Source: Anaerolineae bacterium
GTDB lineage: Bacteria; Chloroflexota; Anaerolineae; Anaerolineales; Villigracilaceae
DNA: 57,225 nucleotides
Direction: 5' to 3'
Assembly (NCBI GenBank): GCA_003130845.1
Contig: QEXW01000062.1
Location: 1-57,225 of the forward strand
This document shows positions 1 through 57,225 of this stretch, one piece after another; within the stretch, counting starts at the first letter, position 1, and each line of letters starts with the position of its first letter. The translations under genes were made by a program, and so were the position numbers. Below the pieces are notes generated by a model. It did not search any database. It saw only the letters and a program-made list of their open reading frames with translations, and was not told the DNA's origin.

Positions 1-209
1 AGGGCGATTTGCCGTCCGCCGGGGTTGGCGCGGTCTTCGGGAACGGTCAACACGCCGCAGCGGGCATCGGTCTGCGTGCCGCGCGGCGAGACCAGGGCGC
101 ATTTTTCCAGCGCGAGCGAAGGCCGGGGCGCGACGGGCGAACTTTGGGGGGCGCAGGCTGAGAGGAGCAGGAAAAAGAGTATCAGCAGCGCCAATCTCTT
201 ATTGTTCAT
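1..209 (-). CDS. Lipoprotein alpha/beta-hydrolase, N-terminal fragment (runs off the window)
   Basis: Only the first 69 codons are present; the gene continues beyond base 1. The protein begins with a lysine/arginine, then a hydrophobic stretch ending in LLLSAC, a lipobox, so it should be a membrane-anchored lipoprotein. After a Pro/Ser linker comes CGVLTVPEDRANPGGRQI, the typical opening of the mature part of secreted TAP-type (tripeptidyl aminopeptidase/SlpE-like) alpha/beta hydrolases. The catalytic core is outside the window. The start overlaps the end of the XRE gene by 11 bases, which suggests translational coupling in one minus-strand operon. The family call rests on a short N-terminal motif. 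Confidence 0.7.
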   Translation of the reverse strand, partial: MNNKRLALLILFFLLLSACAPQSSPVAPRPSLALEKCALVSPRGTQTDARCGVLTVPEDRANPGGRQIA

Positions 210-414
210 GGATGGATTCATCCTTTTCTGGGAAGAAGATTTCCTCAATGGAGCAATGGAACAGGCGGGCAATTTTGAAGGCCAGGGGCAGGCTGGGGTC
301 GTATTTGCCGGTTTCGATGGCGTTGATGGTCTGGCGTGAGACATCTAACTTTTCCGCCAGGTCGGCTTGTGACCAATCCCGCTCGGCGCGTAAGACCTTG
401 AGCCTGTTTTTCAT
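199..414 (-). CDS. XRE-family HTH transcriptional regulator (71 aa)
   Basis: A short Cro/C1-type DNA-binding protein made of little more than the HTH: WSQADLAEKLDVSRQTINAI followed by E-G-KYDPSLPLAFKIA and a C-terminal IEEIFF, the standard layout of small stand-alone XRE repressors. The start MKNRLKVLRAE is used because it overlaps the stop of the upstream membrane-protein gene (ATGA) and matches the family N-terminus; an upstream in-frame start would add 13 unsupported residues. Such small XRE proteins are often encoded with a small membrane protein, as here, and probably repress their own operon; a palindrome at 835-850 is the obvious candidate site. Confidence 0.85.
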   Translation of the reverse strand: MKNRLKVLRAERDWSQADLAEKLDVSRQTINAIETGKYDPSLPLAFKIARLFHCSIEEIFFPEKDESIHEQ

Positions 415-791
415 TGGTATTTCCTCGAAAAATAAGCGGTTCCCACGCCCCATAAGGCAATCAGCAAGGGGAAAATCCAGATGAGTGAGATGTGTGGAAA
501 GCCAACCGTTTCAAGGAAACCGTAGGCAAAGGTCAGCAGGCCGGTAACGCCCGCCGAAAAGCCGATTGCCATGAGTTGAATGCGCTGCTGGAGCTCGTCT
601 ATGCCGTTCAGGTAGCGCACGAAGGCCACCACCATGAATATCGCCGGGATAACCGGTGTGATAGCCACCAGGCCGCGCCAGGGAGCATCTACGAAAGCGC
701 TGGTCATCTGCGTGGAAACGATAATCAATAGTATATACGCAGATGTGCTGAGAAAGAATTCGCGCATGTAGCGCTTGGTAACCTGTTTCAT
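411..791 (-). CDS. Small integral membrane protein (126 aa) paired with XRE regulator
   Basis: Four hydrophobic segments (about residues 12-30, 38-58, 74-92 and 100-118) separated by short charged loops; the middle loop RYLNGIDELQQRIQ is hydrophilic. I do not recognise a named family with confidence; comparable membrane protein plus XRE pairs are common. The ATG at 791 is chosen because AGGAG lies 10 bases upstream; a TTG two codons earlier (797) is possible but only 4 bases from AGGAG. It is the first gene of the operon and overlaps the XRE gene by 4 bases. Confidence 0.75.
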   Translation of the reverse strand: MKQVTKRYMREFFLSTSAYILLIIVSTQMTSAFVDAPWRGLVAITPVIPAIFMVVAFVRYLNGIDELQQRIQLMAIGFSAGVTGLLTFAYGFLETVGFPHISLIWIFPLLIALWGVGTAYFSRKYQ

Positions 792-834
792 CGCCAAGAA
801 TCTCCTATGTGCAGTTAACGACTATTGACATTAA

Positions 835-850
835 GTAAAGCAAACTTTAC
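835..850. promoter_or_regulatory. Palindromic operator candidate of the XRE operon
   Basis: GTAAAG-CAAA-CTTTAC is a perfect 6-bp inverted repeat with a 4-base spacer. It lies immediately downstream of the -10 box of the minus-strand promoter, over the expected transcription start, which is a classic repressor position. The assignment to the XRE protein is inference from proximity. Confidence 0.5.
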
Positions 851-857
851 ATACGGA

Positions 858-886
858 AGTATAAGCAACCTTCCAGGAAATGTCAA
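858..886 (-). promoter_or_regulatory. Sigma-70-type promoter of membrane protein/XRE/lipoprotein operon
   Basis: On the minus strand TTGACA (886-881) is followed by a 17-base spacer and TATACT (863-858). This is a near-consensus promoter facing the operon, with the start codon about 65 bases downstream. Confidence 0.8.
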
Positions 887-1203
887 GGGTTCTTTACAAC
901 AGGGTCTTGGGGGCAGATTCAAGAGAGTTATGCCCAAATTGGCTGTACCCACTCCCGCTCGGCAACTGCTGCGCCAACATCGAAGGATTGGTTCGCCTGC
1001 CGGATGGCTTCCGCGGCCTTCTGACGAGCTTTCTCGCGCTGCCCCTGGGCAAACAAAACCCACCGGCAAGCAAAGGGGCAGGGTGAGCAAATGACCCCTG
1101 CGCCTGCTCTTTGCGGGAAGTGAATTTCCTCGCAGGTTTCTATCCCCACGCGCAGCAGACGTGGGTTGCGCTCGAGGGGGAACTGTCGGGCGCATAAAAA
1201 TGG
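887..1203. other. Gene-free stretch between the XRE operon promoter and htrA terminator
   Basis: About 300 bases without a convincing gene. Open frames exist on both strands but none has a ribosome binding site, a recognisable domain or family-like composition. No tRNA, repeat array or further promoter was recognised. Confidence 0.5.
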
Positions 1204-1204
1204 C

Positions 1205-1240
1205 AAAAAAACAAGTGACCTTGTGTTTGCGGTCACTTGT
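1205..1240 (-). terminator. Intrinsic terminator of htrA
   Basis: ACAAGTGACC (1211-1220) pairs perfectly with GGTCACTTGT (1231-1240) around a 10-base loop. On the minus strand the stem is followed by a run of seven T. It lies about 40 bases after the htrA stop. Confidence 0.85.
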
Positions 1241-1280
1241 TCGGTGGATTTTGTTTTGTGCGCTTGTCTTGCGCTGTCCT

Positions 1281-2411
1281 TTAGCGGCTTTCGCCCAACG
1301 TCACCAGGGTTTCATATCTTTCCCCATTGCGAAAGAAGACGACGTTAACTTGTTGACCAGGGCTGAAAGCAAAAAGTGTGTTCAGGTAAGAGCGATTTTC
1401 GCTAATTTCTACCTCGCCCAATTGAGCGATGATGTCGCCGGGTTGTAAGCCGGCTTGCGCTGCTGGACTGCCTGGTGTAACACGTGTTATATACGCCCCA
1501 TATTGTACGGGCAGGCGGTATCGTAGGGCAATTTCGGGCGTGATGGGGTGAAAGCTAATGCCTAGATAAGGGCGTGCAAAGTAACCTTTCTGGATGATTT
1601 GTTCGGCTATGGCCTGTGCCACGTTGACCGGGACGGCAAACCCCAGCCCTTCGGCTACGCTGCCGCTGTTGGTGCGGCGCACAATCATGGTGTTGATGCC
1701 AATCACTTCACCGGCCAGATTGACCAATGGGCCACCAGAATTACCCTGATTGATGGCTGCATCGGTTTGAATCAGGTTTTCTATGAGATAGCCGTTGCCG
1801 GTATCCAGCGACCGCCCGGTGGCACTCACGACACCTACAGTCACGGTGTTTTTGAACTCGCCAAGTGGTGAGCCGATGGCAATCACCGTTTCGCCGGGGT
1901 CTAGTTTATCGGCATTGCCCAGGGTCGCCACAGCCGGCGCTTGCCCTTCGGTTTTCAGCACGGCAATATCCGAATATCGGTCTGCTCCAATCAGTGTGGC
2001 GGGTCGTTGTGTTCCATCGGCTAGGATGATGGTCAACGCTTGCGTTTCCTCGACAACGTGATGGTTGGTCAAAATGTAACCATCGTTTGAGATAAAAACA
2101 CCGCTGCCACTCACGGTTTGGTCAGCTGTGGGACCAAAGAAAGTTATCTGTCCTGGGATGGTGCCGACCACTGTCACGACTGCTGGGGCAACCTTTTGAA
2201 CGGCTTGCGTGATGGAAGTTTGGACATCGGTGTTGCGGATGTTGATTACAGAGGCAGGGCTATCGGGCTCAACCCCAACTGATAGATTGGCACTTGGGGT
2301 TTGCCGGAGAGCTTGATATACGGCTAGCCCACCCGCCAATGCACCCGCTAGGGCTGAGGTGGCAGCGGTTACCAAGAGCAAGGTTGCATATAAAACGCGT
2401 TTGATGGACAT
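1281..2411 (-). CDS. HtrA/DegP-like serine protease with one PDZ domain (376 aa)
   Basis: A trypsin-like protease of the DegP/DegS group, probably outside the membrane and acting on misfolded envelope proteins. The N-terminus has one hydrophobic segment (about residues 5-35) acting as signal anchor. The triad is visible: His in LTNHHVV (about 118), Asp in SDIAVLK (about 148), Ser in QGNSGGPL (about 225). A single PDZ domain follows (PYLGISF to the C-terminus, containing PGSPAAQAGLQPGD). Length fits one-PDZ DegS/HhoA-like members. ATG at 2411 is preferred: GGAGG is 5 bases upstream, whereas the GTG at 2417 overlaps that GGAGG. It is a monocistronic unit, divergent from the gene at 2601. Confidence 0.95.
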   Translation of the reverse strand: MSIKRVLYATLLLVTAATSALAGALAGGLAVYQALRQTPSANLSVGVEPDSPASVINIRNTDVQTSITQAVQKVAPAVVTVVGTIPGQITFFGPTADQTVSGSGVFISNDGYILTNHHVVEETQALTIILADGTQRPATLIGADRYSDIAVLKTEGQAPAVATLGNADKLDPGETVIAIGSPLGEFKNTVTVGVVSATGRSLDTGNGYLIENLIQTDAAINQGNSGGPLVNLAGEVIGINTMIVRRTNSGSVAEGLGFAVPVNVAQAIAEQIIQKGYFARPYLGISFHPITPEIALRYRLPVQYGAYITRVTPGSPAAQAGLQPGDIIAQLGEVEISENRSYLNTLFAFSPGQQVNVVFFRNGERYETLVTLGESR

Positions 2412-2525
2412 GGTCACCTCCGCGATTAAATTCGCCCTGATTTTAGAACGGCAAGATAAGAGCAGACATAGAAATTGATAAACGTACTGTAAAGATTGGC
2501 TATGAATTCGCTGTGAAATTGGCTC

Positions 2526-2553
2526 TTGACAGACCGGGGTTTTGGTGTATTAT
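2526..2553 (+). promoter_or_regulatory. Sigma-70-type promoter of membrane protein/winged-helix operon
   Basis: TTGACA (2526-2531), 16-base spacer, TATTAT (2548-2553), about 48 bases before the ATG at 2601. Confidence 0.8.
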
Positions 2554-2560
2554 GTAGATA

Positions 2561-2577
2561 AGTTTGTATTGCAAACT
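2561..2577. promoter_or_regulatory. Inverted-repeat operator candidate over the transcription start
   Basis: AGTTTG-TATTG-CAAACT is a perfect 6-bp inverted repeat with a 5-base spacer starting 7 bases after the -10 box. The operon encodes a winged-helix regulator (3235-3543), so autoregulation here is a reasonable inference. Confidence 0.5.
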
Positions 2578-2600
2578 AGTTTTTGAGAAAGGAGATTGTT

Positions 2601-3245
2601 ATGGTCACAGACCCACTTCAACAAGCCCAACAACGTACCCTGCGCTATTGGTATGTAGATGGCACCTTTGAGCTTTCCATTGGCGGCATGTGCTTGCTGC
2701 TCGCCGCCTATTTTTATGCGGAAATCTTGCTGGCTGATTCCTGGCTGAGCAACATCATGTTCGTCTTTTTCCTGCTCATCATGATTGGCGGCGGTTTCCT
2801 CATCAATCGTCTGGTGATGATGCTCAAGGAGCATGTCACGTTTCCGCGCACCGGCTACGTTTCTTTTGCACATCCAACGGGCGCGCGGCAGTGGAAGCGG
2901 ATGTTGCTTTTAAGCGCGTTCTCCGCTTTTTTGGCTGCTTTGATAGTGTTTCTGATATTGAATAGTCAGGCCGGCTTCGATTGGACAACAACCGTCACAG
3001 GGCTGATATTTAGCGCCGTGCTCGTTTTTTTGGCCTGGCGTTTTCGCTTGTTGCGCTTCTTGGCCTATGCAGTTCTTAGCGTGGGCTTGGGGGTTGTGCT
3101 GGGATTTGCCAATTGGCCACACAATTTTGGGCTGGTGCTCTATTATGGTGCTTTGGGATTGAGCATGTTGCTCGCAGGCGCTGTTATTTTGGGGAACTAT
3201 CTGCGCCAAAACCCTGCACCGGCGGAGGCAAGCCATGATGAGTGA
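2601..3245 (+). CDS. Integral membrane protein (214 aa), operon partner of winged-helix regulator
   Basis: About six hydrophobic helices: residues near 25-42, 48-72, 100-120, 127-145, 150-168 and 172-195. No enzymatic motif is visible and I do not recognise a named family. ATG at 2601 has GAAAGGAG 7 bases upstream and is preferred to an earlier in-frame codon. Its 3' end overlaps the regulator gene by 11 bases, so the two are co-translated. Membrane protein plus winged-helix pairs of this type are widespread; the role is unknown. Confidence 0.75.
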   Translation: MVTDPLQQAQQRTLRYWYVDGTFELSIGGMCLLLAAYFYAEILLADSWLSNIMFVFFLLIMIGGGFLINRLVMMLKEHVTFPRTGYVSFAHPTGARQWKRMLLLSAFSAFLAALIVFLILNSQAGFDWTTTVTGLIFSAVLVFLAWRFRLLRFLAYAVLSVGLGVVLGFANWPHNFGLVLYYGALGLSMLLAGAVILGNYLRQNPAPAEASHDE

Positions 3246-3543
3246 TTTGCGCTCTCTGACAGAAGTAGACCGTCTGCTGCATGAACCCTCGCGTGCAGTG
3301 ATTGTGGCCATTCTTGCCACCGTCGAAAGCGCCGACTTTGTGTTTCTGCAGCGCGAAACCAATCTCACAAAGGGTAACCTTTCGGCGCATCTGACCAAAC
3401 TGCAAGAAGCGGGATATATCCAAATCGAAAAAACCTTTCGCGGCAAATATCCACTCACCTTATGCCGTTTGACCGACACAGGCCGCCAGGCGTTCCAGGC
3501 CTACCGTCAGAAACTGCGGCAATTTGTTGAACAAACCAAATAG
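3235..3543 (+). CDS. Winged-helix (ArsR/MarR-like, HTH_34-type) transcriptional regulator (102 aa)
   Basis: A compact DNA-binding protein. DRLLHEPSRAVIVAILATV is the first helix pair, LQRETNLTKGNLSAHLTKL is the helix-turn-helix, and GYIQIEKTFRGKYPLTLCRL is the beta wing followed by LTDTGRQAFQAYRQKL. This matches the PF13601 type of stand-alone winged-helix regulators. GGAGG lies upstream of two consecutive ATG codons; either could be used. No ligand- or metal-binding cysteines are evident. It probably regulates its own operon through 2561-2577. Confidence 0.9.
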   Translation: MMSDLRSLTEVDRLLHEPSRAVIVAILATVESADFVFLQRETNLTKGNLSAHLTKLQEAGYIQIEKTFRGKYPLTLCRLTDTGRQAFQAYRQKLRQFVEQTK

Positions 3544-3548
3544 CATGT

Positions 3549-3587
3549 AAAATAGAACAGAACGGTATCGTCCTGTTCTATTTTTTT
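3549..3587 (+). terminator. Intrinsic terminator after winged-helix regulator
   Basis: AAAATAGAACAG (3549-3560) pairs with CTGTTCTATTTT (3573-3584), with additional inner ACG/CGT pairing, followed by a T run. A stem with A/T flanks can work in both directions. Confidence 0.8.
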
Positions 3588-3619
3588 GTCTCAGGAACTT
3601 GTGTGAGGAGGAAATCAGT

Positions 3620-3757
3620 ATGGAAAACCTGCAATTGCCGCAAAACAAACCGCTTGTTATTGTTGGTGCTTTGTTACTCATCTTGTTGTTTTGTTGTTGT
3701 TGCCTGATTGTGGCCTTTGCTTTGTTAGAAGGACCGCTCAGCATGTATCTCATGTAA
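3620..3757 (+). CDS. Single-pass small membrane protein with CCCC cluster (45 aa)
   Basis: A 45-residue ORF with a good ribosome binding site (GGAGG, about 8 bases upstream). It consists of a short polar N-terminus (MENLQLPQNKP) and one long hydrophobic helix that contains FCCCCLIVAFAL, then a short tail. The tetracysteine inside the helix is shared with the next gene (3937-4464) and with the metalloprotease at 39565. It may be the membrane-anchor relative of its neighbour or a separate small protein. No function can be assigned. Confidence 0.6.
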   Translation: MENLQLPQNKPLVIVGALLLILLFCCCCLIVAFALLEGPLSMYLM

Positions 3758-3877
3758 GTTTTTCCAACCTTTGGGCTATCGGTGGCGTGTAGTTCTTTCG
3801 GTATGATAGAAGTGTTCCAGAAAGGGTGCAACTCAAGCCCAAAACGAACGTAAACAAGAGTAACGTTCAATCAACCT

Positions 3878-3924
3878 GCACCGGAGGTTTTTGAGACCTC
3901 GCTTGTTGCCGGTGCCATTTTTTT
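3878..3924 (+). terminator. Intrinsic terminator with nested hairpin
   Basis: GCACCGG (3878-3884) pairs with CCGGTGC (3909-3915), enclosing a second small hairpin GAGGT/ACCTC, and is followed by eight T (3917-3924). It separates the 45-aa gene from the next CCCC protein and lies only 12 bases before the latter's ATG, so an attenuator role is also possible. Confidence 0.7.
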
Positions 3925-3936
3925 ATGGAGGATTTT

Positions 3937-4464
3937 ATGTACGAACAAGCACCTTCTGTCCAACCGGAATTTCAACCTGAAGCGCCCAAGAAATCCAATA
4001 TCGGCCTGATGATTGGCATTGCGGTGGCCATTGTTCTGTGCTGTTGTTGTCTGGTGGTCGGTGGATTTGCCGCCTTGAGCATTATGGGGCCACTCATCAA
4101 CAATGTTTATTCCACCATCAACCAAGATTTGCAGACCCCTGCTGTGCCAGGTGGAGAAGACCAGCCCAACCTTCCTGAATTGCCGGGTGACGCAGAAGGC
4201 CTGATACCCCAAGGTGGATTGGGCGATGAAACCCTCCGTGCTGATACTTGGTTCAACGTTGTGATGGCAGCGGCTTTTTCTGGCTGTGCTGCCACCGACC
4301 CCACCAAAACCACCATTGACGTTATTCAAAAACCTGATGCAGCCGGCGTTTGGAAAGAAAAATGGACGGTTGCTTGCGATGGTGGCGGCAGCAAATCGTT
4401 TGAGGTCACGTTTACCCCCAGCGCACAGGGTGGTACCGATATTGAAGTCACCGAGAGCAAATAG
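3937..4464 (+). CDS. Membrane-anchored protein with CCCC helix and extracytoplasmic domain (175 aa)
   Basis: A short Pro/Gln-rich cytoplasmic N-terminus is followed by one helix (about residues 22-50) containing IVLCCCCLVVGGF, a Pro-rich linker, and a soluble domain of about 110 residues. That domain has two cysteines (FSGCAATD and TVACDGG) that could form a disulfide outside the cell. It resembles small secreted immunoglobulin/lipocalin-like modules in composition, but no family is recognised. ATG at 3937 is used because GGAGG lies 6 bases upstream; an ATG at 3925 falls directly against the terminator T run. Confidence 0.7.
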   Translation: MYEQAPSVQPEFQPEAPKKSNIGLMIGIAVAIVLCCCCLVVGGFAALSIMGPLINNVYSTINQDLQTPAVPGGEDQPNLPELPGDAEGLIPQGGLGDETLRADTWFNVVMAAAFSGCAATDPTKTTIDVIQKPDAAGVWKEKWTVACDGGGSKSFEVTFTPSAQGGTDIEVTESK

Positions 4465-4487
4465 ACTTTCCACCAGCCTGAATCTTT

Positions 4488-4511
4488 TCCCGGCGCCAGC
4501 CGGGATTTTTT
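4488..4511 (+). terminator. Intrinsic terminator before secA
   Basis: TCCCGGC (4488-4494) and GCCGGGA (4499-4505) form a 7-bp stem with a 4-base loop, followed by six T. Confidence 0.85.
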
Positions 4512-4531
4512 GTGGTTGTGCTTGGGGGCTA

Positions 4532-4540
4532 TGCTATAAT
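4532..4540 (+). promoter_or_regulatory. Extended -10 promoter of secA
   Basis: TGCTATAAT is an extended -10 element (TGn plus TATAAT) 20 bases before the secA ATG. No good -35 hexamer is visible, as expected for extended -10 promoters. Confidence 0.65.
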
Positions 4541-4560
4541 TTCCGCTTTGAAAGGTGACT

Positions 4561-7500
4561 ATGCTCTCGAAATTTATCCGACTGATTGGGGGAAATCCCC
4601 ACCAACGCCAGGTTGAAAAGTTCGCCGCTTTGGCACGGCAAGTGAATGACCTTGAACCCGCATACGAAAAATTATCTGATGAAGCCCTGCGCGCCAAAAC
4701 CGATGAATTCCGCGCTCGCATTGCTGCGCAGTTGTCTGGTTTAGAGGATGAAAAGCAGCGTCAACAGGCCGAGCAAGCCGCGTTGAATGAACTCTTGCCG
4801 GAGGCCTTTGCAGCGGTACGCGAAGCCTCGAAACGCACCCTTGGCTTGCGCCATTATGACGTGCAATTGATAGGTGGTGCGGCACTCCATAACGGCATGA
4901 TTGCTGAAATGCGCACCGGGGAGGGCAAAACGCTGGTTGCCACCCTGCCGCTGTATCTCAACGCGCTGACCGGCCGAGGGGTGCATCTTGTCACAGTCAA
5001 CGACTACCTGGCTCGGCGCGATGCGCGCTGGATGGGACCGATTTATCACAAACTGGGCTTGACCGTTGGCGTCTTACAAATGGCTGCCAGTACCGAAAAC
5101 GGTAAAAAGGCTTTTTTGTACGACCCTGACAAAGAATCACCACGGGAAGATCAACGCCAACTGCGCCTGGTTGAGCGCCGCGAAGCCTATTTGGCCGACA
5201 TCACGTATGGCACCAACTCCGAATTCGGCTTTGACTATTTGCGAGATAATATGGTCTATCGCATGGACGATAAAGTCCAGCGCGGCCATTATTTTGCCAT
5301 TGTGGACGAAGTGGACAACGTCCTAATTGATGAAGCCCGTACACCGCTCATTATCTCCGGCCCGGCCTCTGGCGAATTGGACACGTACTACCAGATGGCG
5401 CAAGTGGTCAAGCAATTAAATCCCGAAGACTATGACATTAACGAAAAAGACCGTTCGATTGCACTCACCGAAATTGGTGTGGCGCATGTCGAACAACTGC
5501 TCGGGCAACCGTTGCGCGACCCCGACCGCCCGGAAGATGTCACTCCCGAACAAGCTCGTTTGCTTGGCTATCTGGAGCAAGCCCTGCGTGCCCAGTACCT
5601 GTTTCATCGCAACAAAGACTATCTTGTGCAGGGCGGAAAAGTGGTCATTGTGGACGAATTCACGGGGCGGCTCATGCCAGGCCGCCGCTGGAGCGATGGT
5701 TTGCACCAGGCGGTGGAGGCCAAAGAGGGCGTCAAAGTCGAACCGGAAAACGTTACCTACGCTACCATCACGCTGCAAAACTACTTCCGCATGTACCAAA
5801 AATTGGCCGGCATGACCGGTACCGCTTTGACCGAGTCGGAAGAGTTTCACAAAATCTACAAGCTGGAGGTTTTGCCCATCCCCACCAACCTGGAATACCA
5901 AGCGACGCTGGCCGGGAAGGATTCTCCTCTGGTGGAAGTAAAGGGCAAAGACTCGGATGGTTACGAAATTGCCTGGTTTGCCCGACGCGATGACCCGCAG
6001 AAAAAGCCCGTTTATTGGCGACGCACAGATTATCCCGATGTCGTTTATCGCACCGTAGAGGCCAAATTACGCGCTATTGTCACCGAAATTGTTCGTGACC
6101 ATGTCATGGGGCGTCCTGTGCTGGTTGGCACGACCTCGGTTGAATCATCGGAGCGGCTTTCCAACCGCTTACGTGCTGAAGCGGTGCGTCGTCTCTTACA
6201 GGTCAAACTTTTGCGTCAGGTATGGTTTGACAAAAATAACAAAGAAGAAGATGGCCATCTCTACACTGAACTTGAACCACTTTATAAGCCGCTCGACCAG
6301 CTAGAGCCAACCTTTTTGCGCACCTTTGCCAAGCCGCTCGGTGTATCCATCAACCTGGAAGAACCGGCGAATCTGCAACTCTTGCTCAGCGTGTTGCGCC
6401 TAGACGCGCAATATGCAGACCGGTTAAAAGCGGTTATTCAAGGCGGGGTGCCGCATCAGGTGTTGAATGCACGCAAGCACACCGAGGAGAGCCAAATTAT
6501 TGCCGGAGCCGGTGCCTTTGGCGCGGTCACCATCGCCACCAACATGGCGGGGCGCGGTGTAGATATTAAGCTGGGTGGCGAACTGGCTGAGGAGGTGCTG
6601 GCCGTTGTCAGCCGCGTTTTGCGCCGCGCAGGATATGACCCCTACAACATGCGCCTGGAAGAACAGCGGCAAGCCATCCTCGCCCTTTCACTGGAGGAGT
6701 ATGGCATTTACGAGGCGGAAATTCGCTTCTTCCTGAAATACTTTGAAGAGATGGAACAAGTGCGCCGCTTGGGCGGATTGCACGTCATCGGTTCAGAGCG
6801 GCATGAAGCGCGCCGCATTGACAATCAATTGCGCGGACGTTCCGCCCGCCAAGGTGACCCCGGCTCTTCGCGCTTCTATCTCTCCTTGCAAGATGACCTA
6901 ATGCGTCTGTTTGGCGGGCAGCAGGTCGAAAATCTGATGACACGCTTCCGCCTGGATGATGATTTCCCCCTTGAAAACCGCATGGTCACCAACCTGATCG
7001 AAGGCTCACAGCACCGCGTTGAGGGCGCCAACTTTGATGTTCGCAAACATCTGCTCGAATATGACGATGTGCTGAACAAACAGCGCGCCATCATTTACGC
7101 GCAGCGTGACCGCGTGATGACCAAAAACGACTTGACCGAAGACCTGGCCACACTCCTGAAAGAGGAAATTGCCGCTCGTGTACCGGTTGCTTTGCAAGAC
7201 CCGGAAGAAGGCTTGTGGAAACTGCTGGCTTGGCTTGAACAAACCCAACCGACCTTCTTGTATGGCGACAACCGCGTTTTTCCATCTTTCACCTATCGCC
7301 TGTTGCTCGATGAAATTGATGAGGACAATCCGCGCCAAGACATCTTAACGCTCACGCGGCAGGCACTCGCCGCCGAGGAAGCGCACTTGCTCAAGGCACT
7401 GGCGCAAAACATACAACGTGCCTCCGAAAGCCTAGATGCTCAGCTGGAAGAACGGTTTGAAGCGCTCGATACCTTTTTGAATGGCTTGCGCGAGAACGAA

Positions 7501-8580
7501 GAACCCAAACGCCCTGCCGATTTACTCAATGAATTAAAAGCCATCATTCGCATTGAACCGCGTCTCAGCAACGAGCAAATCAAACTGCTTGCGAACAATC
7601 CGACTGCCTTAGAAGAACCGCTCAAAGAACAGATTGACGTGGCGCTTACGACGTTGACCCTCGCGCGGCTGATTGGCGGGCTAGAAGTGCGCTTGGGCGA
7701 ACCACTTGGCCTTAAAGCCGAAGACCTGGCGCGCATGGATTGGGAGGAAGCCGCCAACAAGATTTCCCAAGTGGCTGAAAGCGCGGTACAAAAACGCCGT
7801 GAGCGTCTGGTTGGCGAAAACGGTCAGATTGTCAAAGAGTTGGATGCGCTGCTAGAACGCTATCCCACCCGCGATGAAACCACTCTGCTGCGTATTCTTT
7901 CTACCCTATCGGTTGGTCGCCGAATGGCGATGAACCTCAAAACCCGCAAAGTTGAACCGGTAGAATATCAGCGTATCAACTACTTCCACGCTGCCGCGCA
8001 GCTGCTGGCACAGCGCAAACCCGAAACGCTTGACCTGGATGTTTTAGAACACCTGGAGCAAGCTGCTCAAGCCCTGGCCGAAGGTTGGGGCGAAGCCGAA
8101 TATTTCCAATTGTCGCAAAATGCCGAATGCTTGAGAGACTTTGGCTTTGATGTGACTGCACTTGACCTAAACCCATCTGCTTCCCCTGCTGCTCTCAGCG
8201 AAGAGCAGCGTGCCACACTCAAGGCGGAACTCGGCCGGCGGCGCATGACGGAAATCTACCGCTCTGTTTTGCTGGGCGTGATTACCGAATTGTGGGTAGA
8301 TTATCTCACGCGTGTCGAAGCATTGCGGGTTTCGATTGGGTTGGAGGCTTACGGACAACGCGACCCGCTGGTACAATATAAAGTAAAGGCCTCTGACATG
8401 TTCCAGACCCTATTGGGCGAAATACGTTCTGGTGTTATTGACCGTGCTTTCCGCTATTTGCCTCGACCGGTGGCTGTGCGCGAGGTAACCCCAGTGACGG
8501 AAGCGCCTTCTCAGCCGGCAGACCCCATCTCTGCGGCTGAATCATCCCGAGGTGGTCGTAAACGACACAAAAAACGATAA
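4561..8580 (+). CDS. secA: Protein translocase ATPase SecA, enlarged (1339 aa)
   Basis: The motor that drives preproteins through SecYEG. Visible landmarks: Walker [15 protein letters not shown] (about residue 117), [14 protein letters not shown], Walker B region [15 protein letters not shown] (about 248), [20 protein letters not shown] (about 660), and [17 protein letters not shown] (about 755), then the HSD/HWD regions. It is roughly 450 residues longer than E. coli SecA (901). Extra segments occur after VLQMAAS (about 180), in the second nucleotide-binding domain after [14 protein letters not shown], after [10 protein letters not shown], and as a large helical expansion in the C-terminal half. 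The C-terminus is basic ([10 protein letters not shown]) and lacks the zinc-binding cysteine tail. ATG at 4561 follows AAAGGTGACT; the GTG within that motif is not preferred. Confidence 0.97.
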
Positions 8581-8593
8581 GGAAGGGTTTCTC

Positions 8594-9637
8594 ATGTCTA
8601 ATTTGTTCACTCCTGCACCCGATGAATTTCGCCGCCTGCCGAAAGTGGAACTTCATCGTCACCTAGAAGGTTCTCTTCGCTTACAAACCATGCTCGATGT
8701 TGCCCGTAAGCATGGCATGACTATGCCTGCCAATGTGGTGCGCCTTTCTCGCTTGGTGCAGGTGCAGGACGAAGATAACTTCACCTTTGATAACTTCCTT
8801 TCGAAGTTCAACACGCTGCGCATGTTCTACCGCTCACCGGAAGTCATCGAACGTATCACGCACGAAGCGGTAGAAGATGCTGCCAAAGACAACATCCGCT
8901 ATTTAGAGTTGCGCTTTACGCCGGTTGCGCTCAGCCGCGCTGAACGCTTTCCGCTTGAAGATGTGACAGATTGGGTGTGCAAGGCTGCCCGTGATGCTGA
9001 AAAGAAATATAAGGTCATCGTGCGTTTAATTGCTTCCATCAACCGGCATGAACCACTGGAACTGGCTGAACAAGTGGCTTGGCTGGCTGTTGAAAAGGGT
9101 CGTGAAAATATCGTTGGGTTAGATTTGGCAGGCAATGAAGTCGAATATCCGGCTACGCCTTTCATTCCGCTCTTCAATGAAGCGCGTCAGGCTGGCTTAA
9201 AAATTACCCTTCATGCGGGTGAGTGGAACGGTGCTCAAAACGTGCGCGAAGCCATCGAAAAATTCTCCGCCGAACGCATTGGGCATGGTGTGCGCGTGCT
9301 GGAAGATGACTTTACGACCGCTCTGGCCCGCGAACGCGGCACAGCCTTTGAAGTCTGCATTACGAGCAATTATCAAACAGGGGCCGTCAAATCCTTGTCG
9401 GGGCATCCCCTGCCGCAAATGATTGCAAAAAATTTGAACGTGACCATCAACACCGATGACCCTTCCATTTCGCAGATTACACTCTCCAACGAATATCGTG
9501 TGGCCGTGGAAGAACTCAAACTCTCACGCGATGTTTTGAAAGAACGCATTCTTGCCGCTGCACAAGCCTCGTTTTTGCCAGAAGGTGAAAAGAAAAAGCT
9601 GGTCGAATCGCTGCGCAAAGAATTGACGAAGGCCTAG
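8594..9637 (+). CDS. add: Adenosine deaminase (347 aa)
   Basis: Converts adenosine and deoxyadenosine to inosine forms in purine salvage. The amidohydrolase metal and catalytic motifs are present in order: KVELHRHLEGS (HxH, near residue 18), LHAGEWNGAQN (metal His and substrate Glu), ERIGHGVRV (catalytic His), and INTDDPSIS (metal Asp and second Asp). SNYQTGAV and the HPL segment are typical of adenosine rather than adenine deaminases. Length is normal. ATG at 8594 has GGAAGGG about 8 bases upstream; an in-frame ATG inside secA is ignored. It follows secA by 13 bases and is likely co-transcribed. Confidence 0.93.
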   Translation: MSNLFTPAPDEFRRLPKVELHRHLEGSLRLQTMLDVARKHGMTMPANVVRLSRLVQVQDEDNFTFDNFLSKFNTLRMFYRSPEVIERITHEAVEDAAKDNIRYLELRFTPVALSRAERFPLEDVTDWVCKAARDAEKKYKVIVRLIASINRHEPLELAEQVAWLAVEKGRENIVGLDLAGNEVEYPATPFIPLFNEARQAGLKITLHAGEWNGAQNVREAIEKFSAERIGHGVRVLEDDFTTALARERGTAFEVCITSNYQTGAVKSLSGHPLPQMIAKNLNVTINTDDPSISQITLSNEYRVAVEELKLSRDVLKERILAAAQASFLPEGEKKKLVESLRKELTKA

Positions 9638-9669
9638 GCAGAACAATTTTTTATAGAAAGGGGAAAGCC

Positions 9670-10062
9670 ATGTTTTCTGAGACAAATGAACAACAGCGCT
9701 TGGTCAGCCAACTCAGCCACCCTCTCGCCGAAGGAGCAGGGTGGATGAAATTTCTTGGGGTGCTGTCCATTCTGGCGGGAGTCCCCCAAGTCTTGAGCAT
9801 TTTCGGCATCATTTCGGGCGGTCTGCAAATCTGGATGGGTGTTTTGCTGTTTCAAGCCTCTAGCTCGGCAGAACAAGCATATACAATGGGCGATGCCTAT
9901 GCCCTGAGGGTAGCTTTGCAAAATGTCAAGACCTTTTTTATGCTGAACGGCATCATCGCGTTAATCACTATCCTGCTTTTCTGCGCTGCGCTGTGTTTCC
10001 TGGTGCTTCTACCTATGCTGGGCGTCATCCCATTTTTGATTGACCCCCAGCAATTTCAATAG
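9670..10062 (+). CDS. DUF5362-like small membrane protein (130 aa)
   Basis: The segment LSIFGIISGGLQIWMGVLLFQAS is characteristic of DUF5362-type membrane proteins of unknown function. There are two N-terminal helices (about residues 28-62), a central amphipathic stretch with NVKTFF, and a long hydrophobic C-terminal region (about 92-122). AAAGGGGAAAG precedes the ATG. It lies 32 bases after add and may be the last gene of the secA transcript. Confidence 0.7.
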   Translation: MFSETNEQQRLVSQLSHPLAEGAGWMKFLGVLSILAGVPQVLSIFGIISGGLQIWMGVLLFQASSSAEQAYTMGDAYALRVALQNVKTFFMLNGIIALITILLFCAALCFLVLLPMLGVIPFLIDPQQFQ

Positions 10063-10095
10063 TTAACCCAAGTTGCCACAAAATTTGCGCCGGTT

Positions 10096-10136
10096 TTAAC
10101 GCAAAGTCGCAGAGGCGCAAAGAAAACGCGCAAAAA
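10096..10136. repeat. Degenerate CGCAAAG-type dispersed repeat
   Basis: The stretch contains successive near-copies of the words CGCAAAG, CGCAGAGG and CGCAAAGAAAA. Such CGCAAAGNCGCAAAG debris is familiar from intergenic regions of many environmental bacteria. It is part of a roughly 390-base gap before acnA; apart from the promoter and hairpin listed separately, I see no gene there. Confidence 0.45.
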
Positions 10137-10225
10137 TCTTGGCGTCTGAGCGCCGTTGGATTCACAAAGCCTACCCGCAAGCGATTCAAGAACCAAAGGA
10201 AGCAACGTGAGTTAATTAGGTGTGG

Positions 10226-10254
10226 TTGCGTTCTGCGAGGTTTTGTTGTATATT
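10226..10254 (+). promoter_or_regulatory. Candidate acnA promoter
   Basis: TTGCGT (10226-10231), 17-base spacer, TATATT (10249-10254). It would give a leader of about 195 bases before acnA. Confidence 0.55.
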
Positions 10255-10304
10255 AAGGCCAACCACATCATCCATCCTTTTTCCAACAGAGGACGACAAA
10301 GGCG

Positions 10305-10372
10305 CACCTTTGAGTTCTTTGTGAAGCGGTTGAGATGTTCTCAGCTCATACCGCCACAAAGCGCCAAAGGTG
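10305..10372 (+). promoter_or_regulatory. Long imperfect hairpin in the acnA leader
   Basis: Four stacked helices can form in register: CACCTTTG/CAAAGGTG (10305-10312 with 10365-10372), CTTTGTG/CACAAAG (10317-10323 with 10355-10361), GCGGT/ACCGC (10326-10330 with 10350-10354) and TGAG/CTCA (10331-10334 with 10345-10348), loop 10335-10344. The structure lies downstream of the candidate promoter and 84 bases before the acnA start. It may be regulatory or simply a miniature inverted repeat. Confidence 0.5.
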
Positions 10373-10455
10373 TTTTGCTATCTTGCCACCTTGCGCTTGC
10401 TTTCCCTTCAGCCGGAGTGCGAGTACAAGGTGAGAAAAAGCCAAAGGAGTAACGT

Positions 10456-13176
10456 ATGAAAGATGTTTTTAACGCTAAAAGTGTTCTTAAACTCGGCGGT
10501 AGGGAATATTTTTATTACCGCCTGGATGCTTTGGAGCACGCCGGATTAACCACCCTGCACAAACTGCCCTTTTCTATTCGCATTCTGCTCGAAGCCGCGT
10601 TGCGTCAGTGTAATGATATAGAAATCACTCAGCAAGATGTTCGAAATATTGCTGCTTGGACGCCTGTGCCGCAAGGCTCTGATACCAACCAAGGCCGTCC
10701 GGGTATTCCCTTCCTACCGGCACGCGTAGTGATGCAAGATTTTACCGGTGTCCCTGCTGTGGTGGATTTGGCTGCTATGCGTGCTGCTGTGGCCCGTTTG
10801 GGCGGTGACCCTCGCAAAATCAACCCGCTTGTGCCGGTAGATTTGGTGATTGACCACTCGGTGCAGGTGGATTTTTTCGCCTCCGCTGATGCGCTGCAGC
10901 GCAACACCGAAATTGAGTTCCAACGCAACCGTGAACGCTATGAATTTCTGAAATGGGGCCAAAAAGCGTTCCAAAACTTCCGTGTTGTGCCACCCATGAC
11001 CGGTATTGTGCACCAGGTGAACCTGGAATACCTCGCCGATGTGGTTGCCGTTCGCTCTCTTTCACCTTCTGGTGAGGCCGTCTTGTTGCCCGATTCGCTG
11101 GTCGGTACCGATTCGCACACCACCATGATTAATGGGTTGGGGGTGTTGGGTTGGGGCGTCGGCGGCATTGAGGCCGAAGCCGTCATGTTGGGGCAACCGA
11201 TGGATATGCTCTTGCCGGATGTCATCGGCTTTAAGCTCTATGGCAAATTGCGCGAGGGTGTGACGGCCACCGACCTCGTGCTTACCGTTACCCAAATGTT
11301 GCGCAAGAAGGGCGTGGTGGAAAAATTTGTTGAATTCTACGGCCCTGGTCTAGATAACATGTCCCTGCCCGACCGCGCGACCATTGCGAACATGGCGCCG
11401 GAATATGGCGCAACAACCGGTTTCTTCCCGGTGGATGCCGAAACCCTGCGCTATTTGGAATTGACGGGGCGCCCGCGCGAGGTGATTGAACGCGTAGAGA
11501 CCTATTGCCGAGCGCAAGGCTTGTTCCGCGATGCTGGCACGCTTGACCCCGAATTTACCGATAGCCTGGAACTGGATTTAGGCTCGGTGGAACCCTCCCT
11601 GGCTGGTCCCAAACGCCCACAAGACCGTGTGCCGCTTTCTGCCATGAAAAGCACGTTCCAAAAAGCGCTGACCGCCCCGGTTAAAGAACGCGGCTACGAA
11701 TTGAGCAGTGAAGCGTTAGAACGCAAAGCCATGTTTGGCACCAATGGGTCTGCAGCTGAGATGAAACACGGTGCGGTTGTTTTGGCTGCTATCACCTCCT
11801 GCACCAACACCAGCAACCCCTCTGTCATGGTGGCTGCCGGGCTGGTGGCCAAAAAAGCAGTGGAAAAGGGGTTGCGCGTCAAGCCGTATGTCAAAACCAG
11901 CCTGGCGCCTGGCTCGCGCGTGGTCACAGAGTATCTCAAAGCCGCCAATTTGCTTGAGCCTTTGGCCGAACTTGGCTTCAACGTAGTTGGCTATGGGTGT
12001 ACGACCTGCATTGGCAACAGTGGCCCCCTGCCAGCCGAAGTGGCCAAAGCAGTTACTGCAAGCGACCTGGTGGCGGCAGCCGTCATTTCTGGTAACCGTA
12101 ATTTTGAAGGCCGTGTGCACCCGCTGGTTAAAGCCAATTACCTGGCTTCGCCGCCACTGGTGGTGGCCTATGCCTTGGCCGGCACGGTGGATGTTGACTT
12201 GGAAAACGAACCACTGGGTATCAGTAGCGATGGACATCCCGTCTATCTGCGAGATATTTGGCCGACCAACCGCGAGGTGGCCGAAATCGTCTCCGCTAGC
12301 CTCGACCGGCGCATGTTTGAAGAGCGCTATGCCGATGTCTTCGAGGGTTCGGAAATGTGGAAGGAAATTCGCGTGGCAGAAGGCGACCTATATGCCTGGG
12401 ATGAGACCTCCACTTACATTCACCACCCGCCCTACTTCCAGGACTTAACGCTTGACCCTGGCACTATCCGTGAGATTCGTGGAGCGCGGGTTTTGGCCAT
12501 GTTCGGCGATTCTATCACCACCGACCATATTTCTCCTGCAGGAAGCATCGCCCCGGATAGCCCGGCCGGTAAATACCTGCAAGAGCGCGGGGTATCGCCC
12601 AAAGATTTCAATTCGTATGGCGCGCGACGCGGCAATGACTTGGTGATGGCGCGCGGTACTTTTGCGAACATTCGCCTTAAGAACCTCTTGGTGGCCCCCA
12701 AAGAAGGCAATTGGACCAAGTATGAAGGCCAGGAAATGCCCATCTTCGATGCCGCGATGAAGTATAAAGAAGCGGGTATTCCCACCATCGTCATTGCGGG
12801 CAAAGAATATGGCACCGGTTCCAGCCGCGATTGGGCAGCCAAAGGCCCGATGCTACAGGGTGTCAAGGCGGTCTTGGCCGAATCCTTTGAGCGCATTCAC
12901 CGCTCGAATTTGGTGGGAATGGGGGTTCTACCCCTGCGCTTTTTGGAAGGACAGAATGCCGATTCGTTGGGTTTAGATGGCTCGGAAACCTTTGACATCC
13001 TGGGACTTTCGGATGACATCGCCCCGCAAAGTTTGGTGACAGTGCGTGCGCTGAAACCAACAGGTCAAAGCGTCGAATTTCAAGTCAAAGTTTTGCTTAA
13101 CACCCCGGTCGAGGTCAATTACTACCGTAACGGCGGCATTTTGCACACCGTATTGAAGAACTTGATGAAGTCCTAA
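10456..13176 (+). CDS. acnA: Aconitate hydratase A (906 aa)
   Basis: Isomerises citrate and isocitrate in the TCA cycle using a [4Fe-4S] cluster. Cluster ligands are visible as C449 ([13 protein letters not shown]), C515 and C518 ([11 protein letters not shown]). Other signature segments are [27 protein letters not shown] and the swivel-domain motifs [32 protein letters not shown] and [18 protein letters not shown]. Length is standard for the AcnA/IRP type. AAAGGAG is 6 bases before the ATG. It is followed by a strong terminator, so it is its own unit, next to sucCD of the same cycle. Confidence 0.97.
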
Positions 13177-13184
13177 ATCTGCCT

Positions 13185-13222
13185 AAGGTGACTGTCATTA
13201 ACCAAGTGACAGTCACCTTTTT
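13185..13222 (+). terminator. Intrinsic terminator of acnA (GGTGAC/GTCACC family)
   Basis: AAGGTGACTGTCA (13185-13197) and TGACAGTCACCTT (13207-13219) form a perfect 13-bp stem with a 9-base loop and a T run. Its stem sequence recurs at 41600-41633. Confidence 0.92.
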
Positions 13223-13395
13223 TACTTTATGGACCAGACTCTCAGCATAGGCACAACGCCTGATTTGAAAGACAGCGTTTGGGTCTAAAAACCGGCAGCC
13301 ATCCCGAGCTCGGTGGCGCACAAAACCAAGCCAGGAAATGATGCAAATCAGATGGCTGTGAAAAAGCGACTTCCTGCGAACCGAAAATCTGATGG

Positions 13396-13404
13396 TGGTA
13401 TAAT
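13396..13404 (+). promoter_or_regulatory. Extended -10 promoter of sucCD
   Basis: TGGTATAAT, an extended -10 element, 54 bases before the sucC start. No convincing -35 box. Confidence 0.6.
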
Positions 13405-13458
13405 TTTGCCGCAAGACTGGGAGTTACAAAACCTAAATCTTTTGGGAGAGTGACCCGC

Positions 13459-14595
13459 ATGAAACTCCACGAATATCAGTCCAAACAAATTTTCTCCCGC
13501 TATGGCATACCCATACCTCGAGGGAGAGTCGCGGCGACCGCAGGCGAAGCAAGGCACATTGCAGAAGAACTCGGTGGCCGCGTTGTCGTTAAAGCGCAGG
13601 TGTTGGTTGGCGGGCGCGGCAAAGCGGGCGGCGTTAAAGTCGCCAAAGACCCGACCGAAGCCGAATTGCTTGCCACCCAAATCCTCTCGATGGACATTAA
13701 GGGCTTGCCGGTGCGTAAAGTATTGGTAGATGAAGCCGCTGCCATCGAACAGGAAATCTATTTGGGTATTACCAATGACCGCGCTGCCAAAAAACCTGTT
13801 ATCATGTGCTCGGCTGCCGGAGGAGTGGACATAGAAGAAGTCGCCCGTGTCAGCCCAGAAAAAATCATCAAAGTACATGTCAACCCGCTGCTTGGCATCA
13901 AAGATTACCAAACCCGCGACATCGCCGCTGGCATTGACCTGCCGCGTGAATATTGGAAGTCTTTTGGCGATATTCTCAAAGGGTTGTGGCAGGCGTTCGA
14001 GGATAACGATGCCACTTTGGCCGAAATCAACCCGCTCATCATCAGCAAAGACAAGCGCCTGATTGCCCTGGACGGAAAAATGCTGATTGATGATAACGCC
14101 CTGTTTCGGCATCCTGACCTTTCAGAAATGCGTGATACCGATGAAGATGCGCCCTCCGAGGTAGAAGCCCGTAAGTATGGTCTCACTTTCATCAAACTGG
14201 ATGGAAACGTTGGTTGTATGGTGAATGGGGCTGGCCTGGCGATGGCAACCATGGACATTCTGAAGTTCTTTGGCGGCGCGCCGGCTAACTTTTTGGATAT
14301 TGGGGGTGGGGCTGGCGCCGAAAAGGTGGCCGCCGCCATGCGCATCATCCTGGCTGACCCCAATGTCAAAGCCATCCTGATTAACATTTTTGGTGGAATC
14401 ACCCGCTGTGATGAAGTTGCCAAAGGACTGATTACGGCGATGGAAGAAGTCAGGCCGAATGTACCGATGGTTGTGCGTCTGGTTGGAACCAATGCCGAAG
14501 AAGGCCGTGCCATGCTGGCAAATGCCAGTATGATTACTGCCGAAACCCTGGCCGAGGCCGCTCAAAAGGCCGTTGCCGCCGCGAAAGGAGCCTAA
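13459..14595 (+). CDS. sucC: Succinyl-CoA ligase, beta subunit (378 aa)
   Basis: Forms the ADP/GDP-forming succinyl-CoA synthetase with SucD. The N-terminal [20 protein letters not shown] is diagnostic, followed by the ATP-grasp domain ([18 protein letters not shown]), the ATP-grasp metal site segment AEINPLIIS, and the C-terminal CoA-ligase part ([30 protein letters not shown]). Length is normal. ATG at 13459 is chosen because it gives the canonical N-terminus with GGGAGAG upstream; a GTG three codons earlier is not needed. It ends 3 bases before sucD. Confidence 0.97.
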
Positions 14596-14598
14596 GCC

Positions 14599-15459
14599 AT
14601 GAGCATTCTCGTCAACAAAAACACGCGCCTGCTAGTTCAGGGCATTACCGGTAGTGAAGGACTGTTTCACACCCGGCAGATGGTGGCCTATGGCACCAAC
14701 GTCGTGGCCGGCGTGACTCCCGGCAAAGGAGGACAGTGGGTTGATGACCGGATACCGGTCTTTGATTCCGTCAAAATCGCCGTCGAAGCGACCGGTGCCA
14801 ATACCAGTGTTATCTTTGTTCCGGCGCGCTTTGCTGCCGATTCCATCTTTGAAGCCGCTGATGCGGGGATTCCCTTTATCGTCTGCATTACCGAGGGCAT
14901 CCCCGTCAGTGACATGATGCGCGTTCGCAACTACATTGACTTGAAAGGTGTGCGTTTACTTGGTCCCAACTGTCCTGGTTTGCTGACCCCTGGAGAAGCC
15001 AAAGTGGGCATCATCCCTGGCAATATTGCCATCCCCGGCAATGTGGGGATTGTTTCTCGCTCTGGCACGCTCACCTACGAGGTGTTGTACGCGCTCAAAC
15101 AACGCGGCATGGGCGCCAGCACATGCGTTGGCATTGGTGGTGACCCGGTCAATGGAACCAATCATATTGACGTCTTACAAATGTTTGAGGATGACCCCCA
15201 AACGGATAAAGTGGTTATGATTGGTGAAATTGGCGGTACAGACGAAGAAAAAGCCGCCGAATTCATTGCTACCAAGATGACCAAACCGGTGGTTGGCTTC
15301 ATCGCCGGTCAGACGGCGCCTCCTGGCAAGCGCATGGGGCATGCTGGCGCGATTGTAGAAGGCGGCGAAGGCACGGCAGATGCCAAAATCAAGGCGTTGG
15401 AAGCGGCGGGTGTCAAGGTCGCCAAGCACCCAGAAGAAATCCCCCTCTTGTTACAGTAA
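14599..15459 (+). CDS. sucD: Succinyl-CoA ligase, alpha subunit (286 aa)
   Basis: Carries the CoA-binding Rossmann domain ([28 protein letters not shown] region) and the phosphohistidine site KRMGHAGAI, where the active-site His is near residue 247. GPNCPGLL and [10 protein letters not shown] are typical. AAAGGAG overlaps the sucC stop and precedes the ATG, so expression is coupled. Together with acnA it provides two TCA-cycle enzymes in adjacent units. Confidence 0.97.
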
Positions 15460-15489
15460 ATCGAGGCTCTTTACGCTGAGTAAAAATGC

Positions 15490-15515
15490 GCAGGACAGGC
15501 ATGTGCCTGTCCTGC
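15490..15515. terminator. Convergent terminator between sucD and acpP
   Basis: GCAGGACAGGCA and TGCCTGTCCTGC form a perfect 12-bp stem around TG. On the minus strand the stem is followed by a short T run (GCATTTTTACT), so it best serves acpP, and it may also stop sucCD transcription. Confidence 0.8.
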
Positions 15516-15537
15516 CGTGTATAATACCTCAAACAGA

Positions 15538-15771
15538 TTACTTGTGGCTCTCGATGTATTTAACAGCCTCGCCCACGGTGGTAATCTTCTGCGCATCTTC
15601 ATCAGAGATTTCCGCACCGAATTTATCCTCGAAGGCCATAATCAGTTCAACCAGGTCGAGCGAGTCCGCTTCCAGGTCTTCACGGAAACGGGCATCCATC
15701 GTGACTTTGCTCTCGTCTACCCCGAGCAAATCTACGATGATGGCCTTAATTTCAGAAAAAGTGTCAGACAT
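15538..15771 (-). CDS. acpP: Acyl carrier protein (77 aa)
   Basis: Acidic four-helix carrier of fatty-acid synthesis. The phosphopantetheine attachment motif [15 protein letters not shown] places the modified Ser at about residue 37; the segment [16 protein letters not shown] precedes it as in typical AcpP. AGGAGG is 6 bases before the ATG. The gene stands alone on the minus strand, divergent from fni, rather than in a fab cluster. Confidence 0.95.
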
Positions 15772-15875
15772 AACTTCCTCCTGTAGAGTTCAACGTTTTT
15801 CGCGCAGGGCAATTCTACACTACTTTGGGCAGATGTGCCACCGCGCACAAATTCATAGTGAAGGAACACAAGACC

Positions 15876-16901
15876 ATGTCGAAAGTTGCGCCAATTACCG
15901 AACGAAAAGATGACCATATCAAAATCAACCTAGAGCGCGATGTGCGCTCTGCGCTTACAACCGGCCTGGAAAAAGTGCATTTTGTGCATGAAGCCCTGCC
16001 CGAGCTCGATTTAGAAGAAGTGGATACTCGCCTCACCCTATTTGGCAAGTCTTTGCAGGCACCCATCTTGGTCAGTTCTATGACCGGCGGGACGCGCGAT
16101 GCCGGCGCCATCAACATGCGTTTGGCCGAAGCAGCCCAGGTTTGTGGGCTGGCGATGGGGGTTGGCAGTCAGCGTGCCGCCCTGGAACACCCAGAACAAG
16201 CCGATTCTTTCCGCGTACGCCGCGTTGCTCCTGATATTCTCTTGTTTGCTAACCTAGGCGCCGTGCAGCTGAACTATGGTTATGGTGTGGATGAATGCCG
16301 TCGTGCCGTCGAGATGATTGAAGCCGATGCGCTTTATCTGCACTTGAACCCGCTTCAAGAGGCGGTGCAACACGGTGGCGATGTCAACTGGAAGGGTTTA
16401 GCGAAGAAAATTGAGCAAGTTTGTCATCAATTGCCCGTGCCGGTGATTGCCAAAGAAGTCGGCTGGGGTATTTCTGAACGGACTGCTAAACTCTTGGCTG
16501 AGTGTGGGGTGGCAGCGATTGATGTCGCCGGGGCTGGCGGCACGAGCTGGTCACAAGTCGAAATGTATCGCGCCCCCGATGAATTTTTGCGTGGTTTAGC
16601 GGCGACCTTTGTCGGCTGGGGGATTCCTACGGCTGAGTCAATTGGCCTGGTCAAGCACGCGGTTCCGGATATGATGATTTTTGCCAGTGGTGGCCTAAAG
16701 GATGGCCTGGATATTGCCAAATGCCTGGCATTGGGAGCAACTTTGGGCGGCATGGCAGGCGCCTTCCTGAAGGCAGCAGCAGTTTCAACCGAAAATGCCA
16801 TCGAAATGATGAAACTCACCCGGCGACAACTTCAAGTGACGATGTTCTGTGCTGGAGCAGGGAGTTTAGCACAATTGCCCGGTAAACTGCTCGGTGTATA
16901 A
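15876..16901 (+). CDS. fni: Type 2 isopentenyl-diphosphate delta-isomerase (341 aa)
   Basis: An FMN-dependent isomerase interconverting IPP and DMAPP for isoprenoid synthesis. Family segments in order: [14 protein letters not shown] (near residue 65), [54 protein letters not shown] and [14 protein letters not shown] (flavin phosphate binding). Length is normal. ATG at 15876 has AAGGA about 8 bases upstream and gives the expected N-terminus; earlier in-frame codons are in the fni/acpP intergenic region. Confidence 0.95.
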
Positions 16902-16908
16902 TCTCACT

Positions 16909-17508
16909 ATGAAAAAATCCCCCCTCGTGTGGTTTGTTCTCACTCTGTTTGTCATCGGGCTGGTCACATTGTTTGGCCCGCAAGAGAAATCACTGGGCGC
17001 TAATGTGCGCTATGTCTATATTCACGGCGCTTGGGTGTTGGCTGCGCAGGCTGCGCTCATCCTGGCGGGCGTGACGGGTTTCATGGCTCTGTTGACCAAC
17101 CGCGCGACGCTGTACCATTGGTCAGCGGCGCTCGGGCGCAGTGGCATGGTCTTTTGGGTGACCTATCTGCCCCTCTCCTTGCTTGCGATGCAGACCAACT
17201 GGAACGGCCTGTTTTTGGCGGAACCACGTTTCCGCCTGGCTTTAACCTTTGCTGTGGTGGGCATTCTGCTACAAACCGGCTTGTGGCTAATCAACCGTCC
17301 ACCCTACACGGCTGCTGCCAACGTGCTTTTTATCATCACCTTGCGCTATGTTTTTTCCAATGCTGCTTACATCATGCATCCCCCGCCTTCTCCCATTTTC
17401 AATTCAGGCCTGACACATGTCATTGTATTTTTTCTTGCTCTCAACCTACTGACTTTGCTGGCAACTTTTTTCTTAACCCGTTGGTTCCTCTCTCTCCAAC
17501 CAGCATAA
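16909..17508 (+). CDS. Six-helix membrane protein, possible distant CcmC-like (199 aa)
   Basis: Six hydrophobic segments (about residues 6-24, 40-62, 78-98, 106-122, 128-145 and 168-192). The segment VRYVYIHGAWVLAAQ and a later MHPPPSPI, each with one His, recall the heme-handling histidines of the CcmC/CcsA family (pattern YIHxP/AxW and LHxPxSI), but the match is weak and the WWD motif is absent. It begins 7 bases after fni with no clear ribosome binding site, probably by translational coupling. Function is uncertain. Confidence 0.6.
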   Translation: MKKSPLVWFVLTLFVIGLVTLFGPQEKSLGANVRYVYIHGAWVLAAQAALILAGVTGFMALLTNRATLYHWSAALGRSGMVFWVTYLPLSLLAMQTNWNGLFLAEPRFRLALTFAVVGILLQTGLWLINRPPYTAAANVLFIITLRYVFSNAAYIMHPPPSPIFNSGLTHVIVFFLALNLLTLLATFFLTRWFLSLQPA

Positions 17509-17572
17509 TCCCGGTTCACTCTTTGCCTTGCATAGCCCCTGTGATGAAAATCACCTCAGAGAAAATATACCT

Positions 17573-18847
17573 ATGCTGATACACTCTGCCTCCCAACTTC
17601 TAACGCTTGCAGGCGGTCCACAGCGTGGACACGACCTCGGCAGGCTGGGTCTAATCGAAGACGGCGCGGTTCTCATTCGAGATGAAAAAATTGTAGCGGT
17701 TGGCAAAACCGCTGAATTGCGCGCTGCTTATCCTGCCGAACCGCGTCTGGATGCCGATGGCTGTGTCGTCATGCCAGGGTTCGTAGACCCGCATACCCAT
17801 TTGGTGTGGGGTGGTGACCGTGCTGCGGAATTTGAATTAAAAATGGCCGGAACACCGTATCTCGACATCCTGGCTGCCGGAGGCGGCATTCTCTCTACGG
17901 TGCGCCAAACGCGAACTGCCAGTATTGAAACGTTGGTGGCTCAGGCACGACCGCGTTTGCTGCGCATGTTTGCCCATGGCACAACGACGGTAGAGGCCAA
18001 AACTGGCTATGGCTTGCAAACGGCCACCGAACTGCGTCAGCTCAAAGCCCTGCTCTTGTTGGAAGATGAAAGCCGTGTGGATATTGCCCCCACATTTTTA
18101 GGTGCGCATGCTATTCCGCCGGAGTATAAAGATGACCCACAGGGTTACACCGACCTGGTGTGTGATAGCATGCTCCCCATTCTACGGCAGTGGTGGGAGA
18201 CGCACGCCCCCACACGCCGCTTACCCTTTGTAGATGTCTTTTGCGAAAATAAAGCCTTCAATCTGGCACAGTCACGTCAGATTTTGGAAAAGGCGCGCAG
18301 TTTGGGTTTTCCGCTCAAGATTCATGCTGATGAGTTCGATAACCTGGGAGGGGCTTCGCTTGCCGTTGAGTTAGGCGCGGTTTCTGCTGACCATCTGGTC
18401 AAAACTTCGGATGCCGATATAAAAGCCCTGGGACGTTCGGAAACGGTGGCAGTTGCTTTGCCTTGTACCCCCTTTGGCTTGGCCGAATGCGACTACACCC
18501 CTGCGCGTAAACTCATCCAAGCCAATGCCATTCTTGCCTTGGCAACCGACTGCAATCCTGGCACAGCCTGGAACGAGTCGATGCAATTTGTCATTGCTTT
18601 GGCCTGTCGCATGATGAAACTCACCCCGGCTCAGGCCATCGCTGCCGCCACCATCAACGCGGCTCACGCCATTCGCATGGCAAACCGCGTGGGTTCGTTG
18701 GAACCAGGCAAACAGGCCGACCTGCTGATTTTATCTGTACCCGATTATAGGCATTTAGGGTATCGCTTTGGTACCAATCTGGTCAGGCAGGTTATCAAAA
18801 AAGGGCGTGTCTATTCGGTGGATGTGGGCTATTACAGAACAGCCTGA
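17573..18847 (+). CDS. hutI: Imidazolonepropionase (424 aa)
   Basis: Third step of histidine degradation: opens 4-imidazolone-5-propanoate to N-formimino-glutamate. Amidohydrolase motifs: VDPHTHLVWGGDRAAEF (metal HxH, about residue 78), AAGGGILSTVRQTR, FAHGTTTVEAKTGYGL, LKIHADEFDN (metal His), and ATDCNPGTAWNESM (metal Asp). AGAHAI-type and NLGGASLAVELGA segments fit HutI. No hutH, hutU or hutG lies in the window. The ribosome binding site is poor. ATG 17573 gives the family-like N-terminus MLIHSASQLLTL. Confidence 0.93.
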   Translation: MLIHSASQLLTLAGGPQRGHDLGRLGLIEDGAVLIRDEKIVAVGKTAELRAAYPAEPRLDADGCVVMPGFVDPHTHLVWGGDRAAEFELKMAGTPYLDILAAGGGILSTVRQTRTASIETLVAQARPRLLRMFAHGTTTVEAKTGYGLQTATELRQLKALLLLEDESRVDIAPTFLGAHAIPPEYKDDPQGYTDLVCDSMLPILRQWWETHAPTRRLPFVDVFCENKAFNLAQSRQILEKARSLGFPLKIHADEFDNLGGASLAVELGAVSADHLVKTSDADIKALGRSETVAVALPCTPFGLAECDYTPARKLIQANAILALATDCNPGTAWNESMQFVIALACRMMKLTPAQAIAAATINAAHAIRMANRVGSLEPGKQADLLILSVPDYRHLGYRFGTNLVRQVIKKGRVYSVDVGYYRTA

Positions 18848-18920
18848 GGCTAATTCTCTTTCATGCAAGCCAGCTTTGGACGTTAGACCGAGAACATGTA
18901 TTTCTCTGTGAGGAAAGCCT

Positions 18921-19820
18921 ATGCAAATTGACATTATTGGTGTGCCGATTGATTTGGGTGCTGATCGGCGCGGCGTAGATATGGGGCCAAGTGCCATTCG
19001 CTATGCCCATTTGCAGCAAAAATTAGAATCGCTGGGCTACACCGTCCAGGATAAGGGCAACATTGAGGTCCCCATTGCGGAGATGTGTAAAATTACCGAG
19101 CCGAAATTAAAATACATTGATTGCATCGTCCCGATGGCGCGGCGTACCGCCGGGGCAGTGGCGACTTCCCTCAAGGCAGGGCACTTTCCACTTATTTTAG
19201 GTGGCGACCACAGCGTGGCGCTTGGGTCAATTCATGGCGCGGCCAAGCATCGCAAATTGGGTGTGATTTGGGTAGATGCCCATGCCGATTTTAACACCCC
19301 CGAAACCACACCCTCTGGCAACATTCATGGTATGCCTTTGGCAGCATTATGCGGTTTCGGCGACCCGCGCCTGATTGCGCTGTGGGAGACCTCTACGCCG
19401 CCACTCGACCCACGGCGTGTGGCCGTCATTGGCGCGCGTGACCTAGACCCTGGCGAAAAGCGTAACCTGAAAGAAGCAGGGGTCATGGTGATGGGCATGG
19501 AGCAAATTGACCGGCTTGGCATGGTACAGGCAGTAGAAAAGGCGCTCGAACGCATTTCTCGCGATGTAGATGGAATTTTCCTATCGTTTGACATGGATTC
19601 GCTCGACCCGCGTCATGCGCCTGGCGTTGGCACGCCTGTCCCCGGGGGGCTCACCTACCGCGAAGCCCACTTGGTTTGTGAACTGGTGGCAGAAACCGGA
19701 AAGTTGGTTGGTCTGGATATGGTAGAAGTGAATCCGATTTTGGATGTGCAAAACACAACGGCTGCATTGGCGGTTGAGCTAACCATGTCTGCTTTAGGCA
19801 GTCGCGTTTGGTCTGGCTAA
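18921..19820 (+). CDS. rocF: Arginase (299 aa)
   Basis: Mn2+-dependent hydrolysis of arginine to ornithine and urea. The opening IDIIGVPIDLGADRRGVDMGP is arginase-like. Metal ligands are present: His in GGDHSVALGS (about 100), DAHADFNTPETTPSGNIHG (about 123-139) and SFDMDSLDP (about 225). The N-terminus and the SGNIHGMP segment favour arginase over formimidoylglutamase or agmatinase, although its position after hutI means a HutG-like role cannot be fully excluded. GAGGAAAG precedes the ATG. Confidence 0.9.
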   Translation: MQIDIIGVPIDLGADRRGVDMGPSAIRYAHLQQKLESLGYTVQDKGNIEVPIAEMCKITEPKLKYIDCIVPMARRTAGAVATSLKAGHFPLILGGDHSVALGSIHGAAKHRKLGVIWVDAHADFNTPETTPSGNIHGMPLAALCGFGDPRLIALWETSTPPLDPRRVAVIGARDLDPGEKRNLKEAGVMVMGMEQIDRLGMVQAVEKALERISRDVDGIFLSFDMDSLDPRHAPGVGTPVPGGLTYREAHLVCELVAETGKLVGLDMVEVNPILDVQNTTAALAVELTMSALGSRVWSG

Positions 19821-19866
19821 CGGGAACGTTAATCTCGATTTTGGTTAACCGGAGTAAAATAGTCGC

Positions 19867-20490
19867 ATGAAAACTGGTCCAATCCTCGTTGTAGAAGACG
19901 TCCCGAATGTTTTGGAATTGCTCGAAGTTACCTTGCGTTTTAAGGGCTACGAAGTAGCCAGCGCGCGCAACGGCATCGAAGCGCTGGAAATGGTTGAAAA
20001 AGTCAAACCTGTTTTGATTATTACGGATATTTTGATGCCCAAGATGGATGGTTATGCGTTTGTGCAGAAATTGCGCACCAATCCAGCCACGCGGCGTATT
20101 CCGGTCATTTTCCTTTCGGCTACCTACGTTACGCCGGAAGATAAAAAATTTGCCATTAATTTGGGCGCTACCCGCTTTATTGAAAAACCAATTGATACCG
20201 AGGATTTCCTGCTGACCGTGGCCGAAATTATGCTTCAAGAGCCAGATTCAGGTCCCGAACCACTCAACCCGCGTGATTTTTATCTGGGCTACCGCGACCG
20301 GTTGGAAAATAAGCTGCGCTACAAGAATACACAAATTACTCGGACGGAACGATTAATACCCACTTTGCCCCCTGAACAGCGTCCGGCGTTTGAGTCTTTG
20401 CTTCAACAAGCCAAACATGACCGTGAGAACATTCAGTCTGAACTGGATGAAATTTACCGCGTCCTCGAAGAACTTAAAACAGGAAAATGA
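19867..20490 (+). CDS. Response regulator, receiver domain only plus helical tail (207 aa)
   Basis: A CheY-like receiver occupies residues 1-125: acidic pair E10/D11, phospho-acceptor D54 (LIITDILMPKMDGY), switch Ser/Thr in FLSATY, and Lys in FIEKPI. The remaining 80 residues are charged and helical, with no recognised output domain; they may be a protein-interaction region or dimerisation helix. The partner kinase is not adjacent. The stop overlaps the start of the phosphatase gene (ATGA). Confidence 0.9.
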   Translation: MKTGPILVVEDVPNVLELLEVTLRFKGYEVASARNGIEALEMVEKVKPVLIITDILMPKMDGYAFVQKLRTNPATRRIPVIFLSATYVTPEDKKFAINLGATRFIEKPIDTEDFLLTVAEIMLQEPDSGPEPLNPRDFYLGYRDRLENKLRYKNTQITRTERLIPTLPPEQRPAFESLLQQAKHDRENIQSELDEIYRVLEELKTGK

Positions 20491-21287
20491 ATATGAACAT
20501 GCCCCAACTGACCGACCTGGAGCAAATGGCGCGCCAGGCCGGTCGAATTTTGGCTGCACATTATGAAAAGGAAACCCAGGTGACCTATAAAGGTGTGATT
20601 GACCTGGTGACGGAAGTGGACCGTGCTTCGGAAGCCTTTTTGCTTGGTGAAGTGCAGCGTTTGTTTCCTGCTCACAACATCTTGGCCGAAGAATCGGGGT
20701 TGACTTCAAATGGCGATACAGAGCATCTCTGGCTGATAGACCCTCTGGATGGAACGGTTAATTACGCGCACGGTATCCCCATCTTTTCCGTGTCGGTGGC
20801 GTATGCCTATCGTGGTCAAGTGCGGTTGGCAGCAGTGTATGATCCCATGCGGGATGAAATGTACACTGCCGAACGCGGTCAGGGTGCCTATTTGAACGGC
20901 ACGCGTCGTTTGCACGTTTCGTCTCAGACCGAGCTGGCCAAGAGCTTGCTTGTAACGGGTTTTCCGTATGATGCTTGGAACGCCGAGCGTGATAATTTTG
21001 CGAATTTTGTGCGGTTATCTCGGCAGACGCAGGGTGTGCGCCGCTTAGGGTCTGCTGCCATTGACCTGTGCTATGTAGCCGCCGGGCGTTTTGATGGGTT
21101 TTGGGAAATTTCGCTTAAGCCCTGGGATGTGGCTGCCGGCGGCCTGATTGCTGAAGAAGCGGGGGCTGTGGTGACCAATCTTTTGGGTGAGCCTGACTAT
21201 TTGAGTCCGCCTCAATCGGTTGTGACGGCCAACCCGCTTTTACATGTGAAATTGTTGGCTGCTTTGCAAGAGAAAGACCAAAAGTGA
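20487..21287 (+). CDS. suhB: Inositol-1-monophosphatase family protein (266 aa)
   Basis: A Mg2+-dependent sugar-phosphate phosphatase of the SuhB/IMPase family. Metal site motifs: AEESG (about residue 72), WLIDPLDGTVNYAHGIP (about 88-104) and KPWDVAAGGLIAEEAGAVV (about 212-230). Length is normal. The start could be the overlapping ATG at 20487 or the ATG at 20493, which is better spaced from AGGA. Substrate could be inositol phosphate, fructose bisphosphate or a related polyol phosphate. The last codons (QK stop) lie inside the terminator stem. Confidence 0.88.
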   Translation: MNMNMPQLTDLEQMARQAGRILAAHYEKETQVTYKGVIDLVTEVDRASEAFLLGEVQRLFPAHNILAEESGLTSNGDTEHLWLIDPLDGTVNYAHGIPIFSVSVAYAYRGQVRLAAVYDPMRDEMYTAERGQGAYLNGTRRLHVSSQTELAKSLLVTGFPYDAWNAERDNFANFVRLSRQTQGVRRLGSAAIDLCYVAAGRFDGFWEISLKPWDVAAGGLIAEEAGAVVTNLLGEPDYLSPPQSVVTANPLLHVKLLAALQEKDQK

Positions 21288-21310
21288 CCATCTCGGCCGT
21301 CACTTTTGGT
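21277..21310. terminator. Bidirectional terminator containing both convergent stop codons
   Basis: ACCAAAAGTGAC (21277-21288) and GTCACTTTTGGT (21299-21310) form a perfect 12-bp stem with a 10-base loop. The stop codon of suhB (21285-21287) and that of the convergent kinase gene (21302-21300) are both within the stem, each preceded by codons for Gln-Lys. Confidence 0.75.
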
Positions 21311-23375
21311 AAGGCCTCCAGGCTGGGTCGAACTCGACTGCTGAGGTAGTCGTCAGGCGAGTTTTTTCGCCTGTCAATAGATTGTACAGGTAAATATCTT
21401 GCGTGGCACCATCGGTGCTTTCGTAGGCAATCCAGATGCCATCTGGCGAGAAGCTGACATCTACCACCGGCGTGCCGGGGCCGCTCAAGCGCTGGGGTTG
21501 CTCCAAGCCAATGTTCAAGCGCATGAGGATAGAAGGGGAGGTAAGTTCTTGGTTTGCCTGGCTGAAAAGGATGAAGGTGCCATCGGGTGACCAGGCGGGT
21601 AGGTAATCAGAAACGGTTGGCACGGTGTACACCAACAAGGCTTTTTCGCTTCCATCTTCGGCGTTCATTTTCCATAACTGATACTCGGCTCCCAACCGCA
21701 CGGTGTAAATCAATGTTTTTCCATCGGGCGACCAGGCGGGATAGCGGGATTGGTTGTTGGCGCGAGACCGCAAGACTTCTTCCGCAAAGGTTAGTTGGGT
21801 GAGGGTGGAAGTTTCTAGGTTGAAGACGTAAATTTGCCAAGTGCCATCGCGCATGGATGTGAAGGCAATTTTTTGCCCATCGGGTGACCAGGCCGGGTCA
21901 AATTCGCCGCGTCCTGTTTCGAGCAACGGGCGGGTGTTGCCGGTGTCTAAGTCGAAAATATATAGGGTGGAATTGGGATATTGCGGGGCTTTGGCGTTGC
22001 AGGGGGAGACATAGACCAGTTGGCGGCCATCGGGAGACCAGTCGAAATTGCATGCTCCGTTTAAGTCGTTGGTCAGTTGTCGAACGTTGCTTCCATCTGC
22101 ATTCGCAAGATAAATTTGGGCAACGCGATTTTCTATCAGGGCGTAGGCAATTTCGCCGCTGCCACCTGTTAGGGTGGGAGTAGGAGGCGCAACAGTTGTT
22201 TCTTTCTCGCTAGGGGTAGCACTAGGCGTTGGGGATGGCAAAGCGGTGGGGGTAAGGGTAGCGCTCGGTGCTGGGGTGGGCGGGTTGGAGATGCTGCTTT
22301 CTGGCGTTGCGGTCCAGGTTGCTGTTGGTGCAGGGGATGCGGTGGGGGTGGATGTGGCTGTTTCGGTGATGAACAAGGACAGGAAGGGCTGGTTTTGAGG
22401 GTTGAAAACGATTCCAGCCGTGACGATAAGTGTCAAGATAAATACCCAAAAAAACATGCTCAGGCAGCTGCCTCTTTGTTTGCGGGAGGCGGTGGGCGTG
22501 GGCGATGGGGCTGGGGACGAGGCTGGTTCGGGAGGTTCTTGCAGGGTTTCTCTTAAGGGGTTGGTATCTTCGTTGACTCCCAACAGCGCGGCCTTGAATT
22601 CTGCGGCAGTTTGGTAGCGGTTAGAAGGGCTGACTTCCATCGCCTTTTCGATAACGCTCGCTAGGCGTGGTGAAATGGCGGGCTTGTGTTTGCGGATGGG
22701 GGTGAGATCTACCCCATCTACTGCACGCATCAGGCTGTCTTCAGGTACGATGCCTGTGATGGCGGCGTACAGCGTGGCACCGAGAGAGTAGACATCCGAA
22801 CGGGCATCGGTGCGTGCTGAACCATATTGCTCTGGGGGGGAGTAGCCTGGGGTCATGGCACGCGCGCCCGTAAGGGTTTCTTCATGTTCCCAAGCTTGTT
22901 TGGCTAAGCCAAAATCGACCAGGACGACGTTCCCATCGGGGGTGATTTTGACATTTCCCAGTTTGATGTCGCGGTGCAGGATGGGCGGTTTGCGGGTGTG
23001 TAAGTAGGTCAGAGCATCGCACACAGCGGCGCCGATGCGAATCGCTTCGGCTTCACTCAGGGTACCGTGTTTTTCAATATGTTGGCGCAGGTCGTCACCC
23101 TCGACGTAATCCATGACCAAGTATTGCCCCTGTCCATCCAAGACGAAGTGGTCGGTGACGCGTGGTAAATTGGGGTGACGCATGTTGGCCATGATGATGG
23201 CTTCCATGCGAAACTGGCGCGCATAATCCTCGGTGGTGAATAGGTTTTCTTTAACTGCGACATCTACACCTAAACTCTCGTCAATCGCGCGGTATACAGC
23301 CCCCATGCCGCCACGGCCAAGAATTTCGATAATGCGATAACGGTTGTTTAGGAGATTTCCTTGACCTAAGCTCAT
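21300..23375 (-). CDS. Receptor-type Ser/Thr protein kinase with TolB/PD40-like propeller (691 aa)
   Basis: Hanks-type kinase domain at residues about 12-270: glycine loop LGRGGMGAVY, Lys in VAVKENL, catalytic HRDIKLGNV, DFG (LVDFGLA), activation loop with AMTPGYSPPEQYG. After a Pro/Ser-rich segment comes one membrane helix (SMFFWVFILTLIVTAGIVF, about residue 330), a Pro/Thr/Ser linker, and an extracellular propeller built of PD40/TolB-type repeats (FDWSPDGRQLVYVSP, PAWSPDGQKIAFTS and so on). ATG 23375 (MSLGQGNLLNNRYRI) is chosen by alignment with the neighbouring paralogue; upstream in-frame ATGs exist. It probably senses an external ligand. Confidence 0.92.
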   Translation of the reverse strand: MSLGQGNLLNNRYRIIEILGRGGMGAVYRAIDESLGVDVAVKENLFTTEDYARQFRMEAIIMANMRHPNLPRVTDHFVLDGQGQYLVMDYVEGDDLRQHIEKHGTLSEAEAIRIGAAVCDALTYLHTRKPPILHRDIKLGNVKITPDGNVVLVDFGLAKQAWEHEETLTGARAMTPGYSPPEQYGSARTDARSDVYSLGATLYAAITGIVPEDSLMRAVDGVDLTPIRKHKPAISPRLASVIEKAMEVSPSNRYQTAAEFKAALLGVNEDTNPLRETLQEPPEPASSPAPSPTPTASRKQRGSCLSMFFWVFILTLIVTAGIVFNPQNQPFLSLFITETATSTPTASPAPTATWTATPESSISNPPTPAPSATLTPTALPSPTPSATPSEKETTVAPPTPTLTGGSGEIAYALIENRVAQIYLANADGSNVRQLTNDLNGACNFDWSPDGRQLVYVSPCNAKAPQYPNSTLYIFDLDTGNTRPLLETGRGEFDPAWSPDGQKIAFTSMRDGTWQIYVFNLETSTLTQLTFAEEVLRSRANNQSRYPAWSPDGKTLIYTVRLGAEYQLWKMNAEDGSEKALLVYTVPTVSDYLPAWSPDGTFILFSQANQELTSPSILMRLNIGLEQPQRLSGPGTPVVDVSFSPDGIWIAYESTDGATQDIYLYNLLTGEKTRLTTTSAVEFDPAWRPYQK

Positions 23376-23415
23376 AGCCGGTTTACCTGTCATTGGAGAA
23401 AGGACAACGAGGCTG

Positions 23416-23421
23416 ATTATA
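23416..23421 (-). promoter_or_regulatory. -10 element of the first kinase gene
   Basis: TATAAT on the minus strand, about 40 bases before the chosen ATG and just after the terminator of the upstream kinase gene. The -35 region is poor (TTGGGA at a 15-base spacing). Confidence 0.45.
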
Positions 23422-23425
23422 AAAC

Positions 23426-23452
23426 AAAAACGCCCCTCCCAACGGAGAGGCG
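23426..23452 (-). terminator. Terminator of the second kinase gene
   Basis: On the minus strand CGCCTCTCC pairs, with one G-T pair, with the GGGAGGGGCG arm and is followed by TTTTTGTTTT. It lies 21 bases after the stop codon of the 23473-25593 gene and separates the two kinases into different units. Confidence 0.75.
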
Positions 23453-23472
23453 CTGAACCTGCAATCAAATCT

Positions 23473-25593
23473 TTATTCAGTTCTGAATGGCCGCCAGACC
23501 GGGTCGAAGTCGAAGCCGGGGTCGGTTGTCAGGCGCACGCGGTTTGAGCCGGTGAGGGTGGAAATGTAGATGTCGTGGTTTTGCGAATCGGGCCAACTTT
23601 CAAAGACCATCCAAAATCCATCGGGGGAAATATTGACATCCACGATGGGTAGCGGTTCGATGGGCAGGCGTACGGCTTGTTTCAGCTGTCGTTCTTCGTA
23701 ACGGATGCTCATCAGCCAAGCCGGCACAGTGCCTTCAAAGTTGGTTTGACTAAACAGGACAAATTGCCCATCGCGGGTCCACACAGGCAGGAAATCGTTG
23801 GTGTTGTTGCCGGTTTGTGCTAATTGGTCGTTCGGTTTGGGGAGATAGACATCTCCATCGGTGGTTACCCAGATTTGCGTGGTTCCGGCGCGTTTGAGGA
23901 CATAGGCCAATTGAAACCCAATCGGATTCCAGGCTGGCATGCGGGCGTATAAGCCACGTGAAATGCTTTGAGCGCGCGTTAGGCGGGTGATTTGGCCGGT
24001 TTCTAGGTTAATCATGTAAATTTCCATGTAGCCATCGCGCAAGGAGGTGAAGGCTATCCGCTTGCCATCCGGCGACCAAGCGGGTTCGAAATCACCGCCC
24101 AGACTGGTGGGTAGGGGGGTGCGATTTTCTCCGTTGGCGTCAATCAGGTACAGGCTAGACCCTTGATAGAAATCTTGTTTTTGACGGCAGGGTGAGACAT
24201 ATACCAGTCGTTTGCCATCGGGCGACCAATCCGGTTGGCAAGCCCCATCTTGTTCATTGGTGATTTGCCGTAGGCCAGAACCATCCACATTGATGATATA
24301 GACTTGTGGAATGCCTGTGCGGGTGGAGGCAAAGGCAATTTGTCCAGTGCCTCCGCCGATGGGGGTGGCTGTGGCTGTGGGCTGGGGAGTATCGGTGGGT
24401 GGGATGGTCGGCGTTATGGTGGCCGTGGGTGCTTCCGTTGCCGGTAGGCCGGGTTGTGCTTCGGGTGTGAAGGTTATTTCTGGAGATGGGATGCTTCGCG
24501 TTGAGTTAGGCAATAGGGAGAAAATGCCCTGGCGGAAGGCGGGGCTAGTGTTCCAGAACAAAAGAATGGCTAGGAGCACCAGCACGGCGCCTCCCCAAAT
24601 GCCTAAGACAGCATCGCGGCGTGCTCGGCGGCGCATGCGTGTGGTGAACGAATTGACAACATCCACAACGGCTTTGGCCGGGGTAGAAGGTGAGATGTTT
24701 GAATTCTTGACGGCACGCGCTTCTTCGTCTTCCGGGGGTGGTGGAACACTGATGTTTAAGTCGAGCTCAGTGAAGCGTTGGGTTTTGGAACTGGAATTGA
24801 GCAAACCACGTCGGAATTCATCCGCGCTCTGATAGCGGTCATCGGGGTAGGCTTCCATGGCTTTTTCGATGACGGCGGCCAGGCGACGTGAAATTTTGGG
24901 GTTGTGTTTGCGAATGGGTGTGAGTTCCACGTTGTCCATCACCCGCGCCAGGCCATCTTCTGGGATGTGGCCGGTCAGGGCAGCATATAAGGTGGCGCCG
25001 AGCGAGTAAATATCGGAGCGTGGGTCGGTGCGGGCTGTGCCGTATTGTTCTGGCGGGGAGTAGCCCGGTGTCATGGCGCGCGCGCCGGTGGTGGTGGTCT
25101 GGCTGCCTTGAATCAGTTTGGCGAGGCCGAAATCTACCAAGTACACGCGTCCGTCGGGTGTGATTTTGATGTTGCCGGGTTTAATATCGCGGTGTAGGAC
25201 GGGTGGACGGCGGCTGTGAAGATACGCAAGCGCATCACATACCGCAGCACCAATCAGGATGGCATCTTCTTCGGGGATGGTATCCATGCGTTCCATGCGC
25301 TGGCGCAGGTCTTCGCCCTCGATGTAATCCATCACCAAGTACTGTCCGTAGCCTTCCATGACAAAATGGTCGGTGACACGTGGTAGATTTTGGTGACGCA
25401 AGCTTGCCAAGATGACTGCTTCTAGCCGGAACTGGCGCGAATACTCATCTGTGGTAAACAGATTTTCCTTAACGGCAACTTCCACGCCTAGGTTTTCATC
25501 TAAGGCGCGGTAAACGGAGCCCATTCCCCCCTGGCCTAAAATATCTACGATGCGATACCGCCCGTTGAGCAGCGTTCCTTGTTCAAGGGTCAT
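23473..25593 (-). CDS. Receptor-type Ser/Thr protein kinase with TolB/PD40-like propeller, paralogue (706 aa)
   Basis: Same architecture as its downstream neighbour. Kinase motifs: LGQGGMGSVYRALDE, VAVKENL, HRDIKPGNI, LVDFGLAKL, GYSPPEQYG (residues about 12-270). A juxtamembrane region is followed by a membrane helix (LGIWGGAVLVLLAILLFW, about 340), a Pro/Thr linker and PD40 repeats (PDWSPDGKRLVYVSP, PAWSPDGKRIAFTS, DVNISPDGFWMVFES, FDPVWRPF). The ligand is unknown. The two genes look like a tandem duplication with strongly conserved kinase domains and more divergent linkers and sensors. The ribosome binding site is weak. Confidence 0.93.
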   Translation of the reverse strand: MTLEQGTLLNGRYRIVDILGQGGMGSVYRALDENLGVEVAVKENLFTTDEYSRQFRLEAVILASLRHQNLPRVTDHFVMEGYGQYLVMDYIEGEDLRQRMERMDTIPEEDAILIGAAVCDALAYLHSRRPPVLHRDIKPGNIKITPDGRVYLVDFGLAKLIQGSQTTTTGARAMTPGYSPPEQYGTARTDPRSDIYSLGATLYAALTGHIPEDGLARVMDNVELTPIRKHNPKISRRLAAVIEKAMEAYPDDRYQSADEFRRGLLNSSSKTQRFTELDLNISVPPPPEDEEARAVKNSNISPSTPAKAVVDVVNSFTTRMRRRARRDAVLGIWGGAVLVLLAILLFWNTSPAFRQGIFSLLPNSTRSIPSPEITFTPEAQPGLPATEAPTATITPTIPPTDTPQPTATATPIGGGTGQIAFASTRTGIPQVYIINVDGSGLRQITNEQDGACQPDWSPDGKRLVYVSPCRQKQDFYQGSSLYLIDANGENRTPLPTSLGGDFEPAWSPDGKRIAFTSLRDGYMEIYMINLETGQITRLTRAQSISRGLYARMPAWNPIGFQLAYVLKRAGTTQIWVTTDGDVYLPKPNDQLAQTGNNTNDFLPVWTRDGQFVLFSQTNFEGTVPAWLMSIRYEERQLKQAVRLPIEPLPIVDVNISPDGFWMVFESWPDSQNHDIYISTLTGSNRVRLTTDPGFDFDPVWRPFRTE

Positions 25594-25638
25594 TCACAAG
25601 CCCCAGAAAGTTGAGATTTCGTCCAATAGTACCTTCAA

Positions 25639-25647
25639 ATTATATCA
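25639..25647 (-). promoter_or_regulatory. Extended -10 promoter of the second kinase gene
   Basis: On the minus strand TGATATAAT, an extended -10 element, about 45 bases before the ATG at 25593. Confidence 0.55.
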
Positions 25648-25752
25648 AAAGGCACAGGCTTATGCCTTAACGAACCTGCCAAGTCTACGGATTGATTTTT
25701 GCTCCACGCCAGATGTGGCGGAATTGTGTGCAGGGTAGCACATTCGGCTGGC

Positions 25753-26220
25753 TTATAGGTCTTTGGCAAAAAAGATGCTGGTTTGGGTGAAGCCGTTGTT
25801 TTGGTATAGGTTCACTTCGTCGAATTTGTGGGAAAACACCTGTAATTCGATGCGCCGCACACCCTGTTCGCGCAATTCGGCTTCTAGTATCTGGAAGGCT
25901 TCTTTTTCGTATCCCTTATGGCGGTCTTCGGAAAAGAAGAAAAAATCTATCAAGAAGGCTTTGGGACGCTCGCCCCGTTTATCTACGAAGTACCAGACCA
26001 TGCCGATTTTGCGGTCTTTGTCATCGAGCATAATGCGTAGGTGCTGATTGGGGGTTTGAGGGCCGTTGGGCAGCATCTGTTGGAACTCGGTGCGTGCTTT
26101 TGCCATGGCTTCGTGTGCCGTCCAATTGCCGGCGCGCGTTTGGTCATAGGCATATTCTGGGATGGACTTGCGCAGAAAGGCGGCGAAATCTTCGTCACTC
26201 ATAGGGGCAAATCGAATCAT
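25753..26220 (-). CDS. GNAT-family N-acetyltransferase (155 aa)
   Basis: GNAT fold visible in the C-terminal half: beta strand KAFLIDFFFF, the acetyl-CoA loop EDRHKGYEKEAFQILEAEL (a variant of the usual R/QxxGxG/A), RRIELQVFSHKFDEVNLYQNNGF, in which the classic N-x-A-x-LY-x-x-x-GF pattern is recognisable. Substrate unknown. AAGGAG is 6 bases before the ATG. The gene is 13 bases downstream of the deoxynucleoside kinase gene and is co-transcribed with it. Confidence 0.88.
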   Translation of the reverse strand: MIRFAPMSDEDFAAFLRKSIPEYAYDQTRAGNWTAHEAMAKARTEFQQMLPNGPQTPNQHLRIMLDDKDRKIGMVWYFVDKRGERPKAFLIDFFFFSEDRHKGYEKEAFQILEAELREQGVRRIELQVFSHKFDEVNLYQNNGFTQTSIFFAKDL

Positions 26221-26233
26221 GGGGTCTCCTTGC

Positions 26234-26869
26234 TCACAGCTCCACTACGTCTTTGCCTGCCAGTTTATCGGCGATGATTTGTGTGACTCGTTCCAGCGCT
26301 TGTGGCTTGTGGACGTAATCTACCGCGCCGCTTTGAATGGTCAAGACCGGGCAAAGGTCAAAAGAACGCAGCCAATCGTCGTAAAATGAATCGAGGAGGG
26401 ATAGGTATTCCGCAGTAATACCCGTTTCGATGCCGCGCGCGCGGCGCTGAATGCGTTCGATTAATACCGGCACAGGGCATTTCAGGTAAATCAGCAGGTT
26501 TGGTGGTGGTAGACTACCAACAACCAGGTCGAACAGTCGGCGATAGGAGAGGTAGTCACGCTCGCTCAGGTTGCCTAAGTGATGGAGCGCACGCGCAAAG
26601 ATGTAGGCGTCTTCGTAAATGCTGCGGTCAAGGATGGCTGAACGGGGGTCATTGGCCAGTTCTAAGTATTGCCGGGCGCGGTGTCCCAGAAAATAGATTT
26701 GCAGGTGGAATGACCAGGTTTTCATATCGGCATAGAAATCGGGCAAATACGGGTTGTCGGAGACCGATTCGTAGCCGGTTGCCCAACCTTGCCTTGCTCC
26801 AATCCGTTCGGTGAGTGAGGTCTTTCCTGCGCCGATGTTGCCCGCAACTACGATGATTTTCTTGGTCAT
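26234..26869 (-). CDS. Deoxynucleoside kinase (dNK family, 211 aa)
   Basis: Phosphorylates deoxynucleosides for salvage. P-loop VVAGNIGAGKTSLT (residues about 7-20), substrate pocket Glu in YESVSDNPYLPDFYAD, ERS/DRS motif as LDRSIYEDAYIFA (about 85), and LID arginines RIQRRARGIE (about 150). Length matches the dGK/dAK group of bacterial kinases, but the exact base specificity cannot be read from the sequence. GGAGA precedes the ATG. Confidence 0.9.
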   Translation of the reverse strand: MTKKIIVVAGNIGAGKTSLTERIGARQGWATGYESVSDNPYLPDFYADMKTWSFHLQIYFLGHRARQYLELANDPRSAILDRSIYEDAYIFARALHHLGNLSERDYLSYRRLFDLVVGSLPPPNLLIYLKCPVPVLIERIQRRARGIETGITAEYLSLLDSFYDDWLRSFDLCPVLTIQSGAVDYVHKPQALERVTQIIADKLAGKDVVEL

Positions 26870-27399
26870 GCATCTCTCCGGGTGAAAATTTGTCTAGCCA
26901 TTCGACACTTTTTTTGGATGCAGATTCACGCGGAAAACGCGGAAGTCTTCGGAAAACACGCTTTTTGTCTGCGTCTAATTGGGCTGTATGGTGGTTAGCA
27001 ATGTGTTTATGGTGAGTATTTCGTTTTTTTCTTGCCTGTTTTCTGCGGTGGCAAGAAACAGCAGATCAACGAGCAAGTTCTCGTTTTTCCTGTGCCGCTT
27101 AGGCACTTGTAAAGCATGTCAAAAGCCGAGAGGAAAAAACGATTATCTTCTTGGGTTTGGTGTGAAGGTCAGAAACTTGGGGTGGTTTGGAAACGAAGTT
27201 CGCTTTTTGCCGGTGTATTGAAAAGGGAATGCAGATTTTCTCGTTCAGATAGCACACTGTCTGCTCAAATTGTATTACGGTTTTACAAAAATTACCCCAA
27301 ATTGAAGCATTCTGCCAAGAGCCCCTGGCTTTTTTCTGTCTGTCAACTCAAAAAGGAGATGGTGGTGAATGTGCAGCGCGCGCCCGTCTTATGCGGTCA
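26870..27399. other. Gene-free region before tRNA-Lys
   Basis: About 530 bases with no convincing gene. Open frames of 80-95 codons on the plus strand lack a good ribosome binding site and have no domain-like features. The region is A/T-rich in parts and includes the degenerate repeat at 26917-26961. Confidence 0.5.
26917..26961. repeat. Degenerate GCGGAAAA-type dispersed repeat
   Basis: Short near-copies of the words CACGCGGAAAA, ACGCGGAAG and TCGGAAAACACGC occur in a row. This style of tandem debris is common in intergenic DNA of environmental bacteria. Confidence 0.4.
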
Positions 27400-27427
27400 T
27401 TGACACATTGTTTCTTTGGGGTATAAT
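27400..27427 (+). promoter_or_regulatory. Consensus promoter of tRNA-Lys
   Basis: TTGACA (27400-27405), 16-base spacer, TATAAT (27422-27427), 15 bases before the tRNA. Confidence 0.88.
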
Positions 27428-27442
27428 ATCGTCCGCTTTGTT

Positions 27443-27514
27443 GGCCGACTAGCTCAATGGCAGAGCAACTGACTCTTAATCAGTGGGTTCAGGGTTCAAG
27501 TCCCTGGTCGGTCA
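27443..27514 (+). tRNA. tRNA-Lys (anticodon CTT)
   Basis: A cloverleaf folds by hand: acceptor GGCCGAC/GTCGGTC with one G-T pair, D-arm GCTC/GAGC, anticodon stem ACTGA/TCAGT with loop CTCTTAA (anticodon CTT), variable loop GGGTT, T-arm CAGGG/CCCTG with loop TTCAAGT, discriminator A. CCA is not encoded. It has its own consensus promoter and terminator. Confidence 0.95.
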
Positions 27515-27518
27515 CACG

Positions 27519-27557
27519 ACATGACTCATTCCTTAAAGTTGGGTGAGTCATGTTTTT
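27519..27557 (+). terminator. Terminator of tRNA-Lys
   Basis: ACATGACTCA (27519-27528) pairs with TGAGTCATGT (27544-27553), followed by a T run. Confidence 0.85.
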
Positions 27558-27609
27558 GTTTGAAGGTCACGATAGGTGTACTCGAGCGGCATTTTTGCAT
27601 TTTTGCAGG

Positions 27610-27638
27610 TTGTTACAAGCCGCATTAAGTCGTAAAAT
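27610..27638 (+). promoter_or_regulatory. Promoter of the corA leader
   Basis: TTGTTA (27610-27615), 17-base spacer, TAAAAT (27633-27638). It implies a leader of about 150 bases before corA. Confidence 0.55.
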
Positions 27639-27669
27639 TGGCAAGTCATTCTAAAGAAAGGAGCATTGC

Positions 27670-27783
27670 ATGTCCAGCGAAAGCGACCGTTCCGGCGCCG
27701 CAGAAAGCCAGCCTCCTAGTGCTGGCCATGACCCTTTAACGGCGGGCGCTTTCGAGCGCCCTCCTACCCCTAACTTTTCTTAA
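27670..27783 (+). CDS. Proline-rich leader peptide candidate upstream of corA (37 aa)
   Basis: A 37-codon ORF with an excellent ribosome binding site (AAAGGAG, 6 bases upstream). It begins with an acidic/polar part (MSSESDRSGAAES) and continues with QPPSAGHDPL and FERPPTPNFS, so it holds six prolines, several after acidic residues or in runs. Its stop codon forms the start of the corA ribosome binding site (TAAGGAG), 12 bases before the corA ATG. Proline-rich leader ORFs are known regulators of Mg2+ transporter genes (mgtL, mgtP in Salmonella), which makes a regulatory role plausible. It could also be a chance ORF. Confidence 0.5.
   Translation: MSSESDRSGAAESQPPSAGHDPLTAGAFERPPTPNFS
27678..27761 (+). 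promoter_or_regulatory. Mutually exclusive RNA hairpins in the corA leader
   Basis: GGGCGCT-TTCG-AGCGCCC (27744-27761) is a perfect 7-bp hairpin with a TTCG tetraloop near the end of the leader ORF. The upstream segment CGAAAGCG (27678-27685) is fully complementary to CGCTTTCG (27747-27754), which spans the 5' arm and the loop of that hairpin, so the two pairings exclude each other. A third hairpin GCCAGC/GCTGGC lies at 27707-27726. This arrangement resembles a translation-controlled attenuator. Confidence 0.5.
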
Positions 27784-27795
27784 GGAGAAGCGCTC

Positions 27796-28725
27796 ATGCT
27801 GAAATTTATCAAAAGCACCGACCAAGGCTTGCAATGTCTTGATTCGTTTGTCAACGGTTGTTGGGTCAGCGCCATTGACCCCACGCCGGATGAAGTTAAG
27901 CAACTTGAAGAGTGGGGTGTTTATCCAGAGTATGTGCAATACTCGCTTGATATTGATGAAATGGCACGCGCCGAGCGCGATGAAGATTATACGTTTATTC
28001 TGATGCGCATTCCGTTTGATAACGGTGCCGCGGCCGACATCCCCTACATTACTTTGCCGCTTGGCATTATGTTACTTAATAACTGTGTCGTAACCATTTG
28101 TAAGCAGGAAAACGAAGTAGTTCGTGCTTTGCAAAATGGCAAATACCGTGGTCTAAAGACGGCCAAACGCTACCGCTTTGCTCTGTATCTGTTGCTCGAA
28201 GCAGCCACCCGCTACCTGACTCTCTTGCGGCAAATCAACAAAACAACGGAGGTGATTGAGGACCGACTGGAAAAATCTACCCGTAATCGGGAAGTGTTGG
28301 AGTTGTTGAAATATCAAAAGTGTTTGACTTATTTCGCTACTGCTTTGCGCTCCAATGAAGTTATGATGGAGCGGCTGCGTCGCATGCAAGTTTTCAATCA
28401 GTACGAAGAGGACCAAGACTTGCTCGAAGATGTGCTGACCGAAAATCAGCAGGCGATTCAGATGGTCAATATTGCCTCTGAAGTGCTGGCTGCCCTGATG
28501 GACGCTTTTGCCAGCGTTATTTCGAACAACTTGAACGTCATCATGAAAATTTTGGCGGCGCTCACCATTGCGCTTAACATCCCCACCATCATTGCGTCGT
28601 TTTATGGGATGAATGTGGAATTGCCTTTACAAGAAAATCATGCCGCCTTTTTGTATATCATTCTGCTTTCGGTTTCTCTTACTGCTCTCGCAATTTATAT
28701 TTTCTATAAGCGTGACTGGCTCTGA
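27796..28725 (+). CDS. corA: CorA-family magnesium/divalent cation transporter (309 aa)
   Basis: Pentameric Mg2+ channel of the cytoplasmic membrane. The long cytoplasmic alpha/beta and helical domain (residues 1-245) is followed by two membrane helices, the first ending in the family signature YGMN (FYGMNVELPL, about residue 275), the second ending in a basic C-terminus (YKRDWL). TAAGGAG precedes the ATG. The next gene overlaps its stop by one base (TGATG), and the proline-rich leader lies directly upstream. Confidence 0.93.
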   Translation: MLKFIKSTDQGLQCLDSFVNGCWVSAIDPTPDEVKQLEEWGVYPEYVQYSLDIDEMARAERDEDYTFILMRIPFDNGAAADIPYITLPLGIMLLNNCVVTICKQENEVVRALQNGKYRGLKTAKRYRFALYLLLEAATRYLTLLRQINKTTEVIEDRLEKSTRNREVLELLKYQKCLTYFATALRSNEVMMERLRRMQVFNQYEEDQDLLEDVLTENQQAIQMVNIASEVLAALMDAFASVISNNLNVIMKILAALTIALNIPTIIASFYGMNVELPLQENHAAFLYIILLSVSLTALAIYIFYKRDWL

Positions 28726-29606
28726 TGAAAATCTCCTCGCCTGAACTTTTACTGAACGCCCAGGCTGTGCTAGGGGAAGGCCCGGCCTGGGACACCGCGC
28801 GCAATTGCTTATACTGGGTAGATATTCATGCCGGACATTTACACATTTTTGACCCGCGTTCTGCTCAGGATGACGTTTTGCAGGTAGATGCGCCCTTGGG
28901 ATGCGCTGCGCCAACCCGCAGTGGCCATCTTATCCTTGGTATGCGCTATGGAATTGCCTTGCTGAATTTGGAAACCACCCAGTTAACCGTCCTGGCCTCG
29001 CCTGAGTCGCATTTACCGGGCAACCGGTTTAATGATGGCAAATGCGGCCCCGATGGTCGTTTTTTGGCCGGTACTATGGACAATAATGAGCGGGAAGCCA
29101 GTGGTGCGCTTTATTCCTATTCTCCGAATGGTGTGCTTCAGACTTTGGTGAATCAGGTGCGCATTTCCAACGGGCTGGCTTGGAGCCCCGACCACACCAC
29201 GCTGTACTACATAGATACTCCCACTTTCGAGGTCAAAGCCTATGATTATGACCTGACCAGTGGCGAAATCGGCAATCCGCGCGTGATTATTTCTATTCCC
29301 CCTCGGCTGGGATTCCCGGATGGGATGACTTCTGACAGATTTGGCCGATTGTGGATTGCCATGTGGGGTGGCGCGGCAGTGACGGTTTGGGACCCGACGA
29401 CAGGAGGTTTGCTTGAGAGTATCCCCATACCGGCCAAAAATGTCACTTCCTGTGTGTTCGGCGGCCCAAACGGCACGGAATTGTTTGTCACTTCGGCCAG
29501 GCAAGGTTTGAGTTCAGCCGATTTGGACGCTTATCCGCTATCTGGCGGCTTATTTCGCGTGCAGACGGATGTGGAAGGGCTGCCTACTTTCTTTTTTGGT
29601 GATTAA
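28725..29606 (+). CDS. SMP-30/gluconolactonase/regucalcin-like protein (293 aa)
   Basis: A six-bladed beta-propeller lactonase. Metal-binding residues of the family can be picked out: Glu in LGEGPAWD (about 17), Asn in NRFNDGKCGPDG (about 104), Asn in ISNGLAWSPD (about 148) and Asp in GFPDGMTSDRFGRLWIAMWGG (about 197). Likely hydrolyses a sugar lactone using a divalent metal. It is translationally coupled to corA (TGATG overlap). Confidence 0.9.
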   Translation: MKISSPELLLNAQAVLGEGPAWDTARNCLYWVDIHAGHLHIFDPRSAQDDVLQVDAPLGCAAPTRSGHLILGMRYGIALLNLETTQLTVLASPESHLPGNRFNDGKCGPDGRFLAGTMDNNEREASGALYSYSPNGVLQTLVNQVRISNGLAWSPDHTTLYYIDTPTFEVKAYDYDLTSGEIGNPRVIISIPPRLGFPDGMTSDRFGRLWIAMWGGAAVTVWDPTTGGLLESIPIPAKNVTSCVFGGPNGTELFVTSARQGLSSADLDAYPLSGGLFRVQTDVEGLPTFFFGD

Positions 29607-29608
29607 TA

Positions 29609-30646
29609 ATGATTTCTCGTCTTCTTTACATTGATATTGCCAAAGGCATTGGCATATTGTTGGTGGCGTTGGCCCATAATGGCACGGCGGGCTATGCACC
29701 CTTTTTGCACCACTGGATTTACTCCTTTCACATGCCGTTGTTCTTTTTTCTCTCCGGGCTCTTCTTTCGACCGGAAATCTCATTTTGGGATGTATTGCGT
29801 CGCCGGTTCGAGAGTCTGCTCAAGCCGTTCTTCTTCGGTATTTTTTTGATTTATTTTGGCGCCGTTTTTTTTGATACGATGGGTATTCCGGTTGCTTGGG
29901 GGCGTATTCTTAAGGCGCTTTACGCCAATGGCTATTACTTGGATTGGGTGGCGATGTGGTTTCTGCCTGCTCTGTTTACCGTCAACGTGTTTGCGTTTCT
30001 GTTCTATGCTATTTTCCGTCACATCCAAGCCTCTTGGCCGCGTTGGTTGGGGCTTCTGGTGGTGTTGGGTTTAGGTGCATGGACGGTGAGTTGGTTTAAT
30101 CCCGTGCAGGTTAACTTATTCGGACGCAGTCTGTCGCTCAATGGTTTGCCGTGGAGCCTGGATTTAGCGCTTTTAGCCGGCTTTTACTTTATCCTGGGGC
30201 GGGAAGTCTTTCATTACGTGCCGCGTGAATGGTTTAATTCACCTGTGCCTTTGGTCATAGCAGGCGCTTTTAACTTGGTATTGAATTTGGTTTTTCCTGA
30301 GACAATGGATTTCAATACGCGCTCTTATGGCTCTCCCCTGGTGTTTACGTTGGAGGCGGTGAGCGGTATCGCATTTGTGCTGGCGCTCTCTCGTCAGCTA
30401 GAACGCGGCCCAACCTGGTTGGCAAATTTTTTCTCTTATATTGGGCGTATTTCCGTGCTTATTCTTATCTTTCACAATGCAGTGCAATCGTATTTGACCC
30501 CCAAATTCGATTATCTCTTTGGTACAGGTATTTATACACCGCTGATTGTCTATCCCTTCTCAATTCTTGTTCCTGTCATCATTTATGAACTTGGGGTTAA
30601 ACCCAATCCGGTGGTGACAAGGTGGTTTGGGCTGAAACAAGCATAA
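29609..30646 (+). CDS. Acyltransferase-3 family membrane protein (345 aa)
   Basis: An integral membrane O-acyltransferase of the OafA/fucose-4-O-acetylase group. The start YIDIAKGIGILLVALAHNG carries the family's early His; WIYSFHMPLFFFLSGLFF is the second signature. About ten hydrophobic helices span the chain. It probably acetylates an envelope glycan. It starts 2 bases after the SMP-30 gene and may belong to the corA transcript. Confidence 0.88.
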   Translation: MISRLLYIDIAKGIGILLVALAHNGTAGYAPFLHHWIYSFHMPLFFFLSGLFFRPEISFWDVLRRRFESLLKPFFFGIFLIYFGAVFFDTMGIPVAWGRILKALYANGYYLDWVAMWFLPALFTVNVFAFLFYAIFRHIQASWPRWLGLLVVLGLGAWTVSWFNPVQVNLFGRSLSLNGLPWSLDLALLAGFYFILGREVFHYVPREWFNSPVPLVIAGAFNLVLNLVFPETMDFNTRSYGSPLVFTLEAVSGIAFVLALSRQLERGPTWLANFFSYIGRISVLILIFHNAVQSYLTPKFDYLFGTGIYTPLIVYPFSILVPVIIYELGVKPNPVVTRWFGLKQA

Positions 30647-30674
30647 TTTACTGGGTTGATATGCCGACGTACCC

Positions 30675-31496
30675 TCACAAAAGTAGGCTGTTGGCCCAAG
30701 GATTGCTTGTTTGTGCTGGCATGATTGGCAGCCGGAGCAAAAGCCAGCGTGATTTTTCGCGTATGCAAAACTGAAATCCGGCCGCCAGCGTTTGCAGCGG
30801 CGCCCCGGGCAAGGGTGTTAGGACCTGGCTCATCTGAGCGTTCCCAATCTGCCCATAGATGCGTGTCCGAAAGTAAGCCAACCACTGGGGCAGTTTTATG
30901 GCTTGTGCTGCGTTGACCGTGACGATTGGCCAGATGCGTGCTGCCGGGCCGTGCATCAACAAGGTACGAAAACTTTCCTGCGTTTCTGTAGCCATGTGCA
31001 AGATAGAATCCAGCCCATCAAATAAAAGAATGCTTGGCGGATGATTTTGCTGCGGCCAGGCAAGGTTTTGCAGAACAAGGTCGGCTTGCGGGTTACCCGT
31101 TGACCAGATGCCCATGATATGTTCTATGTTTTGAAAGTGTTCCCATTCCTGCGGATGGGATGTTAACACGGCAAATTGCAAGCTACCTGGCGAATTGCAA
31201 TGCGTGGACACCCGCAGCAAGGTTTGCAGAAATGCTGTCTTGCCACTGCCTGAATCGCCTGCTATTAAGATGGGGCCTGGACGCGGGTCGCGCAAATAGA
31301 GAAACACCGGCAAACCATCCGCGTCAAGCGCCAATAGGAGAGCGTGTGGTGGCAGGCGCCCAAGCGTCTCCGGCACGATTGGAAGCGGCGTGTTTTGGTC
31401 AGGTTGTTGACTTACTTCCACTTGCCTCGCCCGCCATGTGCTAGGTAACCCGGTGTATTTGTAGTGACTTGGTATTCGATGCGAATTGTAGACCAT
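30675..31496 (-). CDS. Small P-loop ATPase, FtsK/HerA-like nucleotide-binding domain (273 aa)
   Basis: A Walker A motif ILIAGDSGSGKTAFLQTLL (about residues 76-94) and a Walker B ILLFDGLDS (about 155-163) sit in a protein otherwise of unknown type. The segment before Walker A (LLLALDADGLPVFLYLRDPRPGP) resembles the lead-in of FtsK/SpoIIIE translocase domains (bind-to-membrane and DNA regions are absent). VTVNAAQAIKLPQWLAYFRTRI fits a sensor strand and arginine region. Role unknown. The ATG lies 8 bases after a TATAAT, so the transcript may be leaderless. Confidence 0.65.
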   Translation of the reverse strand: MVYNSHRIPSHYKYTGLPSTWRARQVEVSQQPDQNTPLPIVPETLGRLPPHALLLALDADGLPVFLYLRDPRPGPILIAGDSGSGKTAFLQTLLRVSTHCNSPGSLQFAVLTSHPQEWEHFQNIEHIMGIWSTGNPQADLVLQNLAWPQQNHPPSILLFDGLDSILHMATETQESFRTLLMHGPAARIWPIVTVNAAQAIKLPQWLAYFRTRIYGQIGNAQMSQVLTPLPGAPLQTLAAGFQFCIREKSRWLLLRLPIMPAQTSNPWANSLLL

Positions 31497-31504
31497 TTGT
31501 TCTA

Positions 31505-31510
31505 ATTATA
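31505..31510 (-). promoter_or_regulatory. -10 element directly before the ATPase start codon
   Basis: TATAAT on the minus strand, with only 8 bases to the ATG; an upstream TTGTAT with an 18-base spacer could be the -35. The normal start point would be at or next to the A of the ATG. Confidence 0.5.
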
Positions 31511-31628
31511 CAATCTGTTCTTGGTCAAATACAAGCCCGAACGTTACAATTTCATGCCAAAAAGGCCAATCCGGACGTGCTTTTGAGTTGTCATTGCCTC
31601 GAAATATATGACTTTTTGCTGAACAGGA

Positions 31629-31634
31629 TATAAT
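31629..31634 (+). promoter_or_regulatory. -10 element of the hybrid histidine kinase gene
   Basis: TATAAT about 77 bases before the ATG at 31711. No good -35 box is apparent. Confidence 0.4.
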
Positions 31635-31710
31635 AAGCGTATCCGTTTATTTGCCTGCATGGTCCCCAGATGGCGTAAATGGTCGGTACCGCAAATCACA
31701 AAGGTGAACT

Positions 31711-34700
31711 ATGCCGCGACAGGAAGGCACAACAAAAAACCGTCATACGGTTGGCGTGTTTGTTTCGCAGATGGGGCGCGTGTGGGGGGCAGATTATCTT
31801 TCTGCAATCACCGATACCGCCAAGGTGCGGGATGTGAATCTCATCTACTTTGTAGGTGGAAAGCCAACCGCCGTGACGACCCCTGGTCATCTTTCACCCT
31901 CCTATGGGTTGTATGACTTGGCGCAAACGGCCGAACTGGCGGGCATTATTCTCTCGGCGGATTTGGGACATGGTGTTTCTGGCGAAGAAATCCGTCAATT
32001 CGCGGCGCATTTCTCAAACGTTCCTCTGGCAGCAACCGCTCTTGAAGTTGAACGCACCCCCAGTCTCATGGTGGATAGTGTGGGGGGAATGCGCATGTTA
32101 ATTCGGCATCTGATTGAGACGCATGGGTATCGGCGCATTGCTTTTATTCGTGGGCCAAAAGGGCAAATCGAAGCGGAGCAACGTTTGTTTGCCTATCGTG
32201 AAGAGCTAAAAGCACATGGCATTGAATATGATGAAAAGCTAGTAACGCAGGGAGATTACAGCCCCGAAAGTGGGCGGAATGCGATTAAGAAATTAGTAGA
32301 AGACCGCAAAGTTAAGTTTGACGCTGTGGCAGCTGCCAATGACCGCATGGCGTTTGGCGCTATGGAGGCATTGCGCAGTTATGGCTTGAATATTCCGCTG
32401 GATGTAGCCGTGACCGGCTTTGATGATATTCGTGAAGCGCGGTCACTGGGGGTACCACTCACGACAGTGCGTCAGCCGTTCTACGACTTGGGCAAAAACA
32501 CGTTTGAAACACTCCTCAAGGTGATTGAAGGTGATACCGAACCAACGCTAACCACCATTCCGACCAGCTTGGTGGTGCGCTGGTCGTGTGGCTGTCAGCC
32601 GCGCTTTATTCAGCAGGCCGAACTCTCCCGTGAAGAAGTGGCGCGCACCGGTACGCTCGAAAACAAACAAGATGCTTGCGTGCGTGCCATGTTTGAGGCC
32701 AGTGGTGCTCCTCTGCCTTCCAAATCTGCACTGACCAAAGCCTACAGCCAAATTTGGGATACCTTTTTACAGACTCTGCGCGGCGAGCGCGTGCCGGAAA
32801 CGTTTCTCTCCAGCATTGAACAGGCGATTCTGACATTACAAAAGTATAACGACGACCCAGGCGATTGGCACAATGTGCTTTCGGTCTTTCGTCGGCATGC
32901 ATTGGCGGGCATTCTCAGCAAAGATGCTACGCTCCAAGCCGAAAATTTGTTCCAGCAGGCACGCATGCTGATTGGCGAGCTCTCTCAGCGTCACCAAGCA
33001 TACCAGCGTTTGGAATTAGAGCAAGAAGAGCAAATCTTACAGGCTTTTAGCTTCGATATGGCCCCTGCGATGAATTTGCATGAAATTGCGGCGGCCATGC
33101 AAAAAAACTTCCCGATTATGGGCGTTGAGCGGTTGTACGTCATGTTCTATGACAAAATTGCCCGCCCGCAATCGGCGTTGATTCCTCCCGCTCAGAGTCA
33201 TCAACTCTTTTTGCAATACGAAAATGGCAAGTGTGAATTGTTCACCGAACAGCCCAAATTGGCTACGGGGCATTTAATCCCTCGTGCCAGCATTCCCTCC
33301 GACCGACGTTATACGGCGGTGGTCATGCCGCTCGCGTTGGCGCAGAGCCGCTTTGGCTTTATGTGGATTGAAACCAAAACGGAAAACTGGGAAATCTGTG
33401 CCCGTGTGCGCAACCTGCTCTCAAGCGCACTCTTACGCACGATGCTGGTAGAGCAGCGTGAGGCCGCTCAACGGGAAGTAGAACGTCTACTCTATGAGGC
33501 CAAGCAACGTGCTGAAGAGTTAGACCGCCTCTATCAACAGGAGCAAGAACGTCGTCGCGAAGCCGATGCCCTCTCGAAAGCAGCGCGCAACCTATCGAGT
33601 GTGATTAGTGTAGATGAACTGCCGCAAAAAATTTTGGAACAACTTTCCACGGTGATGCATTACGAACGGGGCGCGTTGCTGATGGAAGAACGTGATGGTA
33701 CGGTGAGTTTAATGGCGCATCGCGGTTTTCCGGATAACCAACGCGCCGATGAATTGCGCATCCAGATCAACCCTGGCGGTGTCTATGATCAGATTGTGCG
33801 CTCAGGGGAAGTTAAAGTCGTAGACGATGTTACCCAAGAAAAGGGCTGGATTCAGGTGGATTGGTTACCGGTGCATCACTCTTGGGTGGGTTTGCCGCTG
33901 TTTGCCAAGAACCGCGTAGTGGGGATGCTCTCTCTGACACGCATTCCGAAAGCCGCTTTCTCGGCAGATGATTTGCTCTTGGCCTCCACCTTTGCGATGC
34001 AAGCTTCCATTGCGTTGCAAAATGCACGCTTATATGATGACCAAGCGCGGTTTAACGAGTTGATGGAACACATGGTGGAACAACGCGTGGAAGAACTGCA
34101 CAGCGCTCTGACCACTCTTGAAAAGCTGGATAAGAACAAGACCTCGTTCATCCAGGTTGCTGCGCACGAACTACGCACCCCGCTCACGGTCATGAAAGGC
34201 TATCTGGGCATGCTCAGGAGTCATCCCACCATTCAGGAGCAAGAATCTCTGCTCCAAGCAGTAGATGGGGTGTTAAAAGGCACTGACCGCTTGCATCAAA
34301 TTGTCAATGCGATGCTGGATGTGGCTAAACTAGAGAGTCAGGCCATCACGCCGCACATGGAACTGACCATTATTGGGTTGGTGCTACAGCTGGTGCAAAA
34401 GGAATATAAGAACGATTTGAAAGAGCGCAATATCACGCTCACGGTTGAGAGCAGTGTCAGCCAGTTACCGCAAATTTTGGCCGACCCACAGCTTCTGCAA
34501 AAGGCTTTGGATGCTGTGGTTGTAAATGCTATCAAATTCACGCCCGATGGCGGAAAAATTACTATCAGTGGTGAAGTGGTGCAGGACGAGCGCAAAGGGC
34601 CTTGCGTGGAAATTCGTGTGGCGGATACGGGCATTGGGATTGACCCAGCCAATCACAAAGTCATTTTTGAGAAGCTGCACCAGGTGGGTAAGGTAGAACT

Positions 34701-34878
34701 GCACTCTTCAGGGCGCACCAAGTTCAAAGGTGGTGGTCCAGGGTTGGGACTGGCCATTGCAGCGGGCATTGTCAAGGCCCATGATGGGCGTATCTGGGTT
34801 GAAAGCCCTGGCTATGATGAAGAAAAATTGCCCGGCAGCACCTTCTTTATTCGAATCCCAATCAAGAAACCCGCTTAA
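31711..34878 (+). CDS. Histidine kinase with LacI-type ligand-binding domain and GAF domain (1055 aa)
   Basis: Residues about 14-295 form a LacI/GalR-type periplasmic-binding-protein fold (HTVGVFVSQMGRVWGADYL, YRRIAFIRGPKGQIEAEQRL, DAVAAANDRMAFGAMEALRSYG, DVAVTGFDDI), but there is no N-terminal HTH and no signal peptide or membrane helix. A CGC-containing linker, a helical/sensor-like region, a coiled coil (about 580-625) and a GAF domain (about 630-775) follow. The HisKA motif is FIQVAAHELRTPLTVMKGY (His about 819); the ATPase has NAIKFTPDGGKI, VADTGIGID and GGPGLGLAIAAGIV. It is a soluble kinase likely to sense a cytoplasmic sugar-like ligand. AAAGGTGAACT precedes the ATG. Confidence 0.9.
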   Translation: MPRQEGTTKNRHTVGVFVSQMGRVWGADYLSAITDTAKVRDVNLIYFVGGKPTAVTTPGHLSPSYGLYDLAQTAELAGIILSADLGHGVSGEEIRQFAAHFSNVPLAATALEVERTPSLMVDSVGGMRMLIRHLIETHGYRRIAFIRGPKGQIEAEQRLFAYREELKAHGIEYDEKLVTQGDYSPESGRNAIKKLVEDRKVKFDAVAAANDRMAFGAMEALRSYGLNIPLDVAVTGFDDIREARSLGVPLTTVRQPFYDLGKNTFETLLKVIEGDTEPTLTTIPTSLVVRWSCGCQPRFIQQAELSREEVARTGTLENKQDACVRAMFEASGAPLPSKSALTKAYSQIWDTFLQTLRGERVPETFLSSIEQAILTLQKYNDDPGDWHNVLSVFRRHALAGILSKDATLQAENLFQQARMLIGELSQRHQAYQRLELEQEEQILQAFSFDMAPAMNLHEIAAAMQKNFPIMGVERLYVMFYDKIARPQSALIPPAQSHQLFLQYENGKCELFTEQPKLATGHLIPRASIPSDRRYTAVVMPLALAQSRFGFMWIETKTENWEICARVRNLLSSALLRTMLVEQREAAQREVERLLYEAKQRAEELDRLYQQEQERRREADALSKAARNLSSVISVDELPQKILEQLSTVMHYERGALLMEERDGTVSLMAHRGFPDNQRADELRIQINPGGVYDQIVRSGEVKVVDDVTQEKGWIQVDWLPVHHSWVGLPLFAKNRVVGMLSLTRIPKAAFSADDLLLASTFAMQASIALQNARLYDDQARFNELMEHMVEQRVEELHSALTTLEKLDKNKTSFIQVAAHELRTPLTVMKGYLGMLRSHPTIQEQESLLQAVDGVLKGTDRLHQIVNAMLDVAKLESQAITPHMELTIIGLVLQLVQKEYKNDLKERNITLTVESSVSQLPQILADPQLLQKALDAVVVNAIKFTPDGGKITISGEVVQDERKGPCVEIRVADTGIGIDPANHKVIFEKLHQVGKVELHSSGRTKFKGGGPGLGLAIAAGIVKAHDGRIWVESPGYDEEKLPGSTFFIRIPIKKPA

Positions 34879-34887
34879 TTGATAATT

Positions 34888-34917
34888 GTGGTGCAGACCT
34901 AGGCCTGCACCACATTT
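34888..34917. terminator. Convergent terminator between kinase gene and galK
   Basis: GTGGTGCAG (34888-34896) and CTGCACCAC (34905-34913) form a 9-bp stem with an 8-base loop. It is followed by ATTTTG on the plus strand, and the minus-strand T run is weak. Confidence 0.6.
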
Positions 34918-34920
34918 TGC

Positions 34921-36093
34921 TTAAAGAAGCCCTGCTCCAGCTGATGCTTTGCAAATGTAAATTTCTGGTTGAAGACCTGTTCGGGCCCGATAACCTGCCA
35001 TTAAGGCTTGTGCAAAGGCCGGGGCTTGTTCTTGTGCTACCAGGTTGACTGTACACCCGCCGAAGCCAGCACCGGTCAAGCGGGCGCCATAACATCCAGG
35101 CAGTGATTGTGCAATCTCTACCATCACATCGAGCTCTGGACAGGAGACTTCGTACAAGTCGCGCAGGCTGAGGTGACAGGCGTTCATCAATGCTCCAAAT
35201 CCGTTCACATCTCCAGCGCGCAGAAGTGCAACGGCTTGCTGTGTGCGTTCAATTTCTTCCACGACGTGCCGAGCGCGCTTGTGGGTTTCCTGTGGTAGTT
35301 TGGCGGCGAGACGATTGAAATCGGTCAGACTGACATCACGTAGTGAATGGATGCCGGGTAGCTCGGCCTGTAGCAGTTGCACAGCTTGTTCACAGGCAGC
35401 GCGGCGGTTGTTGTATTCGCCACTGGTCAATTTGCGACGGACGGTTGTATCGGCTACCACAATCGCAACGGTGGGGGGCAAGGCTAGGGTCTCCCATTCC
35501 AGCGAACGGCAGTCTAACCAAAGCAGACGGTCTTCCACACCGCAGGCTGAAGCAAACTGGTCCATAATTCCACAATTGACCCCGACATATTGGTTCTCGG
35601 CACGCTGGCCAAGTTTTGCCAGTTCCATAGGGGTCACCTGCCAGCCGCCCAATTGCTGCCAGGCGACGCCAAAAGCCATTTCTACCGAAGCGGATGAACT
35701 TAGGCCAGAACCGCGTGGCACGTTAGAAGCAAAGACGGCATGCAGAGCGGGTGTTTCTAACCCGGCTTGGCGCAAGGCCCACATCACCCCAGCAGGGTAG
35801 CGCGCCCAATCGGGCAAGGGAGAGCCATCGGGCTGCGTTTTGGCGGCCAGGGTTTGGGGCGTGAAAACTGCTCCTTGGGCAAAATCGGCTGCCCATACGG
35901 TGGTTTGCTCGGTGTGTGCCGGAGCAAATGCCAGGTAGGTAGCACGGTCAATTGCCGCCGGTAAGACAAAGCCGTCGTTGTAATCTACATGCTCACCCAG
36001 CAAATTCACCCGTCCAGGGGCGCGGGCAATATGCAGGGGAGGGTATCCAAACTTTTGCTGAAAAACAGCGTTAACGGTTTCGGCCAGATTCAT
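34921..36093 (-). CDS. galK: Galactokinase (390 aa)
   Basis: Phosphorylates galactose at C1 (Leloir pathway). GHMP-kinase motifs: galactose signature GRVNLLGEHVDYNDGFVLP (about residue 28-46), ATP loop GSGLSSSASVEMAF (about 125), and the C-terminal TGAGFGGCTVNLV (about 345). Length is normal. ATG at 36093 is preceded by AGGTGACT; the GTG within this is a weaker start. No galT or galE is adjacent. The gene is divergent from the GGDEF sensor. Confidence 0.95.
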   Translation of the reverse strand: MNLAETVNAVFQQKFGYPPLHIARAPGRVNLLGEHVDYNDGFVLPAAIDRATYLAFAPAHTEQTTVWAADFAQGAVFTPQTLAAKTQPDGSPLPDWARYPAGVMWALRQAGLETPALHAVFASNVPRGSGLSSSASVEMAFGVAWQQLGGWQVTPMELAKLGQRAENQYVGVNCGIMDQFASACGVEDRLLWLDCRSLEWETLALPPTVAIVVADTTVRRKLTSGEYNNRRAACEQAVQLLQAELPGIHSLRDVSLTDFNRLAAKLPQETHKRARHVVEEIERTQQAVALLRAGDVNGFGALMNACHLSLRDLYEVSCPELDVMVEIAQSLPGCYGARLTGAGFGGCTVNLVAQEQAPAFAQALMAGYRARTGLQPEIYICKASAGAGLL

Positions 36094-36129
36094 AGTCACC
36101 TGAGGTCGCTGAAATGATTATGGCTGTAC

Positions 36130-36135
36130 ATTATA
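36130..36135 (-). promoter_or_regulatory. -10 element of galK
   Basis: TATAAT on the minus strand, 36 bases before the galK ATG; the -35 is not obvious. Confidence 0.5.
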
Positions 36136-36180
36136 GCCGGAAATCGTTTTCTCCTCGCTGCCTGTGGTTGAGCAAATCCA

Positions 36181-36203
36181 AGAGTTTTCCACTAGAAAAC
36201 TCT
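36181..36203. promoter_or_regulatory. Perfect inverted repeat overlapping the -35/spacer region of the GGDEF sensor promoter
   Basis: AGAGTTTTC-CACTA-GAAAACTCT is a perfect 9-bp inverted repeat with a 5-base spacer. It abuts TATAAT at 36205-36210, occupying the place of the -35 hexamer. It could bind an activator that replaces the -35, or a repressor. Confidence 0.55.
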
Positions 36204-36204
36204 G

Positions 36205-36210
36205 TATAAT
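36205..36210 (+). promoter_or_regulatory. -10 element of the propeller/GGDEF gene
   Basis: TATAAT 22 bases before the ATG at 36233, with no normal -35 hexamer because the inverted repeat occupies that position. Confidence 0.6.
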
Positions 36211-36232
36211 CAACACAAGAGATTTGCACTGT

Positions 36233-39200
36233 ATGCCTTTCTTTCGTCTTTTTCGGTGGCTTACGGCAGGGGCATTGATGGTGGCCGTTTTTGTTTTCCC
36301 TGGGCTGGTGATGGCGGGGCCAGGTTCAACTTTGCATGCTCAGGATAGTTCTTTTCGATATGCCCCAGATGCACGTTTTCAACGGTTGACGGTTGAAGAT
36401 GGCTTACCCAGCAGCACCGTTTTGGGTGTGTTACAAGACCGGCAGGGTTTCATTTGGTTTGCAACTGCCGACGGCTTGGCACGCTATGATGGATATGAAT
36501 TCAAAATCTTTCGACATGACTCAGAGAACCCTAACAGTTTGAGTCACAATAATACCTTTGCGATCCTTGAAAGCCGTGATGGGCTGATTTGGGTCGGCAC
36601 AGATCCGGGGGGCTTGAATGTTTATAATCCCAAAACGGGTTTGTTTCAGGTCTATCGCCATAATCCGCAAGACCCAAGCAGTTTGCCGAATGATAGTGTG
36701 TGGGCTTTGTTGGAAGCACAAGATGGCACAATTTGGGTGGGTACGCGGGGCGGCTTGGGTCGTTTAGACCGTAAGACCGGTACTTTTAAAAACTACCATC
36801 ACGATCCGAATAACCCGCGCTCGCTGGCTTGGTCGGTCGTGCAGCGTTTGTATCAAGACCGAAGCGGGACCATTTGGGTTGGGACGCGGCATGGTCTTCA
36901 GCGCTATGACCCGCAAACCGATGACTTCACGACGTTTGCGAATGACCCTGCCAATCCCCAGAGTATTTCGGCCAGTAATGTATGGGCTATTTTGGAAGAT
37001 AAAGAGGGGAATCTTTGGGTAGGTACACGTGGCGGTGGTCTGAATCGTATGGATAGGAAAAAGGGAACGTTTACAGCGTATCGGCACGACCCGATTGCCC
37101 CGAATCGCTTAAGCGATGACCGCATTTGGAATATTTATCAAGATTCGGCTGGGCGATTGTGGATTGCGACAGAAAATGGCGGGTTGAATTTATTCGATGT
37201 TGAGACGGAAACGTTTACCGCTTTTCGTCATAATCCTGTTGACCCCTTTAGTCTAAGCGCCGATGATGTTTTTGCAATCTATGAAGACCGTTCTGGCGTG
37301 CTGTGGGTCACCGGACGAGGGGGTGGGGGTGTCAATCTGTTGTATCCGGCGCTGCAGCGTTTTGGGTGGTATCGGCAAGTTCTGAATACGACCGGCTCGT
37401 TGACGAACAGTAATGTGTATGCAATTTTGCCAGAAGCTGATGTGGTATGGGTGGGTACATTTGGAGGCGGGTTGCACCGCATTGAACGGAAAACCGGCGC
37501 AACAAAAATATATGCCAACATACCCGGCGACCCGCAGAGCCTATCTAGCAATAAGGTGTATCATATTTTTCGTGATAGCGAGGGTGTCTTGTGGGTGGCG
37601 ACTTCGGGCGGTGGGTTGAACCGCCTGGATGAAAAAAAGGGTACATTTACAACCTATAAACTAAATCCGAATGACTCGACGGCGCTGCCGACCAATTTTA
37701 TTACCACAATAGAACAAGCCGGCCCTGGGCAGTTGTGGCTGGGTACGCTAGGCTTGGGGCTGGTTTTATTTGATACCCGGCAAGGGCAAGTTGTTAAGAC
37801 CTACAAAAATGACCCGAATGACCCTTTTAGCTTAGGGGAAGATACGGTGTACGACTTGACGGTTGATTCGCGGGGAAATGTGTGGATGGCTACGGCGCGT
37901 GGCGGCCTGAATCGGCTTGATGCGCAAACAGGCCGTGTTACCCGTTTTCAGAACGACCCTAACAATTCCAATACTATTGCAAGTAACAGCGTCTATGCGC
38001 TGTACCTTGATGAAGCGAATGGCCTGTTGTGGTCTGGCACTGCGGCCGGTTTATGCCGTTTAGAAATCGCGAGTGGGCAATGGCAAAATTATAATAGCCG
38101 CCGAGGTCTTGCCAGTAATACGGTGGTTGGTATTCAGCCCGATGGAACCGGTGGGTTATGGGTTAGCACGACACAAGGGTTGAGCCGTTTTGATGCGGTA
38201 TTGGGCACCTTTCGCAATTATGATGTGCGCGATGGCTTGCAGGGAAATCAATTTAATATTGCCAGCACCGCTCGTACGCCGGATGGCGAGGTATTTTTTG
38301 GTGGTCCGAATGGGGTGAACTTTTTTCATACGGCAGATATTTTCGACAATCCCTACGAGCCACCGGTCGTTTTTACCGGCTTGGAACTGTTTAATGTGCC
38401 TGTGCCTGTTGATGGAAACATCTTGACTCAGCCGATTGAATACACATCTTCTATTACGCTACGGCATGATGAGTCTGTCTTCACCATTCGTTTTGCCGGT
38501 TTGAGTTATCAAAATGCAGCGCGCAACGTCTATCGTTACAAAATGGAAGGGTTTGACAAAACATGGTCACCCCCGAAGACGATTCGGCAGGCCACGTACA
38601 CCAATCTGCCGCCCGGCACGTATACCTTCCTTGTGTACGCCACAAATAACGATGGTCAGTGGACACGCACCCCGGCCCAGTTGCAAATTGTGATTTTGCC
38701 GCCTTGGTGGGAGACTTGGTGGTTTCGAGGCCTTTCTATTCTTTTTGGGCTGGGATTGTTGGCAGGTGGTATACATTGGCGCACCCGCCAGGTGTGGTTG
38801 CTGAATGCCGAGTTGGAAAGGCGAGTGGCAGAACGCACTACAGCGTTACGTCACGAAATTCTGCGCCGGCAGGAAGCGGAGGACCAGCTCACCCAAACGA
38901 ACCAGGCACTACAAGCGAAACTGAACGAAATCATCGAGTTACAAACGCAATTGCGCGAGCAGGCCATTCGTGATGCTCTGACCGGATTGTTTAACCGACA
39001 CCACCTGCCAACGGTCATTTCCAATGAACTGAGTCGTGCGCGACGTGGAAACTATCCGGTGACTTTTATGCTGATTGACCTGGACCACTTCAAAGAAGTT
39101 AACGATCGCTATGGGCATCAGGTGGGTGACCAGGTTTTAGCGAATGCTGGCAAAATGCTTTTGGAGCATATTCGCCAAGAAGATTATGCATTTCGGTATG

Positions 39201-39481
39201 GTGGAGAGGAATTTCTCATCATTTTGCCTGGCACGGCCCCTCAAGATGCCTTGCGCCGCGCCGAACAACTGCGTTCTGGTTTCACTGCGCTGAAGGCGGA
39301 GGCCAACGGGAATACCATTGGGATTACCGCTTCGATTGGCGTTGCGGTTTATCCATTTGATGGGCAAAAGACAGAAGACATTTTGCACTTCGTAGATGCG
39401 GCGCTTTATCAGGCTAAGGGCAGAGGGCGCGACCGTGTTATTCTTTCTCCTAACACGCGCAAGATATTAAAGGCCGATTGA
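36233..39481 (+). CDS. Membrane sensor diguanylate cyclase: Reg_prop propellers, Y_Y_Y, GGDEF (1082 aa)
   Basis: A signal peptide (residues 1-36, ending near TLHAQ) leads to a large extracytoplasmic sensor made of many two-component-propeller repeats (DRQGFIWFATADGLARYDG, DGTIWVGTRGGLGRLDRKTG and so on), enough for two seven-bladed propellers, then a Y_Y_Y domain (YRYKMEGFDKTW, TYTNLPPGTYTF). One membrane helix (about residue 830-850), a coiled coil and a GGDEF domain follow: ALTGLFNRHHL, LIDLDHFKEVND, and RQEDYAFRYGGEEF. The RxxD five residues before GGEEF is an intact inhibitory c-di-GMP site. It should make c-di-GMP in response to an external signal, perhaps a glycan by analogy with hybrid two-component systems. 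Confidence 0.95.
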   Translation: MPFFRLFRWLTAGALMVAVFVFPGLVMAGPGSTLHAQDSSFRYAPDARFQRLTVEDGLPSSTVLGVLQDRQGFIWFATADGLARYDGYEFKIFRHDSENPNSLSHNNTFAILESRDGLIWVGTDPGGLNVYNPKTGLFQVYRHNPQDPSSLPNDSVWALLEAQDGTIWVGTRGGLGRLDRKTGTFKNYHHDPNNPRSLAWSVVQRLYQDRSGTIWVGTRHGLQRYDPQTDDFTTFANDPANPQSISASNVWAILEDKEGNLWVGTRGGGLNRMDRKKGTFTAYRHDPIAPNRLSDDRIWNIYQDSAGRLWIATENGGLNLFDVETETFTAFRHNPVDPFSLSADDVFAIYEDRSGVLWVTGRGGGGVNLLYPALQRFGWYRQVLNTTGSLTNSNVYAILPEADVVWVGTFGGGLHRIERKTGATKIYANIPGDPQSLSSNKVYHIFRDSEGVLWVATSGGGLNRLDEKKGTFTTYKLNPNDSTALPTNFITTIEQAGPGQLWLGTLGLGLVLFDTRQGQVVKTYKNDPNDPFSLGEDTVYDLTVDSRGNVWMATARGGLNRLDAQTGRVTRFQNDPNNSNTIASNSVYALYLDEANGLLWSGTAAGLCRLEIASGQWQNYNSRRGLASNTVVGIQPDGTGGLWVSTTQGLSRFDAVLGTFRNYDVRDGLQGNQFNIASTARTPDGEVFFGGPNGVNFFHTADIFDNPYEPPVVFTGLELFNVPVPVDGNILTQPIEYTSSITLRHDESVFTIRFAGLSYQNAARNVYRYKMEGFDKTWSPPKTIRQATYTNLPPGTYTFLVYATNNDGQWTRTPAQLQIVILPPWWETWWFRGLSILFGLGLLAGGIHWRTRQVWLLNAELERRVAERTTALRHEILRRQEAEDQLTQTNQALQAKLNEIIELQTQLREQAIRDALTGLFNRHHLPTVISNELSRARRGNYPVTFMLIDLDHFKEVNDRYGHQVGDQVLANAGKMLLEHIRQEDYAFRYGGEEFLIILPGTAPQDALRRAEQLRSGFTALKAEANGNTIGITASIGVAVYPFDGQKTEDILHFVDAALYQAKGRGRDRVILSPNTRKILKAD

Positions 39482-39564
39482 TGTTAGAGTAGCCCAAATG
39501 GATGGGGAGCAAAGCGTAACAAGCGGGTTAGAATTTGTACAAACGGAAAGGGCAGAGAAGAATT

Positions 39565-41592
39565 ATGGAACAGGAAAAAAGTTTCTTTACGAATGTGAGC
39601 GGCATTCTCGTGCTAGTATTGGTCTTGGTGTGTTGCTGTTGCTTCACGCTGGCGGCTGGTGGATATGCGTTGTATCAATTGGTTCAACAAATTGAATTGC
39701 CCGATATAGACCAACCGCCTTCCTACGATTTTGAAACCCCTCAGCCTGCACCCGCTACGGCTACGCCGCCGGTGATTCTGCGTCCGAGCGGCGATGAAAT
39801 TTCCAATGACACGCTGGAAACGCTTAAGAATACCCTGGTGCCTGAAAATGACCCGCGAGAGCTGGCTTGCCGTTTTAAGGGGATTTGTAACGTGCCAGAA
39901 ACCTTTGCGCAGGGGCCATTTCGAGTTGGTGATAAGAAGCAATTTTGGGTGATGAATGTACAAACCATTGAGTACCGTCGTCTGACGGCGGTTTTGGCTT
40001 ATCAGACCGATGTCGCTTATTTCTGGGTGGAAGAGGGGGTTCGTTTTAGCCAGAGCGAAGCCAAGGCCTTGGTAGATGCTTTTAGCAAAAAAATGGTGCC
40101 AACCAATCGCGAATTTTTTGGAATGGAACCCTCGCCTGGCGTAGATGGTGACCCTCACATTTATTTGTTGTATGCGCGTGATATTGGCGGAAGCACCGCC
40201 GGGTACTTTTCCTCCTCGGATGCTTTACATCCCCAAGTGAATGAGTATTCTAACGGGCATGAGATGTTTGTGTTTAATGCTGATAATTCACCGCTCAATG
40301 ACAAATATACATATGGTGTGTTGGCACATGAATTTCAGCACATGATTCATTTCGGGCGCGACCGCAACGAAACGTCTTGGTTGAATGAGGGCTTTTCCGA
40401 GCTAGCAGTTTTGCTGAACGACTATTCCACCGGTTTTAAGGATTTGTACTATCTCTCCAGCCCCGATTTGCAACTGACCGATTGGGGAGAAGATGTGGGT
40501 TTGAATGCGCCGTACTATGGTGCCAGTTTTCTGTTTGCAACCTATTTCCTCGAACGATTTGGCGAACAGGCTACGCAAGCCTTGGTGCGCGAAGCAGATA
40601 ACGGGATGGACAGTGTGGACCGCGTTTTGCAGGCGGTTGATGCAAAAGACCCTATCACTGCGCAACCTATCCGCGCCGATGACTTGTTTATGGATTGGGT
40701 GGTGGCAAATTATTTGCAAGATGCTGCGGTAGGTGATGGCCGTTATGACTATCAACTCTATAAGCCTAGTCAAACAGCCAAGGCAACCGAGACATTCGAT
40801 ACTTGCCCGGCAGAATACACGGATACGGTGAATCAATATGGTGTAGATTACATCCGCTTGACTTGCAGTGGGGAATACACTGTGCGGTTTGAGGGCGCAA
40901 CGGTGACTACTCTGTTGCCTGTTGATGCCTACTCTGGAAAATATGCCTTCTGGTCGAACAAGGGCGACGAATCGGATATGACTCTGACCCGGGCGTTTGA
41001 TTTTACAGGCGTTTCTGGTGGCTTGACGCTCTCCTATCGCCTTTGGTATGACATCGAGGAGGGTTGGGATTATGCTTATCTAACCGTTTCTGAAGATGAC
41101 GGTCGGACGTGGAAAATCCTGCAAACACCTTCTGGCACAGCGGATAACCCTGCTGGAAATGCCTATGGTTGGGGCTACACCGGTGCGACCGATGGTTGGA
41201 TTGAGGAAACGATAGATTTGAGCGAATTTGCCGGTAAAAAGGTCCTTGTGCGTTTTGAGTACATCACCGACGCCGCTGTAAACGGCGAGGGATTGATGGT
41301 GGATGATATTTCGATTCCCGAAATCAATTATTTCTCCGATTTTGAAAATGGAAACGATGACTGGCAGGCGCAGGGTTTTGTGCGCGTTGAGAATCGCTTG
41401 CCCCAAACGTTTCGATTGATGTTGATTCGCAAGGGCGATTCAACTACGGTCGAAACGATTACGGTGAATACCGACCAGACCGCCGAAATTACCCTGAATT
41501 TGGGGGACGAGACGCAAGAGGCGATTCTGGTTGTCAGTGGTACGACACGTTTCACACGGGGCGTGGGCAGTTACCGAATAAAAGTGGAGTAA
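39565..41592 (+). CDS. Membrane-anchored zinc metalloprotease, M6/immune-inhibitor-A-like (675 aa)
   Basis: A single N-terminal helix containing LVCCCCFTLAAGG (about residues 10-37) anchors the protein; the rest is extracytoplasmic after a Pro/Thr linker. The active site is YGVLAHEFQHMIHFGRDRNETSWLNEGFSELA: HEFQH provides two zinc His and the catalytic Glu, and the following NEGFSE supplies the third ligand, a gluzincin layout. The C-terminal part has a beta-rich MAM/lectin-like module (TRAFDFTGVSGGLTLSYRLWYDIEEGWDYAYL) as in immune inhibitor A proteins. ATG 39565 has AGAGAAG upstream. Confidence 0.82.
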   Translation: MEQEKSFFTNVSGILVLVLVLVCCCCFTLAAGGYALYQLVQQIELPDIDQPPSYDFETPQPAPATATPPVILRPSGDEISNDTLETLKNTLVPENDPRELACRFKGICNVPETFAQGPFRVGDKKQFWVMNVQTIEYRRLTAVLAYQTDVAYFWVEEGVRFSQSEAKALVDAFSKKMVPTNREFFGMEPSPGVDGDPHIYLLYARDIGGSTAGYFSSSDALHPQVNEYSNGHEMFVFNADNSPLNDKYTYGVLAHEFQHMIHFGRDRNETSWLNEGFSELAVLLNDYSTGFKDLYYLSSPDLQLTDWGEDVGLNAPYYGASFLFATYFLERFGEQATQALVREADNGMDSVDRVLQAVDAKDPITAQPIRADDLFMDWVVANYLQDAAVGDGRYDYQLYKPSQTAKATETFDTCPAEYTDTVNQYGVDYIRLTCSGEYTVRFEGATVTTLLPVDAYSGKYAFWSNKGDESDMTLTRAFDFTGVSGGLTLSYRLWYDIEEGWDYAYLTVSEDDGRTWKILQTPSGTADNPAGNAYGWGYTGATDGWIEETIDLSEFAGKKVLVRFEYITDAAVNGEGLMVDDISIPEINYFSDFENGNDDWQAQGFVRVENRLPQTFRLMLIRKGDSTTVETITVNTDQTAEITLNLGDETQEAILVVSGTTRFTRGVGSYRIKVE

Positions 41593-41599
41593 CACCTCT

Positions 41600-41639
41600 C
41601 AGGTGACGGTCAGCAAGAGATGACCGTCACCTGTTTTTT
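41600..41639 (+). terminator. Intrinsic terminator of the metalloprotease gene (GGTGAC/GTCACC family)
   Basis: CAGGTGACGGTCA (41600-41612) and TGACCGTCACCTG (41621-41633) make a perfect 13-bp stem with an 8-base loop and six T. Confidence 0.93.
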
Positions 41640-41723
41640 GGCTGAGATAAAATCGGGTTGTAGAAGGGCTGGTTTTGGTAGATAATTGCAATATCCATCT
41701 CATCGTGTTTTTGTAGGCAGCCC

Positions 41724-43217
41724 ATGTTCACCGTTCAAAACTTTCAACTTTTTCAGAACAACCAACCTGTTCGGTTTGTTAAATCGCCGAATGTAGATGT
41801 TTCGTTGCAAGAACGGCGGTTTGTGGTGATGCATTACACGGGTGGGGCGAGTTTTGCTTCTTCGGTGACTTGGTTGGCTTCACGCAGCAGCGGTGTTTCA
41901 GCACATCTGGTGATTGGCCGAAATGGTGAAGTGGCGCAATTGGTGCCATTTAATTTGCGCGCTTGGCATGCCGGTACTAGCCAGTGGAAAGGCTATACTG
42001 GCTTGAACAATTATTCGATTGGTATTGAGTTGGATAACGCAGGGTTGATGAAGCGTGTGGCTAACCGGTGGGTTTCGACTTTTGGGCAGGTGTATCCCGA
42101 CTCTGATGTGTTGGCGGCTCCGCACAAATCGACTCCGAATGTGGTGTATGGTTGGCACAAATATACCGAGGTGCAACTGCAAACTGCTGCGCAAGTGGTG
42201 GCTGCTTTGGTTAAGGCGTATGGCATTCAGGAAATTTTGGGGCATGATGATATTGCTGCAGGTCGCAAATGGGACCCTGGGCCGGCTTTTCCTATGGAGC
42301 AATTTCGCCAACAAGTGGCTGCTTTGGTCGGTGAACAGGTAGGTAGTCCTTTACCCGGCGGCGATGTCCCTATCGTGGTTGAACCCGTGCAGCCGAGGCT
42401 GTTCAGCCGTTATCGAGTACAAAACCTTGAGAGCGGGCAGGTAGCAGAGTACACCTGGGGTTCATCGTTTCAGCCGGTTGCGCTTTTGCCGGTGCCTTAT
42501 GTCTCTCAATTGGGGCCAGGAGCCGAGGCGCGGCGCAACGACTGCGGAGCGGCTGCGGCTATTATGCTGTTTAAGGCCTATCTTCCCAATTTTCAAATGA
42601 CGCCCGATGAATTTTATACCCGCTTCGCTATCCCCGGGCGTGACCCTTATTTGAGTGTGAATCAGTTGCGTAACGCCTTGGGCAGTTTGGGCGTGTTAAC
42701 CGATTTTCGGGCAGGCTTGACAATGCAAGATTTGTTCAATTTTTTGGTGGCCGGCAAACCAACGATTGTCTTGTTGCGTTACAAGGTGTTTGAAGATGCT
42801 GGTTTGACAGAAAGACCTTTTGAAGGGCCACATTTTGCTGTGCTTGTTGGCATGGATATTCGCTATGTTTATCTGCATGACCCGCTGTATGCTTCTGCTT
42901 CGCAAGGCGAGGCCCATCCCTATCCGCTTGAGTTGTTTTGGCGCGCTTGGAAGGAGGTGGCGACCGACCCCCAAGTTCCTAATCCGGAGCGTTCGGCCAT
43001 TATTCCTGTTGCTCCGATTGGTTCGAAACCCAGTCGCCGGGTGCGGGTGAATGCCCCGGCGCTGAACGTGCGTGAAGGACCTGGCGTTAATCATCGCATT
43101 GTGGGAACGCTAAAACTCAATGAAACGGTTGAAATTCAGCGGGAAGTGAATGGTTGGGGTGAAATGAGCCCAAATCGCTGGGTGATGTTGAGTTATACTG
43201 TGCCAGTAGCGCCTTAA
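41724..43217 (+). CDS. N-acetylmuramoyl-L-alanine amidase with C39-like peptidase and SH3 domains (497 aa)
   Basis: Residues about 30-195 are an Amidase_2 domain: FVVMHYTGGASF (zinc His), HLVIGRNGEVAQLVPF, NYSIGIELDN and LGHDDIAAGRKWDPGPAFP (second zinc His and catalytic Lys/Asp). Residues about 250-430 match a C39-like cysteine peptidase fold (VPYVSQLGPG, NDCGAAAAIMLFKAY, EGPHFAVLVGMD, YLHDP). A bacterial SH3 domain ends the chain (ALNVREGPGVNHRIVGTLKL). No signal peptide or membrane helix is present, which is odd for a peptidoglycan hydrolase. A phage-endolysin-like or export-by-other-route role is possible. The ribosome binding site is weak. Confidence 0.88.
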   Translation: MFTVQNFQLFQNNQPVRFVKSPNVDVSLQERRFVVMHYTGGASFASSVTWLASRSSGVSAHLVIGRNGEVAQLVPFNLRAWHAGTSQWKGYTGLNNYSIGIELDNAGLMKRVANRWVSTFGQVYPDSDVLAAPHKSTPNVVYGWHKYTEVQLQTAAQVVAALVKAYGIQEILGHDDIAAGRKWDPGPAFPMEQFRQQVAALVGEQVGSPLPGGDVPIVVEPVQPRLFSRYRVQNLESGQVAEYTWGSSFQPVALLPVPYVSQLGPGAEARRNDCGAAAAIMLFKAYLPNFQMTPDEFYTRFAIPGRDPYLSVNQLRNALGSLGVLTDFRAGLTMQDLFNFLVAGKPTIVLLRYKVFEDAGLTERPFEGPHFAVLVGMDIRYVYLHDPLYASASQGEAHPYPLELFWRAWKEVATDPQVPNPERSAIIPVAPIGSKPSRRVRVNAPALNVREGPGVNHRIVGTLKLNETVEIQREVNGWGEMSPNRWVMLSYTVPVAP

Positions 43218-43225
43218 AAATGGTG

Positions 43226-43254
43226 TTGACTAGACATTTTTCCCCGTGTAAAAT
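43226..43254 (+). promoter_or_regulatory. Promoter of the purine operon
   Basis: TTGACT (43226-43231), 17-base spacer, TAAAAT (43249-43254). Transcription would start about 20 bases before purL, leaving no room for a riboswitch. No PurR-like palindrome was seen. Confidence 0.75.
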
Positions 43255-43280
43255 CACGTCATCTTTCCCAAAGGTGAAAC

Positions 43281-46085
43281 ATGCCAATCTATCGTTTCGT
43301 TGTTCGTTTCAACCGGCCCGACCCGCGTTCTGCCGGGTATTTGGCTGATGCGCATGCGCTAGGGTTTCAGGACCTGAAATACCTGGAATGTCAAGATTTG
43401 TATTTTATCGAGGGCCAACTATTGCAACAAGATGTGCAGCGGTTGGCTCTCGAACTTTTGAGTGACCCGGTCGTTCAATCGGTAGAGAGTACGACTTTGC
43501 CGGCGGAAGACCGACGGACCGATGCTGTTACGGTGGTTGAAGTGGCGTATCGGCCGGGGGTGACTGACCCGGTTGCGCATGAAATTGTCCGTGCAGCGCA
43601 TGAACTTGGTCTGCGGGGTGTTCAACGGGCTGCAACTGGTCTGCGGTTTATTTTGGCAGGGTTGCCTGTGCAACAAGTGAATCGGTTGACGGCGCAGTTA
43701 CTTGCAAATACTGTCATCCAGCATTGGACTTTGGGTTTTATCACACCAACTTTCCCCGAACAGGCCCAATCAAGCGGTCAAGTGGAAATCATCCCTATTC
43801 GTGCTCTCTCGGCACAGGAGTTGCTGGATGTTTCGTTGCAACGTCGTGCTGCTCTGGACCTGGCTGAAATGCAGGCCATTCAGGCCTATTACTGCAAGAT
43901 AGACCGCGACCCGACGGATGTGGAATTTGAGACCATTGCGCAAACGTGGAGTGAGCATTGTGTTCACAAAACGTTCAAGGCGCGCGTTGCAGTTGATGCT
44001 TCGCCATTGGCTGATACTCCATATCCTGCTGAAGTCAATTCCATCATCAAAACGTACTTAAAGGCCGTTACCGACAAGATTAACGCGCCGTGGGTGGTTT
44101 CGGCATTTGTAGATAATGCTGGGATTATCGAATTCGATGAGGAATTCGAGGTTTCTTTCAAGGTTGAGACACACAATCACCCTTCGGCTATCGAGCCGTT
44201 TGGCGGGGCGAATACGGGCGTTGGCGGGGTCATCCGCGATATTTTGGGTGTAAGCGCTAAACCGATTGCGAATACCGATGTCTTATGCTTTGGGCCGCAA
44301 AACTTGGCTCCAGACAGTCTACCGGAAGGTGTGTTGCACCCGCGCCGAATTCAGAGCGGTGTGGTAGCGGGCGTGCAGGATTATGGCAATAAAATTGGCA
44401 TTCCGACAGTTAACGGTGCGATTTTGTATGATGAGGGCTATATTGCCAATCCCTTGGTTTTCTGTGGCTGTGTGGGGATTGCCCCGAAAGGCAAGCACCG
44501 CAAAACCCCTGAGCGCGGTGACCGTGTGATTGTCCTTGGTGGACGCACCGGGCGCGATGGTTTGCGTGGAGCGACTTTTTCCTCGATGACGATGGATGCC
44601 CAAACTGGCGAGGTTTCCGGTGCTTCCGTGCAAATTGGTGACCCCATCACGGAAAAAGGGTTAATTGATGTCATTACCCGCGCCCGCGATTTGGGGTTGT
44701 ATCACGACATCACGGATTGTGGCGCCGGCGGTCTTTCTTCGGCGGTTGGGGAGATGGCTGCCCATCTGGGGGCGGAGGTTGAATTGCAACATGTCCGGCT
44801 GAAGTATCCGGGCTTGGCTCCTTGGGAAATTTGGCTTTCTGAAGCGCAGGAGCGGATGGTGCTGGCTGTTCCACCCCAAAACGTATCTGCTCTGCAAGGG
44901 CTGTGTGATACTTTTGACACGGAATTGACCGATATTGGTTACTTTACCGGAGAGGGGAAACTGCTGGTGCGCTATGGTGGTAAGGTGGTGTTGGAACTGG
45001 ACAATTATTTCTTGCACCAGGGCATTCCACAGAGGCAACTTCGCGCAGTCATCAACCCATCGGTGCTAGAGAAGCAGGAACTTAGTGTGAAGAAGCCTGC
45101 ACAGATTGACGTGAAAGAGAGGTTGCTTGGGTTGCTTTCGTCCCCGAATATTGCCAGTAAGGCCGGTGTGATTCGGATTTATGACCATGAAGTTCAGGGG
45201 GGGACGGCGGTCAAACCGTTGGTTGGTGTGCAGGCGGATGCGCCCTCTGATGCTGCGGTCATTAAACCGATTGGCACGCGCGGCACACGTGGGATTGTCT
45301 TGGCAAATGGAATTAACCCTGAGTATGGAAAACGCGATCCGTATCGTATGGCGCTTTCAGTGATTGACGAGGCCATTCGTAATGCTGTGGCTGTCGGTGC
45401 GGACCCGCAACGGATTGCCATCTTGGACAACTTTTGTTGGGGTGACCCGAAACGGCCAGAAACGATGGGAACCCTGCTGGAAGCGGCGCGGGGTTGTTAT
45501 GATGGTGCCCTTTTGTTTGGCGCGCCGTTTATCAGTGGGAAAGATTCTCTGAATAATGAGTATGTAGGCGCTGATGGTCAACGCCATGCCATTCCGCCGA
45601 CTTTGTTGATTTCAGCGATTGGGCTGATTGAGGATGTTGGTCAGGCGGTAACGATGGACTTAAAAGCGCCGGGGAATCGTTTGTATTTGGTTGGCGAATT
45701 GGCGGTCAGGCAGTCCGCTGTTCCGGATGTCCCGCCGCATGTTCCGGCTCTTTACCGTGCTTTGCATCAGGCGATGAAGCAGGGCTGGGTTCAAGCCTGT
45801 CATGATTTGAGCGAGGGCGGTTTGGCTGTTGCTGCAGCAGAGATGTGTATTGGTGGTCGTTTGGGGCTGGTTTTGGATGACTCTCTTTCGGTGGACGCCT
45901 GTTTTGCGGAAGCAAACGGTTGTCTTTTGGCTGAAGTTGCGCCTGCTTTCGAGTCTAGCTTTTGTGCTCTGTTTGCGGGGTTGCCCCTCCAGAAAATTGG
46001 TGATGTCATCTCTGAACCGGTGCTTAAGGTCGGTGGGGCTGAAATTTCAGTGGAGGAATTGGTACATGCGTTTATACGCTCGTGA
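43281..46085 (+). CDS. purL: FGAM synthase PurL with N-terminal duplicated PurS-like region (934 aa)
   Basis: Synthetase subunit of step 4 of purine synthesis. The first 165 residues hold two PurS-like halves (about 1-75 and 80-160; the second has VEVAYRPGVTDPVAHEIVRAAHELG), so the separate PurS subunit appears fused here. The core from about 185 shows TWSEHCVHKTF, VETHNHPSAIEPFGGANTGV, ITDCGAGGLSSAVGEMA, GGTAVKPLVG and CHDLSEGGLAVAAAEM. The protein is longer than small PurL (about 740) and shorter than large PurL (about 1300), consistent with PurS2-PurL. No glutaminase domain is attached; purQ follows. AAAGGTGA precedes the ATG. Confidence 0.93.
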   Translation: MPIYRFVVRFNRPDPRSAGYLADAHALGFQDLKYLECQDLYFIEGQLLQQDVQRLALELLSDPVVQSVESTTLPAEDRRTDAVTVVEVAYRPGVTDPVAHEIVRAAHELGLRGVQRAATGLRFILAGLPVQQVNRLTAQLLANTVIQHWTLGFITPTFPEQAQSSGQVEIIPIRALSAQELLDVSLQRRAALDLAEMQAIQAYYCKIDRDPTDVEFETIAQTWSEHCVHKTFKARVAVDASPLADTPYPAEVNSIIKTYLKAVTDKINAPWVVSAFVDNAGIIEFDEEFEVSFKVETHNHPSAIEPFGGANTGVGGVIRDILGVSAKPIANTDVLCFGPQNLAPDSLPEGVLHPRRIQSGVVAGVQDYGNKIGIPTVNGAILYDEGYIANPLVFCGCVGIAPKGKHRKTPERGDRVIVLGGRTGRDGLRGATFSSMTMDAQTGEVSGASVQIGDPITEKGLIDVITRARDLGLYHDITDCGAGGLSSAVGEMAAHLGAEVELQHVRLKYPGLAPWEIWLSEAQERMVLAVPPQNVSALQGLCDTFDTELTDIGYFTGEGKLLVRYGGKVVLELDNYFLHQGIPQRQLRAVINPSVLEKQELSVKKPAQIDVKERLLGLLSSPNIASKAGVIRIYDHEVQGGTAVKPLVGVQADAPSDAAVIKPIGTRGTRGIVLANGINPEYGKRDPYRMALSVIDEAIRNAVAVGADPQRIAILDNFCWGDPKRPETMGTLLEAARGCYDGALLFGAPFISGKDSLNNEYVGADGQRHAIPPTLLISAIGLIEDVGQAVTMDLKAPGNRLYLVGELAVRQSAVPDVPPHVPALYRALHQAMKQGWVQACHDLSEGGLAVAAAEMCIGGRLGLVLDDSLSVDACFAEANGCLLAEVAPAFESSFCALFAGLPLQKIGDVISEPVLKVGGAEISVEELVHAFIRS

Positions 46086-46135
46086 AGTAGCAACGCGTGT
46101 ATCGGTTCCGCATGACTCATAACGGGAATTCTTTT

Positions 46136-46927
46136 ATGAAACCGATTTGTTTGATTGTACAAGCTCATGGCACCAATCGTGACCTGGATGTGGCGGAGGC
46201 TCTAGAGCTGGCTGGTGCGACGCCGGAGTTTGCTCCGCTGAATGAATTGCGCGCGGGCAGAAAGCGTTTTTGCGACTATCAGATGCTTGTTTTGCCTGGT
46301 GGTTTTTCTTATGCTGATGCCCTTGGTGCAGGGAAATTGCTGGCGCTCGACCTGAATTCGTATTTTTCTGATGAAATCAGTGCTTTTGTAGAAGCCGGCA
46401 AGCCTGTGATTGGTATTTGCAATGGTTTTCAGGCTCTGGTCAAATCGGGGATTCTGCCGGGCATGCATTCAAGCCAAGAAAATGGTCGTTTGTCGGCGAC
46501 ATTGACGTTTAATGCACACGGTCATTTCGAGTGTCGCTGGGTGACGTTACAACCTGTTTCTCAGAAATGCGTCTGGACGCGTGGTTTGAATGAATGGATT
46601 ACTTGCCCGGTTGCGCATGGGGAGGGGAATTTTCAGGTCACGTCTCTGTTTCCTCTTGCTTCTTTTCTTGAAAACGAGCAAATTGCTCTGGCGTATATTC
46701 GCCCAGATGGGTTGCCTGCGAATGGAGAGTATCCCTTCAACCCCAATGGTTCGTTGCTAGATATTGCTGGAGTGTGCAATCCGCGCGGCAATGTGCTGGG
46801 TTTGATGCCGCATCCTGAAAATCATATTTATGCTTGGCAGCACCCTCAGTATGCGCGCGGCAAACGGGGTGGCATGGGTTTGATGTTGTTTGAGAACGGT
46901 GTACGGTATGCGACGGAGTTGTTATGA
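46136..46927 (+). CDS. purQ: FGAM synthase glutaminase subunit PurQ (263 aa)
   Basis: Class I glutamine amidotransferase that feeds ammonia to PurL. Catalytic Cys in VIGICNGFQALVKSG (about residue 88), with LPGGFSYADALGAGKL before it and the His/Glu in MPHPENH near the C-terminus. Start at 46136 (MKPICLIVQAHGTN) fits the family N-terminus; in-frame codons at 46097 and 46112 would add unneeded residues. The stop overlaps purC by 4 bases. Confidence 0.94.
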   Translation: MKPICLIVQAHGTNRDLDVAEALELAGATPEFAPLNELRAGRKRFCDYQMLVLPGGFSYADALGAGKLLALDLNSYFSDEISAFVEAGKPVIGICNGFQALVKSGILPGMHSSQENGRLSATLTFNAHGHFECRWVTLQPVSQKCVWTRGLNEWITCPVAHGEGNFQVTSLFPLASFLENEQIALAYIRPDGLPANGEYPFNPNGSLLDIAGVCNPRGNVLGLMPHPENHIYAWQHPQYARGKRGGMGLMLFENGVRYATELL

Positions 46928-47892
46928 TTGCACGCGAACGCTTGTTAGAAGTGTTGCCTTTGGCCTTTGGCGAGTCAAATCTGCCTTTGCCGGGCAAGCA
47001 AAGTGGTAAGGTGCGGGAGTGGTATCCGCTTGCGGGTGGTAAGCGCCTAATCGTGACGACCGACCGACTTTCGGCGTTTGATCGGGTTCTCGCGCGGGTG
47101 CCTTATAAGGGTCAGGTGCTTAATCAGTTATCGGCTTGGTGGTTTGAACAAACTTGTTCGATTTTTCCGAATCACTTGATTGCTGTTCCTGACCCGAATG
47201 TTGCTGTTGTGACGGAGGTCGAGCCGCTGATGGTGGAGGTGATTGTGCGTGGTTACATCAGTGGTGTGACGACGACTGCTTTGTGGTATCGTTATAATTT
47301 GGGTGAACGCGAGATTTATGGCTATCGCTTTCCTGATGGGCTGCGAAAAAATGAGCGTTTGCCGGAACCGATTATTACTCCCACTACCAAAGGCGGTCCG
47401 AGTGGACACGATGAGCGCTTGACTTGTGCCGAAGTGGTTTCTAAAGGCATTCTTGATGACCAAACGTGGGAACAGGTACAGGCTGCTGCGTTGCGTATTT
47501 TTAGGCGGGGTCAGGAATTGGCTGAGCGTGCGGGGTTGATTCTCGTAGATACCAAATATGAGTTTGGGCGCACCCCTGATGGGCGAATTTTGTTGATAGA
47601 TGAGGTTCATACCCCCGATTCTTCTCGTTTTTGGAGGGCGGATACGTATGCGAGTCGCTTCGCTGCAGGGGAGGAGCCGGAGAATTTTGATAAGGAATTT
47701 GTGCGCATGGCTTATGCGGAAAAGGGGTATCGTGGTGAGGGGACACCTCCAGTCATGCCCGATGCGCTTTGGGTAGCGGCTTCTGAGCGTTATATCAGGA
47801 TTTATGAAATGTTGACCGGTGAGACGTTTGTGCCAGGGGAGTATCCGGTGAACGAGAGGTTGCTCGGTAGTTTGAAGATGTTTCTTGTGTAG
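46924..47892 (+). CDS. purC: SAICAR synthetase (322 aa)
   Basis: Adds aspartate to CAIR (step 8). Signatures: SGKVREWYPL, IVTTDRLSAFDRVLARVPYKG, EVIVRGYISGV, PTTKGGPSGHDERL, VDTKYEFG and IDEVHTPDSSRFW. The length is that of the longer yeast/actinobacterial type. Translational coupling to purQ by an ATGA overlap. Confidence 0.96.
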   Translation: MIARERLLEVLPLAFGESNLPLPGKQSGKVREWYPLAGGKRLIVTTDRLSAFDRVLARVPYKGQVLNQLSAWWFEQTCSIFPNHLIAVPDPNVAVVTEVEPLMVEVIVRGYISGVTTTALWYRYNLGEREIYGYRFPDGLRKNERLPEPIITPTTKGGPSGHDERLTCAEVVSKGILDDQTWEQVQAAALRIFRRGQELAERAGLILVDTKYEFGRTPDGRILLIDEVHTPDSSRFWRADTYASRFAAGEEPENFDKEFVRMAYAEKGYRGEGTPPVMPDALWVAASERYIRIYEMLTGETFVPGEYPVNERLLGSLKMFLV

Positions 47893-47920
47893 ACGCTCTA
47901 AAGACAAGAGAGGAGAACGT

Positions 47921-48310
47921 ATGGTTGTCAGGCGCTCATTGTTTGGTGGAAATCTGTTTGGGAGGGTTTTCCTTAAGACGGTGTTGGGCGTATGTGTGGG
48001 GAGCGTGTGCTTTGCTTTGTATGCGTATATTTATAATCTTTTGCATTCTGCTATGGGGTACTTAACTCTTTTTTTGATGGTTGTTTGGGGTTGGCTGTTT
48101 GCGATTTTACCGGCCGTAGTAGGGGTGTTGCTGGTGTGGTTTGGTGGCGGTTTTCGCCTGGAACAGGCTTCGGCGAGACGTTCTTGGTGTCTTGGTTTTG
48201 TTAAGATGTTTTATGGTGTGAATGGTATGTTCGCAAGTCCGGCTTTGGTTGGGGGGTGGATGAATGTACAAGTATTTTCTGAAATTCAAGCAGAGGAACG
48301 TGGCGTATGA
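47921..48310 (+). CDS. Small membrane protein in purine operon (129 aa)
   Basis: Strong ribosome binding site (GAGAGGAG) before ATG 47921. Two or three hydrophobic segments (about residues 12-38, 43-68, perhaps 82-105) with basic flanks. Not recognised. It lies between purC and purE, and its stop overlaps the purE start by 4 bases. It is unusually rich in Gly, Val and Phe. No purine-related motif is visible; a permease subunit is unlikely given its size. Confidence 0.65.
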
Positions 48311-48804
48311 ATGCTCTGGTTGGAATTATTATGGGCAGTACTTCAGATTGGGAAACAATGCAGAATGCAGCCGAAACGTTGGATGGTTTGGGTATTCCGT
48401 ATGAAGTGCGGGTGGTTTCGGCGCATCGCACCCCCGATTTGTTGTTTGAGTATGCCGAATCGGCTGCTGGGCGCGGTATTGAGGTGATTATTGCCGGGGC
48501 AGGCGGGGCAGCGCATTTGCCGGGAATGACGGCTGCTAAAACGCATTTGCCGGTGTTGGGTGTGCCGGTGCAATCCAAGGCGCTGAATGGGCTGGATTCT
48601 CTGCTTTCAATTGTGCAAATGCCTGCCGGCGTTCCGGTTGGAACGCTGGCGATTGGACGGGCAGGGGCAGTGAATGCCGCGCTTTTGGCGGCAGCGATTG
48701 TTTCGAATGCGCATCCGGAATATCGAGATGGATTGTTAGAATATCGCAACCGACAGACGCAAAGTGTTCTTGCTTCTCCCGACCCACGCGCGCGTGATGC
48801 CTGA
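48307..48804 (+). CDS. purE: N5-CAIR mutase PurE (165 aa)
   Basis: Class I PurE working with PurK in step 6. Signature segments [32 protein letters not shown] (catalytic His), [15 protein letters not shown] and [30 protein letters not shown] are all intact. Starts within the stop of the preceding membrane protein gene. Confidence 0.96.
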
Positions 48805-48842
48805 GGCGGGTAGGATGTTAGATTGCGTTCCTAAGGAGTACT

Positions 48843-49082
48843 ATGATGGGCCGTTGGTGTAACTATCCCTGGGGTTATCTCTTGACGGGTGTGGTTGGAT
48901 TTGTGTTTGGGGCGCTGTTGCTATATGTTATGGAAAATCTGCTCTCTGCACCGAACCCGTCCACGTTGTATTATCGGCAGATGCAATTGTTGTTTGTGGC
49001 GCTGGTTATTTGTGTTATTTCGGTGATTTTGTTTGCGGGCGGGTTGTGGGGCCTGGTGAGTCGGCGACTCTCGAAGAGATGA
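48843..49082 (+). CDS. Two-helix small membrane protein in purine operon (79 aa)
   Basis: TAAGGAG precedes two consecutive ATG codons. Two hydrophobic helices (about residues 10-30 and 48-70) flank a short polar loop with SAPNPSTLYYRQ; the C-terminus is basic (SRRLSKR). Unknown family. Second small membrane protein in the operon, between purE and purK, again without a clear link to purines. Confidence 0.6.
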   Translation: MMGRWCNYPWGYLLTGVVGFVFGALLLYVMENLLSAPNPSTLYYRQMQLLFVALVICVISVILFAGGLWGLVSRRLSKR

Positions 49083-49095
49083 TGAGAGGCGAAGA

Positions 49096-50217
49096 ATGAC
49101 TACGATTGGAATTTTAGGCGCTGGTCAATTGGGACGAATGTTGGCTTTGGCGGGGTATCCACTTGGAATGCGCTTCCGGTTTTTTGACCCGGCGGCTGAT
49201 GCTCCTGCCAAATTGCTGGCGGAACATGTCACCGCAGAGTATGCCGATTTGGACGCTTTGCGCCGTTTTGCCGATGGCTTAGATGTTGTTACCTATGAGT
49301 TTGAGAATGTTCCGGTGGAAACGGTGCGATTTTTAGAGCAGTTTTGTCCGGTGTATCCGCCACCACTGGCGCTGGAGAAGGGACAGGACCGTTTGGTGGA
49401 GAAGCTGTTTTTTCGTATGCTGGGGATTTCTACCCCCGATTTTGCGGCGGTCAGTTCTGATGCGGATTTGGAGAATGCCGCACGGGTGACGGGTTTTCCG
49501 GCAGTGTTGAAAACGCGCCGGATGGGGTATGATGGCAAAGGGCAGTTTACGGTTTGGAATTTGGATGAATTGGGCGGGGCGTTTCGTTCGCTGCAAGGGC
49601 AGCCTGCTATTCTTGAGCAGTTTGTTCCGTTTGAGCGAGAGCTTTCTATCTTGGCGGTGCGCGGTCGGGATGGAGAGATGGTCTTTTATCCACTGATTGA
49701 GAATACACATCGCGAGGGGATTTTGCGTCTTTCGGTGGCGCCTGCTCCACGCCGACCTAAGACTTCGCGGCTGTTGGAGTATCATCAATCTACGCAATCA
49801 TTGGCCGAAATGTATGCTTTGGCTCTGATGAATGCGTTGAATTATGTGGGGGTGTTGGCAATTGAGTTTTTTCAGGTGGGTGACCAATTGCTTGCGAATG
49901 AGATGGCGCCGCGCGTTCATAACAGCGGACATTGGACGTTGCAGGGGGCAGTCACTTCGCAGTTTGAGAATCATGTCCGCGCGGTGACCGGGCTGCCTCT
50001 GGGGAGCACGACTCCCTTGGGGGTGACGGCTATGGTTAATTTGATTGGTCATGTTCCTACTCTCGACTCGATTCTAAAAATAGAAGGCGCACATTTGCAC
50101 TTGTACGATAAGGCTCCGCGTGCTGGGCGTAAGGTGGGGCATATTAATCTGGTGGCGCGTACGCACGAGGAGTTACTCTCTAAGGCAGAAATTATTAAAA
50201 GATTGGTGGAAGGATGA
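49096..50217 (+). CDS. purK: N5-CAIR synthetase PurK (373 aa)
   Basis: ATP-grasp enzyme carboxylating AIR with bicarbonate. N-terminal GILGAGQLGRMLALAGYPLG, YEFENVPVETV, FPAVLKTRRMGYDGKGQF, EQFVPFERELSILAVR and APRVHNSGHWTLQGAVTSQFENH are PurK hallmarks. Normal length. The stop overlaps the purF start. Confidence 0.95.
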   Translation: MTTIGILGAGQLGRMLALAGYPLGMRFRFFDPAADAPAKLLAEHVTAEYADLDALRRFADGLDVVTYEFENVPVETVRFLEQFCPVYPPPLALEKGQDRLVEKLFFRMLGISTPDFAAVSSDADLENAARVTGFPAVLKTRRMGYDGKGQFTVWNLDELGGAFRSLQGQPAILEQFVPFERELSILAVRGRDGEMVFYPLIENTHREGILRLSVAPAPRRPKTSRLLEYHQSTQSLAEMYALALMNALNYVGVLAIEFFQVGDQLLANEMAPRVHNSGHWTLQGAVTSQFENHVRAVTGLPLGSTTPLGVTAMVNLIGHVPTLDSILKIEGAHLHLYDKAPRAGRKVGHINLVARTHEELLSKAEIIKRLVEG

Positions 50218-52022
50218 TGGAATTTGACGATTCGCCACGCGAAGAATGCGGCATTATTGGTGTGTTTGCGCCAAATGAAGATGTGGCGCGCATGACGTTT
50301 TTTGGGTTGTTTGCTCTTCAGCATCGAGGGCAGGAGGCCGCCGGTATTGCGGTGGCCGATGGTCAGGCGATTTCGCTTTATAAAAATGTAGGCTTGGTTT
50401 CACAGGTGTTTCGCGCGGGGACGCTTGATGAGTTGCGCGGTCATTATGCCATTGGGCATACGCGCTATTCAACGACTGGCTCTTCGTTGCTCCGAAATGC
50501 GCAGCCATTTTTGATTGAGACGATGAATGGGCCGTTGGCATTGGCGCATAATGGCAATTTGGTTAATTCGGCCGAGTTACGCGCTGAGTTGATGCGCCAG
50601 GGGGTGGGGTTTTCTTCTTCTTCCGATAGCGAGGTGATGACGATGATGTTGGCACGCGATGCCGGGCCAACGTGGGAAGTGCGCATTAAAGAGGCGATGA
50701 AGAAGTGGGTGGGGGCGTATTCGCTGACGATTCTGACGCGCGATTGTGTCTATGCCGTCCGCGATCCCTGGGGCTTTCGTCCTCTGAGTGTGGGGATGCT
50801 TCCTTCTGGCGGGTACGCAGTGGCTTCCGAAACCGGTGCGTTGCGTACTCTAGGTTGTGAGGCTATCCGTGATGTGCGCCCTGGTGAGATTGTGACTCTT
50901 TCTGATAAGGCGCTTACGGTGACGCAAGCTTTGCCCGCTGTTCAGCCTTCGGCTAAGTGTGTTTTTGAGTTGATTTATTTTGCTCGCCCCGATCAAACTT
51001 GGGAAGGGGTGAATGTCCATGCTGTCCGACAACGGTTGGGGGAGGAGTTGGCACGCGAGTGGGGCAGCGGATTTAGGAGAATTACACGCGATGGTGAGAT
51101 GGTAGCGGATTGGGCAACGGATGGTGAAGCGGATAAGCGGATGTTGGCAGCGGATGGTGAAACGGATAAGCGGATGTTGGCAGCGGATGATGCAACGGAT
51201 GGTGAAACGGATAAGCGGATGTTGGCAGCGGATGATGCAACGGATGGTGAAACGGATAAGCGGATGTTGGCAGCGGATGGTGAAGCGGATAAACGGATAT
51301 TGGCAGCGGATGGTGAAGCGGATAAGCGGATGTTGGCAGCGGATGGGGAAGCGGATAAGCGGATGTTGGCAGCGGATGGTGAAGCGGATAAACGGATATT
51401 GGCAGCGGATGGTGAAGCGGATAAACGGATATTGGCAGCGGATGTGGTGATTCCTGTGCCAGATTCGTCTATTCCGGCAGCCATTGGGTTTTCAAGGGTG
51501 AGCGGGATTCCATATAACGATGGGTTTGTAAAGAACCGTTATGTGGGACGTACGTTCATTGAGCCAACTGATTCTCTGCGTAAGCGCGGGGTTGGGATGA
51601 AGTTCAATGTGATTATTGAGAATGTGCTGGGTAAACGGGTGGTTGTGATTGATGATTCGATTGTGCGGGGTAATACAACCGGTCCCTTGATTAAGCTTTT
51701 ACGTCAGGCAGGGGCGAAGGAAGTGCATATCTGTATCACTTGTCCACCGATTAAGCATCCTTGCTTTATGGGGGTGGATATGGGTACGTATGATGATTTG
51801 ATTGCTCATAAGCGAACTGTTGATGAGATTCGAGATGAGGTCGGCGCAGATTCGCTAACTTTTCTTTCGCTGCAAGGGATGATGCGGGCGGTAGGAAGCA
51901 GTGAAGGGTATTGTCAGGCATGTTTTACGGGCAGGTATCCGGTGCCAGTTGATGTATCAACTGCAAAAACAGGGTTTGAGATGCCAATTCGAGAAAATGG
52001 GCAGAAAAGGAAAAAAGAGTAA
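50214..52022 (+). CDS. purF: Amidophosphoribosyltransferase PurF with in-frame repeat insertion (602 aa)
   Basis: First committed step: PRPP plus glutamine. The N-terminal nucleophile Cys is in REECGIIGVFA (propeptide of about 11 residues), with LQHRGQEAAGI, GHTRYSTTGSS and HNGNLVNS. The phosphoribosyltransferase part has VVIPVPDSSIPAAIGFS, NRYVGRTFI and VVVIDDSIVRGNTTG. Between ELAREWGSG and DVVIPVPDS, where relatives have a short connection, lie about 120 extra residues, mostly nine copies of an 11-residue repeat (ADGEADKRMLA-like). The enzyme is otherwise complete and all motifs intact, so the insertion appears tolerated. Several CXXC-type Fe-S ligands were not identified. Confidence 0.95.
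   Translation: MMEFDDSPREECGIIGVFAPNEDVARMTFFGLFALQHRGQEAAGIAVADGQAISLYKNVGLVSQVFRAGTLDELRGHYAIGHTRYSTTGSSLLRNAQPFLIETMNGPLALAHNGNLVNSAELRAELMRQGVGFSSSSDSEVMTMMLARDAGPTWEVRIKEAMKKWVGAYSLTILTRDCVYAVRDPWGFRPLSVGMLPSGGYAVASETGALRTLGCEAIRDVRPGEIVTLSDKALTVTQALPAVQPSAKCVFELIYFARPDQTWEGVNVHAVRQRLGEELAREWGSGFRRITRDGEMVADWATDGEADKRMLAADGETDKRMLAADDATDGETDKRMLAADDATDGETDKRMLAADGEADKRILAADGEADKRMLAADGEADKRMLAADGEADKRILAADGEADKRILAADVVIPVPDSSIPAAIGFSRVSGIPYNDGFVKNRYVGRTFIEPTDSLRKRGVGMKFNVIIENVLGKRVVVIDDSIVRGNTTGPLIKLLRQAGAKEVHICITCPPIKHPCFMGVDMGTYDDLIAHKRTVDEIRDEVGADSLTFLSLQGMMRAVGSSEGYCQACFTGRYPVPVDVSTAKTGFEMPIRENGQKRKKE
51117..51437 (+). repeat. In-frame 33-bp tandem repeat array inside purF
   Basis: Nine units, most 33 bases (GCGGATGGTGAAGCGGATAA-type start, then GCGGATGTTGGCA), two units extended by 12 bases (GATGATGCAACG). 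Each is read as an 11- or 15-residue unit DGE(A/T)DKR(M/I)LAAD. Variation is limited to a few positions (A/T, M/I, G/D), so the copies are recent or homogenised. The total is 107 codons. A degenerate unit (DGEMVADWA) precedes the array. There are no spacers, so it is not CRISPR. Confidence 0.95.
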
Positions 52023-52042
52023 GCAGGAGAGAGGAGTAACCA

Positions 52043-55000
52043 ATGAAGGTTCTGATTCTTGGCTCAGGTGGACGGGAGCATGCTCTGGCATGGAAGGTGG
52101 CACAATCGCCTCGCTTAAGTAGGCTTTATGTTGCTCCCGGGAATCCGGGAACGGCTGAGTATGGCGAAAATGTGGCGTTGTCTCTTCAGGATCATGGACA
52201 GATTGTTCGTTTTTGTCGGGAAAAGCAGGTGGATTTGGTAATGGTCGGCCCCGAAGCGCCGCTGGCAGATGGGATTGCAGATATGCTGTCTGGGGCGGGA
52301 GTTCGCTGTTTTGGACCAAGTAAGGCGGCAGCACAAATTGAGGCTTCTAAGGTGTTTGCTAAGCATTTTATGGCGCGTCATGGAATTCCTACTGCGCGTT
52401 ATGCTACGTTTAGTAGGTTCTCTGATGCATTGTCGTATTTGGAGCAGGTAGATTATCCAATTGTTATTAAGGCGTCAGGCTTGGCAGCTGGGAAGGGTGT
52501 GATTTTGCCGGAAACGAAGGCGCATGCTAAGGCGGTTCTGCGAGCGATGTTGCAAGAGGGCATGTTTGGCTTAGCCGGTAGTGAGGTGGTTATCGAGGAA
52601 CGAATGCGCGGTCCGGAAGTGTCGCTGATGGCGTTTTCGGATGGAAACACTGTGATTCCTATGCCGCCAGCACAGGACCATAAACGGATTTTCGACGATG
52701 ACCAGGGGCCTAATACCGGGGGGATGGGTGCGTATGCTCCGGCTCCCGTTCTCTCATCAGAAGGTGTGCAAGAGGCGTTGGAAACTGTTTTGAAGCCGAC
52801 TGTGAACGGTCTACGCTCGGAGGGAATTCCTTTTGTCGGGGTTTTGTATGCTGGGTTGATGCTTACGCCCCAGGGAATGAGCGTGTTAGAGTTTAATTGC
52901 CGCTTTGGTGATCCGGAAACGCAAGTAGTGCTGCCTTTGCTCGAATCTGATTTGTTGGCAATTGCTGATGCTTGCGTGGAAGGGGCTTTAGACAAAGTGA
53001 GGGTGGACTGGAGCCCAGGTGCTGCCGTTTGTGTGGTGTTGGCTTCTAAAGGTTATCCCGAACAACCCGAAACTGGCCAACCGATTTCTATTCGTGGGTT
53101 GCCAGAAGGGGTGCTTTGTTTTCATGCAGGGACAAAGATAGATGCGGAAGGACGGTTGATTACAGCAGGTGGACGCGTGCTTGGGGTGACTGCTCGGGCA
53201 GAAGATTTGGTCTCTGCGGTTCGGTTGGTGTATGACGGTGTAGAGCAGGTGGATTTTGATGGTATGCAATATCGCTCAGATATCGCTGCACGAGCGTTAG
53301 AACCAGATGGGGCAACGGATTGGGCAACGGATTTGGCAACGGATGGTGAAACGGATAAGCGGATGATGGCAGCGGATTTGGCAACGGATTTGGCAACGGA
53401 TTTGGCACCGGATGGTGAAACGGATAAGCGGATGATGGCAACGGATTTGGCAACGGATTTGGCAACGGATTGGGCACCGGATGGTGAAACGGATAAGCGG
53501 ATGATGGCAACGGATTTGGCAACGGATGGTGAAACGGATAGGCGGATGATGGCAACGGATTTGGCAACGGATGGTGAAACGGATAGGCGGATGATGGCAG
53601 CGGATTTGGCAACGGATGGTGAAGCGGAGAAGCGGATGCCGATGAGGCGAATGTCTGAAGCGAAAGGGGAGTATCGCTTTTCAAAGTTGGTTTCGTTGCA
53701 GACTGATAATTTGACGTATCGTGTGAATGGGTTTGCATTTCAGGTTTATAATGAGCTTGGTCCAGGGCATGCGGAAAAGTTTTATCAACGCCGTTTAGCA
53801 GAATTGTGTCGGCAGGCTGGGTTAGCAGTTGAAATGGAGAAACGGGTCGAAGTTTGGGTTGCGGATAGGATGGTAGGGTATCTCAAGTTGGATTTGTGGG
53901 TGGAAGAACGCTTGGTGGTGGAGTGTAAGTGTTTTGCTCATCCGCTTGGAAATGCAGAAATCGGTCAGATGCTGACTTATCTGGCGGCTACGGCAAGCAG
54001 GGTTGGTATGATTTACAACTTTGGTATGTCACGCTTGCACTGGCGGCGTATTTTGGCTGCGCGTGATGTGCAGGATTGGCAAAAGCATTTGTATCGCTTT
54101 ATCCATGTTGCTCCCGGTATGGTGTTGCCGCCATTGGGGGGGCAATCCAGCGTTCCGCCTATCCGTTTCAGGTCTATCAGTTCGATGACAAAGTTGGTTG
54201 AAATTCCGTCACCTAGCAGGGCAGCGCTCGGTTTTTCTGCTTCTAAGTCTGATGCTCAATCCGATTCCGCTTATTCTGCTGCGGGTGTTTCAATTGATGC
54301 CGGTAATCGCGCGGTTGAGTTGATGAAGTCGGCGGTTAAGGCTACGTATACTCCGGCTGTTTTGGCGGGTATTGGTTCGTTTGGCGGGTTGTTCGATGCG
54401 GCCGGGTTGAAGCAGATGCAAAATCCGGTGTTGGTGGCTTCTACAGATGGGGTTGGGACAAAGGTCAAATTGGCTGCGGCTACAGGGCGCTATCGCAGTA
54501 TTGGACATGATATTGTCAATCATTGCGTGGATGATATTCTGGTCCAAGGGGCGCGTCCGTTGTTTTTTATGGATTATTTTGCGACGTCTAAACTCAATCC
54601 CGAACAAACTGCCGAGGTTGTGACAGGGATGGCAGAGGCTTGTCAACAAGTTGGGATGGCGTTGCTCGGTGGTGAAACGGCTGAAATGCCGGGGGTGTAT
54701 CAGTCGGGTGAGTTTGATGTGGCCGGCACGATTGTTGGGGTTTTAGAACGAGAACAAATCTTGCCACGTATTTCAGAACTCCAGGCGGGGGATGTTTTGG
54801 TTGGTTTTCGTTCTTCCGGTCCGCATACGAATGGCTATTCGCTTATTCGTAAGGTGTTTGCAGATGTGTCACCGGAAACGGTTTTTGCCGAATTGGGCGT
54901 TTCTTTGGCAGATGCTCTGTTGGCACCGCATCGGTCGTATTTGCATTTGTTGTATCCGCATTTGAAATGGGTTAAGGCTCTGGCTCATTTGACCGGCGGT

Positions 55001-55285
55001 GGGTTTATTGAGAATATTCCCCGTGTGTTGCCAGAGAATTTGAGCGCTGTTGTTTATCTTGGTTCATGGCCTGTGCCGCCTCTTTGGGGTCTTATTCAAC
55101 GGCGGGGTAATATCGCTACGGAGGAGATGTATCGCGTTTTTAATATGGGAATTGGTATGGTGGCGGTTGTGGACAGGGATTATGTGTCTAAGTTTCAATC
55201 GCTTCTCGCAGAGGAAACGTTTGTGATTGGGGAACTTGTTCCCGGTGAACGGAAAACTATCTTGCTGGCGCAGCCGAATTCGTGA
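52043..55285 (+). CDS. purD: PurD-repeat-GxxExxY-PurM fusion (1080 aa)
   Basis: One uninterrupted frame. Residues 1-420 are GAR synthetase: [70 protein letters not shown] and [17 protein letters not shown]. Residues about 424-532 are a repeat array. Residues about 557-672 form a GxxExxY domain with GHAEKFY and [13 protein letters not shown] (PD-(D/E)XK-like D...ExK). Residues about 743-1080 are AIR synthetase Pur[39 protein letters not shown] and [15 protein letters not shown]. Whether translation yields one polypeptide or purM also starts internally (ATG near 54185) is unknown. GAGAGGAG precedes the ATG. Confidence 0.9.
53312..53638 (+). repeat. In-frame repeat array between PurD and GxxExxY
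   Basis: Six copies of a DGE(T/A)(D/E)(K/R)RM core, encoded by ACGGATGGTGAAACGGATAA-like DNA, alternate with one to several 12-base units GCAACGGATTTG (Ala-Thr-Asp-Leu). The unit is the same family as in purF and is read in the same frame. The array totals 109 codons. It starts right after the natural PurD C-terminus (SDIAARALE). Confidence 0.95.
53711..54057 (+). other. GxxExxY (PD-(D/E)XK-like) domain embedded in the PurD-PurM frame
   Basis: [19 protein letters not shown], then GHAEKFY (exact G-x-x-E-x-x-Y), [30 protein letters not shown] and [24 protein letters not shown] reproduce the whole layout of stand-alone GxxExxY proteins of about 125 residues. A candidate internal start ([13 protein letters not shown] near 53651, preceded by GAGG) could give a separate protein. 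Family function is not established; relatives include the proteins encoded by 23S rRNA intervening sequences. Confidence 0.85.
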
Positions 55286-55324
55286 GTCTCATCGCTTTCT
55301 ATACTATAAAAGTCTAGGGTCCTT

Positions 55325-56497
55325 ATGAACTCTCTTTCTCTTCGCTATGGAATGAATCCTCATCAGACCCCTGCGCGTGTTTTTATGCGTGATGGTTCTG
55401 ATTTGCCTATCACTGTTCTGGGCGGTTCGCCCGGTTATATTAATCTGCTGGATGGTCTGAATGCCTGGCAGCTGGTTCGTGAGCTGAAATCTGTTACCGG
55501 GTTGCCCAGTGCGGCTTCGTTTAAGCATGTCAGTCCGGCGGGGGCGGCAATTGGGTTGCCTTTGGATGATACGTTGCGCAAAATTTATTTTGTGGACGAT
55601 GCTGAACTAAGCCCTTTGGCTGCTGCGTATGCGCGTGCTCGTGGTGCGGACCGGTTGTGCTCTTTTGGTGATTTTATTGCTCTTTCAGATGTGGTTGATC
55701 TTTCAACTGCTCGTTTGATTGCTCGCGAGGTGTCGGATGGGGTGATTGCTCCTGGTTATGAGCCGGAAGCTTTGCAAATTCTTACTCAAAAGAAGGCCGG
55801 TAAGTACGTGGTGTTGCAGATTGATTCGACCTACGAAGCGCCCGCTAGCGAAATGCGGGAGGTGTTTGGGGTGACTTTTGAGCAGGGGCGTCATGTTCGC
55901 TCGGTTGCGCCGAGCGATTTTACCCATCTTGTTACGCGTAATCAATCTTTACCCCTTCCTGCGCTGCGCGATTTGCAAGTGGCCTGGGTTACACTAAAGT
56001 ACACGCAATCGAATTCGGTTTGTTTTGTTAAGGACGGCCAAACGATTGGGGTGGGTGCAGGGCAGCAATCTCGTGTTCATTGTGTGCGGTTGGCGGCTCA
56101 TAAGGCGGATTTGTGGTGGTTGCGACAGCATCCCAAGGTTATCAATTTGCCCTTCCGACCAGAAATTAAACGTCCAGAGCGTGATAACGCGATTGACCAG
56201 TTTTTGCGTGATGATATTACGCCTCGCGAAAAATCTGCCTGGACGCATATTTTTACTGAGTTGCCACAGCCGCTTACTGGTGAGGAGAAGCGCGCTTGGC
56301 TCGATGGTTTAACCGATGTTGCGCTGGGTTCGGATGCTTTTTTCCCTTTTTCCGATAGTATTCACCGTGCTGCTGCTTCTGGTGTGCGGTATGTGTTTGA
56401 GCCGGGTGGTTCAACACGAGATGCGGAGGTGATTGCTGCTGCTGATGAGTATGGCATGGTGATGGCGTTTACGGGTGTGCGTTTGTTTCATCATTGA
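55325..56497 (+). CDS. purH: AICAR formyltransferase, single-domain PurH (390 aa)
   Basis: MNSLSLRYGMNPHQTPARVF, DGLNAWQLVREL, SFKHVSPAGAAIG, KYTQSNSVCFVKDGQTIGVGAGQQSRV and SDAFFPFSDSIHRAAASG are AICAR transformylase motifs, with the catalytic KH pair in FKHVSPAG. The N-terminal IMP cyclohydrolase (MGS-like) domain of normal PurH (about 520 aa) is absent and not encoded nearby. Stand-alone transformylases of about 390 residues occur in some bacteria. The ribosome binding site is weak (AGGGTCC). Confidence 0.92.
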   Translation: MNSLSLRYGMNPHQTPARVFMRDGSDLPITVLGGSPGYINLLDGLNAWQLVRELKSVTGLPSAASFKHVSPAGAAIGLPLDDTLRKIYFVDDAELSPLAAAYARARGADRLCSFGDFIALSDVVDLSTARLIAREVSDGVIAPGYEPEALQILTQKKAGKYVVLQIDSTYEAPASEMREVFGVTFEQGRHVRSVAPSDFTHLVTRNQSLPLPALRDLQVAWVTLKYTQSNSVCFVKDGQTIGVGAGQQSRVHCVRLAAHKADLWWLRQHPKVINLPFRPEIKRPERDNAIDQFLRDDITPREKSAWTHIFTELPQPLTGEEKRAWLDGLTDVALGSDAFFPFSDSIHRAAASGVRYVFEPGGSTRDAEVIAAADEYGMVMAFTGVRLFHH

Positions 56498-56501
56498 GCG
56501 T

Positions 56502-57110
56502 ATGTTGGCGCGTCTGGTTGTTCTCGTTTCTGGGAATGGTTCGAATTTGCAGGCTATTCTGGATGCTTGTGCTCAGAAGCGCTTGCCGGCTAGGGTGGTG
56601 GCTGTTGTTTCGAATAAGGCGGATGCTTATGGCCTGGTGCGTGCTCATCTTGCTGGGGTGGAGGCGATGTATTTTCCAAAATCTGACGGCGAATCGCGTT
56701 GTGATTATGATACGCGCCTGGCCGCTTATGTTTCTTCGTATTCACCTGACTATGTGATTTTGGCTGGGTGGATGCGCTTGCTTTCTTCTTGCTTTCTTTC
56801 TCACTTTCCGAATCGCGTGATTAATTTGCATCCGGCGCTTCCTGGCGCTTTTCCGGGGACACATGCGATTGAGCGGGCGTATACTGCTTGGCAACGCGGC
56901 GAGGTCGACCGCTCGGGTGTGATGGTGCATTTGGTGCCGGATGAAGGTGTTGATAATGGCCCTGTGCTTGCTTGCGAGGAGATTTTTTTTCAGGAGGATG
57001 AAACATTAGCACAGTTTGAGGCACGTGTGCATGCTGTGGAACACCGTTTACTGGTGGAGACCCTTGCAAGGGTGTTGGCTGCAGGCGGTTGGGAAGATGA
57101 GTCGGGCTAA
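56502..57110 (+). CDS. purN: GAR formyltransferase PurN (202 aa)
   Basis: 10-formyl-THF-dependent formylation of GAR (step 3). Motifs: VLVSGNGSNLQAILDA, VVSNKADAYGLVRA, LAGWMRLLS, RVINLHPALPGAFPGTHAIERAY (catalytic N-x-H) and SGVMVHLVPDEGVDNGPVL (catalytic Asp). Starts 4 bases after the purH stop; normal length. Last gene of the operon. Confidence 0.95.
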   Translation: MLARLVVLVSGNGSNLQAILDACAQKRLPARVVAVVSNKADAYGLVRAHLAGVEAMYFPKSDGESRCDYDTRLAAYVSSYSPDYVILAGWMRLLSSCFLSHFPNRVINLHPALPGAFPGTHAIERAYTAWQRGEVDRSGVMVHLVPDEGVDNGPVLACEEIFFQEDETLAQFEARVHAVEHRLLVETLARVLAAGGWEDESG

Positions 57111-57145
57111 AAGGGGGTAGGATTGGCATGTGCAAAAACAAAACC

Positions 57146-57175
57146 CTCGACTTTGGCTCTTTGAGCAAAGTCGGG
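57146..57175 (+). terminator. First hairpin after the purine operon
   Basis: CGACTTTG (57148-57155) and CAAAGTCG (57166-57173), extended by flanking pairs, loop 10 bases; no T run follows. Confidence 0.5.
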
Positions 57176-57192
57176 AAAGAGAAACGAACAAG

Positions 57193-57220
57193 AAAAGGGT
57201 GCGAGAGCGCCCTTTTTCGT
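57193..57220 (+). terminator. Intrinsic terminator of the purine operon
   Basis: AAAAGGGTGC (57193-57202) pairs with GCGCCCTTTT (57207-57216) around GAGA, with one G-T pair, followed by TTCGTTT. Confidence 0.85.
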
Positions 57221-57225
57221 TTAGA

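Follow-up and report, generated by a model that had tools for sequence, protein, structure and literature searches.

The window analysed here is the whole stretch of 57,225 nucleotides, and the features that concern us are its corA gene and the sequence directly upstream of it (Table 1). The encoded protein carries a YGMN motif (by eye) and matches CorA chains in the PDB (4cy4, E = 1.1e-28; 4ev6, E = 1.4e-28). A preliminary description of this DNA had placed a 37-codon ORF with a ribosome binding site before corA, and this was found as described, with AAAGGAG 6 nt from the ATG and corA starting at 27796. The peptide, MSSESDRSGAAESQPPSAGHDPLTAGAFERPPTPNFS, was said to contain acidic residues and six prolines, and five acidic residues and six prolines were counted. 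The leader stop codon TAA (27781-27783) overlaps the corA Shine-Dalgarno sequence, and the ORF ends 12 nt 5' of corA. The same overlap and the same distance are found in L032, the 94% relative of the window.

Table 1 Features of the corA leader region in the window
Feature	Position	Strand	Remarks
Probable promoter of the corA transcript	27610-27638	+	TTGTTA, 17-nt spacer, TAAAAT; 9/12 consensus matches (consensus scan)
Leader-ORF Shine-Dalgarno sequence, AAAGGAG	27657-27663	+	6 nt 5' of ATG; read from the sequence
Leader ORF	27670-27783	+	37 codons; conserved part is codons 1-17, with Pro15-Pro16-Ser17 at 27712-27720
Segment 1, leader codons 3-8	27678-27691	+	Can pair with segment 2 (8 bp + 5 bp helix)
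Segment 2, P2 5' arm and loop	27741-27754	+	Pairs with segment 1 or segment 3
Hairpin P2 (2:3), proposed anti-sequestor	27741-27764	+	Core 27744-27761, UUCG tetraloop
Hairpin P3 (3:4), sequestor predicted to bury the corA Shine-Dalgarno sequence	27754-27795	+	Excludes P2
corA Shine-Dalgarno sequence, AAGGAG	27782-27787	+	Read from the sequence
corA, CorA-family Mg2+ transporter	27796-28725	+	309 aa; PF01544, E 1e-54

Upstream of the probable corA promoter lies a tRNA-Lys gene (27443-27515, anticodon CTT) with a perfect TTGACA-16-TATAAT promoter at 27400-27427. An inverted repeat followed by T's, CATGACTCA...TGAGTCATG (approximately 27520-27557, by eye), which is absent from the terminator-scan output, may terminate the tRNA-Lys transcript ahead of the corA promoter. 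The terminator scan covered 27380-27900 and returned a single intrinsic-type site, at 27823-27841 within corA, which rules out an intrinsic terminator between the leader and corA. Rfam gave no match in 27515-27900 at E values up to 1, M-box included, and only tRNA in the whole window at the gathering score. Of 74 relatives, 59 have a T[AT]NAAT hexamer no more than 60 nt before the start of the leader ORF, the pattern being a short one. In six relatives (L082, L067, L107, L103, L081 and L094) a -10-like hexamer starts just 14 nt 5' of the leader ATG, so that a near-leaderless leader transcript is possible in these six.

Relatives of corA were collected from 61 and 152 whole genomes (overlapping sets; among the matches listed, at most 30 loci each) and from a genome-contig collection (the best 80 of 227). 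Under a loose rule, which asks for at least two acidic residues before Pro-Pro, Pro-Leu or Pro-Ala, a leader ORF was found in 80 of 98 distinct corA upstream regions and was missing in 18. Nine relatives at 61-64% identity fail this rule (L010, L063, L064, L068, L080, L086, L087, L089 and L091), and some of them carry shorter or different acidic ORFs. A stricter fixed pattern of early acidic residues followed by Pro-Pro-Ser was applied to all 102 distinct regions, added loci included, and was matched in 75. Of 273 control regions, taken from these loci upstream of other long ORFs, 6 match the pattern, as do 5 of 2040 shuffles. The alignment of 74 peptides, which omits L030, L108, L109, L022, L023 and L019 from the 80 as distant, doubtful or mis-started, yields the consensus M-Y-x-T-D-E-S-D-L-[GS]-S-S-[DE]-x-[QN]-P-P-S. 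Pro15 is present in all 74 rows, partly by construction given that rows were chosen for the Pro-Pro/Leu/Ala motif. At position 16, Pro occupies 68 rows and Leu 5, with Ala in a single row; Ser17 is found in 67. The sole Ala belongs to L032, which reads Pro-Ala-Ser and has lost the second proline. An acidic pair, adjacent or one residue apart, precedes the first Pro-Pro/Leu/Ala in 66 of the 74 leaders, and the first Pro of that motif falls at codons 15-17 in 63. The leaders of relatives are mostly 23-43 codons long. The composition that had been described for the window, six prolines with acidic residues, holds in so far as an acidic and proline-containing leader is conserved, and fails for four of the six prolines, conservation being limited to the Pro15-Pro16 pair, the second of which L032 does without.

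Selection on the peptide was assessed from 31 nearest-neighbour pairs. Over 15 conserved columns, 63 synonymous single-base codon differences were observed against 57 non-synonymous ones, with an expected synonymous fraction of 0.21 from the consensus codons, and the base differences at codon positions 1, 2 and 3 number 50, 34 and 100. Past Pro-Pro-Ser the entropy is nearly equal across codon positions (1.39, 1.37 and 1.55), and the C-terminal part of the leader is free in length and sequence. By these comparative measures, the first ~17 leader codons evolve as coding sequence and the part after Pro-Pro-Ser does not; the sequence 3' of Pro-Pro-Ser looks constrained, if at all, as RNA. A chance ORF is ruled out by the motif counts together with this coding signature, and on sequence evidence the leader ORF is real and conserved and belongs to corA. 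A short ORF, apparently translated, is situated directly 5' of a Mg2+ transporter gene, and codons of the presumably ribosome-destabilising type, acidic and proline, occur early in it. That the constraint on the peptide ends at Pro-Pro-Ser favors a cis effect of the nascent chain.

Downstream of this conserved part, two hairpins compete for the same bases in the window. The perfect tetraloop hairpin reported earlier was recovered at 27744-27761 as a perfect 7-bp stem closing UUCG; with the two outer pairs added in 27741-27764, P2 has a predicted energy of -15.8 kcal/mol (z -3.35), and 0 of 200 shuffles were as good. P3 consists of 11 bp (27754-27759:27790-27795 and 27761-27765:27783-27787) and is the best-scoring element, at -16.4 kcal/mol and z -4.87, again with 0 of 200 shuffles as good. 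Since both hairpins require bases of 27755-27761, they cannot coexist. The unusual stability is limited to these local elements, as the whole 185-nt leader scores z -0.63 with 50 of 200 shuffles as good. Its best fold combines P3 with the pairing between segments 1 and 2. P2 and P3 were each forced in five longer stretches taken from the window, giving folds 0.1, 0.9, 0.6, 5.5 and 0.4 kcal/mol apart, the gap of 5.5 kcal/mol arising in the shortest stretch, without segment 1, where P3 is favored. Forcing P2 still leaves the corA Shine-Dalgarno sequence able to join a weak local hairpin at 27774-27790 (-4.6 kcal/mol, z -0.60, no better than shuffles), and the price of keeping that sequence open with P2 formed is 2.5-5.6 kcal/mol. 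P2 would therefore ease access to the Shine-Dalgarno sequence in the window rather than fully free it. Mutually exclusive folds, one of which would be off, are predicted for this leader, the prediction being weak in part of the window's clade.

The exclusive hairpins suggested by the preliminary description were built on a different pairing, in which 27678-27685 (CGAAAGCG) is complementary to 27747-27754 (CGCUUUCG). The two segments are exact reverse complements, as claimed. The helix can be extended by five pairs at 27687-27691:27741-27745, two of them G-U, and the minimum-energy fold of the 185 nt holds 7 pairs of the 8-bp part. As a general feature of the leaders, this pairing was rejected, with a median z of 0.08 over 75 leaders; it is thus an addition specific to the clade of the window, which comprises eight sequences (L001, L032, L105, L112-L115 and L036). 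Within the clade, the best duplex between the early leader codons and the P2 region is better than the mean of the shuffles in seven of the eight sequences and reaches z < -1.64 in 6, ranging from 0.04 (L105) to -3.39 (L036). These best duplexes do not always consist of the base pairs of 27678-27685:27747-27754, and one position of the 27678-27685 helix is A-U, G-U or G-C across clade members (by eye). The earlier proposal, which was to fall if relatives kept neither the ORF nor the pairing, therefore stands on the ORF, with its motif in 75 of 102 regions, and on the pairing in this clade only. Exclusive hairpins are indeed predicted, and the widespread pair is the one that had been missed, P2 against the Shine-Dalgarno-burying P3.

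We scanned 102 upstream regions for these RNA elements: 87 with a CorA identity of 59.5% or more in which a Shine-Dalgarno sequence is recognisable, nine more distant ones that also have it, and six without it that were placed in neither group. In the 87 nearer relatives, the Shine-Dalgarno-burying duplex has a median z of -3.60, with 82% below -1.64, and the hairpin in the P2 region a median z of -3.17, with 90% below -1.64. The corresponding medians in the nine distant relatives are 0.07 and -1.06. None of the eight sequences of the window's clade reaches z -1.64 in the Shine-Dalgarno duplex scan, in which the outer arm of P3 was clipped in L001, L032 and L105. When P3 was refolded whole, it stands out in L001 (-4.87), L032 (-4.14), L036 (-3.07) and L105 (-2.31) and stays weak in L112 (-1.56), L033 (-1.04) and L035 (-0.57). 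It is also in the window's clade that the leader ORF extends into or beyond the hairpins.

Covariation had been named beforehand as a check on the pairing, and its outcome differs between the two hairpins. Two alignments, hand-picked subsets of distinct regions, were used: A1 (70 rows, 3' modules) and A2 (45 rows). Among the 70 rows, changes on both sides were found in 8 of 10 pairs of P2, amounting to 27 cells against 11.3 +- 2.6 in shuffled alignments; all slides gave fewer cells than P2, and the -1 slide also involved 8 pairs (18 cells). P3 shows such changes in 6 of 11 pairs and 15 cells, against 4.7 +- 2.0 when shuffled. Its +1 slide scores higher than P3 itself (9 pairs, 19 cells), and for this reason the covariation of P3 is weak. 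From these alignments, covariation is moderate for P2 and weak for P3. RNAalifold found no structure in the 70 diverse 3' modules and recovered P2 in the more uniform 45 rows of A2, in which an aptamer-like conserved unpaired core was not seen by eye. The position of the leader stop codon relative to P2 was recorded in 63 relatives, that is, the 70 rows of A1 minus seven without an ORF in the set. It lies in the 5' arm in 43, upstream in 16 and in the 3' arm in 4; in the 59 with the stop in or upstream of the 5' arm, it is ~39-63 nt 5' of corA. We dropped the idea of a stop-codon U conserved for wobble pairing in the P2 arm, as any stop codon located at that column supplies the U by definition. 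Rfam searches of nine relatives returned only tRNA and a cspA element, both away from the leader. A cspA thermoregulator match was seen at L041:5860-6226, on a Chloroflexi contig (82.2 bits against a gathering score of 78).

To examine the distribution of the leader, a covariance model, R1, was built from 45 mainstream leaders. Of 400 genomes of the order, 68 contain a single R1 site each; 67 of these genomes belong to the window's family, and some of them had supplied training rows for the model. By eye, 66 of the 67 sites in this family reach the start of corA, and the one in G022 ends ~40 nt short. The remaining match, in family f13, is doubtful (E 0.009). Over 396 genomes of the class, all 14 matches fall within the window's family. 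The leader of the window is not detected by R1 in the searches of its own genome, the order or the class, the single match in its own genome (E 0.53) lying away from corA. It is tied to the R1 family only by peptide motif, position and fold architecture.

A leader of similar appearance is found in a second family, f14, where an ORF ending in Pro-Pro-stop (e.g., MDEDHLSQDEDPLSSSKKPP) precedes corA in 10 of 16 loci, is absent from the other 6, and occurs in 0 of 269 controls; one f7 locus also has such an ORF. The resemblance between the two leader types, DPLSSSKKPP and DLSSSDNNPPS, was judged by eye. Tentatively, the two could be read jointly as a nascent-peptide Mg2+ sensor of the Anaerolineales acting on corA translation through a co-transcriptional, metastable anti-sequestor, with the peptide and not the RNA conserved across two families. 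The sensor motif would then be an acidic repeat, a Leu-Ser-Ser-Ser-like stretch and Pro-Pro, followed by Ser or stop, and its Pro-Pro-Ser and Pro-Pro-stop variants would each operate in one family on a different RNA platform.

Other RNA elements were noticed in f14. Seven loci (L171, L172, L165, L174, L177, L170 and L176) contain a riboswitch-like region ~100-250 nt upstream of corA, before the Pro-Pro-stop leader, with a long terminator-like hairpin that ends in a U-rich tail (GCGCUUCC...GGAAGCGC-UUU is one example); a pairing further upstream that would compete with it, such as CCGGACU...AGUCCGG, was seen by eye. In two loci checked, it lies ~250-370 nt past the nearest of the upstream ORFs listed, which are of at least 90 aa. 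Rfam at E values up to 1 gave no match near the region in L171 and one sub-threshold match elsewhere in the locus. The region is possibly an undescribed transcription attenuator of corA. Separately, a hairpin of the GGGC-AGUU-GCCC type was seen by eye at or near the 5' side of the corA Shine-Dalgarno sequence in L165, L170-L172, L174-L178 and L022; in f14 it occurs in leaders with the Pro-Pro-stop ORF.

From sequence comparison and folding predictions, we consider it somewhat probable that the leader peptide operates 27610-27795 as a cis-acting attenuator of corA translation. Our confidence is lowered by the window's Shine-Dalgarno sequence, which is predicted to be partly paired in the P2 state, and by the weakness of P3 in part of the clade. 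Translation of the leader would select the fold and so set the translation of corA. P2 would form first on the nascent RNA and leave the corA Shine-Dalgarno sequence more open, P3 would turn corA off, and where the ribosome stands on the leader ORF would determine which of them prevails. Low Mg2+ is the likeliest signal, though a putative one and the weakest link of the proposal. Less certainly, scarce Mg2+ would cause ribosomes to pause or drop off at the acidic and Pro-Pro codons, P2 would persist and CorA would be made; with ample Mg2+, ribosomes would complete the leader ORF. Given that 59 of 63 relatives have their stop codon no further downstream than the P2 5' arm, a ribosome that completes the ORF could disrupt P2, and P3 could then form. 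The finishing ribosome would be on or beside the P2 arm in these 59, less surely so where the stop is further upstream. In the window's clade, the pairing of segments 1 and 2 would favor P3 when segment 1 is free of ribosomes. The direction of control in the window itself is uncertain, because a ribosome at the stop could re-start on corA.

The switch was followed in further folding predictions, for which one of the 45 A2 rows had too few P3 columns to enter the ribosome-masked and growing-transcript sets. For transcripts that extend at least to the base preceding the corA ATG, the P3-forced fold is lower than the P2-forced fold in 38-40 of 44 mainstream leaders, by a median of 2.6-4.0 kcal/mol. 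Growing transcripts of five leaders were folded. The best fold in L069 and L065 is P2 until the Shine-Dalgarno sequence is made and P3 afterwards; in L078 and L032, P2 was not seen early; in L001, P2 is best at all lengths tried. Masking a ribosome footprint in 38 leaders produced no switch, the mean P3 probability being 0.83 with no ribosome, 0.81 with one at Pro-Pro and 0.85 with one at the stop. Accessibility of the Shine-Dalgarno sequence is lower with the ribosome at the stop than at Pro-Pro in 26 of 40 leaders (p 0.07), a comparison disturbed by local pairs around the start of corA. With codons 4-6 or 15-16 occupied by a ribosome, the window's Shine-Dalgarno sequence stays mostly paired, being open at 0.03-0.24 against 0.13 without a ribosome, and it was opened only by a footprint close to the Shine-Dalgarno sequence itself. 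As masked folding at equilibrium shows no switch, the switch would need kinetic control, with which the growing-transcript folds agree in 2 of the five leaders. We accordingly assign the choice of fold to the nascent RNA during transcription, an inference that forms the weakest structural step; these predictions give the RNA switch a good outline but no proof.

The same RNA switch could be served by a different input. If stalling at Pro-Pro made the leader a sensor of proline supply, EF-P activity or general elongation stress rather than of Mg2+, the level of CorA would be tied to translation capacity. We regard this as unlikely. In its favor are the first Pro in 74 of 74 leaders (partly by construction), Pro-Pro in 68 of 74, an EF-P gene in the window's own genome (which also encodes bL31), the similar-looking f14 leader ending in Pro-Pro-stop, and the report that in Salmonella EF-P works via the prolines of mgtL and mgtP (PMC6460261, in the portion considered). 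However, only a single Pro pair is conserved, acidic pairs are about as frequent (66/74), the 94% relative lacks the second Pro, and the gene under control is a Mg2+ transporter.

It is rather improbable that the leader ORF mainly couples translation, with finishing ribosomes opening the Shine-Dalgarno sequence and re-starting at corA and the peptide sensing nothing. The arrangement in the window and in L032, where the stop overlaps the corA Shine-Dalgarno sequence 12 nt before the gene, is what such coupling would use, and a ribosome masked at the last codons of the window leader opens that sequence, trivially so since the footprint reaches it. Against coupling, 59 of 63 relatives have the stop within the P2 5' arm or further upstream, ~39-63 nt before corA, and selection at the peptide level would be left unexplained. 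That selection also makes it very improbable that the RNA itself is a Mg2+ riboswitch with an incidental ORF, for which the closeness of the two folds in the window (-15.8 against -16.4 kcal/mol locally, and at most 0.9 kcal/mol apart in four of five longer stretches) could be cited; no Rfam match, M-box included, was obtained, and A2 has no aptamer-like core by eye. A small functional protein acting in trans would fit the coding signature but is hardly credible when constraint stops at Pro-Pro-Ser, the C-terminal part varies in length and sequence, and the R1 family matches directly adjoin corA.

An attenuator of corA run by its leader peptide would extend a mode of sensing described for enterobacteria, in which leader peptides read Mg2+ through ribosome stability, to a phylum known here mostly from metagenome-assembled genomes. 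The preliminary description knew of no Mg2+ leader in this phylum, in agreement with the open-access literature, where no report of such a leader in Chloroflexi/Chloroflexota or Anaerolineae was found among the matches listed. If true, a conserved corA leader with a different motif in a distant phylum would suggest that Mg2+ sensing by the ribosome is widespread or has more than one origin. The dozens of natural leader variants provide a ready series for residues that destabilise or stall ribosomes.

Mg2+ transporter genes are also controlled from upstream by the M-box/ykoK riboswitches. The corA leader described here differs from these in having a conserved coding ORF instead of an aptamer, and it has no Rfam match. 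In the parts of the cited papers considered here, three enterobacterial leaders come closest. The leader mgtL of mgtA (E. coli/Salmonella) raises expression of the transporter through ribosome dissociation at low Mg2+ (PMC11282234, PMC6460261), and acidic residues near the start, whether neighboring or separated by one residue, are stated to stall ribosomes and in some cases to dissociate them (PMC11282234). The corA leader likewise has acidic and proline codons near its start; its motif is DESD...PPS against EPDP in mgtL, and its visible output is a buried Shine-Dalgarno sequence, whereas mgtL acts through Rho-dependent transcription termination. The leader corL of corA (E. coli/Salmonella, PMC11552253), whose translation is inversely related to corA expression, shares the position of the ORF before corA and the two alternative RNA folds; unlike the leader here, it has few acidic or proline residues and works with Rho, and no switch that buries the Shine-Dalgarno sequence is described in the portion considered. 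In mgtQ of Salmonella (PMC8092293), early acidic codons are combined with stems 1:2 and 3:4 that exclude 2:3, and 3:4 hides the ribosome-binding site. What the two leaders share is a short ORF ahead of a Mg2+ transporter gene, with acidic codons near its beginning, exclusive stems and, as predicted here, translational control. However, mgtQ, located between mgtC and mgtB of one operon, is 8 codons long, whereas the corA leaders mostly have 23-43 codons and a longer conserved peptide ending in Pro-Pro-Ser, belong to another phylum and, in the window, have a probable promoter of their own. By analogy, the corA leader may be grouped with mgtL, mgtQ and corL by its presumed way of working, not as their homolog.
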